Source: Sphaerisporangium krabiense (GTDB lineage: Bacteria > Actinomycetota > Actinomycetes > Streptosporangiales > Streptosporangiaceae). Taken from it: DNA of 64,000 nucleotides. Location of the stretch: assembly GCF_014200435.1 (NCBI RefSeq), contig NZ_JACHBR010000001.1, positions 6,080,001-6,144,000 of the forward strand. The letters are read 5' to 3'. The notes under the pieces were generated by a model. The model was not told the origin of the DNA, did not search any database, and saw only the letters and a list, made by a program, of their open reading frames with translations. Below are positions 1 to 64,000 of the stretch, piece after piece. Every line of letters begins with the position of its first letter. Position 1 is the first letter of the stretch. The position numbers and the translations under genes were made by a program.

Positions 1-258
1 GCGTGGGCGGAGGACCCGCCATCCCGGATCAGGCATTTCGTGACCAACATCCGCGCCTCCGAGGACGGCGACGCGATCGGCGTGCGGAGCAACCTCCTGA
101 TCTTCAGGACCCGCCAGGAGCAGACGCAGCCGCAGCTGCTGTCCGGCGAGCGCCGTGACGTGCTGCGCCGCGAGGACGGCGTGCTGAAGCTCTACCGCCG
201 CCGGGTCCTGCTCGACCTGACGGTGATCGGCACCCACAACCTGTCCATCTTCTTCTGA
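1..258 (+). CDS. Aromatic ring-hydroxylating dioxygenase, small (beta) subunit, C-terminal part
   Basis: This is the last 85 residues of a Rieske oxygenase beta subunit. The frame is open from base 1, so the start lies upstream of the window. The visible protein has the family pattern of an R-H-F-V-T-N-I-R strand, then an R-S-N-L-L-I-F-R-T-R strand, an arginine-rich turn, and a C-terminal strand ending in an S-I-F-F tail. Beta subunits have a cone-shaped NTF2-like fold and stabilise the alpha hexamer; they carry no metal. The gene ends 20 bases before the alpha subunit, so the two are co-transcribed in the order beta-alpha, the reverse of most biphenyl/naphthalene systems. The family call is firm; the substrate cannot be read from it. 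Confidence 0.85.
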   Translation, partial: AWAEDPPSRIRHFVTNIRASEDGDAIGVRSNLLIFRTRQEQTQPQLLSGERRDVLRREDGVLKLYRRRVLLDLTVIGTHNLSIFF

Positions 259-278
259 GGTCCCGAGGAGCAACCCCG

Positions 279-1655
279 ATGACGATCACTGGGCCCACGA
301 GGGCGGACGCGCTCCTCGACGCGCTGGACCGCGGCCTTCCCCACGGCGAGATCCCGGTCGGCCTGTTCGGCAACCAGGAGATCTACGACCGCGAGCTGCG
401 GCGGCTGTTCGGCCGCTGCTGGGTCTTCCTGGCCCACGAGTCGGAGATCGAGGCCAAGGGCGACTACGTGCTGCGCAAGATCGGTGAGGACAGCTTCATC
501 GTGATCCGCGACGAGCACGGCGGGATCAACGTCCTGTTCGACGCCTGCCGCCACCGCGGCGTGCAGGTCTGCCGCTCCGACTCCGGCAACACCTCCCACT
601 TCCGCTGCCCGTACCACGGCTGGACGTACAACACCAAGGGCGACCTGGTCGGCGCGCCGCTGTGGCGCAACGCGTTCGGCGGCATGCCCAAGGAGGGCAA
701 CGGCCTCACCAAGGCGGCCAAGGTGGCGTCCTACCACGGGCTGGTCTTCGCCACGCTGGACCCCTCGGCGCCCCCGCTGGAGGAGTACCTCGGCGGCATG
801 GCCTGGTACCTGGACCTGCTGTTCGGCCTCAACGAGCACGGCATGGAGATCGTCGGAGCGCCGCAGCGCTTCGTCATCGACGCGAACTGGAAGTCCGGCA
901 GCGACAACTTCGCCGGCGACGACTACCACCTCGGCACGCTGCACCGTTCGGTGTGGGAGATCGGCGCCTTCCCGGTGCCGTTCCGCGAGAACATGATGGG
1001 CTACCACGTCCAGGCCGCGCCGGGGCATTCGCTGTCGTTCTCGATGGCCCCCACCGAGGACGAGCCGGGCCCCAAGTTCTTCGGCTTCCCCGAGGAGCTC
1101 GTCGCCACGTTCGACACCAGCCGGATCAGCGCGCACCAACTCGACATCGCCCGCCGCTCGCGCGTCATGGTCGCCAACGTCTTCCCGAACTTCTCGATCC
1201 TGGCGCTGCCGATGACCGAGGACGGCGCCCACCACCCGCCGACCGGCGTGGTGACGATCCGCACCTGGCAGCCGCACGGCGTCGGCCAGGTCGAGATCTG
1301 GAACTGGTTCTGCGTCTACAAGAACATGACGCCCGCGCAGAAGGACCGGGCGTACCGGGCCGGGCTCGGCACGTTCTCCATGGGCGGCGCGTTCGAGATG
1401 GACGACACCGAGCCGTGGATCACCGTCAGCCGCACCGGCCGCTCGGTCGCCGCCGACCTGCTCGACTTCAAGCTCAACTACCAGATGGGCATGCCGGGCG
1501 TCGGCATCGCCAAGCCGGTCGAGGACTGGCCCGGCCCCGGCATCTCCTACTGGACCCGGTACGAGGAGGGCGTGCAGCGCAACCTCTACCGCTTCTACGG
1601 CGACATGATGCGCGCGGAGCCGGGCGCCTGGCCGAAGTTCTCCTTCGATGACTGA
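279..1655 (+). CDS. Rieske non-heme iron oxygenase, large (alpha) subunit
   Basis: 458-residue catalytic subunit of a ring-hydroxylating oxygenase. The Rieske [2Fe-2S] site is complete: C90-R-H92 and C110-P-Y-H113. The mononuclear iron site shows D214-x2-H217-x4-H222 in the segment G-D-D-Y-H-L-G-T-L-H, where D214 is the usual electron-bridging aspartate. Such enzymes insert O2 into an aromatic ring to give a cis-dihydrodiol, or act as monooxygenases. ATG at 279 is preceded by a GAGGAG-type ribosome binding site. The downstream ferredoxin, flavoprotein and dihydrodiol-dehydrogenase-type SDR supply the rest of an oxygenase system. The last 8 bases overlap the next gene. The substrate is unknown; the neighbours suggest a nitrogen-containing aromatic. 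Confidence 0.93.
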   Translation: MTITGPTRADALLDALDRGLPHGEIPVGLFGNQEIYDRELRRLFGRCWVFLAHESEIEAKGDYVLRKIGEDSFIVIRDEHGGINVLFDACRHRGVQVCRSDSGNTSHFRCPYHGWTYNTKGDLVGAPLWRNAFGGMPKEGNGLTKAAKVASYHGLVFATLDPSAPPLEEYLGGMAWYLDLLFGLNEHGMEIVGAPQRFVIDANWKSGSDNFAGDDYHLGTLHRSVWEIGAFPVPFRENMMGYHVQAAPGHSLSFSMAPTEDEPGPKFFGFPEELVATFDTSRISAHQLDIARRSRVMVANVFPNFSILALPMTEDGAHHPPTGVVTIRTWQPHGVGQVEIWNWFCVYKNMTPAQKDRAYRAGLGTFSMGGAFEMDDTEPWITVSRTGRSVAADLLDFKLNYQMGMPGVGIAKPVEDWPGPGISYWTRYEEGVQRNLYRFYGDMMRAEPGAWPKFSFDD

Positions 1656-2244
1656 GGTCCCCGCGGGCCTCGGCGGCCGGCTGACGCCGGGCGCGCGGCC
1701 GGCCGTGGTGGTCGTGGACCTGATCAACGGGTTCACCGACCCGGCCTGCCCGCCGGGCGCCGACCTCGGCGAGGTCGTGGCCGCCACCGCCCGGCTGCTC
1801 GCCCACGCCCGCGCCCGGGGCTGGCCGGTGTTCTTCACCACCATCTCCTACGCGCCCGGGGAACCGGACAGCCTGGTCTGGCTGCGCAAGATGCCCGCGC
1901 TGGCCGCGCTCGCCGAGGGCACCCCCTGGGTGGAGGTCGACGCGCGGCTCAAGGGCGGCGAGCCGGTCCTGGTGAAGAAGCAGGCGTCGGCGTTCCACGG
2001 CACCGGCCTGGCCGCGCTCCTGGCGGAGAGCGGCGCGGACACCCTCGTCGTGACCGGCGCGACGACCTCCGGGTGCGTCCGCGCCACCGTCATCGACGCC
2101 TGCGCGCTCAACTACCCCGTCTTCGTCCCCGCCGAGTGCGTCGGCGACCGGCAGGCGGGCCCGCACGCGGCGAATCTGTACGACATCGACGCCAAGTACG
2201 CCGACGTGATCGGGCTCGAGGAGGTGATGGCGCTGTGGAGCTGA
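1648..2244 (+). CDS. Isochorismatase-fold cysteine hydrolase (N-carbamoylsarcosine amidase/maleamate hydrolase type)
   Basis: 198-residue hydrolase with the family's D-K-C triad: D24 in V-V-V-V-D-L-I-N-G-F, K110 or K111 in V-K-K-Q-A-S-A-F, and C143 in G-A-T-T-S-G-C-V-R. Members cleave C-N bonds in amides such as maleamate, N-carbamoylsarcosine or nicotinamide. Its ATG lies inside the end of the oxygenase gene (ATGACTGA), which indicates translational coupling. With a NicX-like dioxygenase and a maleate isomerase in the same operon, a NicF-like role (maleamate to maleate plus ammonia) is a reasonable inference. Fold and catalytic residues are visible; substrate is inferred only from context. 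Confidence 0.85.
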   Translation: MTEVPAGLGGRLTPGARPAVVVVDLINGFTDPACPPGADLGEVVAATARLLAHARARGWPVFFTTISYAPGEPDSLVWLRKMPALAALAEGTPWVEVDARLKGGEPVLVKKQASAFHGTGLAALLAESGADTLVVTGATTSGCVRATVIDACALNYPVFVPAECVGDRQAGPHAANLYDIDAKYADVIGLEEVMALWS

Positions 2245-3386
2245 CGGGGGAGACCAGGCTGTTCACCCGGGAGCCCATGGACCTCGCCGCCGAGCTGGCC
2301 GCCGGCACCTACGGGCCGGTGATCCGCGACGACCTGATCGCCGAGATCGAGGCCGCCGGCCTGCGGGGACGCGGGGGCGCGGGGTTCCCCGCGCACGTCA
2401 AGTGGCGCGCGGTCGCCGCCAACCCCGGGCCGCGCGTGGTCGTGGCCAACGGGGAGGAGGGCGAGCCCGCCTCCCGCAAGGACCGCTGGCTGCTGACCCA
2501 CCGCCCCCACCTCGTCCTGGACGGCCTGCTGCTGGCCGCGCGGGCCGTCGGCGCCGCCAGGGCCGTCGTCTACCTCTCCCACGCCGACACGGTCGCCGCG
2601 GTCGAGGCGGCGCTGGCCGAGCGCCCGCCCGCCATGCCGGTGGACGTCCACGTCGTCGCGCCCACCTACGTCGCGGGGGAGGAGAGCGCCGCCTGCCGGT
2701 CCATCGGCGGCGGCCCCGCGCTGCCGCTGGCCAAGCCGCCGCGGGTCTGCGACGCGGGCGTGGACGGCCGTCCGACGCTCGTCTCCAACGTCGAGACGCT
2801 GGCGCACGCCGCCTGGATCGCCCGGCACGGCGCCGCCGCGTACCGGGGGCAGGGCACGCCGGGCTCGCCGGGCACCACGCTGGTCACGCTGTCCGGCGCG
2901 GTCGCGGCCCCGGGCGTGTACGAGGTCCCGTTCGGGCCGACCCTCGCCGAGCTGTTCGACGTGGCAGGAGGGTTCACCGGCACCCCGGCCGGGTTCGTGA
3001 TGGGCGGCTGGTTCGGCGGACTGCTCGGCCCCCGGCACACCGGCCTGCGCGTCACCTACGAGGACGTGCGGGCCGCCGGGTCTGGCCTCGGCTGCGGCGC
3101 CGTCACCGCCCTCGCCGCCGACCAGGACCCGCTCGCCGTCGCCGCCGAGATCACCGCCTGGTACGCCGCCGAGTCGGCCGGGCAGTGCGGCGTGTGCGTC
3201 CGGGGCACCGCCGCCATCAGGGACGCCTTCGCCGCCCTCCGGGACGGCGCCGCGTCCGCAAAGGACCGGGCCGACCTGGCCCGCTGGGGGGAGACGCTGC
3301 CCGGCCGGGGCGCGTGCGCGTTCCTCGACGGCGCGGCCGGGTGGGCCAGGACCGTCCTCACCGAGTTCGAGGGAGTCACGATATGA
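2235..3386 (+). CDS. NuoF-like NADH-dependent flavoprotein (complex I 51-kDa-type), likely oxygenase electron-transfer reductase
   Basis: 383-residue NuoF-family protein. The start chosen is GTG at 2235, inside the last codons of the amidase gene. Visible features are the FMN/NADH glycine-rich stretch G-R-G-G-A-G-F-P, the A-N-G-E-E-G-E-P-A-S motif, a central SLBB-like domain, and a C-terminal iron-sulfur region. NuoF binds its N3 [4Fe-4S] cluster with four cysteines in S-C-G-x-C-x-x-C plus a later Cys. Here the segment reads E-S-A-G-Q-C-G-V-C, so the first ligand is alanine and three remain (the last in G-R-G-A-C-A-F). No other complex I gene is near. The coupled ferredoxin suggests it passes NADH electrons to that ferredoxin and the Rieske oxygenase. 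Family confident, partner inferred. Confidence 0.82.
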   Translation: MELTGETRLFTREPMDLAAELAAGTYGPVIRDDLIAEIEAAGLRGRGGAGFPAHVKWRAVAANPGPRVVVANGEEGEPASRKDRWLLTHRPHLVLDGLLLAARAVGAARAVVYLSHADTVAAVEAALAERPPAMPVDVHVVAPTYVAGEESAACRSIGGGPALPLAKPPRVCDAGVDGRPTLVSNVETLAHAAWIARHGAAAYRGQGTPGSPGTTLVTLSGAVAAPGVYEVPFGPTLAELFDVAGGFTGTPAGFVMGGWFGGLLGPRHTGLRVTYEDVRAAGSGLGCGAVTALAADQDPLAVAAEITAWYAAESAGQCGVCVRGTAAIRDAFAALRDGAASAKDRADLARWGETLPGRGACAFLDGAAGWARTVLTEFEGVTI

Positions 3387-3571
3387 AGGCGTTCGTCGAC
3401 GCGACCAAGTGCAACGGCTACGGCACCTGCGCCGAGCTCGCGCCCACGCTCATCCAGCTCGACGACTGGGGCTACGCCTCGGTCATCGGCGACGGCACGG
3501 TGACGGACGAGGCCACGGCCCGCGCGGCCGCCGCGTCCTGCCCCGAGTGCGCGATCACCCTCCAGGACTGA
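3383..3571 (+). CDS. Small single-cluster ferredoxin ([3Fe-4S] or [4Fe-4S] type)
   Basis: 62-residue ferredoxin of the kind that serves actinobacterial P450s and Rieske oxygenases. It reads D-A-T-K-C-N-G-Y-G-T-C near the N-terminus and S-C-P-E-C-A-I near the C-terminus. The C-x5-C...C-P spacing is typical of the [3Fe-4S] class; the extra cysteine after C-P-E does not create the regular C-x2-C-x2-C motif. ATG at 3383 overlaps the TGA of the NuoF-like gene (ATATGA), so the two are translationally coupled and probably work together. It most likely carries single electrons from the flavoprotein to the Rieske cluster of the oxygenase. Confidence 0.85.
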   Translation: MKAFVDATKCNGYGTCAELAPTLIQLDDWGYASVIGDGTVTDEATARAAAASCPECAITLQD

Positions 3572-3573
3572 CC

Positions 3574-4329
3574 GTGGACCTCGGACTGAAGGACCAGGTC
3601 GCGCTGGTCACCGCCGCGAGCCGCGGCATCGGCGCCGCGATCGCCGCGCGGCTCGCCGACGAGGGCGCCACCGTCGCCGTCGCCGCCCGCGCCCCGCAGG
3701 CCGGGCCCGGCCAGGCGGCCTACCCGGTGGACCTGTCGGACGCCGCGGCCGTCGACGCCCTCGTCCCGCGCGTGGTCGCCGACCACGGGCGGCTGGACGT
3801 CCTGGTGGTGAACACCCCCGGGCCGCGCATCCTGCCGTTCCTCGACACCACCGCCGGCGACTACGCGACCGCCTACGACCTGCTGGTCCGCCCGGCGGTC
3901 CAGCTCGCCACGGCGGGCGCCCGGGTCATGGCGGAGCGGGGCGGCGGGTCGATCCTGTTCGTCACCTCCACCTGGGTGAGGCAACCCGCGCCCGGCGGCG
4001 TCCTGTCGGCCACCATGCGCGCGGCCATATCGGCGCTGTCCAAGCAGATGTCGATGGAGCTCGCCCCGCACGGGATCCGCGTCAACCAGCTCATGCCCGG
4101 CGCCACCGGCACCGACCGGATGCGCGCCATCACCACCGCCAAGGCCGCCGCCAACGGCACCACCGAGGACGAGGAGGTCGCCAAGGTCGTCTCGGCCATC
4201 CCCCTGGGCCGCTGGGCGGAGCCGGAGGAGATCGCGCGGGCCGCCGCCTACCTGGTCTCGCCCGCCGCCGCCTTCGTGACCGGCGCGGCCTTCGCGGTCG
4301 ACGGCGGCGCCATCCGCTCAACCCTCTAA
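3574..4329 (+). CDS. Divergent short-chain dehydrogenase/reductase lacking the Tyr-Lys pair
   Basis: 251-residue SDR started at GTG 3574, two bases after the ferredoxin stop. The nucleotide-binding motif T-A-A-S-R-G-I-G is present (TGxxxGxG variant), as is the C-terminal substrate loop and the V-T-G-A-A-F-A-V-D-G-G tail. The catalytic Y-x3-K is not visible: where Y-S-A-S-K-A-A is expected the sequence reads V-L-S-A-T-M-R-A-A, so Ser and Arg occupy those places. The N-A-G motif also reads N-T-P-G. A branch of FabG-like SDRs with this altered active site exists, so it may use a different mechanism or be structural. Its place between the electron-transfer genes and the ring-cleavage genes suggests a role on the ring-hydroxylation product. 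Confidence 0.8.
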   Translation: MDLGLKDQVALVTAASRGIGAAIAARLADEGATVAVAARAPQAGPGQAAYPVDLSDAAAVDALVPRVVADHGRLDVLVVNTPGPRILPFLDTTAGDYATAYDLLVRPAVQLATAGARVMAERGGGSILFVTSTWVRQPAPGGVLSATMRAAISALSKQMSMELAPHGIRVNQLMPGATGTDRMRAITTAKAAANGTTEDEEVAKVVSAIPLGRWAEPEEIARAAAYLVSPAAAFVTGAAFAVDGGAIRSTL

Positions 4330-4348
4330 CCGAAGGAGCATCAGAAGA

Positions 4349-5368
4349 ATGCCGAAGACCCTGCGCGAACTCTTCGTCGACCAGTACGGCCTGTGCAAGC
4401 TCACCTCGTCGGAGACGGTCGCGGTCATCTCCGAGCTGGGGCAGAAGACCGAGTACGCCGAGGCGGCCGTCGCCGCCGCCCGCGACCTCGGCGCCGGCGC
4501 CCTCGTGCTGACCGCCTCCAGCCTGTCCAACCCGATGCTGCCCCCCTACGAGGCCGACGGGCGGGAGGTCGCCGCGCTGCTCGCCGCCGCGGCCGAGTGC
4601 GACCTGGTCATCGACGTGACGGTGGGCGGCCTCATCCACTCCGACGTGCGGACCCGGATCACCGGCAACGGCAAGCGCATGCTGTTCGTGGCCGAGCCCG
4701 CCGACGTGCTGGAGCGGCTCATGGGCGACGAGGACCTGCGCGCCGTCGTCGAGGCCGGCGGCCGCCTGCTGAAGGCCGGGACCACGCTGCGCGTCACCAG
4801 CGCCGCGGGCACCGACCTGACCGCCGACATCTCCGGCGAGGACCTGCCCATCACCCACCAGTGGGGTTACGTGGACGAGCCGGGCCGCTGGGACCACTGG
4901 CCGAGCGGCTTCGTGGCCTGCTTCCCGCACGACCGCACGGCGCAGGGCCAGATCGTGCTGCAGCCCGGCGACGCGCTCATCCCGTGGCAGCGCGCGGTGC
5001 GCGACACCGTCACGCTGACCATCGAGGACGGCTTCATCACCGACGTCAAGGGCGACGGCAACGACGCGTTCGTGCTGCGCGACTACCTGGAGGCGTGGGA
5101 CGACCCGGAGGTGTACGCGGTCTCCCACATGGGCTGGGGCGTCCACCCGGTCGCCCGCTGGTCGGCGTTCGAGGTCTACGAGCCGCGCTCGCTGTACGGC
5201 CAGGAGCTGCGCTCCACCGCGGGCAACTTCATGTGGTCCACCGGCCCGAACCGGTTCGCGAACCGGGAGACCCCGGCCCACCTGGACATCCCCATGCGCG
5301 GCTGCACCGTCGAGATCGACGGCGCGGCGGTCGTCCGCGACGGCCGCCTGACGGGAGAGGGCGCCTGA
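4349..5368 (+). CDS. NicX-like 2,5-dihydroxypyridine 5,6-dioxygenase / M29 aminopeptidase-fold protein
   Basis: 339-residue protein of the fold shared by M29 (aminopeptidase T) enzymes and NicX, the Fe(II) dioxygenase that opens 2,5-dihydroxypyridine to N-formylmaleamate. NicX uses a His-His-Asp facial triad. Here H260 in A-V-S-H-M-G-W-G and the pair H311-x-D313 in P-A-H-L-D-I-P-M fall at nearly the same spacing. ATG 4349 follows an AAGGAG ribosome binding site. The operon also encodes an isochorismatase-fold amidase and a maleate isomerase, matching the lower nicotinate/picolinate route, which supports the NicX reading over a peptidase. The preferred substrate is not proven. Confidence 0.72.
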   Translation: MPKTLRELFVDQYGLCKLTSSETVAVISELGQKTEYAEAAVAAARDLGAGALVLTASSLSNPMLPPYEADGREVAALLAAAAECDLVIDVTVGGLIHSDVRTRITGNGKRMLFVAEPADVLERLMGDEDLRAVVEAGGRLLKAGTTLRVTSAAGTDLTADISGEDLPITHQWGYVDEPGRWDHWPSGFVACFPHDRTAQGQIVLQPGDALIPWQRAVRDTVTLTIEDGFITDVKGDGNDAFVLRDYLEAWDDPEVYAVSHMGWGVHPVARWSAFEVYEPRSLYGQELRSTAGNFMWSTGPNRFANRETPAHLDIPMRGCTVEIDGAAVVRDGRLTGEGA

Positions 5369-5369
5369 C

Positions 5370-6473
5370 ATGGACGCCAAGACGCTGGAGCGCGCGATCC
5401 TGGCCCTGGCCAAGGACACCGGCCTGCTCGCCAGGTTCCGCGAGGACCCCGCCGCCGTGGGCGCCGAGCTGGACCTGGACGCCGAATGGGCGGGCGTCAT
5501 CGCGCGCGGCGACCGCGACCGGCTGCGCTCGGCGGGCCTGGTGGACGGCATCACGATCCTGGTGAGCCGCTGGTTCGCCGACGACCTCGGGGACTCCACG
5601 AGCGCGGGCAGCTTCCACGTCGAGACCACGGCCGCACTGCCCGACCCGGACGTCCCGGCCAACCTCGTCTTCGCCGGCGGCTGCTCGCACGTGCCCGACC
5701 TGCTGGCCCGGCCCGAGATCGACCCGGCCGAGGCGGTCGAGCGGCTCGGCGACGGCTACCGGCGGCTGGCCGCGCGGCTGGCCGACGCCGACCCCGAGCT
5801 GCTGATCGTCACGGCCGACTGCCACTTCCAGAGCTTCCGCACCGGCGCGTTCGTGGTGGGCACCGGAGCCTTCCACACCGGCTCGATGGAGTTCTTCAAG
5901 CGGCCCGACCTGGACCTGACGCTGACCGGTGACCCCGAGTACGCCCGCGCGCTGGTCGACTCGATCCGCGCCGAGGGCATGGAGGTCGAGGAGTCCACCC
6001 GGATCGACCTGGACCACGGCCTGATCGTGCCGCTGCGGCAGCTCCTGCCCCGCCCCGACCTGCCGGTCATCCCGATCATCACCCAGCCGGCCCGCGGGTT
6101 CTCCCCGTTCGGCGCCCGCGCCTTCGGCGAGGTCATGCGGTACGTGGTGGCCGACCGGGGCAAGCGGGTCGCGATGCTGGCCACCGGCGGGCTGTCGCAC
6201 TGGCTCGACCCGGGCAAGTTCGGCGGCGTGGACGTCGAGTTCGACACCTACGTGCTGCAGATGCTCCAGGCCGGGCGCGGCTGCGACCTCGGCAACCTGG
6301 AGCCGTACGCGCTGCTCGACCACGGCCAGTACGAGTTCCTGAACTGGCTGATCATGCTGGGCCTGACCGGGCCCGGCGTGCGCGGCGAGGTGCTGGCCTA
6401 CGAGCCGATGGAGGCGTCGGGCGGCGGCTGGACCGTCGTGGACATGCTCCTGCCGGAACCGGCCCGTGCCTAG
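5370..6473 (+). CDS. Fused LigA-LigB class III extradiol dioxygenase
   Basis: 367-residue fusion. Residues 1 to about 90 are an all-helical LigA-like module (protocatechuate 4,5-dioxygenase alpha chain). From about residue 95 a LigB catalytic domain begins, with the N-terminal metal histidine in F-A-G-G-C-S-H-V-P and a second in V-T-A-D-C-H-F-Q. Class III extradiol enzymes open catechol-type rings beside the hydroxyls using Fe(II). The ATG lies one base after the previous stop. Natural LigAB fusions occur in gallate dioxygenases and some actinobacterial pathways. It is odd next to a NicX-like enzyme, because each could be the ring-opening step; they may act on two rings or at two stages. Confidence 0.82.
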   Translation: MDAKTLERAILALAKDTGLLARFREDPAAVGAELDLDAEWAGVIARGDRDRLRSAGLVDGITILVSRWFADDLGDSTSAGSFHVETTAALPDPDVPANLVFAGGCSHVPDLLARPEIDPAEAVERLGDGYRRLAARLADADPELLIVTADCHFQSFRTGAFVVGTGAFHTGSMEFFKRPDLDLTLTGDPEYARALVDSIRAEGMEVEESTRIDLDHGLIVPLRQLLPRPDLPVIPIITQPARGFSPFGARAFGEVMRYVVADRGKRVAMLATGGLSHWLDPGKFGGVDVEFDTYVLQMLQAGRGCDLGNLEPYALLDHGQYEFLNWLIMLGLTGPGVRGEVLAYEPMEASGGGWTVVDMLLPEPARA

Positions 6474-7338
6474 CGCCGCGCCCGGTCCCCGCCTGCGGGT
6501 CGGTCTCACCCAGTGGCACGCCACCCGGGACCTCGCCGCCAACACCGCGCGCGCCGTGGAGATGATCCACGCGTGCGAGGGGGCCGACCTGGTGCTGCTG
6601 CCGGAGAACGGCCTCATGCTCGGCACCAACGCCGAGATGCGGGCCGCCGCGCTCACCGTGGACGCGCCGGAGATCGCCGCGCTGCGGCGGGCCGCCGCGG
6701 ACACCGGACGCGCGGTCGTCCTCGGCGGATTCAAGCGCCGGCACTCCGGCGGCGTGCACAACACCGCGCTGGTCATCGACGGGCGCGGCGAGATCGCCGG
6801 CGGCTACGACAAGATCCACCTGTTCGACGCCGTGGTCGACGGGCGGTCGTTCGAGGCGTCGGGGGTCGAGCTGGCGGGGGACCGGCCCGTGCTGCTGACG
6901 GTGGCCGGGGTCACCGTCGGGCTCACCATCTGCTACGACGTGCGCTTCCCCGAGCTGTACCGCGCCCTGGCGCTGGCGGGGGCCGAGGTGTTCCTCGTCC
7001 CCGCGGCGTTCACCCAGCGCACCGGCGAGGCGCACTGGGAGCTGCTGCTGCGCGCCCGCGCCGTGGAGAACGCGGCCTACGTGGTCGCCTCGGCGACGGT
7101 GCGCGGCGCCGAAGGCGGCGACGCGTTCCCCACCTACGGGCACGCCCTGGCCGCCGGGCCGTGGGGCGAGGTGCTCGCCGACCTCGGCGAGGCCCCGGCC
7201 GCCTGCCGGGTGGTCGAGCTCGACCTCGCCGAGGTCGCCCGCCGCAGGGAATCGCTTCCCGTGCTGCGCGGGGTGCGGCCCGGCGCGTACCGTGTCCCGG
7301 CAGAGATCATCGACGTCGACGGAGGAGGCCGCGGATGA
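6466..7338 (+). CDS. Nitrilase-superfamily carbon-nitrogen hydrolase
   Basis: 290-residue C-N hydrolase. The Glu-Lys-Cys triad is complete: E47 in L-L-P-E-N-G, K115 in G-Y-D-K-I-H-L-F, and C155 in L-T-I-C-Y-D-V-R-F-P-E-L-Y. The sequence around the cysteine is typical of the amidase branch (omega-amidase/NIT2-like, beta-ureidopropionase-like) rather than true nitrilases. It starts at GTG 6466, eight bases inside the LigAB gene. In this operon it could hydrolyse a ring-opening amide, such as an N-formyl or omega-amide intermediate, the step done by NicD in the known nicotinate route; no NicD homologue is seen here. That role is inference. Confidence 0.87.
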   Translation: MPSAAPGPRLRVGLTQWHATRDLAANTARAVEMIHACEGADLVLLPENGLMLGTNAEMRAAALTVDAPEIAALRRAAADTGRAVVLGGFKRRHSGGVHNTALVIDGRGEIAGGYDKIHLFDAVVDGRSFEASGVELAGDRPVLLTVAGVTVGLTICYDVRFPELYRALALAGAEVFLVPAAFTQRTGEAHWELLLRARAVENAAYVVASATVRGAEGGDAFPTYGHALAAGPWGEVLADLGEAPAACRVVELDLAEVARRRESLPVLRGVRPGAYRVPAEIIDVDGGGRG

Positions 7339-7574
7339 GCGATGCGAACGATGGGATCGTCCGGGTCGGGGAGAGTTTCGGCATCGGCAACGAGTTCACC
7401 GGAGTCCGGGTCCGCAAGGTCTGGACCCGGCAGGGCGAGCGGCTGGAGCTGAGCGTGCCGAGGCGCGGGTACCGCATCCTGCTGGACGCCATGCAACTGG
7501 AGATCGTCGCCGCCCAGGAACCGGAGAAGTTCAGCGAGCTGTTCGCGCGGAAGCTGGGTTCCGAGGATGAGTGA
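7335..7574 (+). CDS. Small conserved operon protein (79 aa), aromatic-catabolism companion
   Basis: 79-residue protein beginning at ATG 7335, which overlaps the TGA of the nitrilase gene (ATGA), and ending inside the start of the GntR gene. It is mixed alpha/beta with no signal peptide or membrane segment. Key segments are N-E-F-T-G-V-R-V-R-K-V, G-E-R-L-E-L-S-V-P-R-R-G and I-L-L-D-A-M-Q-L-E. Similar short proteins occur beside Rieske dioxygenase genes in mycobacteria and rhodococci and are often labelled 'dihydrodiol dehydrogenase', although they have no dehydrogenase fold. I recognise the association, not a function. The tight coupling on both sides argues that it is real. Confidence 0.78.
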   Translation: MSDANDGIVRVGESFGIGNEFTGVRVRKVWTRQGERLELSVPRRGYRILLDAMQLEIVAAQEPEKFSELFARKLGSEDE

Positions 7575-8391
7575 GATCCGGCCGGGCAACACGGTGGACG
7601 AGCTGTACCAGACCCTGCGCGAGCGGATCATCGAGGGCGTGTACGTCCCCGGCTTCCGGCTCTCGCAGGGCGGGCTCGCCGCGGAGCTGGCCACCTCGCG
7701 CACCCCGCTGCGCGAGGCCCTGCAACGGCTGGAGGCGGACGGCCTGGTCGTATCGCAGGCCAACCGCGGCATGGAGGTCGCCCCGGCCAGCCACGCCGAC
7801 GTCGAGCAGCACTACGTGCTGCGCCTGCTGGTCGAGCCCCCCACGATCGCCGGGCTCGTCGGCGAGTTCACCGCTCAGGACCTGGAGCGGATGGCCGCCG
7901 ACCTGGAGACCATGGAGCGCGACGGCCGCCGCGTCCGCGACTTCCAGGAGGCGCACCTGCGCTTCCACCAGACCGCGCTGCGCCGCTACCCCAAGGGCGT
8001 CGCCGACCTCATCGACATGCTGCACACCCGGATCTACCGGCACCAGCGGCTCTACCTGTCGCACCCGGGCGTCCTGGAGGACTTCACGGCCGTGGACCGG
8101 ATCTTCATGGAGGCGATCCGGGACGGCGACGCGGTCCTCGCCCGGCAGGTGCTGGAGTTCCACCTGATCGACGCGGCGCTCGGCCTCGTCCTGGACGGCG
8201 AGCCCGACCACGTCTTCGGCGCGCTGCGCGTGGCCGCCCGGGGCCTCGGGATCGAGCTGGACACCACACCTGACCGGCGGATCGAGCGGCGCCCCGCGCG
8301 GCTGCGCTGGCTCCGCCAGGAGGTCCGCCACGACCTGGCCCTGACCACCACCAACCTCACCAACGCACCTCCCGAAGGAGACCCGCCATGA
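7567..8391 (+). CDS. GntR-family regulator with FCD effector domain
   Basis: 274-residue regulator. Residues 8-75 form a winged helix with the hallmark R-L-S-Q-G-G-L-A-A-E-L, S-R-T-P-L-R-E-A-L-Q-R-L-E-A-D-G-L-V pattern. Residues 85-215 form the helical FCD ligand pocket with metal-type histidines (for example H-L-R-F-H-Q-T and F-H-L-I-D). FadR-type GntR proteins usually sense an organic acid and repress the pathway they sit in. It overlaps the small protein upstream by 8 bases and the maleate isomerase gene downstream (ATGA), so it is inside the operon it probably controls. The dyad at 9146-9167 is a candidate binding site. Confidence 0.9.
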   Translation: MSEIRPGNTVDELYQTLRERIIEGVYVPGFRLSQGGLAAELATSRTPLREALQRLEADGLVVSQANRGMEVAPASHADVEQHYVLRLLVEPPTIAGLVGEFTAQDLERMAADLETMERDGRRVRDFQEAHLRFHQTALRRYPKGVADLIDMLHTRIYRHQRLYLSHPGVLEDFTAVDRIFMEAIRDGDAVLARQVLEFHLIDAALGLVLDGEPDHVFGALRVAARGLGIELDTTPDRRIERRPARLRWLRQEVRHDLALTTTNLTNAPPEGDPP

Positions 8392-9128
8392 CGGCGATCC
8401 GGGTCGGCATGATCGTGCCGAGCTCGAACACGACGATGGAGACCGAGATCCCCGCGATGCTGCGCGCCCGGGAGGAGATCCGCCCCGAGCGGTTCACCTT
8501 CCACTCCTCCCGGATGCGCATGCGGCACGTGGATCCCGAGCAGCTCCGCGAGATGGACGAGCAGTCGCTGCGCTGCGCGGTCGAGCTCGCCGACGCCGAC
8601 GTGGACGTCATGGCCTACGCGTGCCTCGTGGCCATCATGGCCCAGGGCCCCGGCTACCACCGGACCAGCCAGGGCAACCTGGCCGAGAGGGCCGGGGGGA
8701 GCATCCCGGTCGTCACCTCGGCGGGCGCGCTCGTCGAAGGACTCCAGCACCTCGGGGCGAAGAAGATCTCGGTGATCGCCCCCTACATGAAGCCCCTCAC
8801 CCAGACCGTCTGCGACTACATCCAGGCCGAGGGCGTCGAGGTACACGACGCGATCAGCCTGGAGGTCTCCGACAACCTGGCGGTCGGGCGGCTCGACCCG
8901 GCCGGCCTCGTCGACATCGCGGGGAAGGTCGACACCTCGGGCGTGGACGCGCTCGTGCTCAGCGCGTGCGTGCAGATGCCCTCGCTGCCCGTCGTGCAGC
9001 GGATCCAGGACGCGTTCGACATCCCGGTGGTGACCGCCTCGGTCGCCACGGTGTGGCGGACACTCCGCGTGCTCGGCCTCGACCCGGTCGTCCCGGGCGC
9101 GGGGTGGCTGCTCGCGGATCGCGGCTGA
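8388..9128 (+). CDS. Maleate cis-trans isomerase-like protein (Asp/Glu racemase superfamily)
   Basis: 246-residue member of the Asp/Glu racemase superfamily, closest in layout to maleate isomerase/arylmalonate decarboxylase. The two catalytic cysteines are C79 in A-Y-A-C-L-V-A and C194 in L-S-A-C-V-Q-M-P-S, positions that agree closely with the pair used by maleate isomerases. The N-terminal P-S-S-N-T-T-M-E loop, which binds carboxylate, is present. Maleate isomerase turns maleate into fumarate, the final step of the nicotinate maleamate route. With the NicX-like and amidase genes in the operon this is the expected end enzyme. The ATG overlaps the GntR stop. Confidence 0.82.
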   Translation: MTAIRVGMIVPSSNTTMETEIPAMLRAREEIRPERFTFHSSRMRMRHVDPEQLREMDEQSLRCAVELADADVDVMAYACLVAIMAQGPGYHRTSQGNLAERAGGSIPVVTSAGALVEGLQHLGAKKISVIAPYMKPLTQTVCDYIQAEGVEVHDAISLEVSDNLAVGRLDPAGLVDIAGKVDTSGVDALVLSACVQMPSLPVVQRIQDAFDIPVVTASVATVWRTLRVLGLDPVVPGAGWLLADRG

Positions 9129-9145
9129 CTTCGGCCGCTCCATAG

Positions 9146-9167
9146 GTGCATGCACTTATGCATGCAC
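9146..9167 (+). promoter_or_regulatory. 22-bp dyad upstream of the permease gene, candidate GntR operator
   Basis: GTGCATGCA and TGCATGCAC flank a 4-bp centre (CTTA). The 9-bp arms match perfectly, and each half is itself a GTGCATGCAC-like palindrome. It lies in the 72-bp gap between the maleate isomerase and permease genes, about 33 bases before the permease ATG. FCD-type GntR proteins bind short dyads of this size, and the only such regulator nearby is encoded just upstream. No second copy was found in the window. Confidence 0.55.
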
Positions 9168-9200
9168 AGTGCCCCCCTCCCTCATAGAAGGGATCACGTC

Positions 9201-10760
9201 ATGTTGCCCGTCACCCACGAGGACGACCCCCGGGTCGTCGAAGAGCAGCGCGCCGAGGACTACGCCCAGCACGCGGTCCCCCTCACGGCGCGCGTCCCCA
9301 AGTTCAAGCTCCTGATGGCCAACTGGTCGCTGCTCAGCGCCATGGTCTGGCTCTTCTACGGCGCACTCGTCTCCAGCCTGGTCGGCACCCGCCAGGCGAT
9401 CATCGGACTCGTCGGCACGGTGGTCGTCTACACCGCGCTCAACTGGTTCATGACCGCCTGGGGCGTCCGCTGGGGCCTCAACCCCACGCTGCTGTCCCGC
9501 CGCATGTTCGGCGCCGTCGGCGCCGTCCTCACCTCGCTCCTGATCGCCGCCAACGCCACCTACTACGCGGTCTTCGAGAGCAGCGTGCTCGCCCAGGCGT
9601 TCAAGATGCACTTCGGCGGGCCCGACATCCGCTGGTGGTACCTCATCGTGGTCGTGGCGATCCTGCCGCTCATGATGGGCAGCGTGCAGACCTGGATGGA
9701 CCGGGTCAACGGCATCCTGCTCCCCGTCTACGTGGTCGGCGTCATCGCGGCCGTCGTCGTCGCGGCCGTCAAGGCGGGCGGCCAGTCGGACTGGTTGCAG
9801 TTCGCCGGCGTGATCCCGCCCGAGGCACGGCCCGTGCCCGGCTGGCTCATGGCGTTCACCCTCTACATGGGCATCTGGCTGCTCATGCCCACCACCGTGG
9901 AGTTCGCCCGGCTCGGCAGGCCGAAGGACCTGCGCTTCCACCAGAACGTCACCTTCGGCTGGGTCTACTGGGTCTGGCTGTTCCTCCTCAACGGCCTGGC
10001 GGGCATCTTCCTCACCCGCACGGTCCTGCCCGGCGACCCCGCCGCCGAGGCGGGCGTCGTCCAGGCCATCGTCACCACCCTCGGCCTGTGGGGCGTCCTG
10101 CTCATCGTGGTCACCCAGACCCGGGTCAACACCGTCAACTACTACCTGTCCTCCATCAACTGGCAGCGCGTGTTCGCCCGCGTGTTCGGCCTGCGCCTGC
10201 CACGGCTGGTCTGGGTCCTCATCGTCGCCGCCGTGGCGTTCCTGCTCATGCTCACCGACGTGTTCAGCTACCTGCAGACCGCGCTGACCTGGCAGGGCGT
10301 CTTCCTGGTGAGCTGGGTGGGCGTCGTCGTCACCCATTTCGCGCTCACCCCGCGCGACCGCGGCCCCGGCGGCCCCGAGTTCCGGCCCGGCCGGCTGCGC
10401 GCGTTCACCCCCGGGCTCGGCGTGTGGGTGGTCTCCGCCGCGGTGGGCATCTGGCTCACCCAGAGCCCGGAGACCTTCCCGGCCCTGTCCCAGCTCGCGC
10501 CGCTGATCGCGCTCGCGGTCAGCGTCGTCCTCTACGCCGTCGTCCTCAAGCTCGGCCCGTCCAGCCTGCTGCGCCGCGACGGCGACCTGCGCGCCGAGGT
10601 GGACGACGTGTGGGCCGCCCGCGTCGCCTGCGGGGTCTGCGAACGCTCCTATGTGGCGTTCGAGATGGACCGCGACCCGGCCGGCGGCGACGTCCCCGTC
10701 TGCACCGCGTGCGCCGAGCTCGGCCGCGCGCCGACACAGGAAGCCGTGAGAGTCTCATGA
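9201..10760 (+). CDS. NCS1-family nucleobase/N-heterocycle permease with C-terminal Cys-pair tail
   Basis: 519-residue integral membrane protein with about 12 helices and NCS1 (cytosine/purine/allantoin/hydantoin) signatures such as the early A-N-W-S-L-L-S segment and the P-T-T-V-E-F-A-R loop. I chose ATG 9201, which follows GAAGGGA, rather than ATG 9150, which would begin inside the dyad. NCS1 proteins import N-bases by proton or sodium symport, fitting an operon that degrades a nitrogen heterocycle. Unusually, the last 45 residues are soluble and carry two Cys pairs (A-C-G-V-C-E-R and V-C-T-A-C-A-E) that look like a small zinc site. The stop overlaps the next ATG. Confidence 0.9.
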   Translation: MLPVTHEDDPRVVEEQRAEDYAQHAVPLTARVPKFKLLMANWSLLSAMVWLFYGALVSSLVGTRQAIIGLVGTVVVYTALNWFMTAWGVRWGLNPTLLSRRMFGAVGAVLTSLLIAANATYYAVFESSVLAQAFKMHFGGPDIRWWYLIVVVAILPLMMGSVQTWMDRVNGILLPVYVVGVIAAVVVAAVKAGGQSDWLQFAGVIPPEARPVPGWLMAFTLYMGIWLLMPTTVEFARLGRPKDLRFHQNVTFGWVYWVWLFLLNGLAGIFLTRTVLPGDPAAEAGVVQAIVTTLGLWGVLLIVVTQTRVNTVNYYLSSINWQRVFARVFGLRLPRLVWVLIVAAVAFLLMLTDVFSYLQTALTWQGVFLVSWVGVVVTHFALTPRDRGPGGPEFRPGRLRAFTPGLGVWVVSAAVGIWLTQSPETFPALSQLAPLIALAVSVVLYAVVLKLGPSSLLRRDGDLRAEVDDVWAARVACGVCERSYVAFEMDRDPAGGDVPVCTACAELGRAPTQEAVRVS

Positions 10761-11590
10761 TCGTACGTGGCATCAGCTGGCTCGGATCGCGCACCGACCA
10801 CTTCGAGGACATGCGCGCGTTCCTCGCCGACGTCGTCGGCCTGCCCATCGGGCTCGACCAGCCGGGCGCCGTGGTCTTCGACCTGCCCGACGGCGACGCC
10901 TTCGAGGTCTTCAAGCCCGCCGACACCGAGCACTCCTTCTTCGAGCACCCGGTGGCCGGACTGCTCGTGGACGACGTCCGGGCGGCCAGGGCCGAACTCG
11001 AAGCGCACGGCGTCGCGTTCATCGGCGAGGTCCACGTCGGCGTCGAGACGTCGTGGGCCACGGAGTGGTCGCACTTCCGCGCCCCTGACGGCCACGTCTA
11101 CGTCCTGGTCAGCCGCCCGGCCAAGCACCCGGGCGGCGGCCGCCGCCACTTCGACGAACTGCGCGTCTGCCTCAAGGTCACCGACCTCGACGCGGCCGTC
11201 CGCCTCTACCGCGACGGCCTCGGCCTGCCGATCGTCGACGAGTGGACCCACCCCGGCGGGCAGCGCGGCGTGCTGTTCGCCGTCGCGCCCGCGGCGATCG
11301 AGCTGTTCGACGAGGCCCAGTGGGACCTGGTCGACGATGCCGAGACGGGCGCGCGGCACGGCCGCGACCACGCGCTGCGCGTCGAGGTCCGCGACGAGGC
11401 CGAACTGGAGAGGCTCGCCGCCCGGCTCGCCGAGCACGGCGCCACCCGCGGGCCCGGCGTCGTGACCACTCCCTGGGAGCAGCGCTGCTTGCGCCTCGGC
11501 GCGCACGACGGCGAACAGCTCACCCTGTTCACGCTCCCCGAGGAGGAGCGCGTCATCCGCGAGCGGGCCCGGCGCCTGCTGCCCAACTGA
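10757..11590 (+). CDS. Two-domain VOC (glyoxalase/extradiol-fold) protein
   Basis: 277-residue protein made of two vicinal-oxygen-chelate modules, roughly residues 1-125 and 130-265, each with the beta-alpha-beta-beta-beta pattern and a D-G-H-V-Y-V-L or G-E-Q-L-T-L-F end strand. Families with this layout include type I extradiol dioxygenases, but the C-terminal module lacks the early metal histidine expected of a true cleavage enzyme (it reads F-D-E-L-R-V-C), so a binding protein, isomerase or lyase is also possible. ATG 10757 overlaps the permease stop (ATGA). Its place in the operon suggests action on a pathway intermediate. Confidence 0.8.
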   Translation: MIVRGISWLGSRTDHFEDMRAFLADVVGLPIGLDQPGAVVFDLPDGDAFEVFKPADTEHSFFEHPVAGLLVDDVRAARAELEAHGVAFIGEVHVGVETSWATEWSHFRAPDGHVYVLVSRPAKHPGGGRRHFDELRVCLKVTDLDAAVRLYRDGLGLPIVDEWTHPGGQRGVLFAVAPAAIELFDEAQWDLVDDAETGARHGRDHALRVEVRDEAELERLAARLAEHGATRGPGVVTTPWEQRCLRLGAHDGEQLTLFTLPEEERVIRERARRLLPN

Positions 11591-11602
11591 CAGGAGAGGC
11601 CC

Positions 11603-13558
11603 ATGGTGGACGTCCTGTTCCGCCCCGGCCGGATCGGCACCCTCGACCTGGCCAACCGGGTGATCAAGTCGCCGCAGACCACCGCCCTGTCCAACCAGGA
11701 CGGCACGGTCACCCGGCGGCTGGTCGACCACTACAAGCGGCTGGCGGAAGGAGGCCCCGGCCTGGTCCTCGTGGAGTACAGCCACGTCGACGACGACGCC
11801 AGCAAGTCCATCCACGCCCAGCTCGGGATCTCCCGCCGCGAGCACGTCCCCGGCCTCGGCTGGCTCGTGGACGAGGTCCACGCGGCCGGGTCGAAGATCG
11901 GGATCCAGCTCGAACACTGCGGCAGGCAGAAGTTCCTCGGCACCCCGCCGATCAAGTCGGCGTCCGCGGTGTCGTGGGACTACGTGGAGTCCCAGTACGG
12001 CAACAAGCCCGTCCCGCTCACCAGAGAGGAGATCGCCGGCGTGGTCGGCGCGTTCGCCGACGCGGCCGAGCGCGCCTACCTCGCCAGGTTCGACCTGGTC
12101 GAGGTGCACGCCGGGCACGGATACCTGCTGACCAACTTCCTGTCCCCGCACACCAACAAGCGCGCCGACGAGTACGGCGGCTCCTTCGAGAACCGGGCGC
12201 GGCTGACGCTGGAGGTCGTGGCGGCCATCCGCGCGCGGGTCCCGCGCGACTTCCCGCTCAGCGTGCGCCTGTCGGTCACCGACTACGAGCCCGACGGCAT
12301 CCCCGTCGAGGAGACCGTCGAGCTGGCCCGGCTGCTCGAAGCGTGCGGCGTGGACGTGATCCACGCCTCCGGCGGGCACCACGCCCTCATGGAGTACGAG
12401 GTCAGCCCGTGGTTCATGCCGCGCGCCCTGCACCGGTGGGGCTGGGAGAAGATCAAGGAGGCCGTCTCGATCCCCGTGATCGCGTCCGGGTCCCTGGTCA
12501 GCCCGCAGGTGGCCGCCGAGGTGCTGGAGAGCGGCGGCGCCGACTTCGTCTCGCTCGGACGCGCGATGCTGGCCGACCCCGACTGGACCCGCAAGGCCCG
12601 CGAGGGACGGTTCCTGGACATCGTGCCGTGCATCCGCTGCAACGACGGCTGCCTCGACCGCGGCCTCAACGTGGGGCGCTCCACCGGGTGCGCCGTCAAC
12701 CCGCGGATGGGAGAGGAGTACTCCTACCCCGTCGAACCGGCGGCGGCGCCGCGCGACGTCGCGGTGGCAGGCGGCGGCCCGGCCGGGCTGCGCGCGGCGG
12801 CCGTGCTCGCCGACCGCGGCCACCGGGTCACGCTGTTCGAGCCCGGCGAACTCGGCGGCGCCCTCAACCGCGCCACCCTGCCCGCCCACCGCCAGGACCT
12901 GGCAGCCCTCCGCGACCACCTGGTCCACCAGGTACGCGCCAGGGACGTGCGCGTCGTCCCCGCCAAGGCCGACGTGCCGTCCCTGACCGGCTACGACCTC
13001 GTCTACATCGCCACCGGCGCCACCCCCGGCGCCCTCCCTGGTGCGTCGGCAGGCGAGGCCGCCGACGCGGGGACTCCAGCAGGCGAGGTCACCTCGGTGG
13101 CCGTGATCCCGGCGCGTGAGGTCACCGACCCGGCCGCCGTGGCCGCGCCGGTGGTCGTGGTGGGCGGTGGGATCACCGGGGCCGACACGGCGCTCTGGCT
13201 CGCCGGCGCCGGGCACGAGGTGACGCTCGTCGAGGCCGGGCCGGCCATCCTCGCCAACCGCGAGGTCTTCACCGACGCCATGGCCCTGCCCGGCATCCTG
13301 GAGGGGAAGGGGGTCACCATCATCACCGGCGCCGAGGTCGCCGAGGTCACCGGCGAGGGCGTGCGGACGGCGACCGGCCGGGTCGTCCCGGCCGCCACGG
13401 TCCTGGTCGCCACCGGCCGCGTGCCGGACCCGTCCCTGGCCGACGCCCTGCGCGCGGCGGCGCCGCACGTCGAGGTCGTCACCCTCGGCGACGCCGCCCG
13501 CCCCGGCCGCGTGATGGACGCCCTCCACGGCGCGTTCTTCGCGGCCCGCAGGGCCTGA
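11603..13558 (+). CDS. Old-yellow-enzyme/2,4-dienoyl-CoA reductase-type NADH:flavin oxidoreductase
   Basis: 651-residue multi-cofactor reductase. Residues 1 to about 345 are an FMN TIM barrel (start P-G-R-I-G-T-L-D-L-A-N-R, active-site segment Q-L-E-H-C-G-R-Q). A [4Fe-4S] site follows in C-I-R-C-N-D-G-C-L-D-R and T-G-C-A-V-N-P, spacing C-x2-C-x3-C-x11-C. The C-terminal half carries two dinucleotide folds (A-V-A-G-G-G-P-A-G-L and V-V-V-G-G-G-I-T-G-A). Relatives reduce conjugated double bonds (2,4-dienoyl-CoA reductase) or demethylate amines (trimethylamine dehydrogenase). Here reduction of an unsaturated ring or ring-opened intermediate is plausible. ATG 11603 follows an AGGAGAGG site, 12 bases after the VOC gene. 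Confidence 0.88.
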   Translation: MVDVLFRPGRIGTLDLANRVIKSPQTTALSNQDGTVTRRLVDHYKRLAEGGPGLVLVEYSHVDDDASKSIHAQLGISRREHVPGLGWLVDEVHAAGSKIGIQLEHCGRQKFLGTPPIKSASAVSWDYVESQYGNKPVPLTREEIAGVVGAFADAAERAYLARFDLVEVHAGHGYLLTNFLSPHTNKRADEYGGSFENRARLTLEVVAAIRARVPRDFPLSVRLSVTDYEPDGIPVEETVELARLLEACGVDVIHASGGHHALMEYEVSPWFMPRALHRWGWEKIKEAVSIPVIASGSLVSPQVAAEVLESGGADFVSLGRAMLADPDWTRKAREGRFLDIVPCIRCNDGCLDRGLNVGRSTGCAVNPRMGEEYSYPVEPAAAPRDVAVAGGGPAGLRAAAVLADRGHRVTLFEPGELGGALNRATLPAHRQDLAALRDHLVHQVRARDVRVVPAKADVPSLTGYDLVYIATGATPGALPGASAGEAADAGTPAGEVTSVAVIPAREVTDPAAVAAPVVVVGGGITGADTALWLAGAGHEVTLVEAGPAILANREVFTDAMALPGILEGKGVTIITGAEVAEVTGEGVRTATGRVVPAATVLVATGRVPDPSLADALRAAAPHVEVVTLGDAARPGRVMDALHGAFFAARRA

Positions 13559-13592
13559 CCACCCGGCACCCCTCGGGGGCGAACGCGACACG

Positions 13593-13623
13593 CCGCGGGG
13601 CTCGGACACACCGGGCCCCGCGG
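13593..13623 (+). terminator. GC-rich hairpin between the reductase and dihydrodiol-dehydrogenase-like genes
   Basis: A 12-bp stem (ccgcggggctcg / cgggccccgcgg, one mismatch) closes a 7-base loop in the 97-bp gap after the flavin reductase gene. There is no U-tract, as is common for actinobacterial terminators. It could be a partial terminator or an mRNA-processing hairpin separating the last operon gene. Confidence 0.35.
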
Positions 13624-13655
13624 GGCCAGATCACTCAAGATGGAAGGACGGCGCG

Positions 13656-14453
13656 ATGGGCGCTCTCGATGGCAAGTCGGTGATCCTGACCGGCGCGGGG
13701 TCCGGCATCGGCCGGGCGGTCGTGGTCCGGTTCGTCGCCGAGGGCGCCCGCGTGGTCGCCGTGGACCGCGACGCGGGCAACCTCGCCCACCTGCGCGACG
13801 AGCTCGGCGACGCCGTGGTCCCGTTCGCCGCCGACGTGCGGTCCTGGGACGACAACGCGCGCGCGGTGCGGACGGCCGTGTCCGCGTTCGGCGGCGTCGA
13901 CGTGTACGTGGCCAACGCCGGCATCTTCGACGGGGGCCGCGCCCTGGCCGACATCCCGGGAGAGGACCTCACGGCGGCGGCCCAGGAGATCTTCGCCGTG
14001 AACGTGGTCGCCCCCATGCTGGGCGTGCGCGCCGCGGCCGACGAACTGGTCAAGGCCCGGGGCGCGGTCATCATCACCGGCTCGTACGCGAGCTTCCACG
14101 CCTCCGGCGGCGGCCCGCTCTACACGGCCTCCAAGCACGCCGTGCTCGGGCTGGTCCGCCAGCTCGCCTACGAGCTGGCGCCCGACGTCCGTGTCAACGG
14201 GGTCGCGCCCGGCGTGGCCCCGACCCGGCTCGGCGGCATCGACGCCCTCGGGCAGCGCCCCGCCGAATCCGTCATGGACGGCACCCGCGAGGCCCTCCCG
14301 CTCCAGGAGATCCCCTCCACCGCGGCCTACGGCGGCGTCTACACCCTGCTCGCCAACGCCGCCGACTCCGGCCACATCACCGGCACGATGCTCACCGCCG
14401 ACAGCGGCCTCGCCATCCGCGGCCTCGCGAGGCCCGGCGGCCGGGTGCGCTAG
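13656..14453 (+). CDS. SDR of the cis-dihydrodiol dehydrogenase (BphB-like) type
   Basis: 265-residue classical SDR. It shows the NAD site T-G-A-G-S-G-I-G, N-A-G, a catalytic Ser in I-T-G-S-Y-A-S, and Y-T-A-S-K. The long loop before the C-terminus (R-L-G-G-I-D-A-L-G-Q-R-P) resembles cis-2,3-dihydrodiol-2,3-diol dehydrogenases that rearomatise the product of Rieske dioxygenases to a catechol. That function would complete the oxygenase system at the head of the operon. ATG 13656 follows a GGACGG stretch; an ATG at 13640 is out of frame. The last part of the gene lies in a 34-bp tandem repeat that continues past the stop. Confidence 0.85.
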   Translation: MGALDGKSVILTGAGSGIGRAVVVRFVAEGARVVAVDRDAGNLAHLRDELGDAVVPFAADVRSWDDNARAVRTAVSAFGGVDVYVANAGIFDGGRALADIPGEDLTAAAQEIFAVNVVAPMLGVRAAADELVKARGAVIITGSYASFHASGGGPLYTASKHAVLGLVRQLAYELAPDVRVNGVAPGVAPTRLGGIDALGQRPAESVMDGTREALPLQEIPSTAAYGGVYTLLANAADSGHITGTMLTADSGLAIRGLARPGGRVR

Positions 14454-14522
14454 CGGGCTCGCGAAGCCTGGCGGTGGAGTGCGCGAGCGGCGTCGCGAAG
14501 TCCGGTGGCGGGGTGCGGCGGC
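14421..14522 (+). repeat. Three tandem copies of a 34-bp unit spanning the end of the SDR gene
   Basis: Copies at 14421-14454, 14455-14488 and 14489-14522 share the pattern ggcnTCGCGAngnCcGGnGG followed by nGGgTGCGc. The first copy encodes the C-terminal residues and stop of the SDR; the other two are noncoding. Because 34 is not a multiple of three, the duplication could not simply lengthen the protein. Confidence 0.75.
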
Positions 14523-14572
14523 ACCCTGGCCAAGCCCGATGGTCCGGTGTGCCGGTCGCAGGGGGCCGCCGT

Positions 14573-15634
14573 CTACAGGATGCGGCTGCCTTGGGCGATG
14601 ACGGCCGCCGGTCTGGCCAGGGTCTCCGGGTCCTCGCGCGGGTCCTCGTGATAGCTGATCAGGTTCGCGGGGCGGCCCTCGGCGAGCCCGGTCACGTCCA
14701 GGTAGCGGAGTGCCGCGCCGCTGGCCGCCTCCAGGGCCCGCCGCGGCGGCACCCCGAGTTCCGTCAGCAGCCGGACCTCGGTGGCGATGTCGCCGACGAC
14801 GTCGGTGCCGGTCAGGATCGTCAGGTCGCGCTCGACGGCGACGCCGAGCAGGTGGGAGAACCGTTCCCGAAGCCGCGCGCGCCGTTCGCGGCGCCCCTCG
14901 TCCTCGCCGGGCCAGGGCAGGAGCAGCGCGCACAACGTCGGGGTCCACGCCCCGCCCCGGGCGGCCAGTTCCAGCACATCGGACTCGGTGAGCCGGTTGC
15001 CGTGCTCGATCGAGTCGACGCCCGCGGCCACCAGCTCTCCCGCCAAGGTCGTCGTGGTGTGGGCGGCGACGCGTGCGCCCGCCTCGTGGACGGCCTGTAC
15101 CAGGTCACGGACGTCGGCGATCGAGTAGGACGGGACCGCGTCGGCCGGCGGCGGCGCCCCCTCGCGCATCATGGGGAAGTCGGCCACCAGCTTCACCCAG
15201 CGCGCCCCCGCGGCGATCTCGGCCCTGGCCGCCGCCACGAGGTCCGTGGCCTCCACCGGTTCGTACAGGGCGGGGAAGTACTGCCCGGACGGGGCGAGGA
15301 ACCGGCCGGACACCAGCAGCGCGCCGCCGTCCCCCTGGCGGTCGTGCAACAGCCGCAGGGTCACCCCGCCGGGGCCGCCCGTGTCCCGGATCGCCGTGAT
15401 CCCCGACTCCCGGGCTCTGGCGAGGTTGCGTCGCGTCTCCTCCATGCTCAGGGCGCGCGGGCTCCCGTCCTCCCCGACGCCCACGCTGAGATGACCGTGC
15501 GCGTCGACCAGCCCTGGCAGGACGAACCGCCCGGGCAGCGCGTCATGGTCCCCGAGACCCTCGCTCGTCCACACGCCGCGTTCGTCGACCACACCGGCCA
15601 GCGGAACACCCTCGGGGAGCAGTGTCGCGTTCAC
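14573..15634 (-). CDS. Metal-dependent amidohydrolase (imidazolonepropionase/prolidase-like group)
   Basis: About 353 residues from GTG 15634 (a GTG four codons upstream is also possible; the frame stays open to 15859 but the upstream part has no family features). It shows V-D-A-H-G-H-L with the two N-terminal metal histidines, a likely carboxylated lysine in W-V-K-L-V-A-D-F, histidines in V-A-A-H-T-T-T and S-I-E-H-G-N, and the metal aspartate in T-G-T-D-V-V-G-D. Members hydrolyse cyclic or linear amides, often dipeptides or heterocycles. It converges on the Rieske operon and has its own promoter, so it need not belong to that pathway. Confidence 0.83.
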   Translation of the reverse strand: MNATLLPEGVPLAGVVDERGVWTSEGLGDHDALPGRFVLPGLVDAHGHLSVGVGEDGSPRALSMEETRRNLARARESGITAIRDTGGPGGVTLRLLHDRQGDGGALLVSGRFLAPSGQYFPALYEPVEATDLVAAARAEIAAGARWVKLVADFPMMREGAPPPADAVPSYSIADVRDLVQAVHEAGARVAAHTTTTLAGELVAAGVDSIEHGNRLTESDVLELAARGGAWTPTLCALLLPWPGEDEGRRERRARLRERFSHLLGVAVERDLTILTGTDVVGDIATEVRLLTELGVPPRRALEAASGAALRYLDVTGLAEGRPANLISYHEDPREDPETLARPAAVIAQGSRIL

Positions 15635-16166
15635 TCGCCAACTCCGCACGCCTTGAACGTAGGCCGACCCGAGCCCGACCGGAAGGCCCCAATGACGCCC
15701 GCGGGATCGAGAGATGCGCCAGGTGTGTCGGGTCGCCGGTGCGGTGGGTGTTGAATTGCCCGCGCGGCTCGTGGCCGGGGGAGATGCCTTGATGGCGCGC
15801 TCTGGGGTGGGATCGCGGCGCGCGACCACGACGGTGCTGTACGGGTGGGCTCGGCACACCTCAGCCGGTAAGCCCGCCGTGAGCCCACCCGGTTCTGCGC
15901 GGCGGCCGGACGCGTGGTCGTGAATCGCGCGGTCATCACCATTGATCGGGCCAGACGAGTTTCTGGAATCGAACTCATCCGAATACTCGTCTATCGAAGG
16001 AGCGGATCCGGCGTTCGGACGTACTCTCCCCTGCTCGGAGAATCCCTAGAGGTGTCAGGGATGTCCTGGTATGTTTTCTTTGTTCGGGCAAATTGCGCAA
16101 TGTCGCGATTCTGCATATTGATCGGAACAGACCAGTCTCACCGTCACGAAAACGGTGTTTCCACGC
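15635..16166. other. Intergenic region of about 530 bp between two divergent genes
   Basis: No convincing gene. The first 230 bp are GC-rich and contain one copy of a dispersed repeat (15805-15868). From about 15900 the sequence becomes clearly richer in A+T, as expected for a promoter region of the downstream regulator. It contains an 8-bp inverted repeat, agacgagt (15953-15960) and actcgtct (15985-15992). A short open frame at 15914-16177 lacks codon bias and a ribosome binding site. Confidence 0.6.
15805..15868 (+). repeat. Dispersed intergenic repeat, copy 1
   Basis: About 64 bp, near 77% identical without gaps to 49350-49413 in the same orientation. Blocks ccacgacgg, acgggtggg and cacacctca are unchanged. 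On the reverse strand both copies would read C-x-x-H-P-x4-V-V-V-A-R-R, so they may derive from one old coding or mobile sequence. Confidence 0.6.
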
Positions 16167-18770
16167 ATGGCACCTGACCCTTGCAAGATAGGGACCATCC
16201 CGGAGTTCATGGTGGCGCTGCGGCGGCTACGCGCGTGGTCCGGGCTGACCTACCGGCAGCTCAGCCGGCGAGCCGCCGACGCCGGGCGGACGTTGCCGCA
16301 CAACACGCTGGCGGCGGCCCTCGGCCGGGACGGTCTGCCCCGTGAGGAGTTGCTGTCCGCCTTCGCCTTCGCCTGCGGGCTGGACGACAAGCAGGTCACC
16401 ACCTGGATCACCGCCCGTCGCCGCCTCGCGATGGCGCTCGCCGAACCCGCCCAGGCGGAACGAGGCGGCACCGAACGAACGGCCGGGCGGGACACGCCCG
16501 CGGCGCCCAACCATCTGCCACGGCGTGTGAACGACTTCACCGGCCGTGAGGCCGAGGTGGTCCGGCTGGTGCGGACGGCGGACACCGGCGTCGTACTGAT
16601 CGACGCGATCGACGGCATGGCGGGAGTCGGCAAGACGGCCTTGGCCGTGCATGTGGCCCACGAGTTGACCGCGACGTATCCCGACGGACAGCTCTACGTG
16701 AATCTGCACGCGCACACTCCGGGCCGGGCCGCACTCGAACCGGCCGATGCGCTCGGCGCGCTGCTGCGCATGGCAGGGCTGCCCGCCGACGCCATTCCTG
16801 CCGGGACGGAGGAGGCCGCCGCCCTGTGGCGGGCCACGCTGGCCGAGCGGCGCATGCTCATCGTGCTGGACGACGCCGCCGACGCCGGCCAGGTGCGGCC
16901 CCTCCTGCCCGGCGTGGGCGGTGCCCGGGTGTTCGTCACCAGCCGCCGACGTCTGACCGGCCTGGAGGACACCACGGTCATCTCGCTGGACATGCTGCCG
17001 GCGACCGCCGCGCGTACGCTGCTCACACAGATCGTCGGCCGAGCGAGGGCGACGGCGGAACCGGAGGCGCTGGCCGAGGTCGCCGAGTTGTGCGGACGCC
17101 TGCCGCTGGCCCTGCGCATCGCCGGATCCCGGCTACGGCACCGACCCGCCTGGAGCTTGGCGCACCTGGCGGACCGGCTGCGTGACCAGCACCAGCGGCT
17201 ACGCGAACTGCGTGCAGGGGACCGCAGCGTGGAGGCGGCCTTCGCCCTGTCCTACCAGCAGGTGCCGGCCGCTCAGCAGCGCATGTTCCGGCTGCTCGGC
17301 TTGCTGCCCGGCGACGACATCGACACCGCGGGGGCCGCCGCGCTGGCCGCCCAGCCGCTGGAGGAGGCCGCGGAACTGCTGGAGGCGCTCCTGGACGCTC
17401 ACCTCGTCGAGCAACCCACCGTAGGCCGGTTCTCCCTGCACGATCTGCTGCGCGCCCACGCCCGCGCCATGAGCGCCGGGCACGACCCGGAATCCGAACG
17501 GGCCCGAGCGCTCGACCGCTTGCACGAGCACTATCACCGCACTGCCACCGGGGCCGTCGACGTCCTGCTGGCCCCGGCCGCCGACCGGCCACCCACCTCC
17601 GGGACGGTGCCTACCCTGTTCAGCGAAGAGCGGGCCGCGACGTGGCTGCGGTCAGAACGCGGAAACCTGATCGCCCATGCCGTCCACGCCGTCGACCACG
17701 ATCGCCCGGGGCACACCCTTGAGCTGTCCAGGCTGCTGTTCCAGTACCTGCACCTTTACGGCTACCACCGCGACAGCCTCCTCCTGCACGTCCACGCGCT
17801 GCGGGCCGCGCGAGACCTCGGTGAGGAACAAGCGGAAACCGACGTGCACATCACCCTGGCCGGAATCCACTACGACCTGGGCGACTACGCGTCGGGCATC
17901 CGATACGCCGATGACGCCCTGACCCTGGCCCGACGGCGTGGCGACCTGGCGAGCCAGGATCGAGCTCTGACGCTGCGATCCAACTGCCTGTCCGAGGACC
18001 ACCCGCGACAGGCTCTGGACGGCCTCCACGAGGCCCTGGCCATCTCCAGGACGACCGGGGACAGTGCGCGGCTGGCGGTACACCTGCACAACATCGGCGT
18101 GTCCTTTCGCGACGGCGGCCTGCTGGACCAGGCACTGCTTCACTTCGAGGAAGCCATGGCCGTCGTCCCGCGCACTGACGATCAGAACATGCGCGCCTAT
18201 GTCCTGCACAATCTCGCCGATACCTACTTTCTGTACGGACAGCTGGATCTGGCGCTGACCTGTCAACGTGAAGCGCTGGCCTTGGTGCGCCGAATCGTCA
18301 ACCGCAACCTGGAAATGTGCGTCGACCACAGCCTCTCGAAGATCTACCTGCGGAGGGGGGACCTGCCGCGGGCACTGACGCATGCCGAGCGGGCGCTGGC
18401 CTTGAGCGTGGAGACCGGCGAACGCACCATGCGGATCGTGACGTTGGTCAATCACGGCGTGGTCCGCCAGCGATCGGGCCGCTACGCGGAGGCGTATCCT
18501 CAGCACCTTCAAGCGCTGCACCTGGCCCGCGCCACGGGATATCGACTAGGTCAGGGCATAGCGCTCAATGCGCTCGGCGAACTGTGCCTGCGGGCCGGGG
18601 CGCCCGCTCAGGCCATCACCTATCACCGACACGCAGGCATTTCTCTGCCTGTCAACCTGTTCGAGCAAGCTCGCGCTCTGACGGGGATCGCCCGTGCCCT
18701 GCAGGCCACCGGCCGTCCGCGAGCAGCCCGCCGGCACCTCCACCAAGCGGAACGCGTTCTCCGCCGCTGA
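16167..18770 (+). CDS. STAND regulator: XRE-type HTH, NB-ARC ATPase and TPR repeats
   Basis: 867 residues from ATG 16167 (a GTG at 16155 is an alternative). Residues about 10-85 look like a helix-turn-helix domain. From about residue 120 an NB-ARC ATPase follows, with P-loop D-G-M-A-G-V-G-K-T, Walker B R-M-L-I-V-L-D-D and the G-L-P-L-A-like C-G-R-L-P-L-A-L-R-I-A-G. The C-terminal 350 residues are TPR-like helical pairs. Such proteins are ATP-dependent switches; in actinomycetes they resemble the AfsR/SARP family without its DNA-binding BTAD domain and often control nearby or global genes. The target is unknown. Its codon use is less extreme than that of its neighbours. Confidence 0.88.
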   Translation: MAPDPCKIGTIPEFMVALRRLRAWSGLTYRQLSRRAADAGRTLPHNTLAAALGRDGLPREELLSAFAFACGLDDKQVTTWITARRRLAMALAEPAQAERGGTERTAGRDTPAAPNHLPRRVNDFTGREAEVVRLVRTADTGVVLIDAIDGMAGVGKTALAVHVAHELTATYPDGQLYVNLHAHTPGRAALEPADALGALLRMAGLPADAIPAGTEEAAALWRATLAERRMLIVLDDAADAGQVRPLLPGVGGARVFVTSRRRLTGLEDTTVISLDMLPATAARTLLTQIVGRARATAEPEALAEVAELCGRLPLALRIAGSRLRHRPAWSLAHLADRLRDQHQRLRELRAGDRSVEAAFALSYQQVPAAQQRMFRLLGLLPGDDIDTAGAAALAAQPLEEAAELLEALLDAHLVEQPTVGRFSLHDLLRAHARAMSAGHDPESERARALDRLHEHYHRTATGAVDVLLAPAADRPPTSGTVPTLFSEERAATWLRSERGNLIAHAVHAVDHDRPGHTLELSRLLFQYLHLYGYHRDSLLLHVHALRAARDLGEEQAETDVHITLAGIHYDLGDYASGIRYADDALTLARRRGDLASQDRALTLRSNCLSEDHPRQALDGLHEALAISRTTGDSARLAVHLHNIGVSFRDGGLLDQALLHFEEAMAVVPRTDDQNMRAYVLHNLADTYFLYGQLDLALTCQREALALVRRIVNRNLEMCVDHSLSKIYLRRGDLPRALTHAERALALSVETGERTMRIVTLVNHGVVRQRSGRYAEAYPQHLQALHLARATGYRLGQGIALNALGELCLRAGAPAQAITYHRHAGISLPVNLFEQARALTGIARALQATGRPRAARRHLHQAERVLRR

Positions 18771-18779
18771 CCCCTGCCG

Positions 18780-18807
18780 CTTCCGCGCGGGCTGCGGGGT
18801 GCGGAAG
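18780..18807 (+). terminator. Short hairpin after the STAND regulator gene
   Basis: Stem cttccgc / gcggaag with a 14-base loop, 10 bases after the stop codon. There is no U-tract, so the terminator call is tentative. Confidence 0.3.
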
Positions 18808-18897
18808 AGGTGACCTCACCTGACGGCCCCTTCAGCGGCCCGGCGCCCGGGAAACCGGTTGCCGCTCGGGCCGCCCTCTTGGGACGATCACGTCCTT

Positions 18898-19710
18898 ATG
18901 AGCGGTCACGTCGTAGCAGAGATCCCGACCGGTCCGGTCGCCGTCCCCGCCGTCGTCGCGGCGCTCGCCGGCGACGACACGGTCACTCCGGTGTGGCGCA
19001 ACGAGCTCGGCGGCCTGACGTTCCGCCTCGAGGGCGGGCGCGACGGCGTGAGGTACGTCAAGTGGGTGGCGGCCGGCACGCCGGAGATCGACCTTCCCGG
19101 CGAGGCCGTCCGCCTGGCCTGGGCGCAGAGATGGGTGACCGTCCCGCCCGTCATCGAGCACGGCACGGACGCCGACGGCGCGTGGCTGGTCACGGCGGCG
19201 GTCGACGGCCGTTCGGCGGTGGAGCCTCGGTGGATCGCCGACCCGGCGACCGCGGCCGCCGCCATCGGGCGAGGGCTGCGCGTGCTGCACGACGCCCTGC
19301 CCGTGGAGCGGTGCCCGTTCGAGTGGAGCGTCGAGCGGCGGCTCGCCCGCGCCGACGAGCGCATCGCCGACGGTGAAGGCCCGGCCGACCGGTTCCCCGA
19401 GCACCGGCACCTCGACCTCGCCGAGGCCCGGGCGCGCCTCGGCGCGCCGCCCCCCATCGACCGCCTGGTCGTCTGCCACGGCGACGCGTGCGCCCCCAAC
19501 ACGCTGCTCCACGACGACGGCACGTTCGCCGCGCACGTCGACCTGGGCTCCCTCGGCGTCGCCGACCGATGGGCCGACCTCGCGGTCGCCGCCTGGAGCA
19601 CCGAGTGGAACCACGGCCCGGGGTACGACGGCGTCGTGTACGAGGCGTACGGGATCGCCCCGGACCCGGAACGCATCGCGTACTACCGGCTGCTCTGGGA
19701 CATGGCCTGA
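18898..19710 (+). CDS. APH(3')-like aminoglycoside phosphotransferase family protein
   Basis: 270-residue kinase-fold protein. The catalytic loop reads V-V-C-H-G-D-A-C-A-P-N-T-L-L and the metal-binding segment H-V-D-L-G-S-L-G-V-A-D-R-W-A-D-L-A, both close to the APH(3') pattern (HGDxCxPN and DxGxxGxADR). These enzymes phosphorylate aminoglycosides such as kanamycin and neomycin; environmental homologues may have other substrates, so resistance is not proven. The ATG at 18898 is preferred over an in-frame upstream ATG at 18859 that adds 13 residues without family similarity. It stands alone between the STAND gene and a convergent aminotransferase gene. Confidence 0.83.
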   Translation: MSGHVVAEIPTGPVAVPAVVAALAGDDTVTPVWRNELGGLTFRLEGGRDGVRYVKWVAAGTPEIDLPGEAVRLAWAQRWVTVPPVIEHGTDADGAWLVTAAVDGRSAVEPRWIADPATAAAAIGRGLRVLHDALPVERCPFEWSVERRLARADERIADGEGPADRFPEHRHLDLAEARARLGAPPPIDRLVVCHGDACAPNTLLHDDGTFAAHVDLGSLGVADRWADLAVAAWSTEWNHGPGYDGVVYEAYGIAPDPERIAYYRLLWDMA

Positions 19711-19725
19711 CAGACGGCGTCGTGG

Positions 19726-20532
19726 TCAGATCAGGTACCAGGGGTTGCGTTCGTAGGCGTCTTGGAGGGTTTTCATCAGGGGGTAGTCGACGGGGAAGCG
19801 GCGGGAGCCGATTCTTTGGACCGACATGATGCCGCGGGAGTTGGTGAGGAAGGCGGCGCGCAGGGAGGGCAGGTCCGTCAGGTGGATGACTTGGCGGCGG
19901 GTCGGGATGCCCATCTCGGCGAGTCCTCGTTCCACCAGGGCGAGGGTGATGCCGCGCAGCATGGGGGCTTCCGGCCAGACGATGGACTCGCCGTCGGAGA
20001 AGCCGATGTTGGTGATGGCGCCCTCGGCGATGGTGCCGTCGGGGGCGACGAGGAGGGCCTCGTCGTAGCCGGCCCGTTCGGCCATGCGCAGGAAGTACTC
20101 CTGGCCGAAGCCGCCGACGTGCTTGATGTGAGCGGCCGGGCGCTGGTAGGGGGCGGGCCAGACGTTGCGCGGCGGGTTCGGCGGGTCCGCGGGCGGGCGG
20201 ACGGTGACCATGACGCTTGGTTCGACCTCGCCCCAGGTGGGCAGGTCGCGGCCGAAGACGTACACCCGGACGGAGGCGTCGTGGACGTCGCCGGCGAGGG
20301 CGTGCCGGATACGGGCGCGGACCACTTCGCCGTCGAGTTCGCGGCCGAACAGCTCTCTGGTCGCGAAGTCCAGGCGTTCCAGGTGCAGGCCGAGCCCTCT
20401 GACCCTGCGGTCGCGGACCTGCATGGCCGTGAAGTGCCCGTAGTTGCGCAGGGCCGGGTGGCGCAGGTCGTCCACGGTGGCGGGGCGCCCGTCGATCTCG
20501 ATTCGCTCCACCTTCCCGGACTCTAGCCGCAC
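19726..20532 (-). CDS. Class IV PLP-dependent aminotransferase/lyase
   Basis: 268 residues from GTG 20532. The PLP lysine is in A-H-I-K-H-V-G-G-F, and the phosphate-binding strand reads E-G-A-I-T-N-I-G. Class IV includes branched-chain and D-amino acid aminotransferases and aminodeoxychorismate lyase (PabC). The K-H-x-G-x-F-G-Q context differs from BCAT, so a D-amino acid or amine aminotransferase or a PabC-like lyase is possible. It stands alone, convergent with the kinase gene. Confidence 0.82.
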   Translation of the reverse strand: MRLESGKVERIEIDGRPATVDDLRHPALRNYGHFTAMQVRDRRVRGLGLHLERLDFATRELFGRELDGEVVRARIRHALAGDVHDASVRVYVFGRDLPTWGEVEPSVMVTVRPPADPPNPPRNVWPAPYQRPAAHIKHVGGFGQEYFLRMAERAGYDEALLVAPDGTIAEGAITNIGFSDGESIVWPEAPMLRGITLALVERGLAEMGIPTRRQVIHLTDLPSLRAAFLTNSRGIMSVQRIGSRRFPVDYPLMKTLQDAYERNPWYLI

Positions 20533-20590
20533 GGCCCTCGAAATGGGCAGGGCCCTCGGGGAATCGAAGCGGGCGAGTGGGAGCGTCGCG

Positions 20591-21298
20591 TTACGAGAAC
20601 GGAAATCCGCTCAGTTCGCCGTTGAAGCAGTGCCGGGCGTGGTGACGCATTCGGGGGCCATAGTCCGGATGGGTTTCCAGGGCGGTGATCCCGCGGGAGA
20701 AATCGATGTCCAGCACGCCGGCCATGTGCGCGAGGTACACGTCGAAGCCGGGGTACTGCACGCCGAATTCCGGCACGTCGCGAGCGAGCTCGGCGTAGTA
20801 GAAGACCGGGTGCTCGCCGAACTCGTCTCCCTCGCCGGTCACGAGGACGAGATGAAGGCCGGCGCTTCGTCCCGGGCTGGGCAGTGGCAGGCATTCACCG
20901 AACCGGGCCAGAGGCCGGAGCGCTTCGCGTCCCCAGATGTCGTTCCAGGACACGCCTTCCTCGTCGGGCTCGTCGAGGTCCGCGTCCTCGTACCCGCGTA
21001 TCTCGATCGCACGGACGAAGTCCGTCAGCGTCACCGGGGTGAGCCGATCGGTGTCCTTGCCGGCGAACCAGTCGGACCGGCGCAACAGGCCGGTGTCGAA
21101 GGCGAGCCACGTGAGCAGGCCGGCCGGGAGCGGCCGGCCACTCGGCAGCGTCAGACTCTCCAGCGACGCGGCCGCCATCGGCTCGGGTTCGCCGTCGATC
21201 CACGGCCCCAGCCACCGGTCGTGTCCGGCGAACAGCCGACCTGGGTCGGACCTGACCGACTCGATGACCCGTTCGACGAGTCCAGCTCCATGATCCAC
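20591..21298 (-). CDS. Hypothetical soluble protein (about 235 aa)
   Basis: Probable start GTG 21298; the frame extends to 21439 but the added residues are proline-rich and unlike the rest. The body is acidic and globular with aromatic motifs R-W-L-G-P-W-I-D-G, L-L-T-W-L-A-F-D-T and V-S-W-N-D-I-W-G, and a histidine-rich end. No signal peptide or membrane segment. I do not recognise the family with certainty; the overall look (W-rich, acidic, single domain) recalls SMI1/KNR4 (SUKH) immunity-type proteins, but this is weak. Coding is supported by strong third-position GC on this strand. Confidence 0.6.
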   Translation of the reverse strand: MDHGAGLVERVIESVRSDPGRLFAGHDRWLGPWIDGEPEPMAAASLESLTLPSGRPLPAGLLTWLAFDTGLLRRSDWFAGKDTDRLTPVTLTDFVRAIEIRGYEDADLDEPDEEGVSWNDIWGREALRPLARFGECLPLPSPGRSAGLHLVLVTGEGDEFGEHPVFYYAELARDVPEFGVQYPGFDVYLAHMAGVLDIDFSRGITALETHPDYGPRMRHHARHCFNGELSGFPFS

Positions 21299-21450
21299 GG
21301 GCGCGAGGCTACCAGCCACCAGCGACCCGGCCGCCGCCTGGACCGGCCGCCCCGGCCGGAGCGCTTGGGGAGGACCCGGACGTGCGGGTGGCGTGAGGGG
21401 GCCTGGCATTCTTGTTGCGTTGAAGGCCGGCACGCACATCCGGGAGAACG

Positions 21451-22233
21451 GTGAACGAGCGCAAGCCGATCGAATGCTGGCTGTCCGACATGGACGGCGT
21501 CCTGGTGCACGAGGGACACCCCGTGCCGGGGGCCGAGGAGTTCATCCGCCGGCTTCGCGATTCGGGCAAACGATTCCTGGTGCTGACGAACAACTCCATC
21601 TACACGCCACGCGATCTCTCGGTGCGGCTGCGCGGCGTCGGGCTGGAGGTGCCGCCGGAGTCCATCTGGACCTCCGCGCTGGCGACCGCGAAGTTCCTGG
21701 GCGACCAGCGGCCGGGCGGCTCGGCGTACGTGATCGGGGAGGCGGGGCTGACCACCGCCCTGCACGAGGTCGGCTACATCCTCACCGACACCGCTCCCGA
21801 CTACGTGGTGCTCGGCGAGACCCGCACCTACAGCTTCACGGCGATCACGCGGGCGATCCGGCTGATCGACGCGGGCGCGCGGTTCATCGCGACCAACCCC
21901 GACCCGATCGGGCCGTCCGCCGAGGGGTCGCTGCCGGCCTGCGGCGCGGTCGCCGCGATGATCACCAAGGCGACGGGCGTGGAGCCGTACTTCGTGGGCA
22001 AGCCGAACCCGATGATGATGCGCAGCGCGCTGAACGCCATCGACGGGCACAGCGAGACCACGGCGATGATCGGCGACCGCATGGACACCGACATCGTGGC
22101 GGGCATGGAGGCGGGGCTGCACACGATCCTCGTGCTGACGGGGGTCACGTCCAAGGACCAGGTCGAGCGGTATCCGTTCCGTCCCTCGCAGGTGGTCGAC
22201 TCCGTGGCCGATCTGATCGACGTGGTGGAGTAG
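21451..22233 (+). CDS. HAD-IIA family phosphatase (NagD-like)
   Basis: 260 residues from GTG 21451, preceded by GGGAGA. Motif I is [11 protein letters not shown] (nucleophile D13, acid/base D15), motif II V-L-T-N-N-S, motif III lysine in V-G-K-P-N-P-M-M-M, and motif [11 protein letters not shown]. The large C2 cap between motifs II and III is typical of NagD/p-nitrophenylphosphatase/4-nitrophenyl phosphatases that dephosphorylate sugar or nucleoside phosphates. Upstream is a divergent hypothetical gene. Confidence 0.92.
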
Positions 22234-22311
22234 CGGCCGGTTCCCGAGCGGCACGGTCGGCGATTTAAGTAGTTGTCAGGTTGTGACAGGTATACGGGGA
22301 AGTATGGCGTC

Positions 22312-22950
22312 ATGACCGATGTGTATCTGGAGATCGGCCCCAAGAAGGTCTTCGCCTGCGCGCATGACTGGCCGGGGTGGTGCCGTATCGGAAAGGGCGA
22401 GGAGGACGCCCTGGAGAACCTCGTCCGGTACGTCCCCCGTTACCGGCTGATCGCCGAGCGGGCGGGACTGCCGTTCGATCCGGACGCCTTCACGGTGGTG
22501 GAGCGGGCGCGGGGCGGGACGACCACCGACTTCGGGGCCATCGAGGCGATCCCCGAACTCGACTCACGCCCGGTGGACGCCGCGACGGCCGAGCGCGACG
22601 TCGCGCTGCTGCGCGCCGCCTGGGAGGTGTTCGACGAGGTCTTCACGGGGTCCCCGGAGGAGCTGCGCAAGGGGCCGCGGGGCGGTGGCAGGGACCGCGA
22701 CAAGATGGCCTCCCACGTGGTGGAGGCCGAGCGCGCGTACGCCCGCAAGATCGGCGTCCGGCACCGGCCCTTCCCGTTGGACGACCTGACGGCACGGGGC
22801 GCGATGCGCCAGGAGATCACCGCCGTGCTGGGCGTGCCGTCCGACGGCTCGCCGCCGGTACCGGGCGGCTGGCCCCCGCGCTACACGGCCCGGCGGATGG
22901 CCTGGCACGTGATCGACCACCTCTGGGAGATGGAGGACCGCCGCGACTGA
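22312..22950 (+). CDS. Conserved hypothetical protein, possibly DinB-like fold
   Basis: 212 residues from ATG 22312. The N-terminal half begins V-Y-L-E-I-G-P-K-K-V-F-A and contains W-P-G-W-C-R; the C-terminal half is helical with histidines in M-A-S-H-V-V-E-A-E and M-A-W-H-V-I-D-H-L-W-E-M. This spacing of histidines in helices resembles DinB/mycothiol-dependent metalloprotein bundles, a guess only. Upstream is an AT-richer stretch with a ttgtcaggttgtgacagg near-dyad (22273-22290) that may belong to its promoter. Confidence 0.72.
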   Translation: MTDVYLEIGPKKVFACAHDWPGWCRIGKGEEDALENLVRYVPRYRLIAERAGLPFDPDAFTVVERARGGTTTDFGAIEAIPELDSRPVDAATAERDVALLRAAWEVFDEVFTGSPEELRKGPRGGGRDRDKMASHVVEAERAYARKIGVRHRPFPLDDLTARGAMRQEITAVLGVPSDGSPPVPGGWPPRYTARRMAWHVIDHLWEMEDRRD

Positions 22951-22991
22951 CCCGGCGCGCGAACCACAGGCGGCCGGGGGATGGACGAGGG

Positions 22992-23417
22992 TCAGGCGTC
23001 GTCGGCGCGGCGGAGGCGCTTCAGCTCGGAGCGGTGCCGCTTGGCGGCGAGGCGGCGCTCGGCCACGCGGCGGGACGGCTTGGTGGCCCTGCGGCTCTTG
23101 GGCGGGGGAGCGATGGCCTGGGCGATCGCGTGGGCCAGCCGCGCGCGGGCGGCCTCCCGGTTGCGGAGCTGGGAGCGGTATTCGGAGGCGGCGATGGTGA
23201 GCACGCCCTCGACGAGCCGCGGGGCGAGCCGTTCCAGGGCGCGGGCCTTCAACGGCGGGGACAGGGCCGTGGTGGCCGCGAGGTCGAAGCTCAGCTCCAC
23301 GCGGCTGTCGGTGGTGTTGACGCCCTGACCGCCCGGCCCGGACGAACGGGAGAAACGCCAGGCGAGCTCGGCGTCCGGAATGACGACCGAGCCCCCGACG
23401 AGCAGCGGACCAGGCAT
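22992..23417 (-). CDS. arfB: Alternative ribosome-rescue factor ArfB (YaeJ-like peptidyl-tRNA hydrolase)
   Basis: 141 residues from ATG 23417. The GGQ motif is in S-S-G-P-G-G-Q-G-V-N, as in class I release factors, followed by a compact domain and a long basic C-terminal tail (K-S-R-R-A-T-K-P-S-R-R-V-A-E-R-R and beyond) that in ArfB enters the empty mRNA channel. It releases peptides from ribosomes stalled on non-stop messages. Length and tail match the family. It is monocistronic. Confidence 0.93.
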   Translation of the reverse strand: MPGPLLVGGSVVIPDAELAWRFSRSSGPGGQGVNTTDSRVELSFDLAATTALSPPLKARALERLAPRLVEGVLTIAASEYRSQLRNREAARARLAHAIAQAIAPPPKSRRATKPSRRVAERRLAAKRHRSELKRLRRADDA

Positions 23418-23665
23418 GGCACCAGCGTAACCGCACCCTCCCGTCACCGATCAACCCATTTGTACGGCGATGGAGGTCCCGCTCGGGGGGTGGTGCGGGG
23501 ACGGGCGGCGTGAGGGGGGACGGGCAGGGGTTTGCGGGAGGGAATTGTGGCTTGCGCATGTGGGGGATCGGCTTGTGGGGATCAAGCCGGTCCGGCACAG
23601 TGTGCTTGTCGTTGAGCGCCGGTCGTGCCCGGCGGTGGGCGGGGCGACCGTGGGAGGGCCGTACT

Positions 23666-24517
23666 GTGGCGGCGATCGTGGGTGTGCACGGCATCGGGAA
23701 GTACCGCTATTTCCAGGCGGCCGGCACGGCCGAGGGCGCGGCCGGGACGATGCGCGCCAAGTGGGACCGTTACCTGCACGCCGGCCTGACCGGCGGCGCC
23801 CCTTACACCGGCCAGTCCTACATCACCGACGTCGCCTACTACGCGCACCTGCTGCGCGCGAGCACCCCCGCGGCGCTCAGAACCGATTTGCGCAAGATGG
23901 ACACCGAGTCCCAGCTCGTGCTGACCGGGTGGATGCGCCAGCTCGGCCAGGCCGGTGACTTCGCGGGGGAGCGGCTCACCGGGCTGATCCACCGGCTCGC
24001 CGAGTGGCTGCTGCTGCGGCTCGGCCCGCACGCCAAGGACTTCGCCGAGGACTTCTGCCCCGAGGTCGCCGCCTACCTGGCGAGCGCGGACGCGGCCGCG
24101 CGGGTGCGCGCCCGTGACGCCGTCGCCGCGACGATCCGCCGCCATCGGCCCGCGGTGGTCATCGCGCACTCGCTGGGCAGCGTGGTGACCTACGAGGCGC
24201 TGTGGGCGCACCCGGACCTGTCGGTGGACCTGCTGATCACCCTCGGCAGCCCTCTGGGCATGCGCGGAGTGATCTTCGAACGGCTCCAGCCGCTGCCGCA
24301 GCAGGGGCGGGGCCGGTGCCCGCGCGGGGTGCGCCGCTGGGTGAACATCGCCGACAAGGACGACATCGCCGCCATTCCGGGCGCGCTGAAGGGGTCGTTC
24401 GACGGCGTCGCGCTCGACGAGAAGGTGAACATCGACTGGGCCGACTTCCACACCGTGCGAAACTACCTCGCCTGCGGGGCGGTCAACGAGCATGTGGAGC
24501 CGTTCCTCAAGGTCTGA
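23666..24517 (+). CDS. Alpha/beta-hydrolase-fold protein
   Basis: 283 residues from GTG 23666. It begins with strand V-G-V-H-G-I-G-K-Y, typical of lipase-like hydrolases that start directly at the oxyanion strand. The nucleophile S169 is in I-A-H-S-L-G-S-V-V, with an acid candidate in I-A-D-K-D-D and the histidine in D-F-H-T-V-R-N-Y. No signal peptide. Similar standalone proteins are found in many actinomycetes; substrate unknown. Confidence 0.83.
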   Translation: MAAIVGVHGIGKYRYFQAAGTAEGAAGTMRAKWDRYLHAGLTGGAPYTGQSYITDVAYYAHLLRASTPAALRTDLRKMDTESQLVLTGWMRQLGQAGDFAGERLTGLIHRLAEWLLLRLGPHAKDFAEDFCPEVAAYLASADAAARVRARDAVAATIRRHRPAVVIAHSLGSVVTYEALWAHPDLSVDLLITLGSPLGMRGVIFERLQPLPQQGRGRCPRGVRRWVNIADKDDIAAIPGALKGSFDGVALDEKVNIDWADFHTVRNYLACGAVNEHVEPFLKV

Positions 24518-24537
24518 CGTTCGGTAATATCGCGATC

Positions 24538-25143
24538 ATGAAATGGGTGCTCTTCGACTACGGGGAAGTGCTGAGCCAGTCTCAGCCGGAGGCCGACCGC
24601 GCGCGCATGGTGGAGGCGTCGGGCGTCGACCCCGACCTCTTCTGGCGGGGGTACTGGGAGCACCGGCTGGAGTTCGACCGCGGCACGCTCACTCCGGCCG
24701 CGTACTGGTCGGAGGTCCTCGGCCGCCGGGTGCGCGACGCGGAGGTCGAGCTCCTGGTGCGGCTGGACATCGCGAGCTGGACCCACGCCAACGAGGGCGC
24801 CGTCGCCGTCCTGGAGGAGGTCCGCGCGGCCGGCAGGCGCGTGGCCCTGCTGTCCAACGCGCCGGTGTGCGTGGCGGACGGCATCGAACGCCTGCCGTGG
24901 ATCACCACCATGAACGCCCGCTTCTACAGCGGGCACCTGGGCCTGGTGAAACCCGACGCCGAGATCTACCTGCGGGTGGCCGCCGAGCTGAGCGCCCGCC
25001 CGTCCGAGTGCGTGTTCATCGACGACCGCCTCGTGAACGTCTCCGGCGCCGAGTCCGCCGGCATGCCGGCCATCCATTTCCGCGGCGCCGACGCGTTGCG
25101 GGACGGTCTCAAGGCGGTCCTGGACGGCCCGGGGACGCGGTAA
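24538..25143 (+). CDS. HAD-IA family hydrolase
   Basis: 201 residues from ATG 24538. Motif I is L-F-D-Y-G-E-V-L with nucleophile D7; a glycine replaces the second aspartate, as in the epoxide-hydrolase-N-domain-like group. Motif II S-N-A-P, motif III lysine in L-V-K-P-D-A-E-I-Y, and motif IV F-I-D-D-R are present, with a small helical cap after motif I. It begins 20 bases after the hydrolase gene and may share its transcript. Substrate not predictable. Confidence 0.88.
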   Translation: MKWVLFDYGEVLSQSQPEADRARMVEASGVDPDLFWRGYWEHRLEFDRGTLTPAAYWSEVLGRRVRDAEVELLVRLDIASWTHANEGAVAVLEEVRAAGRRVALLSNAPVCVADGIERLPWITTMNARFYSGHLGLVKPDAEIYLRVAAELSARPSECVFIDDRLVNVSGAESAGMPAIHFRGADALRDGLKAVLDGPGTR

Positions 25144-25231
25144 CACACCCCTGTTGACCTGCGCTGACGCGTATCGGTCCTCCATCTTTGGGGCATATGG
25201 AGGGCAACCGAACTACGGAGGCGTGAAGGCA

Positions 25232-25510
25232 ATGCAGATAACCGGAATCTTCAGCGCGATCATCGTCGGTCTGGTGATCGGCGTGATCGCGCGGCTCGTC
25301 GTGCCCGGACGGCAGAACATCCCCATCTGGCTCACGATCGTGATCGGCATCGTGGCCGCGCTCATCGGCACCGCCATCGCCGACGCGCTGGGGGCGGGCG
25401 CCACGCGGGGCATCCACTGGCTGGAACTGGTCCTCCAGATCGTCCTCGCCGTCATCGGCGTGATCATCGCGGCCAGCCTGTACGGCAAGAATCGCAGCAA
25501 GGTGACCTAG
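25232..25510 (+). CDS. GlsB/YeaQ/YmgE-family small membrane protein
   Basis: 92 residues with three hydrophobic segments and the family's G-x-I-A-R-L-V-V-P-G-R turn after the first one, plus G-x2-I-G-x-A-I-A-D in the second. ATG 25232 has GGAG 12 bases upstream; an in-frame GTG at 25223 is too close to that site. These proteins are often stress-induced and of unknown function. The upstream region has a TTGACC hexamer at 25154-25159 that could be part of a promoter. Confidence 0.88.
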   Translation: MQITGIFSAIIVGLVIGVIARLVVPGRQNIPIWLTIVIGIVAALIGTAIADALGAGATRGIHWLELVLQIVLAVIGVIIAASLYGKNRSKVT

Positions 25511-25695
25511 CGCGGCGGGGGCCGGCGGCGGGGAGCGGCGAGCGGGGAACTTCGCCCGGCGTCCCGGAAGAGTACGCCTCGGCGTAGACGGGCGTTCAAT
25601 CACCGTGGGTAGCGCCGGTGCCTGTCCCGCAGTTGTTCACGTGGCCGACATCGGGCAATCGCCCGCAGGTCGGCCAGGCGGACTGCACTTGTGGC

Positions 25696-27285
25696 GTGGA
25701 GCAGAAGCCGTCACGAAGAGTATTCCTGATCGCCACCGCGGCGGGGGCCGGAGGACTCCTCGTCCCCGGGTCCGCCGCCGCCTCCGGACCGCCTCCGGCC
25801 GGCTCGCGGGCCGCCTCCACACGAGCCGGGCGCCTCGCGCCGGACCCGTTCACGCTCGGCATCGCCTCCGGGGATCCGGCGCCGGACGGCTTCGTCCTGT
25901 GGACGCGGCTCGCCCCCGACCCGCTGGCCCCGGACGGCCGCGGCGGCATGCCGTCCCGCGACGCCGAGGTCGGCTGGCAGGTGGCGGCCGACGAGGGCTT
26001 CCGCCGGATCGCGCGCGCCGGGACCGCGACCGCGCGGCCGGGCTCGGCGCACGCCGTGCACGTCGAGGTGCAGGGGCTGGAGCCCGGGCGCGAGTACTTC
26101 TACCGCTTCCGCGCCGGCGGCCACGTGTCGGAGACCGGGCGCACCCGCACCGCGCCGGCCGCGTCCACGGCGACCGGCTCGTTCACGTTCGCGGCCGTCT
26201 CCTGCGCCCAGTACGAGCACGGGTTCTACACCGCCTACCGCCGGATGGCCGAGCAGCACCCCGACCTGGTGGTCCACCTCGGCGACTACATCTACGAGTA
26301 CTCCGGCGGCGTCTACACCGCCGCGCAGGGCAACGTGCGCCGCCACGTGGGCGGCAAGCTGCAGACGCTCGCCGACTACCGCCTGCGGCACGCCCAGTAC
26401 AAGACCGACCCCGACCTCCAGCTCGCGCACCGCACCAGCCCGTGGGTGGTCGTCTTCGACGACCACGAGGTGGAGAACAACTGGGCGGGCGACGTGCCCG
26501 GCACGCAGGCCCCGGACTTCGAGACGCGCAAGGCGGCGGGCTTCCAGGCGTACTACGAGAACATGCCGCTGCGCGCCTCGGCCGTCGCGCGCGGACGGCA
26601 CGTGAAGATCAGCCGCCGCGTGGACTGGGGCGCGCTGGCCACGTTCCACCTGCTGGACACCCGCCAGTTCCGCGACGACCAGCCGTGCGGCGACGGCATG
26701 CGCTCCGGCTGCGACGAGCGGCTCGCCCAGGAGCGGGTCATGCTCGGCGAGGACCAGATGACGTGGCTCACCGCCGGCCTCGGGGCCTCGCCCGCCACCT
26801 GGAACCTGATCGCGCAGCAGGTCGTCGTGGGCCAGCGCGACTACCACCTCGGCCCGGGCCGCGAGCTCAACGTCGACGCCTGGGACGGCTACCCCGCCGA
26901 CCGCGACCGCCTGCTGCGCGCCCTGAGCTCCTCGAACGCCGGCAACCCCGTGGTGCTCACCGGCGACGCCCACGTGGCCTCCGCCTCCGACCTCACGGCC
27001 GACTTCGAGGACCCCGATGCCCGGCGGGTCGGCGTGGAGCTGGTCAGCACCTCCATCTCCAGCGACGGCGACGGGTACCACGACCCGGCCAGGGACGCGG
27101 CGCTGCTGGCGGAGAACCCGGCGCTGAAGTTCGTCAACGAGCGCCGCGGCTACATCATGTGCACCGCGGGCCCCGACGCGCTCACCGCCGACTTCAGGAC
27201 GCTGGACTTCATCAGCCGCAAGGGCGCCCCGGCCAGGACCGCCGCCACCTTCACCGTCCCCGCCGGCGAGCGCACCCTCACCTGA
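25696..27285 (+). CDS. phoD: Secreted PhoD-type alkaline phosphatase/phosphodiesterase
   Basis: 529 residues from GTG 25696, which places a twin-arginine signal (P-S-R-R-V-F-L-I-A-T) at the N-terminus; a GTG at 25618 would add 26 residues in front. After an N-terminal beta domain, the metal-binding sequence is clear: V-S-C-A-Q-Y-E-H-G-F-Y, H-L-G-D-Y-I-Y-E-Y, F-D-D-H-E-V-E-N-N-W and T-G-D-A-H-V-A-S. PhoD enzymes are exported folded by the Tat system, bind iron and calcium, and release phosphate from mono- and diesters. In actinomycetes they are usually induced by phosphate starvation. Another secreted protein gene follows 27 bases later. Confidence 0.92.
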   Translation: MEQKPSRRVFLIATAAGAGGLLVPGSAAASGPPPAGSRAASTRAGRLAPDPFTLGIASGDPAPDGFVLWTRLAPDPLAPDGRGGMPSRDAEVGWQVAADEGFRRIARAGTATARPGSAHAVHVEVQGLEPGREYFYRFRAGGHVSETGRTRTAPAASTATGSFTFAAVSCAQYEHGFYTAYRRMAEQHPDLVVHLGDYIYEYSGGVYTAAQGNVRRHVGGKLQTLADYRLRHAQYKTDPDLQLAHRTSPWVVVFDDHEVENNWAGDVPGTQAPDFETRKAAGFQAYYENMPLRASAVARGRHVKISRRVDWGALATFHLLDTRQFRDDQPCGDGMRSGCDERLAQERVMLGEDQMTWLTAGLGASPATWNLIAQQVVVGQRDYHLGPGRELNVDAWDGYPADRDRLLRALSSSNAGNPVVLTGDAHVASASDLTADFEDPDARRVGVELVSTSISSDGDGYHDPARDAALLAENPALKFVNERRGYIMCTAGPDALTADFRTLDFISRKGAPARTAATFTVPAGERTLT

Positions 27286-27312
27286 CCGCCCCACCCGAGG
27301 GAGATCCCGAAC

Positions 27313-28758
27313 ATGACCCCCTGGCGCGCGCTGCGCGTCCTCGCCGCCACGTCCCTGGCGCCCGGCCTCCTCACGGCCCTCCCGGCGCACGCCCTGGCCG
27401 CCGTTCCGAGCAAGGCCCTCGCCGCCGCGTGCGCGGGCCCGTACCTGGCCGTGGCGGCGCCGTACGACACCGTGGACGGCCAGGCGCGGGCCGGCACGGT
27501 CACGCTCTACCGGGGCGGGAAGAAGGCCGCGGTGCTCGCGCAGGGCACGGCCGGGCTCGGCGACGCGCCCGAGCGCGGCGACGCCTTCGGCGCGGCGGTG
27601 GCCTCCGGCGACTTCGACGGCGACGGGTGCGCGGACCTGGCGATCGGCGCCTCGGAGGAGTTCGCGGGCACGCCGGTCCCCGACGGCGCCGACGGCAACG
27701 GCGTCGTCCACCTGCTGCGCGGCACCGCCCGCGGCCTCGTCGCCGACGGCACGCTCGACGTGACCCGCCTCGGCCGCTCCCGCGACACCGACCGCTTCGG
27801 CGCGGCGCTGACCGCGGCCGACCTGGACGGCGACGGCGACGACGAGCTGATCGTCGGCGTCCCTGGCCTGGAGGAGGGCGGCGGCGTCGGCCTGTTCGGC
27901 CTCGGCGGGCGCCCGGTGCGGGGGAAGGGCACGCTGCTGACCGAGGCGACGCCGTGGATCGCCCAGGAGCACACCGAGACCGACCTGTTCGGCGCGGCGG
28001 TCGCGGCCGGCGACTTCGACGGGGACGGCAGGGCGGAGCTGGCCATCGGCGCGCCCGGCGCCAACGTGGGCACGACCTCCGGCGTCGGCGCGGTCACGAT
28101 CGCCGACCCGCGCCGCAGGCAGGCGGGCGTCTACACCCAGAACAGCCCCGGCATGCCGGGAGAGGCCGAGAAGTGGGACAACCTGGGGGCGGCGCTGGCC
28201 TCCGGCGACTTCGACGCGGACGGTCGCGACGACCTGGCCATCGGCGTGCCCGGCGAGGGCCTGGACGCCTACCAGGACGGCCCGATGTACGGCAACGGCG
28301 CGGTACACGTCCTGTACGGGACGGCGGACGGGCTCACCGCGGCCGGTAGCGAGTTCTGGTCGCGCAAGACCAAGGGCATCAGCGGCAAGAGCCTCAGCAC
28401 CGACAGGCTCGGCTCCGCGCTCGCGGCCGGGGACCTCAACGGGGACGGCGACGCCGAGCTCGCCGTGGGCCTGCCGGGCGCGGGCGAGGTGCTCGTGCTG
28501 GCGGGCACCCGTACCGGCGGCCTCACCGCCGACCACCACGTGGTGGTCGGCGGCCGGGACCGGCGGCCGGGGGACCTGTTCGGGTCGTCGGTCGCCATCA
28601 CCGGCTCCGGCCTGGTCGTGGGCGCCCCCGGCGCGGGCAGGGTCACCGTGATCCCCACCCGGGTCAGGAAGGGCTCCTACACGGGCCTGCGCACCTCGGA
28701 CGCCCGCGCCCTGACCGGCGCCGCCGGCGGCCTGTTCGGCTTCGCGGTGTCTTCCTGA
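27313..28758 (+). CDS. Secreted FG-GAP (integrin-alpha-like) repeat protein
   Basis: 481 residues with an N-terminal signal peptide (about 30 residues ending P-A-H-A-L-A-A). It has about six repeats with the calcium-binding motif D-x-D-G-D-G-x2-D-L: S-G-D-F-D-G-D-G-C-A-D-L-A, A-D-L-D-G-D-G-D-D-E-L, A-G-D-F-D-G-D-G-R-A-E-L, S-G-D-F-D-A-D-G-R-D-D-L and D-L-N-G-D-G-D-A-E-L, each followed by a G-A-P or G-V-P turn. The fold is a seven-bladed beta-propeller. ATG 27313 follows GAGGGAGA. Such proteins may bind carbohydrates or surfaces; function unknown. Its end overlaps the convergent HATPase gene by 82 bp. Confidence 0.9.
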   Translation: MTPWRALRVLAATSLAPGLLTALPAHALAAVPSKALAAACAGPYLAVAAPYDTVDGQARAGTVTLYRGGKKAAVLAQGTAGLGDAPERGDAFGAAVASGDFDGDGCADLAIGASEEFAGTPVPDGADGNGVVHLLRGTARGLVADGTLDVTRLGRSRDTDRFGAALTAADLDGDGDDELIVGVPGLEEGGGVGLFGLGGRPVRGKGTLLTEATPWIAQEHTETDLFGAAVAAGDFDGDGRAELAIGAPGANVGTTSGVGAVTIADPRRRQAGVYTQNSPGMPGEAEKWDNLGAALASGDFDADGRDDLAIGVPGEGLDAYQDGPMYGNGAVHVLYGTADGLTAAGSEFWSRKTKGISGKSLSTDRLGSALAAGDLNGDGDAELAVGLPGAGEVLVLAGTRTGGLTADHHVVVGGRDRRPGDLFGSSVAITGSGLVVGAPGAGRVTVIPTRVRKGSYTGLRTSDARALTGAAGGLFGFAVSS

Positions 28759-29309
28759 GCGCCGCGGTCGCGGACGCAGGCGGGCGCGGGGAGGCGGAAG
28801 GCGACGGCCTTGGCGGGCCCGCCGCCGCAGGACAGCGTGGTCGGATAGGCGTAGCAGCGGCCGTGCGAGAGCCGGTGGGCCAGCAGCAGCCCGCGCCCGC
28901 TCTCGGCGAACATGGGGCCCGTCGCCGGCGCGGTGCTCAGGCGGCGCAGGATGGCGGGGACCTCGCCGAGCTCGCCGCCGTCCACCATCTCGCACCAGAT
29001 GGGGACGCCGTCCACCTGGTGGACGCGCAGCTCGTAGGGCTGGCCGGCGTGCCGCTCGGAGTTGGCGGCCAGCTCGGCCACGATGATCTCGGCGTCGCCG
29101 ATCGCGTCCTCGGCCACCCCCGCCCACGTCAGCGCGCCGCGCACGACCAGGCGGGCGACGCGGGACGCCGAACCGGGGGACAGGCGGGTGACCAGCACGG
29201 TCAGCCGTGTGGAGCCCCGGGGATCTCGCAGGCCGCCGTGGGAGGGCCGCTCCTGCGCCGTGACCCCGGTGCGATGGAGAGCCTTGGTGACGGGCTGCTC
29301 GGCGCGCAT
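28677..29309 (-). CDS. HATPase_c anti-sigma-regulatory-type ATP-binding protein
   Basis: 210 residues from ATG 29309, preceded by AAGGAG. The GHKL fold is shown by the N-box V-A-E-L-A-A-N-S-E-R-H, G1-like M-V-D-G-G-E-L, and G2 S-G-R-G-L-L-L-A. This RsbW/SpoIIAB-like family is numerous in streptomycetes and relatives, often with XRE regulators. Its C-terminal 27 residues extend over the end of the convergent FG-GAP gene. Across a 258-bp gap lies a divergent XRE-TPR regulator. Confidence 0.87.
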   Translation of the reverse strand: MRAEQPVTKALHRTGVTAQERPSHGGLRDPRGSTRLTVLVTRLSPGSASRVARLVVRGALTWAGVAEDAIGDAEIIVAELAANSERHAGQPYELRVHQVDGVPIWCEMVDGGELGEVPAILRRLSTAPATGPMFAESGRGLLLAHRLSHGRCYAYPTTLSCGGGPAKAVAFRLPAPACVRDRGAQEDTAKPNRPPAAPVRARASEVRRPV

Positions 29310-29370
29310 CAGTCGACCACTCCTTGTGATCTCTCGACCTCGGTGACGGGCGGAGGAAGCGCGCGGTGAT

Positions 29371-29418
29371 CCCTCCGGGGTGTGAACTCGATGGTGGGGG
29401 AAGTTTGCACCCGGAGGG
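29371..29418. promoter_or_regulatory. Inverted repeat in the divergent promoter region of the XRE-TPR regulator
   Basis: ccctccggggtg (29371-29382) and cacccggaggg (29408-29418) form 11-bp arms with one bulged G, separated by about 25 bases. It lies between a HATPase gene and an XRE-TPR gene and may be an operator or an RNA hairpin. Confidence 0.4.
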
Positions 29419-29567
29419 AAGCAGTACCACCGATAGCCATCCCGGATCTGCCCCTGATCGGCCGAACCGATCAGCCCGCACGATCGCTCCTCCCGTTCAC
29501 CCCCCAGGAAGCCCTTGTCACCTGGTTAATTGGGAGGTCAGCCCCCTAGGCTTGGCGAAAGGTCGGC

Positions 29568-30929
29568 ATGAACGTCACTCATGCGAGCGAGCAGACCATC
29601 AGCTTCACCGTCTGGGAAAGACCGCAAATGCGGCAGGCCCTCTCGTCCCGTGACATCGCAACCGTCTATCTCCTCCTGCAGCGCATCGGCGTCTCCCAGC
29701 GCCGCATCGCCGCGCTCACCGGCCAGTCACAGTCCGAGATCTCCGAGATCATGAACGGGCGTCAGGTCATGGCCTACGACGTGCTCGCGCGCATCGCGGA
29801 CGGCCTCGGCATCCCGCGCGGGTACATGGGCCTGGCCTACGACGACTCCGCCATGCCCGCGCTCGCGCCGGCCCTCCCCGAGGACGACGCCGACGAGGAC
29901 GAGAAGGCGCGCCGCCTGCTGGCGCACGCCGCCCAGGTCGCCATCGGGGCGAGCGCGGCCGATCTGGACGACTGGAGCCTGCCGGTGACCCGCGTCGACA
30001 CCCCGGTCCCGTGCAGGATCGGCGACACCGAGGTCGACCAGGTCGAGTCGATCACCAAGGCCCTGCGCCACCTCGACTACCGCTACGGCGGCGGCATCTG
30101 CCGGGACTCGATCGTGGCGCAGCTGTCCTGGTCGCAGCGCCTGCTCGGCGCCTCCTGCTCGCAGGACGTCGGCCTGCGCCTGCACCGGGCGCTGGCCGAC
30201 CAGCACAACCTCGCCGGGTGGACGTCCTTCGACGTCGGCCTGCACGTCCACGCCCGCCGGCACCTGGCGCGCGCGCTGGAACAGGCCAAGCACGCGGGCG
30301 ACGCCTCCCTCGCGGCCAACGCCCTGTACCGGTTGGGCCGGGTCTTCCTGCACATCGGCCGCGTCGAGGACGCCCTGCGGTTCTTCCAGCTCGGCCAGAT
30401 CTGCGCCCAGGACGCGAGCTGCGAGCTCACCGTCGCCATGCTGTGCGCCAACGAGGCGTGGGCCTACGGGCTGCTCGGCGACCGCAGGCTGGCGCTGAAG
30501 TCGATGGAGCGGGCCCGGGACGAGTTCATGCGCGCCGATCCCCTGAGGGCTCCCGCATGGGTGAGGTTCTTCGGCCAGGCCGACCTCAAGGCCGCCGAGG
30601 GCATGACCTATTCCGCGCTGTCGTACCACTATCCCGGGCAGCTGGAGAAGGCGGCCGACTGCCTGTCGGGCAGCGTGCGCCAGCGGGGCGACACCTACGT
30701 GCGCAGCAAGGTGTTCGAGCTCATCGCGCTGGCGACCGCCCAGCTCCTGCTCCGCGACGTCGAGAACGGCGTGGACAACGGCAACGAGGCCGTCACGCTG
30801 GTCACCCAGATCAGGTCGGTCAGGACGGTCGACCGGCTCAAGCCGCTGCAGGCCGCGGTGAAGGAGCTGCCGCGCGACCCCGAGGTGCGGGAGCTGGGCC
30901 GGCGGATCGCCGACGTGCGCGCCCTATGA
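29568..30929 (+). CDS. XRE-family regulator with C-terminal TPR-like helical domain
   Basis: 453 residues from ATG 29568 (GAAAGG upstream). Residues about 30-80 are a helix-turn-helix: R-D-I-A-T-V-Y, V-S-Q-R-R-I-A-A-L-T-G-Q-S-Q-S-E-I-S-E-I-M and a Y-D-V-L-A-R-I-A-D-G-L-G-I-P-R-G helix. The remainder is all-helical with TPR-like units. This architecture is typical of actinomycete developmental or secondary-metabolism regulators. Its stop overlaps the ATG of the following phosphotransferase gene, a recurrent pair whose joint role I do not know. Confidence 0.88.
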   Translation: MNVTHASEQTISFTVWERPQMRQALSSRDIATVYLLLQRIGVSQRRIAALTGQSQSEISEIMNGRQVMAYDVLARIADGLGIPRGYMGLAYDDSAMPALAPALPEDDADEDEKARRLLAHAAQVAIGASAADLDDWSLPVTRVDTPVPCRIGDTEVDQVESITKALRHLDYRYGGGICRDSIVAQLSWSQRLLGASCSQDVGLRLHRALADQHNLAGWTSFDVGLHVHARRHLARALEQAKHAGDASLAANALYRLGRVFLHIGRVEDALRFFQLGQICAQDASCELTVAMLCANEAWAYGLLGDRRLALKSMERARDEFMRADPLRAPAWVRFFGQADLKAAEGMTYSALSYHYPGQLEKAADCLSGSVRQRGDTYVRSKVFELIALATAQLLLRDVENGVDNGNEAVTLVTQIRSVRTVDRLKPLQAAVKELPRDPEVRELGRRIADVRAL

Positions 30930-31837
30930 GCCTCACCACGGTCGACCCCTCGGGGGGCCTCACCCGCGACAACCTCCGTTCGCTGCTGGCCGCCGTCTGC
31001 GCCGGGACCGGCCTGGACCCGGCGCACGCCGAGCTGATCAAGTTCACCAACAACGCCGTCTTCCGGCTCGTCGCGGACCCGGTCGTCGTCCGCATCGCCG
31101 GGTCCACCGCCACGCGCGAGCGCGTGGAGACGGTGGTGCGGGTCGCGCGCTGGCTGGAGCGCCACCGCTTTCCCGCGGTGCGGCTGCTGGCGGGCGTCGA
31201 GCAGCCCATCCGGCTGGACGGCCAGGTGATCACGCTGTGGGAGCGGGTGCAGGACGTCGGGCCGCGCCCGGACGGCGCCCAGCTCGCGGGGCTGCTGCGC
31301 CGGCTGCACCGCCTGCCCCCTCCGCCCGGCGGGCTGCCGCCCTGGTCGCCGATGGACGAGGTGCGCAGGCGGCTGGCGGAGCCGGAGGAGCTGTCGGCGG
31401 AGGACCACGCCTTCCTGCTGCGCGAGTGCGACGAGGTGGAGGCGTCGCTGGCCGGGCTGCGGTTCGTGCTGCCGCCCGGCGTCATCCACGGCGACGCGTT
31501 CCTCGGCAACCTCATCGCCGGGCGGCGCGGCCCCGTGCTGTGCGACTTCGACGGCACGAGCGTCGGCCCCCGCGAGTGGGACCTGACGCCGGTCGCGGTG
31601 GGCCGCCTGCGCCTGGACTACCCGGGCGACGACCACGCCCCGCTGGCCAGGCGCTACGGCCTCGACGTGATGCACTGGGAGGGCTTTCCCGTGCTGCGCC
31701 GCCTGCGGGAGCTGAAGCTCGTCACCAGCGTGCTGCCCATCCTGCGCAGCAACCCGGCCGTGCGCGCCCAGTGGGAGCACCGCATGCGCACCTACAAGGC
31801 CGGCGACCTGACCACCAGGTGGCAGCCGTACCGGTGA
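30926..31837 (+). CDS. Phosphotransferase (APH/choline kinase fold)
   Basis: 303 residues; ATG 30926 overlaps the regulator's stop (ATGA). The catalytic loop V-I-H-G-D-A-F-L-G-N-L-I and the metal-binding L-C-D-F-D-G-T-S-V-G-P-R-E-W-D-L-T-P are intact. Members of this fold phosphorylate antibiotics, sugars, choline or homoserine. Coupling to an XRE-TPR regulator in a fixed order suggests involvement in signalling or modification of a small molecule sensed by that regulator; this is inference. Confidence 0.85.
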   Translation: MSLTTVDPSGGLTRDNLRSLLAAVCAGTGLDPAHAELIKFTNNAVFRLVADPVVVRIAGSTATRERVETVVRVARWLERHRFPAVRLLAGVEQPIRLDGQVITLWERVQDVGPRPDGAQLAGLLRRLHRLPPPPGGLPPWSPMDEVRRRLAEPEELSAEDHAFLLRECDEVEASLAGLRFVLPPGVIHGDAFLGNLIAGRRGPVLCDFDGTSVGPREWDLTPVAVGRLRLDYPGDDHAPLARRYGLDVMHWEGFPVLRRLRELKLVTSVLPILRSNPAVRAQWEHRMRTYKAGDLTTRWQPYR

Positions 31838-31918
31838 GCGCCGGGGGCCGGCCGCCTCCAGGCCGTGGGCGTGCCTTGCCCGTGCCCGGCCGAATCATGA
31901 CCGTGCCAGGATTGGACC

Positions 31919-33166
31919 GTGACGACGGCGGTGGAGACGGGCATCGATCTGGCGGACCTGGCGTTCTGGCGCAGGCCCCCGCACGAGCGCGAGCGCGACT
32001 TCGCGCGGCTGCGCGCGCTCCCGCACCCGGTGTTCTTCCCCGAGCGCCGGGTGCCGCTGCTGCGCTCGGGCGCCGGTTTCCACGCGCTCGTGCGGCACGC
32101 CGACGTCGTGGAGGCCAGCCGCAACGCCAAGGTGTTCTCCAGCGAGCCCGCCGTCACCAACCCCGAGCCGCCGGGCTGGGTGAAGCACGTCTTCGGCGAC
32201 TCGATGGTCAACCTCGACGACCCCCGGCACGCCCGCCTGCGCAGGATCGTCTCGCGGGCGTTCTCCCCCAAGATGCTCGCCCGGCTGGACTCGGGCATCG
32301 CCGAGGCCGCCGCGCGCATCGTCGACGACGTGGCGGCGCAGGGGCCGCGCGACTTCGTCGCCCAGGTCGCCGCCCGGCTTCCCATCACCGTCATCTGCGA
32401 CATGATGGGCATCCCCGGCGACATCCGGGCCAAGGTGCACGCGCACGTGGACGCCTCCACCGCCTACACCGGGGTGCGCATGAGCCTGGCCCGCACGGCC
32501 GCGATGGCCGGGCGCAACATGGCCGCCCTGTTCGCCCTGCAGCGGCTGGTGATCCGGCTCGGACGGGCGCGCGAGCGCGAACCCGGGGACGATCTCGTCT
32601 CGGCCCTGGTGACCGCCAACGTCGACGGCGAGCGGCTGACCCCGCGCGAGCTCGGGTCGTTCTTCACGCTGCTGCTGGTCGCGGGCAACGAGACGGCGCG
32701 CAACACGATGGCCCACGGCCTCAAGCTGCTCACCGACAACCCGGGCGAGCGCGAGCGCCTCGCCGGCGACTTCGAGGGGCACATCGGCGGCTTCATCGAG
32801 GAGACCGTCCGGTACGTCTCGCCCATCATGCAGTTCCGCCGCACGGTCACCGAGCCGTACGAGCTGCGCGGGGTGCGCCTGTCGCCCGGCGACAAGGTCG
32901 TGCTGTTCTACGGCTCGGCCAACCGCGACGAAGAGGTCTTCCCCGACGCCGGGCGCTTCGACATCACGCGCAAGCCGAACCCGCACGTCGGGTTCGGCGG
33001 CCCCGGCCCGCACTTCTGCCTGGGCGCCAACCTGGCCCGCCAGGAGATCAAGATCATGTACCGCGAGCTGTTCACCCGCCTGCCCGGGATCAGGACGGTC
33101 GGCGACCCTGACCTGCTGCTCTCCAACTTCGACAACAGCGTCCGCTCACAAGACTTCACGTTCTGA
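31919..33166 (+). CDS. Cytochrome P450, CYP124/125/142-like
   Basis: 415 residues from GTG 31919. The oxygen-activation helix reads L-L-V-A-G-N-E-T-A-R-N (Asn where many have His or Asp), E-T-V-R is the ExxR motif, and the heme loop is V-G-F-G-G-P-G-P-H-F-C-L-G-A-N-L-A. This heme loop is typical of CYP124/125/142-type enzymes that hydroxylate steroid side chains or fatty/terpenoid chains, and of related families. No ferredoxin gene is adjacent. An 81-bp gap separates it from the kinase gene, so it may be transcribed with it or separately. Confidence 0.92.
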   Translation: MTTAVETGIDLADLAFWRRPPHERERDFARLRALPHPVFFPERRVPLLRSGAGFHALVRHADVVEASRNAKVFSSEPAVTNPEPPGWVKHVFGDSMVNLDDPRHARLRRIVSRAFSPKMLARLDSGIAEAAARIVDDVAAQGPRDFVAQVAARLPITVICDMMGIPGDIRAKVHAHVDASTAYTGVRMSLARTAAMAGRNMAALFALQRLVIRLGRAREREPGDDLVSALVTANVDGERLTPRELGSFFTLLLVAGNETARNTMAHGLKLLTDNPGERERLAGDFEGHIGGFIEETVRYVSPIMQFRRTVTEPYELRGVRLSPGDKVVLFYGSANRDEEVFPDAGRFDITRKPNPHVGFGGPGPHFCLGANLARQEIKIMYRELFTRLPGIRTVGDPDLLLSNFDNSVRSQDFTF

Positions 33167-33213
33167 GCGGGCCGTGCGCCGCGGGCGGGGGCGCGCGGGT
33201 TAGGGTCCGTTGC

Positions 33214-34350
33214 GTGAACGCCGACGATTTCCGCCTGGACCCGTCCGTCGCCCACCTCAACCACGGGTCGTTCGGCGTGGTGCCCGCCGTCGTGCGGCGG
33301 CGCCAGGACGAGTTCCGCGCCGAGGCCGACCGGGACCCCGACGGCTACCACGCGACCCTGGGGGAGCGCGTGGCCGAGGCCAGGGAGGAGGTGGCCGCGT
33401 TCCTCGGCGCCGACCCCGGCGGGCTGGCGTTCGTGGACAACGTCACCGAGGGCGTCGCCGTGGCGCTGGAGTCGGTGCCGCTCGCGCCCGGCGACCGGAT
33501 CCTGGTCTGCGACCACGCCTACGGGGCCGTCGACATCGCCGCCCGCCGCAGGGCCCGCCGCGCCGGCGCGGCGGTGGACACCGTGACCCTGCCGGGCCGC
33601 TCGGACGGCGAATGGTCGGCGCAGGACGCCGCCGCGGCCCTCCTCGCGGCCGTCACCCCGCGCACGAAGGTCGCGGTCTTCGACCACATCACCTCCACCA
33701 CGGCGCGGCTGCTGCCCGTGCGCCACCTCGTGGCGGAGTTGCGCGCGCTCGGCGTGGTCACCGTCGTGGACGCCGCGCACGCGCCCGGCATGCTGGAGGT
33801 GGACCTCGGCGGGATCGGCGCCGACTTCTGGACGGGCAACCTGCACAAGTGGGCGTTCGCGCCCCGGCCGTGCGGGGTGCTGGCGGTGGCGCCGGCGTGG
33901 CGCGAGCGCGTCGAGCCGCTCATCGCCTCCTTCTACCTCGGCGAGGGGTTCCCCCACAGCGTGGAGTTCCAGGGCACCCGCGACCACACCACCTGGCTCG
34001 CCGCGCCGTACGGCCTGCGGTTCCTGAAGGAGCTCGGGGCCGCAGAGACCCGGGAGCGCAACGCCGCGCTCGCCCTGCGCGGCCAGCGGATCGTGGCGGA
34101 GGCCACCGGGCTGCCGGCGTGGCGGGGCGACGCGGAGCTGTCCATGCGCGTCCTGCGCCTGCCGCGCGGGGTGGCGGTGACCCAGGACGCGGCCGGGGCG
34201 CTGGCCGACCAGATTTTTCGCACCTGCGGCTGCCGGACCGCGGTGAGGCCGTGGCCCGACGCGGGCTTGTTGCGGGTGTCAGCGCAGGTCTACACCAGAG
34301 AAAGCGACTTCGAGCGCCTTGCGGCCGGTTTGCGCGACATCTTCTCGTAA
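33214..34350 (+). CDS. Class V aminotransferase-fold PLP enzyme (isopenicillin N epimerase-like)
   Basis: 378 residues from GTG 33214. The N-terminus V-A-H-L-N-H-G-S-F-G, the V-D-A-A-H-A-P-G-M PLP-aspartate motif and the PLP lysine in T-G-N-L-H-K-W-A-F identify the family to which isopenicillin N epimerase and cysteine desulfurase-like racemases belong. No beta-lactam genes are present, so epimerase activity is not implied. It follows the P450 gene by 47 bases and is co-directional. Confidence 0.88.
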   Translation: MNADDFRLDPSVAHLNHGSFGVVPAVVRRRQDEFRAEADRDPDGYHATLGERVAEAREEVAAFLGADPGGLAFVDNVTEGVAVALESVPLAPGDRILVCDHAYGAVDIAARRRARRAGAAVDTVTLPGRSDGEWSAQDAAAALLAAVTPRTKVAVFDHITSTTARLLPVRHLVAELRALGVVTVVDAAHAPGMLEVDLGGIGADFWTGNLHKWAFAPRPCGVLAVAPAWRERVEPLIASFYLGEGFPHSVEFQGTRDHTTWLAAPYGLRFLKELGAAETRERNAALALRGQRIVAEATGLPAWRGDAELSMRVLRLPRGVAVTQDAAGALADQIFRTCGCRTAVRPWPDAGLLRVSAQVYTRESDFERLAAGLRDIFS

Positions 34351-34436
34351 GGCGCGACTCCCGGACATACCGGCCAGTTACGTGGCGGATGATTTGGAAA
34401 GCCGATAATCTCCAGCGAAAAGGGGGGATCAGCTCC

Positions 34437-35270
34437 ATGGAGGACGCGGTGCCATCGTCAACTCCGGCACGGCCGAAGCTCGACACCACCTCGCCGAACA
34501 TGGGCCGGGTCGCCGACTACATCCTCGGCGGGAAGGACAACTTCGCGGTCGACCGCGAAGCGGCCGAGGCCGCGATGGCGATCATCCCCAACCTGTCCCT
34601 GCTGTGGCACGAGGGACGTCGCTTCCTCGGCCGCGCGGTGCGCTACCTCGCCGGCGAGGCCGGGATCCGGCAGTTCATCGACATCGGCTGCGGCCTGCCC
34701 ACCCAGGGCAACGTGCACGAGATCGCGCAGGCGGTGGCCCCCGGAGCCCGGGTGGCCTACATCGACAACGACCCGATGGTCGTGGTGCACGGCCAGGCCA
34801 TCCTGCAGGACGACGGCATCACCGCCGTGATCGAGGCCGACGCGCGCGACCCCGAGAAGCTGCTGGCCCACCCGGCGCTCACCGAGATCATCGACCTCGA
34901 CCGGCCCGTGGCGGTGCTGCTGTTCGGCATCCTCCAGGACATCACCGACGACGCCGTGGCCGCGCGCATCGTCCAGGGGCTGCGTGAGGCGATTCCGCCC
35001 GGCAGCTACATGGCGATGTCGCAACCGGTGTCCGACCTGTCGCCCGAGTCGACCACCGAGATGGCCGTCATGTACGAGGACAGGGGCGCGGTCGAGGGGC
35101 CCACCCGCAGGGGCGGCGTGCGCAGCAAGGCCGAGGTGGACCGCTTCATGGACGGGCTCGCGCTCGTCGAGCCCGGCCTGGTGTACATCCCCTGGTGGCG
35201 TCCGGACGGCCCGATCATCCACGGCGCCGAGTCGGTGTGGGTCGTGGGCGGGGTCGGCCGCAAGGACTGA
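34437..35270 (+). CDS. DUF574-type SAM-dependent methyltransferase
   Basis: 277 residues from ATG 34437, preceded by an AGGGGGG site. The family signature N-M-G-R-V-A-D-Y-I-L-G-G-K-D-N-F-A-V-D-R is at the N-terminus, and a SAM-binding F-I-D-I-G-C-G-L-P-T and acid strand A-Y-I-D-N-D-P follow. These proteins are abundant in actinomycetes and most have no known substrate. No obvious operon partner. Confidence 0.92.
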   Translation: MEDAVPSSTPARPKLDTTSPNMGRVADYILGGKDNFAVDREAAEAAMAIIPNLSLLWHEGRRFLGRAVRYLAGEAGIRQFIDIGCGLPTQGNVHEIAQAVAPGARVAYIDNDPMVVVHGQAILQDDGITAVIEADARDPEKLLAHPALTEIIDLDRPVAVLLFGILQDITDDAVAARIVQGLREAIPPGSYMAMSQPVSDLSPESTTEMAVMYEDRGAVEGPTRRGGVRSKAEVDRFMDGLALVEPGLVYIPWWRPDGPIIHGAESVWVVGGVGRKD

Positions 35271-35293
35271 CCCCGCGCCCCGCCCGGCGCCGC

Positions 35294-36631
35294 CTACAGG
35301 TGGTAGGCGTACTCCTGGAACTCCCAGTCGGTGACGTGCCGGGAGAACCGCTGGACCTCGTGGCGCTTGTAGGCGACGTAGGCCGTGGCGAACTCCTTGC
35401 CGAGCACGTCCAGCAGCGCCGCGTCGGCCTCGAAGGCGTCCAGCGCCTCCGGCAGCGACTCGGGCAGCACCGGCGCCTTGGCCGGGTCGTAGCCGTAACC
35501 CTCCAGCGGGCCCGGCGGTTCGACGCGGTCGCGGATGCCCAGGTACACGGCGGCGAGCAGTCCCGCGACGCCGAGGTAGGGGTTGGCCGAGGCGTCGCCG
35601 AGGCGCACCTCGACGCGGCTGCCCGCGCCGCGCTCGGGCGGGATGCGCACCATGGCGCTGCGGTTGTCCAGCCCCCAGTCGGCCAGCCACGGGGCGAGTG
35701 AGTCGGGGCCGAGCCGCTTGTAGGAGTTGATCGTCGGGGTGAGCAGCGCCGCGAGCGCGGGGGCGTGCGCGAGGATGCCGCCGATGGCGTGCAGGGCGGT
35801 CGAGGAGAGCCCGTAGGAGGAGCCCGGGTCGTCGAAGACGTTGCGGCCGTCGCCGTCCACGCACGAGATGTGGACGTGGAAGCCGGAACCGCCCTCGTCG
35901 GTGAACGGCCGCGCCATGAACGTCGCCATGAGGCCGTCCTTCCGCGCCAGCTCCTTGATCGCGGACTTGAAGCGGAACGCGCGGTCGGCGGCGTCGGGGG
36001 CCTCGGAGTGGTGCAGGTTGATCTCGAACTGGCCGCCGGAGAACTCGTGGTTGCCCATGGTCGCGCCGATGTCGAGGTCGCGCAGCAGGCGCAGGCTGCG
36101 CAGCAGGTGGGAGCCGCGGTCGCCCTTGCGCCCGGTGACGTACACGTTGCCGGTCGCGTCGTCGTACCGCCGCCAGTTGGGGCCGTCCGGCTCCAGCAGG
36201 AAGTACTCCAGCTCGGGGCCTGCCACGCCGGTGAGGCCGAGCTCGCCGAGCCGCGCGGCGACCGAGCGCAGCAGGGTGCGCGGGGACTCGGAGAAGGGCT
36301 CGCCGGTCTCGGGCAGGAACGCGTCGCCCAGGCAGTGCGCCACGCCCGGCTCCCAGGGCAGCTTCACCAGCGTGGACAGGTCCGGCTTGATGGTGATGTC
36401 CGGCAGGCCGCGGTCCAGCCCGCCAGGCACGGGCACCGTGTCGCCGCGCGGGGAGGTGTAGTACACCGCCCGGCAGAACGCCACCCCGCGCTCGGCGACC
36501 TCGGGCAACTGCTCCAGCAGGACGTCCTTGCCCCGCTCGGTGCCGATGAGGTCGGGGTAGCCGATCCGGACGACGTCGACGCCGTCGCGCGCGAGCCGCT
36601 CGACGATCGCCTCCACCGATTCGGCGCTCAC
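35294..36631 (-). CDS. Glutamine-synthetase-like gamma-glutamyl ligase
   Basis: 445 residues from GTG 36631, preceded by GGGAGG. It has the GS catalytic core: G-P-E-L-E-Y-F-L-L-E, G-N-H-E-F-S-G-G-Q-F-E-I-N, F-H-V-H-I-S and an R-I-P-P-E-R-G-A-G-S-R-V-E-V-R-L-G-D-A-S-A-N-P-Y stretch. It belongs to the non-housekeeping group (PuuA, GlnA3/GlnA4, anilide and isopropylamide synthetases) that joins glutamate to an amine. A divergent promoter contains operator sites A and B. The presence of a gamma-glutamyl hydrolase-type gene and aldehyde dehydrogenases under the same operator suggests glutamylated amine breakdown. Confidence 0.88.
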   Translation of the reverse strand: MSAESVEAIVERLARDGVDVVRIGYPDLIGTERGKDVLLEQLPEVAERGVAFCRAVYYTSPRGDTVPVPGGLDRGLPDITIKPDLSTLVKLPWEPGVAHCLGDAFLPETGEPFSESPRTLLRSVAARLGELGLTGVAGPELEYFLLEPDGPNWRRYDDATGNVYVTGRKGDRGSHLLRSLRLLRDLDIGATMGNHEFSGGQFEINLHHSEAPDAADRAFRFKSAIKELARKDGLMATFMARPFTDEGGSGFHVHISCVDGDGRNVFDDPGSSYGLSSTALHAIGGILAHAPALAALLTPTINSYKRLGPDSLAPWLADWGLDNRSAMVRIPPERGAGSRVEVRLGDASANPYLGVAGLLAAVYLGIRDRVEPPGPLEGYGYDPAKAPVLPESLPEALDAFEADAALLDVLGKEFATAYVAYKRHEVQRFSRHVTDWEFQEYAYHL

Positions 36632-36655
36632 TTGGCCTCCCGCTGTCCAGGAAAT

Positions 36656-36675
36656 ATCGTTTGGGTGCGAACAAT
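36656..36675. promoter_or_regulatory. Operator site A (20-bp dyad family)
   Basis: Reads ATCGTTTGGGTGCGAACAAT. It matches the left half of the consensus exactly and 6 of 10 bases of the right half. It lies 25 bases upstream of the GS-like start on the opposite strand. Confidence 0.72.
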
Positions 36676-36748
36676 ACGCGCCGCGTCCTCGGAGCCACAA
36701 GGTGGCCCCGGGTGACAGGAGGGCCGGTGGCGGCCTATCGTGTAGGAA

Positions 36749-36768
36749 ATCGTATGGGCCCAAACAGT
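36749..36768. promoter_or_regulatory. Operator site B (20-bp dyad family)
   Basis: Reads ATCGTATGGGCCCAAACAGT, 17 of 20 bases of the consensus ATCGTTTGGGCCCAAACGAT. It sits 26 bases before the ATG of the acetoacetate-decarboxylase-fold gene. Confidence 0.78.
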
Positions 36769-36793
36769 CCAGGGTTCCGAGGTCGGAGGCGCC

Positions 36794-37594
36794 ATGTCCA
36801 CGGTACGCGGCTTTTTCACCCCACGGACGGCGACCGGCCGCTCCTCGCTGGTCCCCGCCCCGCCGTGGTACTACTCCGGGGACCTGCTCACCGTCGAGTA
36901 CCGCACCGACCCCGCCAAGGTCGCCGAGCTGCTGCCGGGCCCCCTCACGCTCGCCGAGGAGGACCCCGGGGCGGTCGCCGTCATCTGGGCCGACTGGCAG
37001 TCCTGCTCCGAGGGAGGGGAGGAGCTGCTCGACCCGGTCCGCTCCCAGTACAAGGAGTGCTTCGTGGTCGTGCGCTGCTCCTACCAGGGCCGCACCTACT
37101 CGCGCTGCGTCTACATCTGGGTCGACAAGGACTTCGCCATCGCCCGCGGCCTGCACCAGGGCTACCCCAAGAAGCTCGGCTCCATCCACATGACCCGCCC
37201 CCACCCCTTCGGCCAGGCGGCCCCGCGCATCGGCGCGGGCGGCCTCTTCGGCGCGACCCTCGCCGCCGCCGACCGCCGCCTCGCGCAGGCCGTCGTCCGC
37301 CTGCGCGAGCCCAGCCCGTCCGCCGGGTTCGTCAACGGCCACCCGATGGCCCACAACCGCTGGCTGCCCTCCATCGAGCCCGGCGCGGCCCCCGCCCTGA
37401 ACGAGCTCATCAGCAGCGGGGCGGCCGAGTTCGAGGGCGGCCAGGCCTGGGCCGGGGACGCCGAGCTGGAACTGTTCGACGCCCCCACCGAGGAACTGGC
37501 CGGCCTCACCGTGGACGAGATCATCGGCGGCTACTACCGCCAGGTGGGCGTGGTCTGGAACGGCGGCACCCTGCTCGAACGCGGCGCCCTGTAG
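36794..37594 (+). CDS. Acetoacetate decarboxylase-fold protein
   Basis: 266 residues from ATG 36794. The core of the ADC fold is visible, with the catalytic-lysine region H-Q-G-Y-P-K-K-L-G-S-I (ADC has a Lys-Lys pair here that forms the Schiff base). Acetoacetate decarboxylases and relatives act on beta-keto acids and aldol-type substrates. In this gene set it might decarboxylate or process a ring-fission product. Divergent from the GS-like gene, with operator sites A and B between them. Confidence 0.85.
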   Translation: MSTVRGFFTPRTATGRSSLVPAPPWYYSGDLLTVEYRTDPAKVAELLPGPLTLAEEDPGAVAVIWADWQSCSEGGEELLDPVRSQYKECFVVVRCSYQGRTYSRCVYIWVDKDFAIARGLHQGYPKKLGSIHMTRPHPFGQAAPRIGAGGLFGATLAAADRRLAQAVVRLREPSPSAGFVNGHPMAHNRWLPSIEPGAAPALNELISSGAAEFEGGQAWAGDAELELFDAPTEELAGLTVDEIIGGYYRQVGVVWNGGTLLERGAL

Positions 37595-37658
37595 CGTCTC
37601 CGGCCGGGGGGCCGATGGAGCATGCGAGGCCCGCGCGTGCCGGCCCCCGAGGAGGCGC

Positions 37659-40352
37659 ATGTTACGCCGGATGTTCCGCCGCCTGGGCGGGGCCGTCATC
37701 TTCCACGCCTACCGCAAGACGCTGATGACGACCCAGGAGCACATGCTCGCCGGAGACTTCCGCAAGGCGCGGTTCACCGCGCTGCTCGCGCTCCGGACCG
37801 CCGTGGACACGTTCGGGCCCGACGACGAGCGCACCGCGTTCGTCCTCGCGACGCTCGCCTCCGTCGACATCGCCGAGGGGGACCTCGACGCGGCGGCCGA
37901 GCTGATCTCCGCGGCGCGGCGCATCCTGGACGGGCTGCCGGACGCCGACCCGCACGCGCGGGCCCTGCTGCTCGGCCAGCACGCGGCCGTCCAGGGCATC
38001 GCCGGACGGCACACCGCGGCGCTGGAGGACATGCGCGCCGCCGTCGCCCTCCTCGCCTCCGCCCCCGGCGCGCCGCCCTTCGCCGAGGCGCTGCTCCACG
38101 CGGGGCTCGGCGCCGCCGAGGCCGAGGCCGGGCTCCCGCGCGACGCCCTGCGCTCCTACCGCGCCGCCCTCGCCGTCGTCCGGGCCGCCCGGGACGACTC
38201 GGCGGTGCTGGAGCCCCAGATACTGATCGACGTCGCCCTGATCCACCGCGACCTCGGCGACCGGCGCCGCGCCGACACCCTGGCCGGCGAGGCGATGGCC
38301 GTCGCCGCGGCCATGCCCGCCGTCCACGGCGCCGCGCTCGCGCGGATGCGCGTCACCGCCGCGCTGATCAAGCGCAGGACCGGCGACCTGGAGAGCGCCG
38401 AACACCTGATCCGGCAGGTGGAGGACTTCTGGAGCGGCCTGCCCGGCCACCAGTCCGAGCGGGTCGCCGCCACGATCGCGCGGGCCGCGATCGCCGCCGA
38501 CCGCGGGAACCCGGCCGAGGCGCATCGCGTCCTCGCCGGGCTCGACGGCGTCGTGTCCGGCGGACCGGCCGTCGTCGCCGGGTACGGGCTCGCCCTGTCG
38601 GCGTACATGGCGGGGGACCTGGGCGAGGCGGAGCGGCGGCTGGAGCGGCTGGAGGAGGAGTCGGCGGCCGCGTTCGGGGCGGGCCACCTGCAGACCGCGC
38701 AGACCCTCGTCCTCGCCGCCGCGCTGCGATCGGCCGGGGGAGAGCACGGCCGGGCGCTCGACCTGGTCGCGCGGGCGACCGCCGCCGAGGCGCGGATCCA
38801 GTGGACCTCCTTCGGCGCGGGCGGCAGGGACGTGCACAGCGCCATCATGGACAGGCTGGCCGTCTCGCTCGACGTCGAGCTGACCGTCGCGCTCGCCGCC
38901 GAGGGCCACGACCCCCGGGCCACCGAGACGGGCTTCGCCGCCGTGCTGCGCCGCAAGGGCGGCCTGCGCGAGGCGTTCACCGCGCTGCGCTCCGCCCGCG
39001 ACCGGGAGACCTGGGAGGAACTGCGGGAGGTCTGCGGGCGCATCCTGGCCGCGACCACCGGGCACCCCGAGGGCGCGCTCGTGTCCGAGCTCACCGCGCT
39101 GTACGAGCGGCAGGAGGAGCTGGAGGCGCGCCTGGCCGACGGCGTCCCCGAGGAGGCGCTGCGCGCCCGCGCCCGGCACGCCACACCCACCGCGGTCCTC
39201 GGCGCGCTGCCCTCCGGCGCGGCCGTGCTGGAGCTGTTCCGGTGGGTGCCCTTCGACCTGCGCGCCGGGGTCAGCCGGGGCGCCGAGCACGCCGAGTACC
39301 TGGGCTACCTGCCGGCGGCCGGCGAGACCCGCCTGATCCGCTTCGGCCCCGCCGCCGCCATCGAGGCCGCGATCCGCCGCTGGAGCCTCGCCGAGCTCTC
39401 CGGGATGCTGGCCGGGCCGTTGCTGGGCGCGCTGGACGGCGTGGACGTCCGGCACCTGTACGTGGCGCCCGACGGCGCGCTCGGGCTGTTGCCCTGGGAG
39501 ATCCTGACCGGGCCCGACGGCGTCCCGCTGCTCGACCGGCTGTCGCTGAGCTACCTCACCGCGGCCCGCACGCTGCTCGGCGCCGGCCCCCGCACGGACC
39601 CGTCCGGGGACCCTCTCGTCATCGGCGGCCCCGACTTCGGGCACGCCCCCGCGGGCGGCCCGGCGGCCGAGGCGGAGGGCGGGGTGGCGGGGATGGCGTT
39701 CGCGGCGTTGCCGGGGACCGTCCGGGAGGCCAAGGCGGTGGCGCGGCTGCTCGGCGTGAGCCCGTTGCTCGGGGCCGAGGCGACCCGGGCGGCGGTCCTC
39801 GGGGCGCGGTCCCCTCGCGTCCTGCACCTGGCCACCCACGGCTTCTTCCTGGACACCCCGGACGGCGCGTCCTCGGGGCTGTGGGCGATGTGGGACGCCG
39901 AGCCCGCGCCCGAAGGCGCGCCGCGCCGCCGCGTCCCCTGGTACGCCGCCCCGCGTCCCCTGCTGCGCTGCGGCGTGGCCCTGGCCGGGGCCAACACGCC
40001 GGGCGCCGCGAGCACGCCGGGGTTCGTCACCGGCGAGGACATCATCGCGCTCGATCTCCGGGCGACGGACCTGGTCGTGCTGTCGGCGTGCGACACCGGC
40101 AGGGGAGAGGCGCACGCGGGCGACGGCATCCTCGGGCTCGCGCACGCCTTCGCCACCGCCGGGGCGCGGCACGTCCTGCTGAGCCTGTGGGCGGTCAACG
40201 ACCACCTCGCCGCGCGGCTCATGCGCGTCTTCTACGAGCACCTGACGGCCGGGGCGTCCCCGCGGGCCGCGCTGCGCGCCGCCCAGAACCGGATTCGGGA
40301 CGACCATCCGGATCCCCGGTTATGGGCAGGTTTCGTCCTTTACGGCGGCTGA
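37659..40352 (+). CDS. TPR-CHAT caspase-like protease
   Basis: 897 residues from ATG 37659 (GGAGG upstream). Residues about 25-440 are TPR-like helical repeats. The C-terminal 300 residues are a CHAT domain with the catalytic histidine at about 726 (H-L-A-T-H-G-F-F) and cysteine at about 811 (L-S-A-C-D-T-G-R-G). TPR-CHAT proteins are caspase-like proteases; known examples are in immune systems, including type III-E CRISPR effectors, where an activator triggers cleavage of a partner. No CRISPR, ATPase or obvious substrate gene is adjacent. Both halves appear intact. Confidence 0.88.
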   Translation: MLRRMFRRLGGAVIFHAYRKTLMTTQEHMLAGDFRKARFTALLALRTAVDTFGPDDERTAFVLATLASVDIAEGDLDAAAELISAARRILDGLPDADPHARALLLGQHAAVQGIAGRHTAALEDMRAAVALLASAPGAPPFAEALLHAGLGAAEAEAGLPRDALRSYRAALAVVRAARDDSAVLEPQILIDVALIHRDLGDRRRADTLAGEAMAVAAAMPAVHGAALARMRVTAALIKRRTGDLESAEHLIRQVEDFWSGLPGHQSERVAATIARAAIAADRGNPAEAHRVLAGLDGVVSGGPAVVAGYGLALSAYMAGDLGEAERRLERLEEESAAAFGAGHLQTAQTLVLAAALRSAGGEHGRALDLVARATAAEARIQWTSFGAGGRDVHSAIMDRLAVSLDVELTVALAAEGHDPRATETGFAAVLRRKGGLREAFTALRSARDRETWEELREVCGRILAATTGHPEGALVSELTALYERQEELEARLADGVPEEALRARARHATPTAVLGALPSGAAVLELFRWVPFDLRAGVSRGAEHAEYLGYLPAAGETRLIRFGPAAAIEAAIRRWSLAELSGMLAGPLLGALDGVDVRHLYVAPDGALGLLPWEILTGPDGVPLLDRLSLSYLTAARTLLGAGPRTDPSGDPLVIGGPDFGHAPAGGPAAEAEGGVAGMAFAALPGTVREAKAVARLLGVSPLLGAEATRAAVLGARSPRVLHLATHGFFLDTPDGASSGLWAMWDAEPAPEGAPRRRVPWYAAPRPLLRCGVALAGANTPGAASTPGFVTGEDIIALDLRATDLVVLSACDTGRGEAHAGDGILGLAHAFATAGARHVLLSLWAVNDHLAARLMRVFYEHLTAGASPRAALRAAQNRIRDDHPDPRLWAGFVLYGG

Positions 40353-40527
40353 AATGCGGTGATCGACCCCTAAAGCACGCCCGTACCGGATGGGCGTTCT
40401 CCGCCGCCGGGGTGGTGCGTGTACAAATGGGGGGCGAGAGTCCACACGGCCGGGCGCGCCGGCGTCCGGAGACTCTTCACGAAAGCAGGGGCGCGCCGCC
40501 GCGTGCCCGACACCAGAAGGAGCACGC

Positions 40528-41100
40528 GTGCCCGCGCACTTCTCGTTGACCGAGACCGAGCAGGCGGTCACCCGCAGGCTCGGCTCGATGCCGATCAGCC
40601 GCGAGGCACTGGTCGCCGTGTCCAACCTGCACCGGGCGGCCGCCATCGTCCGGCAGCACCTGGAGAACTCCGCCCTGCGCGTGGCCTCCCTCACCTGGAG
40701 CGGCTTCGTCGTCCTGTGGGTGGTGTGGATATGGGAGGAGATCGAGACCCGGCACGTCGCCGCCGAGGCCGGCATCTCCAAGGGGACGCTGACCGGCATC
40801 ATCAAGACCCTGGAGTCGCGGGGCCTGGTCCAGCGCAGCCAGCACCCCGACGACGGCCGCCTGGCGCTGCTGCGCCTGACGCCGGAGGGCCTCGCGCTGA
40901 TGGAGCACCTCTTCCCCGCCTTCAACGAGGAGGAGGCGTTCGTGGTGGAGGCCCTGGACGGTGAGGAGTCCACGCGCCTGGCCGACACGCTGCGCCGCAT
41001 CGTCACGCACCTGGAGACGCACGGCGAGCAGCGCCGCGCCCACCTGCGCGCCAAGACGCCCGTCCCGCCGCGCAGGGGCGGCAGGCGCCGCGCCACCTGA
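40528..41100 (+). CDS. MarR-family transcriptional regulator, candidate controller of the 20-bp operator regulon
   Basis: 190 residues from GTG 40528, with AGAAGGAG upstream. The winged-helix core is clear: H-V-A-A-E-A-G-I-S-K-G-T-L-T-G-I-I-K-T-L-E-S recognition region, then R-S-Q-H-P-D-D-G-R-L wing. The N-terminal helices for dimerisation and an arginine-rich C-terminal tail follow. MarR dimers bind dyads of about 16-20 bp and respond to aromatic ligands. It lies between the operator-bearing genes and immediately before two of them. Confidence 0.9.
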   Translation: MPAHFSLTETEQAVTRRLGSMPISREALVAVSNLHRAAAIVRQHLENSALRVASLTWSGFVVLWVVWIWEEIETRHVAAEAGISKGTLTGIIKTLESRGLVQRSQHPDDGRLALLRLTPEGLALMEHLFPAFNEEEAFVVEALDGEESTRLADTLRRIVTHLETHGEQRRAHLRAKTPVPPRRGGRRRAT

Positions 41101-41107
41101 GCCCGGA

Positions 41108-41803
41108 TCAGCGGCGCGCGGCGGCGTGGGTCAGGGCGTCGAACAGGCGCTGGTTGGCGGGGTCCTCACCGGCGGTGTCCTCGGGGTGCCACTGGACGCC
41201 GAGGAACCAGCCACGCGGATCGGCCAGCTCGTACGCCTCGGCGGTGCCGTCGGCGGCGTGCGCCGTGGCGACCAGCCCGGCGCCGGGGACGGAGACGCAC
41301 TGGTGGTGGAAGCAGGACGCCTCGACCTTCCCTGCGCCGGTGACCTCGGCCAGCAGCGAGCCCGGCCGGACGGCGACCGGGTGGACCAGGTGGCGGTGCG
41401 CGGACTCCATGTGCTGGCGCAACCGCCCGCCGAGCGCGACGTTCACCACCTGCAGGCCGCGGCAGATCGCGAGCAGGGGCAGGCCCGTCTCCAGCGCGTG
41501 CCGGGCCACGGCGAGGTCGAACGCGTCCTGGGCGTCGTCCACGTCGTAGACGGTGTCGTGCGCGACGCCCTCCCCGTACGTCGCGGGGGCGAGGTCGCCG
41601 CCGCCGGGCAGCAGCACCCCGTCGGCGAGCCACAGCCGGGACGCCGCCTCGGCGGCGTCGCCCGGATGCACGAGGAACGGCTCCGCGCCCGCGCGCAGCA
41701 CGGCGTCGGCGAGGGCGCGCGCGGTCACGACGGCCGCGTACCGCAGGGCCGAGGTCTGGGCGGCGAAGCGGGAGGGGATCGCGATGATCGGTCGGCGGGG
41801 CAT
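41108..41803 (-). CDS. Class I glutamine amidotransferase, gamma-glutamyl-GABA hydrolase (PuuD) type
   Basis: 231 residues from ATG 41803 (upstream GAGG). The catalytic cysteine is in A-I-C-R-G-L-Q-V-V-N, the histidine in V-Q-W-H-P-E-D, and a G-G-G-D-L-A-P loop precedes them. PuuD-type enzymes cut the gamma-glutamyl group from GABA after polyamine oxidation; TdnT/AtdA2-type homologues work with a GS-like partner on anilines. Here the paired GS-like gene lies 5 kb away under the same operator. Operator site C lies directly upstream. Confidence 0.9.
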   Translation of the reverse strand: MPRRPIIAIPSRFAAQTSALRYAAVVTARALADAVLRAGAEPFLVHPGDAAEAASRLWLADGVLLPGGGDLAPATYGEGVAHDTVYDVDDAQDAFDLAVARHALETGLPLLAICRGLQVVNVALGGRLRQHMESAHRHLVHPVAVRPGSLLAEVTGAGKVEASCFHHQCVSVPGAGLVATAHAADGTAEAYELADPRGWFLGVQWHPEDTAGEDPANQRLFDALTHAAARR

Positions 41804-41822
41804 CCCGGCCTCCTCACAGATG

Positions 41823-41842
41823 CTTGTTTGAGGCCAAACGAT
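41823..41842. promoter_or_regulatory. Operator site C (20-bp dyad family)
   Basis: Reads CTTGTTTGAGGCCAAACGAT; the central GTTTG and CAAAC arms match. It is 20 bases upstream of the amidotransferase start. Confidence 0.75.
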
Positions 41843-41901
41843 ATCCTGAAGCCGTCTGGGAGGCACGGGTGCCTTGACCGGATCGCGACGTACGTCCTAA
41901 T

Positions 41902-41921
41902 TTTGTTTGGGTACAAACGAT
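41902..41921. promoter_or_regulatory. Operator site D (20-bp dyad family)
   Basis: Reads TTTGTTTGGGTACAAACGAT, with GTTTG and CAAAC arms around GGGTA. It is 12 bases before the ATG of the HpaE-like gene and partly abuts its ribosome binding site, so binding would block transcription. Confidence 0.78.
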
Positions 41922-41933
41922 TGGGAGGCTTGC

Positions 41934-43382
41934 ATGCCCACTGTCGCCGGAGTCGAGGTCGAAGGCAGGCATTGGATCGGAGGCGAACGCGTCTCCTCCA
42001 CCCGCACCTTCGAGGACGTCTCGCCCATCGACGAGCAGGTGATCGCCGAGATCGCCCGGGGAGGCGCGGACGAGGCCGCCGAGGCCGTGCGCGCCGCGCA
42101 CGCGGCCTTCCCCGCCTGGGCGCGCACCACACGCGAGGAGCGCGCCCGGCTCCTGCACGCGATCGCCGACGGCGTCGAGCGCCGCCTGGAGCGACTCGCA
42201 GGCGTCGAGACCACCGACAACGGGGCGCTGCTGCGCTCCCACCTGCGCGGCGTGATGCCCCGCGTGGCGCACAACTTCCGCTTCTTCGCCGACCACCTGC
42301 TCGGCCTGGGCCACGACGACTTCGAGACCCGGGGCCACCGCAACCACGTGAGCTGGGACCCGGCCGGGGTGTGCGCGCTGATCACCCCGTGGAACGCGCC
42401 GCTCATGCTCGCCACCTGGAAGATCGCCCCGGCGCTCGCCGCCGGCAACACGGTGGTGCTCAAGCCCGCCGAGTGGACCCCGCTCACCGCCTCCCTGCTG
42501 GCCGACATCACCGTCGAGGCGGGCCTGCCCGACGGCGTCTTCAACGTCGTCCAGGGGTACGGCCAGGAGGCCGGCGCCGCCCTCGTCGCCGACCCGCGGG
42601 TCAAGCGGGTCAGCTTCACCGGCTCGGTGCCCACCGCCCAGCGGATCGCCGCCGCCGTCGCGCCCAACCTGACCCCGATGTCGCTGGAGCTCGGCGGCAA
42701 GTCCCCGCTCATCGTCTTCGCCGACGCCGACCTCGACCTCGCCGTCGACCTCGCCGTGGAGCAGTACGACAACGCCGGGCAGGTGTGCCTGGCCGGCACC
42801 CGCCTGCTGGTCGAGGAGCCGATCGCCGAGGAGTTCACCGCCCGCTTCCTCGCCAAGGCGGGCGCGCTCGTCCAGGGCGACCCGCGCGACCCGGCCACCG
42901 ACATCGGCCCGAACATCCACCGCAAGCACGTCGACCGCGTGGACGGCTTCGTCCGCAGGGCCCTGGACGCCGGGGCCAAGCCGCTCATCGGCGGCGGCCC
43001 CAACACCGACCTCGGCGGCCTGTACTACCGGCCGACCCTGCTCACCGGCGCCGCCCCCGGCAGCGAGATCCTCACCGAGGAGGTCTTCGGCCCCGTCCTC
43101 ACCCTGCAGACCTTCCGCACCGAGGACGAGGCCGTCGACGAGGCCAACGGCACGCGCTTCGGCCTCGCCGCGACGCTGGCCACCGGCTCGCCCGAGCGCG
43201 CCGAGCGCGTCTCGGCCCGCCTGGTCGCCGGCACCGTCTGGGTGAACTGCTTCTTCGTCCGCGACCTCAGGGCCCCGTTCGGCGGCGCCCGCCACTCCGG
43301 CGTCGGCCGCGAGGGCGGCGACTGGAGCTTCGACTTCTACTGCGACGTCAAGAACACGGTGACCGCGCCATGGGCGAGGTAG
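41934..43382 (+). CDS. hpaE: Aldehyde dehydrogenase, 5-carboxymethyl-2-hydroxymuconic-semialdehyde dehydrogenase (HpaE) type
   Basis: 482 residues from ATG 41934, preceded by GGGAGG. Key motifs: I-T-P-W-N-A-P-L, F-T-G-S-V-P-T, glutamate in L-E-L-G-G-K-S-P and nucleophile Cys in N-A-G-Q-V-C-L-A-G-T. The gene is followed directly by a class III extradiol dioxygenase and an FAH-family hydratase, the order of the homoprotocatechuate meta-cleavage pathway, so oxidation of a muconate semialdehyde is likely. Its last 13 bases overlap the extradiol gene. Confidence 0.85.
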   Translation: MPTVAGVEVEGRHWIGGERVSSTRTFEDVSPIDEQVIAEIARGGADEAAEAVRAAHAAFPAWARTTREERARLLHAIADGVERRLERLAGVETTDNGALLRSHLRGVMPRVAHNFRFFADHLLGLGHDDFETRGHRNHVSWDPAGVCALITPWNAPLMLATWKIAPALAAGNTVVLKPAEWTPLTASLLADITVEAGLPDGVFNVVQGYGQEAGAALVADPRVKRVSFTGSVPTAQRIAAAVAPNLTPMSLELGGKSPLIVFADADLDLAVDLAVEQYDNAGQVCLAGTRLLVEEPIAEEFTARFLAKAGALVQGDPRDPATDIGPNIHRKHVDRVDGFVRRALDAGAKPLIGGGPNTDLGGLYYRPTLLTGAAPGSEILTEEVFGPVLTLQTFRTEDEAVDEANGTRFGLAATLATGSPERAERVSARLVAGTVWVNCFFVRDLRAPFGGARHSGVGREGGDWSFDFYCDVKNTVTAPWAR

Positions 43383-44269
43383 TGGGAGCGGGCCTGCTGG
43401 CCCACGTGCCGACCATCGTGCTGCCCGAGGCGACCCGGCTGGAGCTCAACGAGGGCAAGGAGATCACCCTGGTCACCGGGCTGCGGCAGCTCCGCCAGGA
43501 GGTCTTCGACACCGTCGAGCACGACGCGGTCGTCGTGCTCGACTCGCACTGGGCCACGACGGTGGAGTTCGTCGTCACCGCCCAGCAGCACAGGGCCGGG
43601 CTGTTCACCTCCGAGGAACTGCCGCGGGGCATGTGCCGCATGCCCTACGACTTCCCCGGCGACCAGGAGCTCGCCCGCGCCATCGCCGCCAAGGCCGGCG
43701 AGCACCACACCTGGATCACCCCGATCGACGACCCCTACCTGCCGATCTACTACGCGACGATCAACCTGTGGACCTACCTCGGGCTGCCGCGGAAGCCGTG
43801 GCTGTCCATCGGCGTCTGCCAGACCGGGGACATGGAGGACCACCTGCGGCTCGGCCGCGCGCTCGGCGAGGCGATCCGCGAATCCGACCGCAAGGTGATG
43901 GTCATCGCCTCCGGAGCCCTGTCGCACACCTTCTGGCCGCTGCGCGAGCTGCGCGACCACGAGTCGTCCGACCCCGTCCACATCTTCTCCGACGGGGCCA
44001 GACAGGCCGACCTGGAGCGGATCGCCTGGTTCAAGGCCGGTGACCACGCCCGCGTGCTCGACACGATGCCGGAGTTCGCCCGGTACAAGCCCGAGGCCGG
44101 CTTCCGCCACTACCTGATGCTGGCCGGCGCCCTGGGGGAGGGCGACTGCACCGCCGCCGCGCGGCAGTACGGCGAGTACGAGAACTCCGTCGGCACCGGC
44201 CAGGCGCTGCTGTGGTTCGACCGCCCCGAAGGCGGCTTCCCCGCCCCCCGCCCCACCGTCCCCGCCTGA
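43370..44269 (+). CDS. hpaD: Class III extradiol ring-cleavage dioxygenase (homoprotocatechuate 2,3-dioxygenase type)
   Basis: 299 residues from ATG 43370. LigB fold with metal histidine H12 in G-L-L-A-H-V-P-T and a second metal or base histidine in V-L-D-S-H-W-A-T; a third conserved histidine is in G-A-L-S-H-T-F-W. It resembles HpaD/HpcB enzymes that open homoprotocatechuate (3,4-dihydroxyphenylacetate) with Fe(II). The flanking HpaE-like and HpaG-like genes complete the conversion to central intermediates. A related catechol substrate cannot be excluded. Confidence 0.87.
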   Translation: MGEVVGAGLLAHVPTIVLPEATRLELNEGKEITLVTGLRQLRQEVFDTVEHDAVVVLDSHWATTVEFVVTAQQHRAGLFTSEELPRGMCRMPYDFPGDQELARAIAAKAGEHHTWITPIDDPYLPIYYATINLWTYLGLPRKPWLSIGVCQTGDMEDHLRLGRALGEAIRESDRKVMVIASGALSHTFWPLRELRDHESSDPVHIFSDGARQADLERIAWFKAGDHARVLDTMPEFARYKPEAGFRHYLMLAGALGEGDCTAAARQYGEYENSVGTGQALLWFDRPEGGFPAPRPTVPA

Positions 44270-44308
44270 GAGACGGGATCCCGGTCCCGCCGTTGTGAAA
44301 GGTCCCTG

Positions 44309-45154
44309 ATGCCCGAGTACCGCAGGATCCTGCTGGACGGCGCCGTCACCCAGGTGCGCCGCGAGGGGGACGAGCTGGTGAGCGCCGACGGCCGCGTCGT
44401 CGGCGTGGAGGACGCCGTCTACCTGCCGCCGTGCGAGCCGACGAAGATCATCGCCGTGCACCTGAACCACCGCAGCCGGGTGACCGAGTTCATGACCACG
44501 CTGCCGCCCGCGCCCACGTACTTCCACAAGCCCACCTCGGCGCTCAACGCCCACAAGGGCGCGGTCGTGCGGCCCGAGCGGTGCGAGTACCTCAACTACG
44601 AGGGCGAGATCGCGATCGTCATCGGCCGCACGACGCGCAACGTCTCGCCCGCCGAGGCCGGCGACCACATCGCCGGGTACACCATCGGCAACGACTACGG
44701 CCTGCACGACTTCCGCGACACCGACGCCGGCTCGATGCTGCGCGTCAAGGGCTCCGACACGCTGTGCCCCCTCGGCCCCGGCCTCGTCACCGGCTGGGAC
44801 TTCCGCGGCAAGGCCCTGCGCACCTACGTCAACGGCCACGTCGTGCAGGAGGGCTCCACCGACGAGATGGAGTGGGACATGCACTACCTCGTCGCCGACA
44901 TCGCCCGCACGATCACCCTGTACCCCGGCGACGTCCTGCTCTCCGGCACCCCGGCGGGCTCGCGCCCGGTCAAGCCCGGCGACGTGGTCGAGGTCGAGGC
45001 CGAGGGCCTCGGCAAGCTGTCCAACCACATCGTCACCGGCCCCGTCCCGATCCGCGACGACTGCGGCGCCCAGCCGACCACCTCCGAGGAGGTCCTCTCG
45101 ACCGCCTTCGGCGGCGACTGGGAATTCCGCGGCATCCGCGCCCCCCGCCGCTGA
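44309..45154 (+). CDS. Fumarylacetoacetate-hydrolase family isomerase/decarboxylase (HpaG-like)
   Basis: 281 residues from ATG 44309, with GAAAGG upstream. The FAH metal-binding region L-N-Y-E-G-E-I-A-I-V-I-G, followed by G-Y-T-I-G-N-D-Y-G-L-H-D-F, and the S-G-T-P-A-G turn are intact. In the homoprotocatechuate route HpaG performs decarboxylation and isomerisation after HpaE. Gap of 39 bases from the extradiol gene, so same operon. A hairpin follows. Confidence 0.88.
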   Translation: MPEYRRILLDGAVTQVRREGDELVSADGRVVGVEDAVYLPPCEPTKIIAVHLNHRSRVTEFMTTLPPAPTYFHKPTSALNAHKGAVVRPERCEYLNYEGEIAIVIGRTTRNVSPAEAGDHIAGYTIGNDYGLHDFRDTDAGSMLRVKGSDTLCPLGPGLVTGWDFRGKALRTYVNGHVVQEGSTDEMEWDMHYLVADIARTITLYPGDVLLSGTPAGSRPVKPGDVVEVEAEGLGKLSNHIVTGPVPIRDDCGAQPTTSEEVLSTAFGGDWEFRGIRAPRR

Positions 45155-45175
45155 CCCCCACCACCCCGAACACCC

Positions 45176-45210
45176 GGAGGCCCGGTCCCCGCAGGGGGGA
45201 TCGGGCCTCC
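45176..45210 (+). terminator. Hairpin ending the HpaE-HpaD-HpaG-like operon
   Basis: ggaggcccg pairs with cgggcctcc, with an inner gtcccc/gggggga pairing and a short gca loop, 22 bases after the stop. Strong GC stem; no U-tract. Confidence 0.7.
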
Positions 45211-45288
45211 GGGCCGCGTGGGGGAGATGCGCGGCTCGCACGGGACCGGGCCGGGGGCGTGCAGGGCCGCCGTCGGTGAAGCTCCGCG

Positions 45289-46035
45289 TCAGGACGGGGC
45301 GAGGACGCAGAACTCGTGGCCCTCCGGGTCGGTCAGGCACGTCCACGGGACGTCGCCCTGGCCGAGGTCGAGGTCGGCGGCGCCGAGGGTCCGCAGCCGG
45401 GCCACCTCCGCCGCCTTGTCGTCACCGGGGTACGGCAGCAGGTCGAGGTGGACCCGGTCCGGCACGGTCTTCACACTCGGCGTGCGGACGAACTCGAGGT
45501 ACGGGCCGCCCCCCTTGGCGGAGCGCGACACCGCACGATCGTCCGTCACCTCATGCAGGGGCCAGTCCATCGCCGCACCCCAGAACCGGGCCATGGCTCG
45601 CGGATCCACGCAGTCGACGACCACCCGGGCGATCGGCCCGGTGTCCCGGTAGACCTCCCGAGGCTCCAGCACGCAGAACTCGTTGCCCTCCGGGTCGGCG
45701 AGGACCGTCCACGGCACTTCGCCCTGGCCCACGTGGGCGGGTGTCGCACCGAGAGCCTGGAGGCGCGCCACCAACTCCGCCTGATGGGCCGCGGACGTGG
45801 TGGCGACATCGAGGTGCACACGGTTCTTCGTTGCCGTTTTGGGCTCCGGGACGGTGACGACGTCGACGCAGACGGCGACCGGGTCCGGCCAGACGAAGTC
45901 GCCGCCCGGTCCGACGTAGGAGGTCACGCCGGGCACCCCGCCGGAAACACTCCAGCCGAGCGCCTCCGCCCAGAACCGGCCCACCACGGAGTCATCAAGA
46001 GCCTTGATGTTCACCTGGACAGGTCGCAGTGCCAT
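45289..46035 (-). CDS. Two-domain VOC (glyoxalase-fold) protein
   Basis: 248 residues from ATG 46035. Two modules of about 120 residues, each ending D-P-E-G-(N/H)-E-F-C-V-L, indicate an internal duplication. First strand V-Q-V-N-I-K-A-L-D. These are common actinomycete proteins of unknown role, some being resistance or epimerase-like. It has no operator site and is convergent with the HpaG-like gene. Confidence 0.88.
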   Translation of the reverse strand: MALRPVQVNIKALDDSVVGRFWAEALGWSVSGGVPGVTSYVGPGGDFVWPDPVAVCVDVVTVPEPKTATKNRVHLDVATTSAAHQAELVARLQALGATPAHVGQGEVPWTVLADPEGNEFCVLEPREVYRDTGPIARVVVDCVDPRAMARFWGAAMDWPLHEVTDDRAVSRSAKGGGPYLEFVRTPSVKTVPDRVHLDLLPYPGDDKAAEVARLRTLGAADLDLGQGDVPWTCLTDPEGHEFCVLAPS

Positions 46036-46079
46036 GCCGGCGATCCTACGCCGACGGACTCACGGCGCCGGTGACGTGT

Positions 46080-47021
46080 TCATCGGAGATCCTTCGCGTG
46101 AGCATCGATCAGGCGCTGGGACAGGTTCCACAAGCGGTCGGCGTCGGCGGGGTCCAGCGCGTACGGCAGGTAGTGGCCGCGGGGCGGGGGACCGTGGCCG
46201 TGCCAGGGGCGGCCGATGGCGCGGTCTTCGAGATACCGGCCGCCGACGCCGGTCAGCTCCGGCGCGACGGCCGCCCACACGCTCGTGGCCGCGCCCTGTT
46301 CCGGCGTCGTCCAGCCCGGTCCCGGCCAGCCCTGCGCGGCCTGTTCGGCGGTGTCGAGGTGCCGCTGGAGTCCCGTGGCGACCGCGCCGGGCATGACCGC
46401 GTTGGCGATGATCCCGCGAGCCCCGTACCTGAGGTGCAGGCTCAGGGCGAACAGCGCGTTGGCGGTCTTGGACTGCCCGTAGGCCTGCCAGCGGTCGTAG
46501 GGCCGGGCCAGGTAGTTGGGGTCGGTGAAATCGACCCTGGAACGCCGGTGGGCGCTGGAGGTCAGCACGACGACGCGGGCGCCGCCGGCCGCGAGCAGGT
46601 TGGGCACCAGGCCGGTGACGAAGGCGAAATGCCCCAGGTGATTGGTGCCGAACTGCAGCTCGAACCCTTCCGCGGTACGGGCCGGCGGGGTGGCCATCAC
46701 CCCGGCGTTGGCGACGAGGATGTGACACGGTTTGCCGGTGGCACGGTGCCGCGTCGCGAAGCCGATGACCGACCTCAGGGACGCGAGGTCGAGGTGGCGG
46801 TACACCACCTCGCCACGCGAAACGGCGCTCAGCGCGCGGGCGGCGGCCTCGCCACGCTGAGGATCGCGCCCGGCGATGACCACCCGGGCTCCGGCGCTCG
46901 CCAGGGCTCGTGCGGTCTCGTACCCGATGCCGCCGTGCCCGCCGGTGACGATCGCCTCCTTGCCCGCCAGGTCCACGCCGGCGACGACCTCCAGCGCGGT
47001 GGCGTCCACGCGCCCGATCAC
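46080..47021 (-). CDS. Short-chain dehydrogenase (retinol-dehydrogenase-like)
   Basis: 313 residues from GTG 47021, which overlaps the stop of the upstream membrane protein gene (GTGA), showing coupling. T-G-G-H-G-G-I-G, N-A-G-V and Y-G-Q-S-K-T-A-N give a full NAD(P) site and catalytic Tyr-Lys pair. The C-terminal extension (L-E-D-R-A-I-G-R-P-W) is typical of the WW-oxidoreductase/retinol dehydrogenase-like group. Divergent XRE regulator 47510-48400 may control it. Confidence 0.88.
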   Translation of the reverse strand: MIGRVDATALEVVAGVDLAGKEAIVTGGHGGIGYETARALASAGARVVIAGRDPQRGEAAARALSAVSRGEVVYRHLDLASLRSVIGFATRHRATGKPCHILVANAGVMATPPARTAEGFELQFGTNHLGHFAFVTGLVPNLLAAGGARVVVLTSSAHRRSRVDFTDPNYLARPYDRWQAYGQSKTANALFALSLHLRYGARGIIANAVMPGAVATGLQRHLDTAEQAAQGWPGPGWTTPEQGAATSVWAAVAPELTGVGGRYLEDRAIGRPWHGHGPPPRGHYLPYALDPADADRLWNLSQRLIDAHAKDLR

Positions 47022-47407
47022 CGCGCCAGCCACGAGCCGAAGACACGGTGCAGCAGCGGCACGACGACCCACAGCATGAGCGCCACCATGACCGGAACGA
47101 TGATCGCGAACCGGGCGGCCGACGGCAACCGGTCCAGCAGCGGCGCGGCGAGCGCCACGCTGACGGTGATGATCGGATACAGCGTGACGACGACCAGCAG
47201 CCACAACTTCCACCGGGCCGGCCGTCCCGACGGCGCCGATCGTGCCGAGGGCGCGGGCGCCGATCGTGCCTGACGTGCCGATGAATCCCGATGTGCCGAT
47301 GGTTCCTGCCGTGCCGATGAATCCCGACGTGTCGATGGTTCCTGCCGTGCCGATCCTGCCGAGCTTGCCGAGCGTGCCGGTTGTACCGGTTGTGGGACTT
47401 CCTTCAT
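47018..47407 (-). CDS. Small two-helix membrane protein with tandem-repeat N-terminus
   Basis: 129 residues from ATG 47407. The first 60 residues are Ser/Arg-rich and contain a 12-residue repeat (A-R-Q-E-P-S-x-x-R-D-S-S) encoded by a 36-bp tandem duplication. The last 65 residues carry two transmembrane segments and end P-L-L-H-R-V-F-G-S-W-L. This tail looks like the C-terminal membrane part of antibiotic-biosynthesis-monooxygenase-like membrane proteins, with the soluble ABM part replaced. Coupled to the SDR gene. Confidence 0.75.
   Translation of the reverse strand: MKEVPQPVQPARSASSAGSARQEPSTRRDSSARQEPSAHRDSSARQARSAPAPSARSAPSGRPARWKLWLLVVVTLYPIITVSVALAAPLLDRLPSAARFAIIVPVMVALMLWVVVPLLHRVFGSWLAR
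47275..47346 (-). repeat. Two tandem 36-bp repeats inside the membrane-protein gene
   Basis: 47275-47310 and 47311-47346 differ at 2 of 36 bases. The unit length keeps frame, so the repeat number can vary without breaking the protein. A partial third copy follows. Confidence 0.85.
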
Positions 47408-47509
47408 GGCTTCAGCCTCGACCGGCCCGCCCCAGGCGGACCAGGCCGCGTGATACCTGGCAGCGACACGGCCAGGCTGAAGGCGGTGGACGGCTGCCAC
47501 AATGGGCGG

Positions 47510-48400
47510 ATGCCGCAGTCCAACCCCTTAGGGGAGTTCCTGCGCGCCCGCCGCGCGCGCGTGACCCCCGCGCAGGCCGGCCTGCCCGCCACCGTCGGCC
47601 GCCGGCGCACGCCGGGACTGCGCCGGGAGGAGCTCGCCGCGCTCGCGGGGCTGAGCGTCGACTACTACACGCGGCTGGAGCAGGGCCGTGAGCGCAACCC
47701 CGGCCCGGCCGTGGTCGAGGCGCTGGCCACCGCTTTGCGACTGGACCCGGACGAACGCGACCATTTCGGCCGGCTCACCGATTACGCGGCGGGTCGCCGC
47801 ACCACACGCCCGCAACCGCCGCCGTCGGCGTCACGCCCCGCGCTCGACCTGCTGGAGCGGGTCCGCCCCTGGCCCGCGCTGCTGCTGGCCCGCAACGGCG
47901 ACGTGCTCGCCGCCAACCCGGAGGGCCTCGCCCTGTACGCGGGCCTGAGCGAGTGGCCGGCGCGGCGCCGCAACACGGTGCGCTACACCTTCCTCCACCC
48001 GGCCGCGCGCTCGGTGCTGGGCGACTGGGAGGGCGCGGCGGCCATGGGCGTGGCGAACCTGCACCACTGGACGAGCGCCGACCCCGACGCACCCGACCTC
48101 CGCGGAGTGCGCGACGAACTAGCCGAGGCCAGCGCCGACTTCCGGCGCCTGTGGGACCGCCACCACGTCCGCCCCCGCCGCTCCAGCCACAAGCTCTTCC
48201 ACCACCCCGCGGTCGGCGACCTGAGAATGGAACACCAGGTCTGGTACCTGGACCACTCACCCACCCGCCTAAGCCTCTACCAACCCGAACCAGCCCACAC
48301 CGACCAGGTCGCCCTGCTGGCCCTCAGCCTGGACACACCCGCGAACGTGACGCGGCCCGGCTCGGGGCGTACGGGCCTCGGCGAGCAGGATGGCCCGTGA
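47510..48400 (+). CDS. XRE-family regulator with MmyB-like ligand-binding domain
   Basis: 296 residues from ATG 47510. N-terminal HTH: L-R-R-E-E-L-A-A-L-A-G-L-S-V-D-Y-Y-T-R-L-E-Q-G-R; C-terminal MmyB (PAS-like) domain with R-N-G-D-V-L-A-A-N-P-E-G and the closing W-Y-L-D-H-S-P-T-R-L-S-L-Y region. Such regulators usually sit next to a divergent SDR or oxidoreductase gene, as here, and repress it until a ligand is bound. Intergenic gap about 100 bp. Confidence 0.92.
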   Translation: MPQSNPLGEFLRARRARVTPAQAGLPATVGRRRTPGLRREELAALAGLSVDYYTRLEQGRERNPGPAVVEALATALRLDPDERDHFGRLTDYAAGRRTTRPQPPPSASRPALDLLERVRPWPALLLARNGDVLAANPEGLALYAGLSEWPARRRNTVRYTFLHPAARSVLGDWEGAAAMGVANLHHWTSADPDAPDLRGVRDELAEASADFRRLWDRHHVRPRRSSHKLFHHPAVGDLRMEHQVWYLDHSPTRLSLYQPEPAHTDQVALLALSLDTPANVTRPGSGRTGLGEQDGP

Positions 48401-48523
48401 CCCGCCCGCACCAGGTCGACCAGGGCACTCCGGCTCTCGGCCGCCTGGACCAGCCGGCCGCGGAACACGGCGGTGTCATGAGCGGGCGACACGCCTCCCA
48501 GAAAGACCGCAGCGTCCTTGATG

Positions 48524-49003
48524 TCAGTCGTCGTCCGCGAACCAGGCCATGACCGTGACGGGCCCATCACCGGAACGTTCTTGGAACGCATAGACATCCA
48601 CCTCGCGATCGTCGACCCTCCCCGAGACCGCCGTGGCGTCCTGGTCGGACTCCGCCTGCTCGCGGACCTTTGATTCCGGCAGGGGAGTCCATGCCGGGGA
48701 GGCGAACCCGCCCAGAGCCTTCTCGACAGACGTGCCACGCAGTTCCACCTCCACCCACGCGCCCCTTTCCGGAGGCTCACACCCGTGTCCGCCTTCGACG
48801 TCGTCAAGTCGTATGGAGGGCAGGTGCGGTGCGATCGCGCCCGCCAATCTCTCGTTGTCCGCGGCGGCTTTCGCGACGCACGCCGGGTCCGGTCTCATGA
48901 AGGTGAAGTCCAACAGTGACTGCCCCCTCATGAAGGCGAAGACCGCGAGGGCGACCCCAGAAAGCGCCGTCGCGACGATGGTGTTCACCGTTCGTGTGCG
49001 CAT
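48524..49003 (-). CDS. Hypothetical membrane-anchored or secreted protein
   Basis: 159 residues from ATG 49003. One hydrophobic N-terminal segment (residues 8-25) and a polar, acidic C-terminal domain with two cysteines (C42 and C75, possibly a disulfide). No known family seen. Not obviously in an operon. Codon use supports coding. Confidence 0.68.
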   Translation of the reverse strand: MRTRTVNTIVATALSGVALAVFAFMRGQSLLDFTFMRPDPACVAKAAADNERLAGAIAPHLPSIRLDDVEGGHGCEPPERGAWVEVELRGTSVEKALGGFASPAWTPLPESKVREQAESDQDATAVSGRVDDREVDVYAFQERSGDGPVTVMAWFADDD

Positions 49004-49596
49004 CTCGCCGCCCTCGGTTCAGTACTTGTAGTCCTGAACGGCCTCAACGCAGCTCTTGGAGCCCCACAGCGACCGGCGGGGCTCCTTCACCAGCATCTGG
49101 CGCGGCGAGGCCGTTTGTTTTTCCCATGCTCTCCATCATGGACATCCTTCGGGGACGAATCTCTGATCCCAGATGTCACTCGAACCGGAGCGACCCACAT
49201 GTGTCGGTGGACCCCGCGGAGACCGAAGGTGCCAATAGAACGCGGACCGCAAGGCGCCAAGAGAACGTCGGCAGACGCGAACGAGCCGACCTTTGTCCTG
49301 CGCGGTAGCGCTGCCGCCTCCTGCTCCGCTCGGTGGGCGCGCGGTTTCAGGGTGGGCTAGCGGCGAGCAACCACGACGGACCCGCACGGGTGGGGCCAAC
49401 ACACCTCAACCAACCCGACGATCACCTACAAGCACGGCTACCTAACCGATCCTTGCACGGTGACCTCGCCCGGTCGTAACGCGCGCGACAGGCCGTGCCC
49501 ACCCCCCACCCGACTCGGGGAGATGCGGTGCAAGGGCCGGCCCGGCCGGGGAGGCGTTGCCCGGGGCGTCGGGTGGGGCCTCCCCGGAGATCGGGG
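49004..49596. other. Intergenic region of about 590 bp
   Basis: No supported gene. It is less GC-rich than the surrounding genes and contains copy 2 of the dispersed repeat. A 25-codon frame ending at 49019 on the minus strand is too short to support. Confidence 0.55.
49350..49413 (+). repeat. Dispersed intergenic repeat, copy 2
   Basis: Matches 15805-15868 at about 77%, both on + and both in intergenic DNA. Unit boundaries are approximate. Confidence 0.6.
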
Positions 49597-49989
49597 TCAG
49601 GGCTGGAGGGCCTGCTGGACGAGGGCGGTGTCGGTGAACTGTTCGAAGCGCTTGGCTACGCCGTCTTCGCAGTGCCAGACGTGGACGAAGCGGACGTCCA
49701 TGTACTTGCCGGTGGCGCGGTAGGTGGCGCGGTAGTTGCCGATGACGACGATCACGTCACCGCCGTCCACGTACTGCTCGGGCACCGCCTGGTAGTCGTC
49801 CCACTCCGAGCCGAGGCGCGAGAAGACCTCGGACTTCACGCCGTCGGGGCCCACGTAGGTGCCGCCGTAGGGGAAGCCGGCCATCTCGGTCCAGCGGGCG
49901 TCGGGGGCCAGCAGGCGCAGCAGGCCGTCCACGTCCCCGGCCGCCGACGCCTCGTACGAGCCGCGGACGGCGTCGAGGTTCTTGCTCAC
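49597..49989 (-). CDS. NTF2-like (SnoaL-type) protein
   Basis: 130 residues from GTG 49989. The cone-fold pattern is visible: helical N-terminus with S-Y-E-A-S-A-A-G-D-V-D-G-L-L, A-P-D-A-R-W-T-E, and end strands with V-R-F-V-H-V-W-H-C-E-D-G. Similar proteins include ketosteroid isomerases, SnoaL cyclases and dehydratases. Upstream half-site F of the operator family suggests the same regulon. It follows the aldehyde dehydrogenase gene by 90 bases on the same strand. Confidence 0.85.
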   Translation of the reverse strand: MSKNLDAVRGSYEASAAGDVDGLLRLLAPDARWTEMAGFPYGGTYVGPDGVKSEVFSRLGSEWDDYQAVPEQYVDGGDVIVVIGNYRATYRATGKYMDVRFVHVWHCEDGVAKRFEQFTDTALVQQALQP

Positions 49990-50021
49990 GTTTCCTCCTA
50001 CGGGATCCCGGTCGGAGCGGA

Positions 50022-50041
50022 ATCGTATAGGACATCATCGA
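50022..50041. promoter_or_regulatory. Possible degenerate operator site F
   Basis: The left half ATCGTATAGG matches site B except at one base; the right half does not match. It overlaps a separate perfect 14-bp palindrome, CATCATCGATGATG (50033-50046). It lies 33 bases upstream of the NTF2-like start. Confidence 0.4.
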
Positions 50042-50079
50042 TGATGGTCAGCCCCCCGGAGCGCCCGGGAGGGGCGCGG

Positions 50080-51504
50080 TCAGGAATGGTCGATCATCAC
50101 GTGCTTGATCCGCGTATAGGCGTCCAGGCCGTACCGGGAGAGGTCCTTGCCGATTCCCGACTGCTTGAACCCGCCGTGCGGCAGGTCCGGCACGATCACC
50201 TGGTGGCAGTTGACCCAGACCGCCCCGGCGTCGATCCCCGCGCTCAGGCGCATCGCCCGCCCGGTGTCGCGGGTCCACACGCTGGCCGCGAGGCCGTAGT
50301 CGACGCCGTTGGCCAGCGCCAGCGCCTCCTCCTCGCCCTCGAAGGGCTGGACCGTCACCACCGGCCCGAACACCTCCTGCTGGACGATCTCGTCGTCCTG
50401 CCGCACGTCGGCGACCACGGCGGGGGAGAAGAAGTAGCCGGGCCGGTCCAGGCGGGCGCCGCCGGCCACCAGGCGGGCGTGGGCGGGCAGCCCTCGCAGG
50501 AAGCTCTCCACCCGGGCGGCCTGGGCGGCGTTGTTGACCGGCCCGAGGAAGACCCCCTCCTCGTCCGGGCCGCCCGTGGTGAGCCCGGACGCCGCCTCGG
50601 CGAGCGCGGCGGTCAGCTCCTGGTAGACGGACGCCTCGACCAGGACCCGGGTGATGGCGGTGCAGTCCTGCCCGGCGTTGAAGAACGCGGCCTCGGCGAT
50701 GGCCCGCGCGGTGGCCTCGACCGGCGCGTCGGCGAACACCACGGCCGGGGCCTTGCCGCCGAGCTCCAGGTGGACGTCCTTGATGTCGTCCGCGGCCGTC
50801 CGCATGACCTCGGAGCCGGCCCGCGTGGACCCGGTGACGGCCACCATCTCGACGTGCGGGTGCGAGGCGAGCGCGCGGCCGGTGTCGCGGTCGCCGCAGA
50901 CGACGTTGACCACGCCCGGCGGCAGCACCTGCGCGCACAGCTCGCCGAGCAGCACCGCCGACCCCGGGGTGGTCTCGGCGGGCTTGAGCACCAGGGTGTT
51001 GCCCGCCGCCAGCGCCGGGCCGATCTTCCAGGCGGCCATCATCAGCGGGTAGTTCCACGGGGTGATCTGCGCGACCACGCCGATGGGCTCGCGCCGGACG
51101 AAGGAGGTGCGGCCTTCGGCGTACTCGGCGGCGCCGAGGCCCTCCAGCACCCGCGCCGCCCCGGCGAAGAAGCGGATCGCGTCGATGGCGCCGCCCACGT
51201 CCACGCGGCGCGTCGTGCCGCGGGGCTTGCCGGTGGAGCGGACCTCTTCATCGGCCAGCGCCGCCGTCTCACCCTCCATGAGCGCGGCCAGTTCCAGCAG
51301 CAGGCGCTGGCGCGCGGCCGGGGTGGCGCGCCGCCAGCCCGGCGCCGCGGCCCTGGCGGCCTCGACGGCGGCGGTGACGTCCGCGTCCCCCGAGCGCGGC
51401 GCCCTCCCGTAGGTCTTCTCGGTGGCGGGGTCGACCAGGTCGGTCCACTCGTCCGAGACGGGCAGGCGGCTCTGGCCGTCGATCACGTTGCGCAGCACGT
51501 CCAT
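50080..51504 (-). CDS. Aldehyde dehydrogenase, betaine/aminoaldehyde dehydrogenase type
   Basis: 474 residues from ATG 51504. [24 protein letters not shown] and [10 protein letters not shown] define the active site. The sequence is close to gamma-aminobutyraldehyde or betaine aldehyde dehydrogenases, which oxidise amine-derived aldehydes. Divergent from the amidohydrolase gene with operator site E between. Likely oxidises the aldehyde made from the amine substrate or its glutamyl form. Confidence 0.88.
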
Positions 51505-51560
51505 GGGGGCTCCTCAGCGGGGCGGGGTCTCGGCATGGCCCGGGGGGTCTTTGACGGGAA

Positions 51561-51580
51561 ATCGTTTGGGCCCATACATT
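51561..51580. promoter_or_regulatory. Operator site E (20-bp dyad family)
   Basis: Reads ATCGTTTGGGCCCATACATT, with the complete left half and CCCA core. It is 57 bases from the aldehyde dehydrogenase start and 33 from the amidohydrolase start. Confidence 0.78.
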
Positions 51581-51612
51581 CTTACCCCAGACCAGCACAT
51601 TGGAGACCGGAG

Positions 51613-53322
51613 ATGGACAACCCAGCCGACCTCATCCTCGTCGACGGGGACGTCCTGACCGTCGACGCCCGCTTCACCGTCGCACGCGCCGTGGCCGTGC
51701 GCGACGGCCGTGTCCTCGCCACCGGCGACACCGCGGACATCCGCGCGCTGGCCGGCCCCCGCACGCGGGTGGTCGACCTCGACGGGCGCACCGTGCTGCC
51801 CGGCATCAACGACTCCCACCTGCACGCCGCCGCCTGGGCCCTGACCAGGCCTCCTTTCTCCCTTGCCGTCGGCCACCCGCACGTGCGCTCGATCGCCGAC
51901 GTCGCCGAGGCCGTACGCGGCGCCGCCGCGACCACCCCCGCCGGGGAGTGGATCACCGGCCTGGGCTGGGACGTCGGCTACCTCGCCGAGTGCCTGGCCG
52001 ACCCGGCGCGCCGCCCGCACCGCCGCGACCTCGACGCCGTCGCGCCCGGCCACCCCGTCGCCCTCACCGACTTCTCCGCCCACACCATGTGGGTCAACTC
52101 ACGGGCCCTGGAGGTCGCCGGCATCACCCGCGACACCGCCGCCCCCGACGGCGGCACGATCGACCGCGACGCCGGCGGCGAGCCCACGGGCGTCCTCAAG
52201 GAGAGCGCGATGACGCTCGTCCAGGAGCTCCTCCCGCCCCCCGGCGTCGCGCGCCGCAAGGAGGCCATCCTCTCGGCGGTGTCCGCCCTGCACGCCTTCG
52301 GCATCACCAGCTACACCGAGCCCGGCCTAGGCCCCGGCGGCACGCGCATCCTCGGCGGCGGGCTCGGCACCGAGACGCTGGACGCCTACGTCGAACTGGC
52401 ACGCGCGGGCGAGCTGGCCGCCCGGGTGCGCGTGCTGCTGCTGCCCGCCCCCATCGGCGGCTCGGCCGCCGAGGTGTCCTCGGGCCTGCGCGGCCTCGCG
52501 ATCCCGCCGGACATCGACCCCGACCTGCTCTCCGTCATCGGCGTCAAGGTCTTCGCCGACGGCGTCCCCCCGAACGAGACCGCGTGGATGCGCGAGCCCT
52601 ACGTCAGCGGCGCCTACGGCGCGCTGTGCGTGCACGGCGCCGACGCCGGGCTCAAGGAGGCCGAGCTGCGGGAGATGATCCGCATCGCGCACGCCGCGGG
52701 CCACCAGGTCGGCGTGCACGTCACCGGCGACCGCGCGATCGACTCCGTGGTGGCGGCGTTCGCCGCCGCCGACCGCGCCCACCCGCGCCGCGACCCCCGC
52801 CACTACCTCATCCACGCCGACTTCGTGTCCAAGGAGAACCTCGTGGAGCTGGCCTCGCGCGGGTACTCGGTGAACATGAACCCGGCCATCAAGTGGACCA
52901 CCGCCGACCTCATGGACGGCGTCGTCGGGCCCGAGCGCTCGGCCTACCAGTGGCCGGTCCGCGCGGCGGCCGACGCCGGGCTCGCCGTCTGCGCCGGCTC
53001 GGACGCGCCCATCACCGAACCCGACTGGCGCCAGGGCGTGGCGTCCATGATGCTGCGCGAGTCCCGGGCGACCGGGCGGCCCAGCGGCCCCGAGCAGTGC
53101 GTGGACCTGGAGACGGCGATCCGCGCCTACACCGTGAACGCCGCCCGCCAGGACTTCGCCGAGCGGTGGAAGGGCACCATCGAGCCGGGCAAGGTCGCCG
53201 ACCTGTGCGTCCTCGGCGGCGACCTGCGCGCCGCCGACCCGCACGACATCCCGTCCATCCCGGTCGACCTGACCGTCCTCGGCGGCGAGACCGTCCACGA
53301 CCGCGTGGCCGCACCCGCCTAG
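51613..53322 (+). CDS. YtcJ-like metal-dependent amidohydrolase
   Basis: 569 residues from ATG 51613. Amidohydrolase 3 family: N-D-S-H-L-H-A near residue 65, V-K-V-F-A-D-G (metal lysine region), G-V-H-V-T-G-D-R-A, H-A-D-F and G-S-D-A-P-I-T-E-P. The group includes N-substituted formamide deformylases and other amidases with broad use. Under operator site E, it could release an acyl or formyl group from an amine. Its TAG overlaps that of the convergent sigma-partner gene by 2 bases. Confidence 0.88.
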   Translation: MDNPADLILVDGDVLTVDARFTVARAVAVRDGRVLATGDTADIRALAGPRTRVVDLDGRTVLPGINDSHLHAAAWALTRPPFSLAVGHPHVRSIADVAEAVRGAAATTPAGEWITGLGWDVGYLAECLADPARRPHRRDLDAVAPGHPVALTDFSAHTMWVNSRALEVAGITRDTAAPDGGTIDRDAGGEPTGVLKESAMTLVQELLPPPGVARRKEAILSAVSALHAFGITSYTEPGLGPGGTRILGGGLGTETLDAYVELARAGELAARVRVLLLPAPIGGSAAEVSSGLRGLAIPPDIDPDLLSVIGVKVFADGVPPNETAWMREPYVSGAYGALCVHGADAGLKEAELREMIRIAHAAGHQVGVHVTGDRAIDSVVAAFAAADRAHPRRDPRHYLIHADFVSKENLVELASRGYSVNMNPAIKWTTADLMDGVVGPERSAYQWPVRAAADAGLAVCAGSDAPITEPDWRQGVASMMLRESRATGRPSGPEQCVDLETAIRAYTVNAARQDFAERWKGTIEPGKVADLCVLGGDLRAADPHDIPSIPVDLTVLGGETVHDRVAAPA

Positions 53323-54179
53323 CCCGCGGACCGGGCGGACGTCCTCCCCTCGTAGACGCCCAGCGTCCACGTGCCGGCGGCCGGGCCCAGCGCGTCGACC
53401 AGGCTGTCCGCCGACCGCTCCGGCGACCCGATGTCGATCAGGTAGCTGCCGTCGCAGGTGCGCGGCGGCCCGTCGCTGCCCGGGCACTTCCCTCTCAGGC
53501 CGGGCTCGTCGGCCCGGATGGAGACGCCGGACGGGAAGATCCACACCTTGACGGACTGCCGCCTGCCCGTCCAGTCCAGCCCCGCGGACAAGGTGTCGTA
53601 CTGCCATTCGACGTAGTCGCTCTGCGGCCCGCCGCAGCGGCCGATCTCCAGCGAGGCTCCCTCGCGCGTCTTCCCGCCCCGCTCCCGGGGCGCGGGCGAC
53701 TCGGCCGCGCTGCGGCCGAGTGCCCGGAGCTCCTCCTCGGTCCACGCGTACCGCGTGGTCGCGGTCACCACCCACGCCCTGGGGTCGGAACAGTGCATGA
53801 CCATCGTCGTGTTCGTGCTGGTGGGCACGAACACGACGTCCCGCCCGCCCGGCAGCGTGCCGCGTTCGCCGTGGATCAGCGACATCACGCCGGCCTTGGA
53901 GACCCACCGGTCCGGCGGCTCCGCGTCCAAGGCCGGCGCGAAGGCCGGACGGCCCGCGGCGGGAGACGGGAGAGGCGCGGTGACGCCCCGGGCGACGGTC
54001 ACGGCCCCTCCGACGGACACCGTGACGGCGACGAAGGCCGCCCCCGCCGCCAGACGCCGCCTGCGCCGGAGCCGCTCGCCCTCACGGACGATGACGTCCA
54101 CGGGCACGGACCACCCGTCCGCTCGGGAACTGCGGTCGGCGAGGACCTCGCGCAGATCGTCCTCGCTGAAGTCCGTCAC
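53319..54179 (-). CDS. Sigma-factor-linked membrane protein (putative anti-sigma)
   Basis: 286 residues from GTG 54179, overlapping the sigma factor stop (GTGA). N-terminal cytoplasmic segment, R-E-G-E-R-L-R-R-R-R-R basic stretch, one transmembrane helix (about residues 43-66), then an extracytoplasmic domain of about 200 residues with three or more cysteines. No zinc anti-sigma motif (HxxxCxxC) is visible. Its position after a SigE-family sigma gene is the only basis for an anti-sigma role. Confidence 0.75.
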   Translation of the reverse strand: MTDFSEDDLREVLADRSSRADGWSVPVDVIVREGERLRRRRRLAAGAAFVAVTVSVGGAVTVARGVTAPLPSPAAGRPAFAPALDAEPPDRWVSKAGVMSLIHGERGTLPGGRDVVFVPTSTNTTMVMHCSDPRAWVVTATTRYAWTEEELRALGRSAAESPAPRERGGKTREGASLEIGRCGGPQSDYVEWQYDTLSAGLDWTGRRQSVKVWIFPSGVSIRADEPGLRGKCPGSDGPPRTCDGSYLIDIGSPERSADSLVDALGPAAGTWTLGVYEGRTSARSAG

Positions 54180-54673
54180 GGGGCGACCTTCACCTTCATC
54201 GCCTCGAGGGCCGGGTTGACGCGCAACCGCTTCAGAGCCCTGCTCATCTGCGATTTCACGGTTCCCAGTGAGCAGTCCAGCGTGTGGGCGATCTGCTGCA
54301 ACGTGAGTTCCTCGAAGTAGTACAACACGACCACGGCCCGCTGGCGGGGCGCGAGACCTCGCAAGGCCGCCCATATGACGTCACTGTCGGCGATCCGCTG
54401 GGAGAAATCCGAAGGCTCCGCCCTCTCGGGCATCACCTCCTGCGGGATCTCGTTGCGCCAGTGCCGGCGGGACCAGGACGTGTAGGTGTTGATGATGATC
54501 CGGTACACGTACGGGTCCGGGTCGCCGTCGATCCGGTGCCAGGCTCCCCACGCCCGGACGAGCGCGGTCTGGGTGAGGTCCTCGGCCGTCATCCAGTTGT
54601 GGCTGAGCAGGTACCCGATCCGGCATAACCGCTCGTACCTGGCCGCGGCGTATTCGGCGAACCCCTCGGACAT
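54176..54673 (-). CDS. SigE-family ECF RNA polymerase sigma factor
   Basis: 165 residues from ATG 54673 (GGAAGG upstream). Region 2 contains D-L-T-Q-T-A-L-V-R-A-W-G-A-W and Y-V-Y-R-I-I-I-N-T-Y; region 4 R-Q-R-A-V-V-V-L-Y-Y-F-E-E-L-T and S-L-G-T-V-K-S-Q-M-S-R-A-L. Length and sequence fit the streptomycete SigE-like subfamily. It is co-expressed with the downstream membrane protein. Confidence 0.92.
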   Translation of the reverse strand: MSEGFAEYAAARYERLCRIGYLLSHNWMTAEDLTQTALVRAWGAWHRIDGDPDPYVYRIIINTYTSWSRRHWRNEIPQEVMPERAEPSDFSQRIADSDVIWAALRGLAPRQRAVVVLYYFEELTLQQIAHTLDCSLGTVKSQMSRALKRLRVNPALEAMKVKVAP

Positions 54674-54754
54674 GCCCCCGCCTTCCCGACGCTCCAACGG
54701 CTCCCCGAGAGATACGCCCCAGGGGTCGCGAAAGGTTGACACCCCTGCGCGATC

Positions 54755-55780
54755 TCAATGTTTGCGGTAATGGCCGGCGACGGCGGCGAACGCGGCCTTC
54801 GGTTCCCACGGCATGCCGGGGTAGGCGGCGCCGAGGCGGTCCTCGTAGACCTTGACGATGCCGTAACTGGCCAGGTCCAGGTCCTCGCGGGGGTCGCCGC
54901 CGGGGCGGTGCGGAAAGTCGTGGAGCGCGAAGGTGAACACGAAGGCGCCGTCGATCCCTCCGGCCTCGAACGCCTCCAGCAGCTCGCGCAGATACGCGGC
55001 CTGCCCGGCCTCGTCGCGGGTGTACTCGCCGTTCAGCCGGACCGGCGCGCGGGTGTCCTTGTCGTACTCGACGACCTCCAGGCCACGCGCGCCCTTCGCG
55101 CCCGCGCCCTCGTAGCAGGCCGAGCCGAACTCGGTGATCGCGACCGGCTTTCCCTGGGCGACCAGGCGGCGAACGCCGTCGGCGAACTGGTCGGCGATCT
55201 CGGCCGACCGGTACAGGTCCACGGACAGGATGTCGAAGGGCGCCCAGTCGACGCCCTCGAGGTGGACCGAGGCGTAGGTGACCTTGCCGCCGAAGCGTTC
55301 GCGGACGAGCGCCACGGCCTCGCCGAGGAAGTCGTTGACCCGCGCGCTGAGCTCGCCGATCCGCTCGCGCACGCCGTCCGGCCTTCTCAGCGACGCCACC
55401 CGCTCGTCGGTGTCGTCGCCGGGCAGGAATCCCTTGTTCATGAGGCTGATCTCGGCGCCGGTGACGAACACGACCTCGGCTCCCCGCCGCCTGAGCCGCT
55501 CCGCGCGCACGGCGCAGTCGGCGAACAGCGCCAGCATCTCCTCGGTGGTCAGTTCCAGAGGGTAGGGGGAGAACCAGACCTCCAGGCCGAGGTCGGCGGC
55601 GTGCGCCGCCGCGAGCTCGATCCGTTCCGGGTCGCCGCCCATGACGCGGACGGCGGTGCAGTGCAGGTCGTCGCGGATGATCCGCATGTCGCGCCTGACC
55701 ACCTCGGGGTCGAACCCCTCGTAGCCGATCGCGCCGTTGTAGACGAAGCCGGTCTCGTAGCTGACGCCTTTGGCTCGCAT
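54755..55780 (-). CDS. TIM-barrel glycosidase-like protein
   Basis: 341 residues from ATG 55780. Beta-alpha repeats with strands such as T-A-V-R-V-M-G-G, L-E-V-W-F-S-P-Y, V-V-F-V-T-G-A-E and the nucleophile-like I-T-E-F-G-S-A-C-Y. The two acids V-T-G-A-E and T-E-F-G fit a clan-A glycosidase. No signal peptide, so it acts in the cytoplasm or is not a classical secreted enzyme. Homologues are sometimes named abortive infection proteins without evidence. Divergent from TetR, with a perfect dyad between. Confidence 0.75.
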   Translation of the reverse strand: MRAKGVSYETGFVYNGAIGYEGFDPEVVRRDMRIIRDDLHCTAVRVMGGDPERIELAAAHAADLGLEVWFSPYPLELTTEEMLALFADCAVRAERLRRRGAEVVFVTGAEISLMNKGFLPGDDTDERVASLRRPDGVRERIGELSARVNDFLGEAVALVRERFGGKVTYASVHLEGVDWAPFDILSVDLYRSAEIADQFADGVRRLVAQGKPVAITEFGSACYEGAGAKGARGLEVVEYDKDTRAPVRLNGEYTRDEAGQAAYLRELLEAFEAGGIDGAFVFTFALHDFPHRPGGDPREDLDLASYGIVKVYEDRLGAAYPGMPWEPKAAFAAVAGHYRKH

Positions 55781-55802
55781 GTCGCGCCTCTCCCTGAGGA
55801 TC

Positions 55803-55827
55803 GTTAAGGTACTCGCCGTACCTTAAC
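55803..55827. promoter_or_regulatory. Perfect 10-bp inverted repeat, TetR operator candidate
   Basis: GTTAAGGTAC and GTACCTTAAC with a 5-bp centre, 23 bases upstream of the glycosidase-like ATG. Two weaker GGTACC-containing elements (around 55834 and 55870) lie nearer the TetR gene, so it may regulate itself also. Confidence 0.78.
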
Positions 55828-55893
55828 CCCCTGGGGTACCGCGATGACAACCCGATTCGGACGGTACGATCGGTACCTGTCGGAGGGAGGGCC

Positions 55894-56499
55894 ATGGCGG
55901 GGGAGCGGCCGGGCGCCGGGCGTACGCGGCGACGCGGAGCCGCCCTCGAGGAGGCGATCCTGCGCGCCGCCGTGGACGAACTCACCCAGTCCGGATACGG
56001 CGGGCTGACCATCGACAAGGTCGCCGCCCGTGCCGGCACCAACAAGAACGCCGTCTACCGGCGCTGGCCGAACCGCCTCGCCCTCGGCATGGCCGCCTAC
56101 CGCCAACTGACCACGACGGTGCAGCCCCCCGACACCGGCGAACTGCGCGCCGACGTCCTGGAACTGCTGCGCGGGGCCAACCGCCACTGGAGCTCCCCCC
56201 TCGGCGCGATCCTGCGCGAACTGCTCGCCGCGGCAGGCGGCGCGTCGGAACTCCTGGAGCAGGTGCGGGACAACTCCGGCGACGCCGTGGCCGCCCCCTG
56301 GTTGATCATCCTCGGCCGCGCGATCGCACGCGGCGAAGCCGCCCCCGAGGCGCTCCATCCGAGGGTCGCCACCGTGGCCATCGTCCTGCTCCGCAACGAG
56401 TTCGTCGTACGCGGAGTGCCCAGCGCCCCCGACGAGGTCCTCGTGGAGATCGTCGACGAGGTGTACCTGCCCCTGGTTCGGCGACGCGGGGAGCCCTGA
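55894..56499 (+). CDS. TetR-family regulator
   Basis: 201 residues from ATG 55894 (GGAGGG upstream). HTH at about residues 20-65: G-Y-G-G-L-T-I-D-K-V-A-A-R-A-G-T-N-K-N-A-V-Y-R-R-W-P-N-R; C-terminal ligand domain with the TetR_C_16-like look (L-G-A-I-L-R-E-L-L-A-A). It shares the 55803-55827 palindrome with the divergent gene. Confidence 0.92.
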   Translation: MAGERPGAGRTRRRGAALEEAILRAAVDELTQSGYGGLTIDKVAARAGTNKNAVYRRWPNRLALGMAAYRQLTTTVQPPDTGELRADVLELLRGANRHWSSPLGAILRELLAAAGGASELLEQVRDNSGDAVAAPWLIILGRAIARGEAAPEALHPRVATVAIVLLRNEFVVRGVPSAPDEVLVEIVDEVYLPLVRRRGEP

Positions 56500-56514
56500 G
56501 GCTCCCCGCCGACG

Positions 56515-58503
56515 CTATGAGCTGCGGGCGGGAGCCGTGCCCCGCGGGGTGGTGACCGTCGCCGGGGCGGACCAGGGGCCCCGGTTGCCCGCCGCGTCAC
56601 GGGCGCGGACGCGGAAGGTGTAGCGGTGGCCGGGGGCCAGGCCGGTCACGGTGACGGAGGTCGCCGTGGTCGTCGAGCCGACCGTGCCGTCCGGGCCCGT
56701 GCGCGCCAGCTCGTACCCCGTCACGGCGACGTTGTCACCGGCGGGCGCCCAGGTGAGGGTGACCGTGCGGGGGCCCGGCCGGCTCGCGGACGGCGTGCCG
56801 GGCGCACGCGGCGGAACCGTGTCGGGCACGACGAGTTCGGTGACCGAGTTCGCCGGGAACGTCGCCGATATCGTGCTCACCCCGCCCGCGGCCGGGCGTA
56901 CGGGCAGGTCGGCGCCGCGGACGATACGGGTCAGGTCCGCGCCGCCGTACCGGTACACCTGCGCGGCGCCGCCCGGTGCCCGGCCGGTGACGGTGACCGG
57001 GGAGGTCAGGTCCGCCCCGGTCTTGTTGACGACCATCAGCGTCAGCGCGCCGTCCGCGCCGCGGGTCGCCCCGTACAGCGCCAGCCTCGACTGGTCGGCG
57101 CTGACCGAGGCCACCGAGGTGTCGCCGAACCGGCCACCCTGGCCGTCGTAGTTCAGGTACATGCGGAACGCGTACGCCCCCGGGTCCGTCGCGGCCGGTG
57201 GATCCCACAGGGTGGCGAGGTCCGCGCCCTCCCTGCCCAGGATGCCGAGCATGTCGGCCTGCGCCAGCGCGCCGTTCAGCGAGCCGAGGGCGCCGAAGTC
57301 GTACTCGGTGAGGGCGACCTTGGTGCCCGGATAGTTCCGGGCGGCCATGTCCTTCATGCGGGGGATCAGGTACACCGGCTCCCCGATCCAGCTCTCGTCG
57401 GTGTAGGTGCGGTCCCACAGCGAGCGGGTCTGCCGCAGCCGCAGCGCCTGCGTCGCCGCGTCACCGGGATCGTCGTCGACGACGCCCCGCCCTTGCGGAT
57501 ACCAGTGGTTGTCGTAGTAGTCGAGGACGCGTACGCCGTGCTCCTGCTCGTACGCCCTCATCTGCCGCAGATACCACTCGCCGAAGGGCACGCCGCCGTG
57601 CGCCGCCCGGTCCGGCGGGTTGCCCCAGCAGCCCTCGATCGCGCATCTCTGCTGGTCGGAGCCGGACAGCGTCAGCGAGGACCAGCCCCAGCCGACCGGG
57701 CCCAGCGTGGCGGCCCCCGGGTCGGCCGCCTTGACCGCGCTCGCGATCGCGTACGTCCGGTCGCGCATCTCGTCGTAGGACGCTCCGGCGGGGTGGACGT
57801 CGCGGTGCGTCGCGTGCCAGATGTCCGGTTCGTTGTCCAGGTTGTAGAACCGCACGCCGCCGTGGGCCGCGTCGCCGTACCGGTCGCGCAGATGGGCGAT
57901 CCAGCCGGTGACGTACTCCGGGCCGATCTCGGCACTCGTGTCGTGCGGGTCGTTGCCGGTGACGTAGGTGCCGTCGGGCCGGACGCCGTTGCCGCAGTCG
58001 GGCGCCCAAGGGTCGGTCGACTGCTGCGGGCCGTACTTGGCCACGCTGAACCCGCACGCCCGGGCCCGGTCCTTCGGCGCCCAGCCGATCAGCGGCACGG
58101 TGATGAGGCTGTCGGTGCCGGTTCGCCGGTCCTGGTCGGCGAACCGGTCGGTCTCCGAGCCGTCCGGCGGCGCGCCCGGGCCGGGATCGTCGCCGGGGAT
58201 GTTCTCGAAGTACCAGTCCGAGGCCCGGTTGGTGGTGTCCAGCCGGTAGTCGTACCGGGTGGTGGCGTTGCCGCCCCAGCGGCGTACGGGCAGGCGCAGT
58301 TCCCTGGCCAGGTCCTCGCCGGCGAAGTTCATGCCGTACACCTGCGGGCTGATGGGGTGCGTGGCCGCGGTCAGGTCCACCGTCAGGGCCGGTCCGGCCT
58401 CGGCGGCGAACCCGGCCCCGGCGGCCTGGGCGGGTGGAGCGACGGCGGCGACGACGAGCACGGTCGTCGCGACCAGGGCGAGCCGGTACCGATGCGATGG
58501 CAT
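56515..58503 (-). CDS. Secreted GH44 glucanase with C-terminal fibronectin III domain
   Basis: 662 residues from ATG 58503. Signal peptide of about 27 residues (ending A-P-P-A-Q-A-A). The GH44 barrel has R-R-W-G-G-N-A-T-T-R-Y, acid/base E in Y-N-L-D-N-E-P-D-I-W, T-H-R-D-V-H-P and nucleophile E in A-L-T-E-Y-D-F-G. GH44 enzymes cut beta-1,4-glucan, xyloglucan or mannan. Residues about 565-655 are a FnIII domain (P-G-T-P-S-A-S, T-W-A-P-A-G-D-N-V-A-V-T-G-Y). No cellulose-binding module is visible. Confidence 0.9.
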   Translation of the reverse strand: MPSHRYRLALVATTVLVVAAVAPPAQAAGAGFAAEAGPALTVDLTAATHPISPQVYGMNFAGEDLARELRLPVRRWGGNATTRYDYRLDTTNRASDWYFENIPGDDPGPGAPPDGSETDRFADQDRRTGTDSLITVPLIGWAPKDRARACGFSVAKYGPQQSTDPWAPDCGNGVRPDGTYVTGNDPHDTSAEIGPEYVTGWIAHLRDRYGDAAHGGVRFYNLDNEPDIWHATHRDVHPAGASYDEMRDRTYAIASAVKAADPGAATLGPVGWGWSSLTLSGSDQQRCAIEGCWGNPPDRAAHGGVPFGEWYLRQMRAYEQEHGVRVLDYYDNHWYPQGRGVVDDDPGDAATQALRLRQTRSLWDRTYTDESWIGEPVYLIPRMKDMAARNYPGTKVALTEYDFGALGSLNGALAQADMLGILGREGADLATLWDPPAATDPGAYAFRMYLNYDGQGGRFGDTSVASVSADQSRLALYGATRGADGALTLMVVNKTGADLTSPVTVTGRAPGGAAQVYRYGGADLTRIVRGADLPVRPAAGGVSTISATFPANSVTELVVPDTVPPRAPGTPSASRPGPRTVTLTWAPAGDNVAVTGYELARTGPDGTVGSTTTATSVTVTGLAPGHRYTFRVRARDAAGNRGPWSAPATVTTPRGTAPARSS

Positions 58504-58687
58504 GTGGACGCTCTCCTCGAGGTGGGCGTGGGCGCGTGGGGGGGTGCACCATTACGCGCCACATGGTGCCGCCCTGCCGCCGGCAGGTCCAGACCATCGA
58601 CACCGACCAGGGGTTGATCCGCCGGTCAGATGAGAAAAGAGGCGCACCTTCGAGCCCCTACATCGCCGTATCGACCCAGGCCCTCAT

Positions 58688-59089
58688 TCACCGGAAGGTG
58701 ATCTGGAACCAGACGGCACGACGGGCGCCTTCCGGGTAGGTGCCCCAGCGTTTGGCGAGTGCCCGGAGAATCTGGAGTCCCCGGCCGTTCTCGTCCGTCG
58801 GCTCGGCGGTACGCGGCCGCGGAACGCCGTACGGCGAACCATCGTCGAGGACGACCACGTGCAGCCTCCTGCCGGGCAACTCTCCGATGCTCAGCCGAAC
58901 GGTCCCGCCGCCCAGCCGCGAATCGGAATAGGCCACCGCGTTGGTGACCAGCTCCGAGACGAGCAGGGTCACGTCCTCCAGAACGGGATGGTCCTCGCCG
59001 AGCGTTTCTCTGACGAATTGCCGCGCGGCCCGGACGCTGAGAGGGATGCCTTCGAGCTCCGTCTCGCCCAGGAGAATTCCTACCGTCAT
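58688..59089 (-). CDS. HATPase_c anti-sigma-regulatory-type ATP-binding protein
   Basis: 133 residues from ATG 59089; the frame is open to 59338 but upstream residues lack family features. N-box L-V-S-E-L-V-T-N-A-V-A-Y, G1 V-L-D-D-G-S-P-Y-G-V, G2 E-N-G-R-G-L-Q-I-L. It is divergent from an XRE/DUF397 pair, a recurrent actinomycete arrangement. Confidence 0.9.
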   Translation of the reverse strand: MTVGILLGETELEGIPLSVRAARQFVRETLGEDHPVLEDVTLLVSELVTNAVAYSDSRLGGGTVRLSIGELPGRRLHVVVLDDGSPYGVPRPRTAEPTDENGRGLQILRALAKRWGTYPEGARRAVWFQITFR

Positions 59090-59326
59090 ACGCCTCGTCT
59101 CCTGCCGCCTATTCCGTGGCTTTGTCATGTTTCGCGCCATGACCGGCCGACAGAATTCGGTTACCATGCGCAAAGAATGCCTGCGGCGGGAGACGAGTCG
59201 AGGTAAATTCACACGGCGGAGGACGGCGATGAACGTCGGGCGACGGCTATTGACGACGGGCGTTGCCGTGGCCGGTCGTAATCTGTCGTTTCCGTCGCGT
59301 GTAGTCCCCCCGATTGAGGAGTGGCC

Positions 59327-60172
59327 GTGGAGGGTCAATCCGGTCCGAAGGCGATTTCCCCGCTGGAGCGCTTCGGCGCGGAGCTTCGTGCGTACAGGAA
59401 GGAGGCAGGTCTCTCACAAGCCCGTATAGGAGAACGTCTGGGCTGTTCGCAGGATTTGGTGTCCCAGATAGAACTGGCCAAGCGAACGCCGTCCCGGGAC
59501 CATGCCGCGCGACTTGACCAGATCTTCGGGCTTGTCGAGAAAAAGTACTTCATCGGCCTATATCGGCGGATCGCCTATCCCACCGGCGGACCACAGTGGT
59601 TCTTGCGGTGGGCGGAAGAGATCGAGCCGAACGCGGGCGTCATCCGGGGATGGGATCCCCTCCTGGTTCCCGGCCTGCTCCAGGTCCAGTCTTACGCCCG
59701 CCACATCTTCCAGCGGGCACCGATGGTCACGGCGGCTCAAGTGGACGAGTTGCTCGCCAACCGCATGCGGCGAAAGGTGATCTTCGACCGGCAGGCCCCT
59801 CCGATGCTTTGGCTTCTCCTGGATGAGGGGGTGCTTCACCGTCCGGTCGGCGGTCCCGCGGTGATGTGCGAGCAACTGGACCACATGATCGCCTTCGCAG
59901 AGGAACCCAATGTGGCGATCCAGATCGTGCCGATCGCGGCCGGTTGCACCCCCGGAATGCTGTCGGCATTCGCCATGGCGGAGCGAAATCCGGGCGCTGT
60001 GCCCGACACCGTGTACGTGGAATCCGCCTCTGGAGGGGTTGTCACGGCGGAGGAGGCCGTCGTGAACTATATCCGTACCCGATACGACTCCATACGAGCC
60101 GATGCCCTCCCTCAGAAGGCGTCACTCAAGATCCTTAAGGATGTGTGCGAACAATGGCGCAGCCGAATTTGA
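59327..60172 (+). CDS. XRE-family regulator with DUF5753 domain
   Basis: 281 residues from GTG 59327, six bases after GAGGAG (GTG 59321 is too close to that site). HTH at residues about 12-65 (A-G-L-S-Q-A-R-I-G-E-R-L-G-C-S-Q-D-L-V-S-Q-I-E), then the DUF5753 domain starting L-L-Q-V-Q-S-Y-A and ending with the conserved Y-V-E-S-A-S-G-G. Coupled to the DUF397 gene by overlap (60154-60172). Homologues act in aerial development or antibiotic control. Confidence 0.93.
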   Translation: MEGQSGPKAISPLERFGAELRAYRKEAGLSQARIGERLGCSQDLVSQIELAKRTPSRDHAARLDQIFGLVEKKYFIGLYRRIAYPTGGPQWFLRWAEEIEPNAGVIRGWDPLLVPGLLQVQSYARHIFQRAPMVTAAQVDELLANRMRRKVIFDRQAPPMLWLLLDEGVLHRPVGGPAVMCEQLDHMIAFAEEPNVAIQIVPIAAGCTPGMLSAFAMAERNPGAVPDTVYVESASGGVVTAEEAVVNYIRTRYDSIRADALPQKASLKILKDVCEQWRSRI

Positions 60173-60363
60173 CGAACGCGCAGTGGCGTAAGTCGAAGTG
60201 GAGCGGGGACCACGGTGGCGGATGCGTAGAGGTGGCCACCAACCTCCCGGGCCTGGTGGCCGTCCGGGACTCCAAGAATCCTTCCGGACCCGCACTGGTC
60301 TTCCCTCCGCAGGAGTGGTCCCGCTTCCTTGACGGCACCGCGAAGGGGCGGTTCGACCTCTGA
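60154..60363 (+). CDS. DUF397 protein
   Basis: 69 residues. The W-R-K-S-K-W-S-G-D-H-G-G-G-C-V-E-V-A start, V-A-V-R-D-S-K-N-P middle, and W-S-R-F-L-D end are the full family pattern. ATG 60154 is within the XRE gene. DUF397 proteins pair with XRE regulators and probably modulate them. Confidence 0.95.
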   Translation: MAQPNLTNAQWRKSKWSGDHGGGCVEVATNLPGLVAVRDSKNPSGPALVFPPQEWSRFLDGTAKGRFDL

Positions 60364-60406
60364 CCGGGTCCCGCGAACGGCCGAGGGGTGGAGGCCGGAA
60401 TCCAGG

Positions 60407-60715
60407 TCACTCGTCCAGATTCGACGCGACGCTGTGTCCGAAGGGGATGACCATGGTCCAGCCCTCGACCAGGTCGTTCATGATCTCTCCGAACCTCCGC
60501 ACCGGCCCGTTCCTGATGTGGTTCTCAAAGGCGGCGACGTCCTTGTAGGCCTCATAGACGTACACCACATCAGGCTCCGCCTCCACCTCCCACAGGTCGA
60601 GACGCAGGGTGCCCGGCTCGGTATCCCTGGCCACCTGGGTGTTCCAGCGCGAGAACTCCAGGAACTCGGATCGCTTTCCTGGCTTGACGACGAGCCTGAC
60701 GAGTGCTCCGTACAT
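60407..60715 (-). CDS. Antibiotic-biosynthesis-monooxygenase (ABM) family protein
   Basis: 102 residues from ATG 60715. Dimeric alpha/beta barrel ABM pattern: L-V-R-L-V-V-K-P-G-K-R-S-E-F, D-V-V-Y-V-Y-E-A-Y-K-D and A-F-E-N-H-I. Such proteins oxidise quinones or degrade heme without cofactor, or are orphans. It lies between a truncated DHFR-type remnant and the DUF397 gene. Confidence 0.9.
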   Translation of the reverse strand: MYGALVRLVVKPGKRSEFLEFSRWNTQVARDTEPGTLRLDLWEVEAEPDVVYVYEAYKDVAAFENHIRNGPVRRFGEIMNDLVEGWTMVIPFGHSVASNLDE

Positions 60716-60761
60716 CACATGCTCCTGATCGTGGACGCGTTGTGCCGGCGGGGGTGGGTGG

Positions 60762-60842
60762 TTACGACGCCCCGGCGCCCGGGGCCCGCCCGGTGATGTA
60801 TCCGTCGACCGACACCGCGTGGGCACTGAAGACCTTGCTCAT
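60762..60842 (-). pseudogene. Truncated DHFR-family (RibD C-terminal-like) start
   Basis: ATG 60842 opens 26 codons beginning M-S-K-V-F-S-A-H-A-V-S-V-D-G-Y-I-T-G-R, the typical start of a DHFR-family/RibD-C protein, then stops at TAA 60762. Intact relatives are about 190-240 residues. The rest is absent, so it is a remnant or a very short reading frame. Divergent from the HxlR remnant. Confidence 0.65.
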
Positions 60843-60861
60843 CTCGGCGACTCCCTTATGA

Positions 60862-60912
60862 GTTCCTTTAAGAGACTATCTGACCCTAGCAGTGTTAGTT
60901 CCTTAAGGGAAC
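60862..60912. promoter_or_regulatory. Twin dyads between the DHFR-like remnant and HxlR-like gene
   Basis: GTTCCTTAAGGGAAC (60898-60912, perfect 7-bp arms around a central base, on one side of the HxlR gene) and a looser copy GTTCCTTTAAGAGAC (60862-60876). Arrangement fits an HxlR-type operator pair. Confidence 0.6.
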
Positions 60913-60933
60913 CCTGGCGCTGGACTCAACCGC

Positions 60934-61197
60934 ATGCAGCGCACGAAGTTCGGGGAGATGGCCTGTTCCATCGCGCGCATGCTCGACGTGATCGGGGAGC
61001 CGTGGTCGCCGCTGATCCTGCGCGATGTGTGGGCGGGCATCAATCGGTTCGACCGGCTCCAGGCCGGCCTCGGGATCTCACGCGAGGTACTGACGCGGCG
61101 ACTCGGCCACCTCGTCGACCAGGGCGTGCTCGAACGCCGCCCCTGCGACGAGCGGCCGCGCCACGAGGGGGTAGATGCCTGCTCCGGGACCTCGTGA
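60934..61197 (+). pseudogene. Truncated HxlR-family regulator
   Basis: 87 residues from ATG 60934. Intact HxlR start and recognition region: R-T-K-F-G-E-M-A-C-S-I-A-R and L-G-I-S-R-E-V-L-T-R-R-L-G-H-L-V-D, followed by L-E-R-R-P-C-D-E-R-P-R, after which similarity ends at codon 77 and a stop follows. The usual C-terminal wing and dimer helix (Y-x-L-T-x-K-G) are missing. No frame resumes downstream, so a deletion is likely. It may still bind DNA weakly. Confidence 0.7.
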
Positions 61198-62097
61198 TCA
61201 GCCCGGGGGGAGCTGGTTGTCGATGGCGACGGGCACGGCCAAGAGCGTCGGGGTGGTGAGTGTGGCGGGTTCGGACGGTCGTCTGACCAGCCTGGGGTTG
61301 TTGTGCCGCAGGGTCAGATACGCGGCCTCTCCGTTGGGCACTGCGCTCGCGTCGTGGGTCACCAGGCTCACGTAGCGTGCGGTCTCCAGCACGTCCGGCG
61401 GAATGTTGTCGCCGGCTATCTGGACCGGCACACAGAGGTGGCGGCGGGTGCCGAACCCGACGCCCGCCGGCCGGATCTGCGAGGCGAGCGTCGGGTTGAG
61501 CTGCTCGATCCCCATGTAGTTCATCGTCACGCCGGCGCTGTTCACCGGCATGACGGCCGTCGCCTTGTAGCACAGCAGGGAGATACGGGAGACGAGCGCC
61601 TTCACTCCGGAGGGCGGCCCGTAGATGTCGTTGCTCACGGGAAGGCAGAGCCGGCCCGGTTCGGTCATCCTGACGGAGACGGGCGGCGCGTTCTCGAAAA
61701 GCGGGTTCAGGTACTTCAGCACCAGTTCCCTGGTCCCGATGCCCCCATCTGTGGTGAACCAATAGCACGACACGTTGGCGTACCTGATGAAGTCCAGAGC
61801 GGGCAATGGCGGGGTCTGATAGTTGATGGAGATCGGTCCGCAGACCTGCTCGCGCGCATCGAGATGGACCGTGACGGGCGGCAGGTCGGCCAACGCCGGA
61901 TGGATGTGCTTGAGCGTCAGGTCGAGGGGGGTCGGCACGTAGGTACCGGCCCGCCAGCACTCCAGGTTCAGGTTCGACACGAAATAGGGCGGAAACGCCA
62001 GCGCGGCGGCCGGCGCGGGCACCGCGACGTACACCGCCGCCAGTAGTGCCGCGAGGCCGGCCACCAGGCGACGGACCGCGATGCCGCGCTCGCCCAT
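61198..62097 (-). CDS. Secreted protein with four approximately 70-residue internal repeats
   Basis: 299 residues from ATG 62097, with GGAGG seven bases upstream. Signal peptide of about 34 residues ends A-A-A-L-A. Four units follow, each with an early Cys (L-E-C-W, V-S-C-Y, L-L-C-Y) and a closing V-C-G-P, L-C-L-P-V or L-C-V-P-V; the last unit lacks these cysteines (V-S-L-V-T, L-L-A-V-P-V). This pattern resembles the DUF7450-like repeat, but I am not certain. Function unknown; extracellular adhesion or scaffold is conceivable. Confidence 0.82.
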   Translation of the reverse strand: MGERGIAVRRLVAGLAALLAAVYVAVPAPAAALAFPPYFVSNLNLECWRAGTYVPTPLDLTLKHIHPALADLPPVTVHLDAREQVCGPISINYQTPPLPALDFIRYANVSCYWFTTDGGIGTRELVLKYLNPLFENAPPVSVRMTEPGRLCLPVSNDIYGPPSGVKALVSRISLLCYKATAVMPVNSAGVTMNYMGIEQLNPTLASQIRPAGVGFGTRRHLCVPVQIAGDNIPPDVLETARYVSLVTHDASAVPNGEAAYLTLRHNNPRLVRRPSEPATLTTPTLLAVPVAIDNQLPPG

Positions 62098-62269
62098 GGT
62101 GCCTCCATCGCTCGTCATCCGGCAGAGGTGGGCCGAGTGTGCGCCATGGCGGCCGCCCTGACAATGCTCATGACCGACCTCGGACACGCGCGGTTTTCGG
62201 TCGGATCTCCTTATGCCGGCCTTCCGGTTGAAAGAGCGGACCGGAACGTCCGAGGATGCCTGGTTCTGG

Positions 62270-62722
62270 TCAGGACTTGTGGACGTGTGCGTCGTACAGC
62301 CGCCGGAGGAGGTCGTTGAGGCGCCGGCGGTCCTGGTCGTCCAGCGGTTCGAGGAAGTCGTCCTGGCTCAGGGCCGCCTCGGCGGTGATGGCGTCGGCGA
62401 GCGCGCGCCCATGGGCGGTGAGGGTGATCATGCGGCGTCGGCCGTCTGCCGGATCGGGCCGTCGCTCGATCACGTCTTTGGCGGCCAGCACGTCGAGCAC
62501 CGGCACGATGTTGCGGGCGTCCATGGCGACCAGGTGTGCGAGGCGTTGCTGGCCGATGGGTCCCTGATCCCTGAGCACCACAAGTATCGAGTGCTGGCTC
62601 TGGGTCAGCTCGTGGGCGGTCAGGAACGCCGTCCACGAGCGCACGGCCAGCGATCCCAGGCGCGCCAGCAGGAAGCCGGTGCCGCGCTCGTATGCGGGAC
62701 GGTCTTCGCTGCTTCCCTTCAT
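62270..62722 (-). CDS. MarR-family regulator
   Basis: 150 residues from ATG 62722. Wing-helix: Q-Q-R-L-A-H-L-V-A-M-D-A-R-N-I-V-P-V-L-D recognition helix and R-R-P-D-P-A-D-G-R-R-R wing. Divergent from an alpha/beta hydrolase gene, whose start codon lies inside a long dyad that the regulator probably binds. Confidence 0.92.
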   Translation of the reverse strand: MKGSSEDRPAYERGTGFLLARLGSLAVRSWTAFLTAHELTQSQHSILVVLRDQGPIGQQRLAHLVAMDARNIVPVLDVLAAKDVIERRPDPADGRRRMITLTAHGRALADAITAEAALSQDDFLEPLDDQDRRRLNDLLRRLYDAHVHKS

Positions 62723-62738
62723 GGCCGCCACGCTAGCA

Positions 62739-62784
62739 GATAGACATGAATCATGTATTTCGATATACATGGCTCATGTCTATC
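62739..62784. promoter_or_regulatory. 46-bp inverted repeat between MarR and hydrolase genes
   Basis: GATAGACATGAATCATGTAT (62739-62758) pairs with 62765-62784 at 18 of 20 positions around a 6-bp centre. Its right arm covers the proposed ATG 62776 of the hydrolase. Confidence 0.85.
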
Positions 62785-63627
62785 GAGCTACGTCACACCT
62801 TCCTCGACACCGGAGACGGCGCGCTGCACGTCGTCGAGGCCGGAGACCCCCACGGGCGGCCGTACCTGTTCCTGCACGGCTGGCCGGAATCGTGGCAGGC
62901 ATGGAGGGACGTCATGACCCTGGCCGCGCCGGACGCCCGCGCCATCGCCATCGACCTACCGGGAGTGGGCCGGTCGGCCGCCACAGGAGACAGAGGCGTC
63001 AAGCGGCTCCTGGCCGCCAGGGTCCACGAACTGATCCGGTCCCTGGATCTCACCGACGTCACCCTGGTAGGTCACGACGCCGGAGGGATGGTGGCCTACG
63101 CCTACCTCCGCCGGTACCCCCGGATCGCTCGCGTCGTCATCATGAACACGGCGATCCCCGGCGTGGAGCCGTGGACCGAGGTTCTCAAGAATCCCTATAT
63201 CTGGCACTTCGGCCTGCATAATGTGCCGACACTGCCCGAGACGCTGGTGCAGGGACATCAGGCCGAGTACTTCGGCTACTTCTATGACGTCTTGTCAGCC
63301 GACCCCTCGAAGATCGGCCCGGAGTCGCGTGCCGCCCACGCCGCCGCGTACGACAGCGACACCTCCCTCACCGCCGGGTTCGATCTCTACCGGGCGTTCG
63401 CTCAAGATGCCCACGACAACACCGCTTCCGCCGTGGCCATTCGCACCCCGCTGCTCTACCTGCGCGGCCGGCGCGAGCAAGGCGACATCGCGACCTACGA
63501 ATCCGGTTTCCGTGCGGCCGGGATCGAGAACCTGACCACGGCCGTGGTGCCGGGCGCGGGCCACTTCGCGCCGGAAGAAGCACCTGCCGAGGTGTGGCGG
63601 CTCATCCGCGAGTTCGCCGGCCGGTGA
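62776..63627 (+). CDS. Alpha/beta hydrolase (epoxide hydrolase/haloalkane dehalogenase-like)
   Basis: 283 residues from ATG 62776 (ATG 62746 would add 10 residues and has no better site). Oxyanion F-L-H-G-W-P-E-S-W, nucleophile Asp in V-G-H-D-A-G-G-M-V, and terminal histidine in G-A-G-H-F-A-P-E. An aspartate nucleophile favours epoxide hydrolase or dehalogenase activity. The absence of a clear ribosome site may mean a leaderless transcript. Confidence 0.9.
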   Translation: MSIELRHTFLDTGDGALHVVEAGDPHGRPYLFLHGWPESWQAWRDVMTLAAPDARAIAIDLPGVGRSAATGDRGVKRLLAARVHELIRSLDLTDVTLVGHDAGGMVAYAYLRRYPRIARVVIMNTAIPGVEPWTEVLKNPYIWHFGLHNVPTLPETLVQGHQAEYFGYFYDVLSADPSKIGPESRAAHAAAYDSDTSLTAGFDLYRAFAQDAHDNTASAVAIRTPLLYLRGRREQGDIATYESGFRAAGIENLTTAVVPGAGHFAPEEAPAEVWRLIREFAGR

Positions 63628-63717
63628 CTCCGCGACGACCGGCGCCGTCGACGAGCTCATCCTCAACAGGACCGTCGCCCGCTACGGACACTACGAGCCT
63701 GCGGCTCATGGCGCCTT

Positions 63718-64000
63718 TCAGTCCCGGGTCTCGCTACGGTCAGCGTCCGGCGCCATGATCTGGGAACGCGCTTCCGTGACCTGCCTCATGATGCGTTGAG
63801 CCCCGCAGGCCTCGGCGGTGGCATACGCCTCCTCGGCCAGTGCCAGCGCGTCGTCACGCCGGCCTTGTGCGACGGCGATGTAGATCAGTCCGACCTGATC
63901 CGCGGCGGCGCCGGCCAACAGCCCGATCTCTCGGCGCAGTCGTGCCGCTTCCTCCAGACGCTCCCGGGCGGCGTCCAGCCGACCCGCGTGGTGGTCGGCG
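63718..64000 (-). CDS. TPR protein, C-terminal part
   Basis: 94 residues, open at the window edge, ending at TGA 63718-63720. Repeating helices R-L-D-A-A-R-E-R-L-E-E-A and D-D-A-L-A-L-A-E-E-A-Y-A-T-A-E match tetratricopeptide units. The start lies beyond 64000, so its full domain content is unknown; a STAND or XRE-TPR regulator is likely. Confidence 0.78.
   Translation of the reverse strand, partial: ADHHAGRLDAARERLEEAARLRREIGLLAGAAADQVGLIYIAVAQGRRDDALALAEEAYATAEACGAQRIMRQVTEARSQIMAPDADRSETRD

Follow-up and report, generated by a model that had tools for sequence, protein, structure and literature searches.

Redox partners are a practical bottleneck in work with Rieske oxygenases and P450s. 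The accessible part of the published classification of Rieske oxygenases recognizes only three kinds of reductase, GR, FNRC and FNRN, and lists several actinobacterial phthalate dioxygenases with a [3Fe-4S] ferredoxin (PMC2358900). In the type V system PhdABCD, as far as that part describes it, an alpha/beta oxygenase and a ferredoxin with three cysteines (CxxXxxC...CP) are served by a GR-type flavoprotein (PMC2358900, 2008). Among the ferredoxins of actinobacterial P450s, Fdx3 of M. marinum is described, in the excerpt available, as encoded with the ferredoxin reductase FdR1 beside CYP147G1 (PMC6237146), and the accessible part of a redox-partner study in M. neoaurum reports 11 ferredoxin reductases tested, one with a "nonrecognizable" nucleotide motif (PMC13254585).

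Here we analyze a 64,000-nucleotide stretch of the Sphaerisporangium krabiense genome (the window), in which an alpha/beta Rieske dioxygenase is encoded together with a small CxxXxxC...CP ferredoxin, as in type V, and with a flavoprotein of the NuoF type in place of a GR-type reductase. With NuoF of complex I (Nqo1, 51 kDa; TIGR01959; 2fug chain 1) this flavoprotein shares the fold of the whole chain, the flavin and SLBB domains, and an iron-sulfur domain at the C-terminus in which three of the four N3 cysteines are present. Its fold and flavin domain are also those of the NuoF-like subunits of NAD-linked hydrogenases, formate dehydrogenases and Nfn-ABC, which work inside larger complexes; unlike the window protein, the hydrogenase subunits 5xf9 and 7p5h and a formate dehydrogenase subunit (L033) keep the ESCGxC motif.

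Results

The operon and its probable substrate

The operon genes are on the plus strand. The window opens with the 3' end of the gene for a Rieske dioxygenase beta subunit (1..258; Ring_hydroxyl_B 5.4e-33 on L004:11536-12255), which starts upstream of the window. It is followed by the alpha subunit (279..1655; Pfam Rieske and Ring_hydroxyl_A), with naphthalene dioxygenase and phthalate 3,4-dioxygenase as closest PDB entries (2b1x, 2.2e-113; 9jp5, 5.2e-89), and by an isochorismatase-fold amidohydrolase (1648..2244; Pfam), with N-carbamoylsarcosine amidohydrolase 26st as top PDB match (1.3e-55) and a further match to the "putative isochorismatase" 3ot4 (3.7e-41), which we take to be maleamate amidase. 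Downstream of the NuoF-like and ferredoxin genes lie an SDR, perhaps a dihydrodiol dehydrogenase (3574..4329; Pfam adh_short_C2 1.2e-42), a homologue of the 2,5-dihydroxypyridine 5,6-dioxygenase NicX (4349..5368; PDB 7cn3, 1.4e-65), a LigB-type extradiol dioxygenase (5370..6473; Pfam LigB 5e-31), a carbon-nitrogen hydrolase (6466..7338; Pfam 1.8e-50), a GntR-like regulator (7567..8391; 54% identity to a GntR-annotated gene in L027) and a maleate isomerase homologue (8388..9128; PDB 4fq7, 1.6e-84).

Homologues of NicX and of maleate isomerase, both part of a maleamate-type pyridine ring cleavage, are thus present in the operon. The scan of the operon proteins revealed no NicD-type alpha/beta hydrolase (N-formylmaleamate deformylase), for which the carbon-nitrogen hydrolase may substitute. 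As the two ring-cleavage dioxygenases, two hydrolases and the maleate isomerase would together yield C4 acids, a pyridine or a fused pyridine is the probable substrate. A 2-hydroxypyridine dioxygenase is reportedly present in Rhodococcus rhodochrous PY11.

The NuoF-like protein and its ferredoxin

The NuoF-like flavoprotein (2235..3386, 383 aa) starts at a GTG codon preceded by GAGGAGG and carries the Pfam domains Complex1_51K (1.7e-36), SLBB (2.6e-7) and NADH_4Fe-4S (1.3e-14). Its nuoF_fam score of 232.4 bits lies below the NCBIfam equivalog cut-off of 558.65; four other members of its clade score between 156 and 227 bits, whereas all five complex I rows tested reach 573-590, and a separate four-cysteine NuoF in the same genome (L003) passes the cut-off with 586 bits. 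The AlphaFold2 model has a mean pLDDT of 93.4, and its top structural match is a complex I chain (Z 49.9, rmsd 1.8, 383 aligned residues), which places it in the 51-kDa fold. Neither NuoE, NuoG nor any other nuo domain was found among the proteins scanned from the operon and upstream of it.

For comparison we assembled 110 non-canonical homologues (17 operon, 79 other close and 14 distal rows) and 31 canonical NuoF-type proteins. Within the flavin domain, Gly45, Gly47, Gly48, Lys56, Asn72 and Glu77 are kept in all 110 clade rows, Glu75 in 109 and Arg46 in 108. When the protein is aligned with 2fug chain 1, these residues fall on flavin-domain loops of Nqo1 that presumably bind FMN and NADH. 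Ala59 and Arg170 align with Phe78 and Phe205 of Nqo1, which we take to be adenine contacts; given these replacements, the coenzyme preference may differ from that of Nqo1.

The ferredoxin gene (3383..3571, 62 aa) overlaps the NuoF-like gene by 4 bp, stop and start codons sharing ATGA. Its product has a CxxYxxC...CP motif of the [3Fe-4S] or [4Fe-4S] type, matches Pfam Fer4_15 (9.1e-13) and Fer4_13, and has the PDB relatives 4id8 and 1rof. The tyrosine of the motif recurs in 16/16 other operon loci, and the motif, tyrosine included, and the size of the protein are shared with M. marinum Fdx3, in the part of that report available to us (PMC6237146). A small ferredoxin is adjacent or fused to 107 of the 110 clade members (106/109 without the window) and to none of the 31 canonical proteins. 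In four distal-branch members (L002, L021, L022 and L031) the ferredoxin is fused to the NuoF C-terminus. An apparent fifth fusion, in L071, was set aside as a likely assembly artefact, because the ORF contains an undetermined residue and its junction is scrambled.

Recurrence of the operon

Sixteen further loci share the core gene order; they come from Actinomycetota and, in the sparse sampling outside this phylum, from one Sphingomonas. Adjacency of the NuoF-like and ferredoxin genes is seen in all 16 (17/17 with the window), though the set was gathered with the NuoF family as query and the presence of NuoF there is partly by selection. Searches anchored on the alpha subunit and on the NicX-like protein yield few independent cases. 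Two relatives of the alpha subunit (44 and 48% identity) have no NuoF nearby, and no annotated NuoF lies near alpha relatives of about 43% identity on plasmids. A close NicX-like protein (91%) occurs in one other genome, which does have NuoF nearby, but seemingly on the same contig as L035 (Thermomonospora echinospora).

Other Rieske alpha-type genes lie near clade members in L013, L015, L016 and L029, and P450s are found within about 10 kb in 50 of the 64 long close-branch loci outside the operon set. Ferric-reductase-like membrane proteins also neighbour some clade members.

Conventional reductases

The genome contains five loci with a Reductase_C domain and four with NAD_binding_1, all outside the window. 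With these nine GR/FNR-type loci as queries (E 1e-15; the search covers reductases with either of the two domains), no homologue was found in the window or in the 12 kb upstream of it. The same search returned none in 14 of the 16 other syntenic loci and none in 93 other clade loci, 68 of them longer than 8 kb. Two loci are exceptions, each with such a reductase within 10 kb: that of L038 is FNR-type, and that of L043 is GR-type and ends some 2 kb upstream of beta. The preliminary description had reported a NuoF-like gene overlapping a ferredoxin gene in a Rieske operon devoid of GR- and FNR-type reductases; the shared ATGA and the Pfam domains bear out the former, and the domain scan of the window together with the homology search the latter. 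By its own account, that reading would fall if a conventional reductase lay immediately upstream of the window; none turned up in the 12 kb searched there. An apparent GR-type match in the window fell on a P450 gene and vanished with correctly framed queries. A Pyr_redox_2 domain is present in an enzyme at 11603-13558, and the homologue of this enzyme in L158 weakly resembles two of the conventional reductases of the genome (~1e-7).

The N3 cluster site

The N3 ligands of 2fug chain 1 are, we assume, Cys353, Cys356, Cys359 and Cys400. In the alignment, with residue numbers of 2fug counted along it, the first three correspond to Ala315 (codon GCC, 3177..3179), Cys318 and Cys321 (3186..3197) of the window protein, and Cys361 (3315..3317) stands at the fourth position. 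The alanine noted in the preliminary description among the four N3 cysteines is therefore Ala315. The first position is Ala in 108 and Ser in 2 of the 110 non-canonical homologues, whereas all 31 canonical proteins have Cys. Loss of the first N3 cysteine marks the whole clade and is broader than the oxygenase operons; the clade-wide change also rules out a sequencing error or a private loss. The Cys-to-Ala change is thus genuine but not confined to oxygenase operons, members of the clade also occurring near P450s and ferric-reductase-like membrane proteins.

At the three remaining ligand positions, every one of the 110 clade rows has Cys, as do 48/48 representatives below 75% mutual identity. 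Since a lost site should decay, this invariance disfavours the absence of the cluster, which we regard as unlikely. Of the two states proposed earlier, no cluster or [3Fe-4S], the former is thus the less likely, and the latter stands among the options that fit better, next to a [4Fe-4S] cluster with a replacement ligand. A candidate for such a ligand in the branch of the window is Cys287 (3093..3095), at a position occupied by Cys in 17/17 operon rows, 77/79 other close rows and 0/14 distal rows, and by Thr in 30 of the 31 canonical rows. In the predicted model, a strand (289-293) and a helix (299-313) follow this residue, and the order of these elements is the sole argument that Cys287 may lie near the cluster. 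Cys298 is less likely to be the missing ligand: Cys is found there in 93 of the 110 clade rows but in none of the 17 operon rows (Asp in 12, Arg in 4, Thr in 1), and 28/31 canonical rows have it beyond their four ligands.

Discussion

We consider it likely, from gene arrangement and sequence comparison, that the NuoF-like protein and the ferredoxin are an NAD(P)H:ferredoxin reductase pair dedicated to the alpha/beta Rieske dioxygenase encoded alongside them. The preliminary description had put forward such a pair, and the conserved adjacency of the genes, the fusions in relatives and the absence of conventional reductases from 14/16 other syntenic loci lend the putative assignment good support. 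We infer the following electron flow and cofactors: NAD(P)H would bind to the complex-I-like FMN domain, and the FMN would split the two electrons and hand them on singly, via an Fe-S cluster kept at the N3 site by three cysteines, to the CxxYxxC ferredoxin. The latter would then reduce the Rieske [2Fe-2S] center of the alpha subunit. The SDR might regenerate NAD(P)H by oxidizing the dihydrodiol. Conversion of the ring to C4 acids would fall to the two further dioxygenases (NicX-like and LigB-like), together with both amidase-like hydrolases and the homologue of maleate isomerase.

The pair could instead have a different target within the same pathway. XylT-type ferredoxins re-reduce the Fe(III) of extradiol dioxygenases, and genes for the NicX-like and LigB-like extradiol enzymes are present in the window as well as in each of the 16 other syntenic loci, so that the pair might reactivate these enzymes rather than serve the Rieske protein. 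This seems very improbable, as relatives of the pair lie near Rieske and P450 genes at loci in which searches for the two extradiol proteins came up empty; moreover, a Rieske oxygenase depends on an electron donor, and the operon yielded no other candidate. Somewhat less remote, though still unlikely, is that the oxygenase is fed by a conventional reductase (GR- or FNR-type) whose gene lies elsewhere, and that the pair has another task in the pathway. The nine conventional loci of the genome could act in trans, which speaks against a dedicated pair, two syntenic loci (L038 and L043) have such a reductase nearby, and the accessible part of the M. neoaurum study states that in bacteria the genes for ferredoxin reductases and ferredoxins typically lie far away from those for P450s (PMC13254585). 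Against this, the NuoF-ferredoxin pairing occurs in all 17 syntenic operons including the window, the remaining 14 of the 16 other loci lack a conventional reductase, and the clade shows fusions and pairing near other oxygenase genes.

A further possibility leaves the pair in place but concerns its wiring: the cluster at the N3 site could be lost and electrons could pass directly from FMN to the ferredoxin. The alanine among the N3 ligands would fit such a route, and GR-type reductases, as the accessible part of the classification describes them, function without a [2Fe-2S] cluster (PMC2358900). The unchanged state of the other three cysteines throughout the clade speaks for a cluster, and direct transfer appears quite improbable to us.

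If the dedicated pair is correct, it would represent a new class of redox partner, encoded and in relatives fused with its own ferredoxin, and could explain oxygenase clusters that seemingly lack a reductase. It would also offer a small soluble system for the effects of an evolutionary loss of a complex I cluster ligand. A NuoF-type reductase would be new since the published Rieske classification has GR- and FNR-type reductases only; among the best-ranked literature matches, in a coverage outside of which most subscription journals fall, no title reported a NuoF-type redox partner.

More tentatively, and with considerable doubt, the clade as a whole might consist of NuoF-derived ferredoxin reductases that serve Rieske oxygenases, P450s and membrane haem proteins, with a single loss of the N3 ligand and re-ligation by Cys287 in the oxygenase-linked branch. 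Such a reading would add a sixth kind of electron chain for Rieske oxygenases and, more broadly, an undescribed family made from the complex I flavoprotein. In it, a re-ligated [4Fe-4S] cluster, with Cys287 contributed from another loop, or a [3Fe-4S] cluster would feed a ferredoxin that itself has three cysteines.

Organization of the Rieske-dioxygenase operon

The window (G000 C1:6080001-6144000) begins partway through an operon for a Rieske dioxygenase, encoded on the + strand. Genes for the beta subunit (ending at 258) and the alpha subunit (279-1655), both recognized by Pfam, are followed on the same strand by those for an isochorismatase-fold hydrolase (1648-2244; Pfam and PDB match), the NuoF-like protein (2235-3386; Pfam), a ferredoxin (3383-3571; Pfam), an SDR (3574-4329; Pfam), a NicX-like protein (4349-5368; PDB match), a LigB-like protein (5370-6473; Pfam) and a C-N hydrolase (6466-7338; Pfam). 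A small protein is encoded between the C-N hydrolase and a GntR-like regulator (7567-8391, +), beyond which lies a maleate isomerase homologue (8388-9128, +; PDB match). The overlap of the NuoF-like and ferredoxin genes, noted in the preliminary description, was confirmed: stop and start share the sequence ATGA. The closest PDB relative of the isochorismatase-fold protein is N-carbamoylsarcosine amidohydrolase, not maleamate amidase, and homology is the basis for the putative lower pathway.

A putative membrane transporter, read by eye and without Pfam match, lies between the maleate isomerase homologue and position 11603. Downstream of the operon is the gene for an Oxidored_FMN/Pyr_redox enzyme of 651 aa (11603-13558; Pfam); homologues are present in 10 syntenic loci out of 16, and some of these lie upstream of the beta subunit gene. 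Further along are a cytochrome P450 gene (31919-33166; Pfam 4.6e-22), ~28 kb downstream of the NuoF-ferredoxin pair, and a TPR-CHAT protein (37659-40352; CHAT domain 1.1e-68), CHAT being a caspase-like protease family.

A NuoF-type flavoprotein with a lost cluster ligand

The NuoF-like protein contains Complex1_51K, SLBB and NADH_4Fe-4S domains (Pfam). In the NCBIfam NuoF model it scores 232.4, far below the cut-off of 558.65; the genome's own complex I NuoF (L003) scores 586, above it. An AlphaFold2 model, built with 42 aligned clade sequences (mean pLDDT 93.4, pTM 0.91), matches complex I 51-kDa chains over its whole length with Z up to 49.9. Because the model is confident and the match full-length, the predicted fold is intact. 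Phe78 and Phe205 of Nqo1, which are adenine-pocket residues, align with Ala59 and Arg170 (Arg at 170 in 104/110 clade rows), so that both NADH and NADPH remain candidates.

Alignment to Nqo1 (2fug) places Ala315 at Cys353, one of the four N3 cysteines, with Cys318, Cys321 and Cys361 kept, as the preliminary description had read it. The comparison proposed there was of NuoF-like proteins from oxygenase operons; the change is found in these and in a wider clade. We aligned 141 rows, the window protein and 140 homologues from fetched loci, after removing duplicate copies of the window gene and L003. In the 110 non-canonical rows position 315 is Ala (108) or Ser (2), and each of the other three cysteines is kept throughout. 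The 31 canonical rows (L003, 29 relatives with at least 70% identity, and the formate dehydrogenase subunit L033) all have Cys at 315, 318 and 321, and 30 have it at 361, with one gap; all five proteins scanned among L003 and its 29 relatives pass the NuoF cut-off. The clade sample is biased toward Mycobacterium, and the 48 representatives left at 75% identity have Ala (46) or Ser (2) at 315 and all three cysteines in every row.

In a 56-row tree, made by a quick method with columns 287 and 315 masked and only eight canonical rows as outgroup, the Ala/Ser group forms one side of a branch (SH-aLRT 100). Within it, SH-aLRT support is 98 for a distal branch of 13 rows and 88 (not starred) for a closer branch of 35 rows, inside which the 11 operon rows are a single group (98). 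Judged from alignment and tree, loss of the predicted first N3 ligand is a mark of the clade.

Position 287 is Thr in 30 of the 31 canonical rows. In the closer branch it is Cys in 17/17 operon rows and in 77/79 others (the exceptions being L096 with Ala and L097 with Ser), and the 14 distal rows have Ala (13) or Pro (1) instead. Only columns 287, 318, 321 and 361 hold Cys in at least 90% of the operon rows; Cys298, kept by the rest of the clade and 28/31 canonical rows, is absent from all 17. Four invariant cysteines would suit a single cluster; Cys287 is a candidate ligand, and the pattern suggests that it may have taken over this role.

Candidate electron transfer to the oxygenase

A small ferredoxin, fused or encoded at most 900 bp downstream, is paired with the NuoF-like protein in 16/16 other operon members, 79/79 other closer-branch members and 11/14 distal members (missing in L018, L025 and L026), and with 0/31 canonical members. 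Four distal members (L002, L021, L022, L031) are NuoF-ferredoxin fusions; a fifth candidate, L071, was set aside as a likely artefact. In a simple pattern search, the mid-motif residue was Tyr in 16/16 other operon ferredoxins, Phe in 74/79 of the remaining closer branch and His in 6/11 distal ones. The fusion L002 is a second three-cysteine NuoF-like protein of the window's own genome (C2, ~980 kb); its ferredoxin motif is CxxHxxC, and it lies behind a putative membrane-protein gene (read by eye).

The preliminary description held that the operon has no conventional reductase, and that one just upstream of the window would count against the pairing. Reductase_C domains occur at five loci of the genome and NAD_binding_1 domains at four, none of them within the window. 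With these nine proteins as queries, covering these two domain types only, no match at 1e-15 was found in the window, in the 12 kb upstream or in 14 of the 16 syntenic loci, the exceptions being an FNR-type homologue in L038 and a GR-type one in L043; nor was any found in 93 other clade loci (24 of them shorter than 5 kb). It is possible that one of the nine, encoded elsewhere in the genome, serves the oxygenase in trans, although a conventional reductase nearby is not the local pattern.

Most likely, the NuoF-like protein and ferredoxin feed the Rieske dioxygenase. Electrons would pass from NAD(P)H to the FMN of the NuoF-like protein, then to its three-cysteine cluster, the ferredoxin, the Rieske centre and finally the mononuclear iron, and the SDR would give back NAD(P)H. 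The 2008 classification, in the part available, lists only GR-, FNRC- and FNRN-type reductases (PMC2358900), in contrast to the NuoF-type candidate of this operon. A term search of a 2025 review gave no mention of Nuo (PMC12445004), and no report of a NuoF-type oxygenase partner was found among the literature matches listed.

Genomic context of related proteins

The core order from the beta subunit to the C-N hydrolase (beta, alpha, isochorismatase, NuoF, ferredoxin, SDR, NicX-like, LigB-like, C-N hydrolase) is repeated in 16 loci, with L039 covered only from within NuoF onward. Hosts are Actinomadura, Thermomonospora, Streptomyces, Pseudonocardia, Amycolatopsis, Rhodococcus, Nocardia, Janibacter, two Acidimicrobiaceae bins, Sphingomonas echinoides and a plasmid of Rhodococcus pyridinivorans YF3. 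In L038, L041 and L042 a gap of ~0.9 kb separates alpha from the hydrolase; in L043, where the small protein and regulator had no match, the gap is 2.7 kb.

Since this set was collected with the NuoF family as query, it is selected for NuoF presence. An alpha subunit query against 396 genomes of the phylum returned, besides the window's own, two relatives (44 and 48% identity), with no NuoF found in the 15-20 kb fetched around them. Plasmids of Halocatena and Agrobacterium also carry related alpha genes; in their gene table, which is incomplete, no NuoF is annotated near these. A NicX-like query against 394 genomes of the class gave one match besides the window, with NuoF, apparently on the same contig as L035 (Thermomonospora echinospora). 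Because no NuoF was found near these alpha relatives, the pairing is taken as a feature of this operon lineage and not of this oxygenase type generally.

The source of YF3 is a quinoline-degrading bioreactor. Genes for molybdenum-hydroxylase subunits, an XdhC-like protein and MoaA/MoaD/MoaE lie just upstream of its syntenic operon (L027 3081-10904). This adjacency hints at ring hydroxylation of a quinoline- or pyridine-type compound as the first step of the pathway. A paper reports that in this bioreactor, run hypoxic, Rhodococcus made 2-hydroxyquinoline from quinoline and Thauera then degraded it; the portion of that paper found does not mention the syntenic operon.

Elsewhere in the closer branch, Amidohydro_2, alpha/beta-hydrolase and Rieske-domain homologues each occur in 62 of the 64 other loci longer than 8 kb, and P450 in 50. 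Rieske alpha-type genes lie near the NuoF-ferredoxin pair in L013, L015, L016 and L029. Beside three distal members (L028, L030, L032), the annotation shows a ferric-reductase-like membrane protein together with an FMN transferase; these genes may form a separate membrane electron-transfer module. A ferredoxin-using acceptor seems to be the element common to the clade's contexts.

A sensor kinase and regulator are also found near those three distal members. One cluster recurs in most of the Mycobacterium-type loci L047-L113: alongside the NuoF-like protein and ferredoxin it encodes a Rieske-domain protein, two Amidohydro_2 proteins, an alpha/beta hydrolase, a thiolase/OB-fold fusion and P450s.
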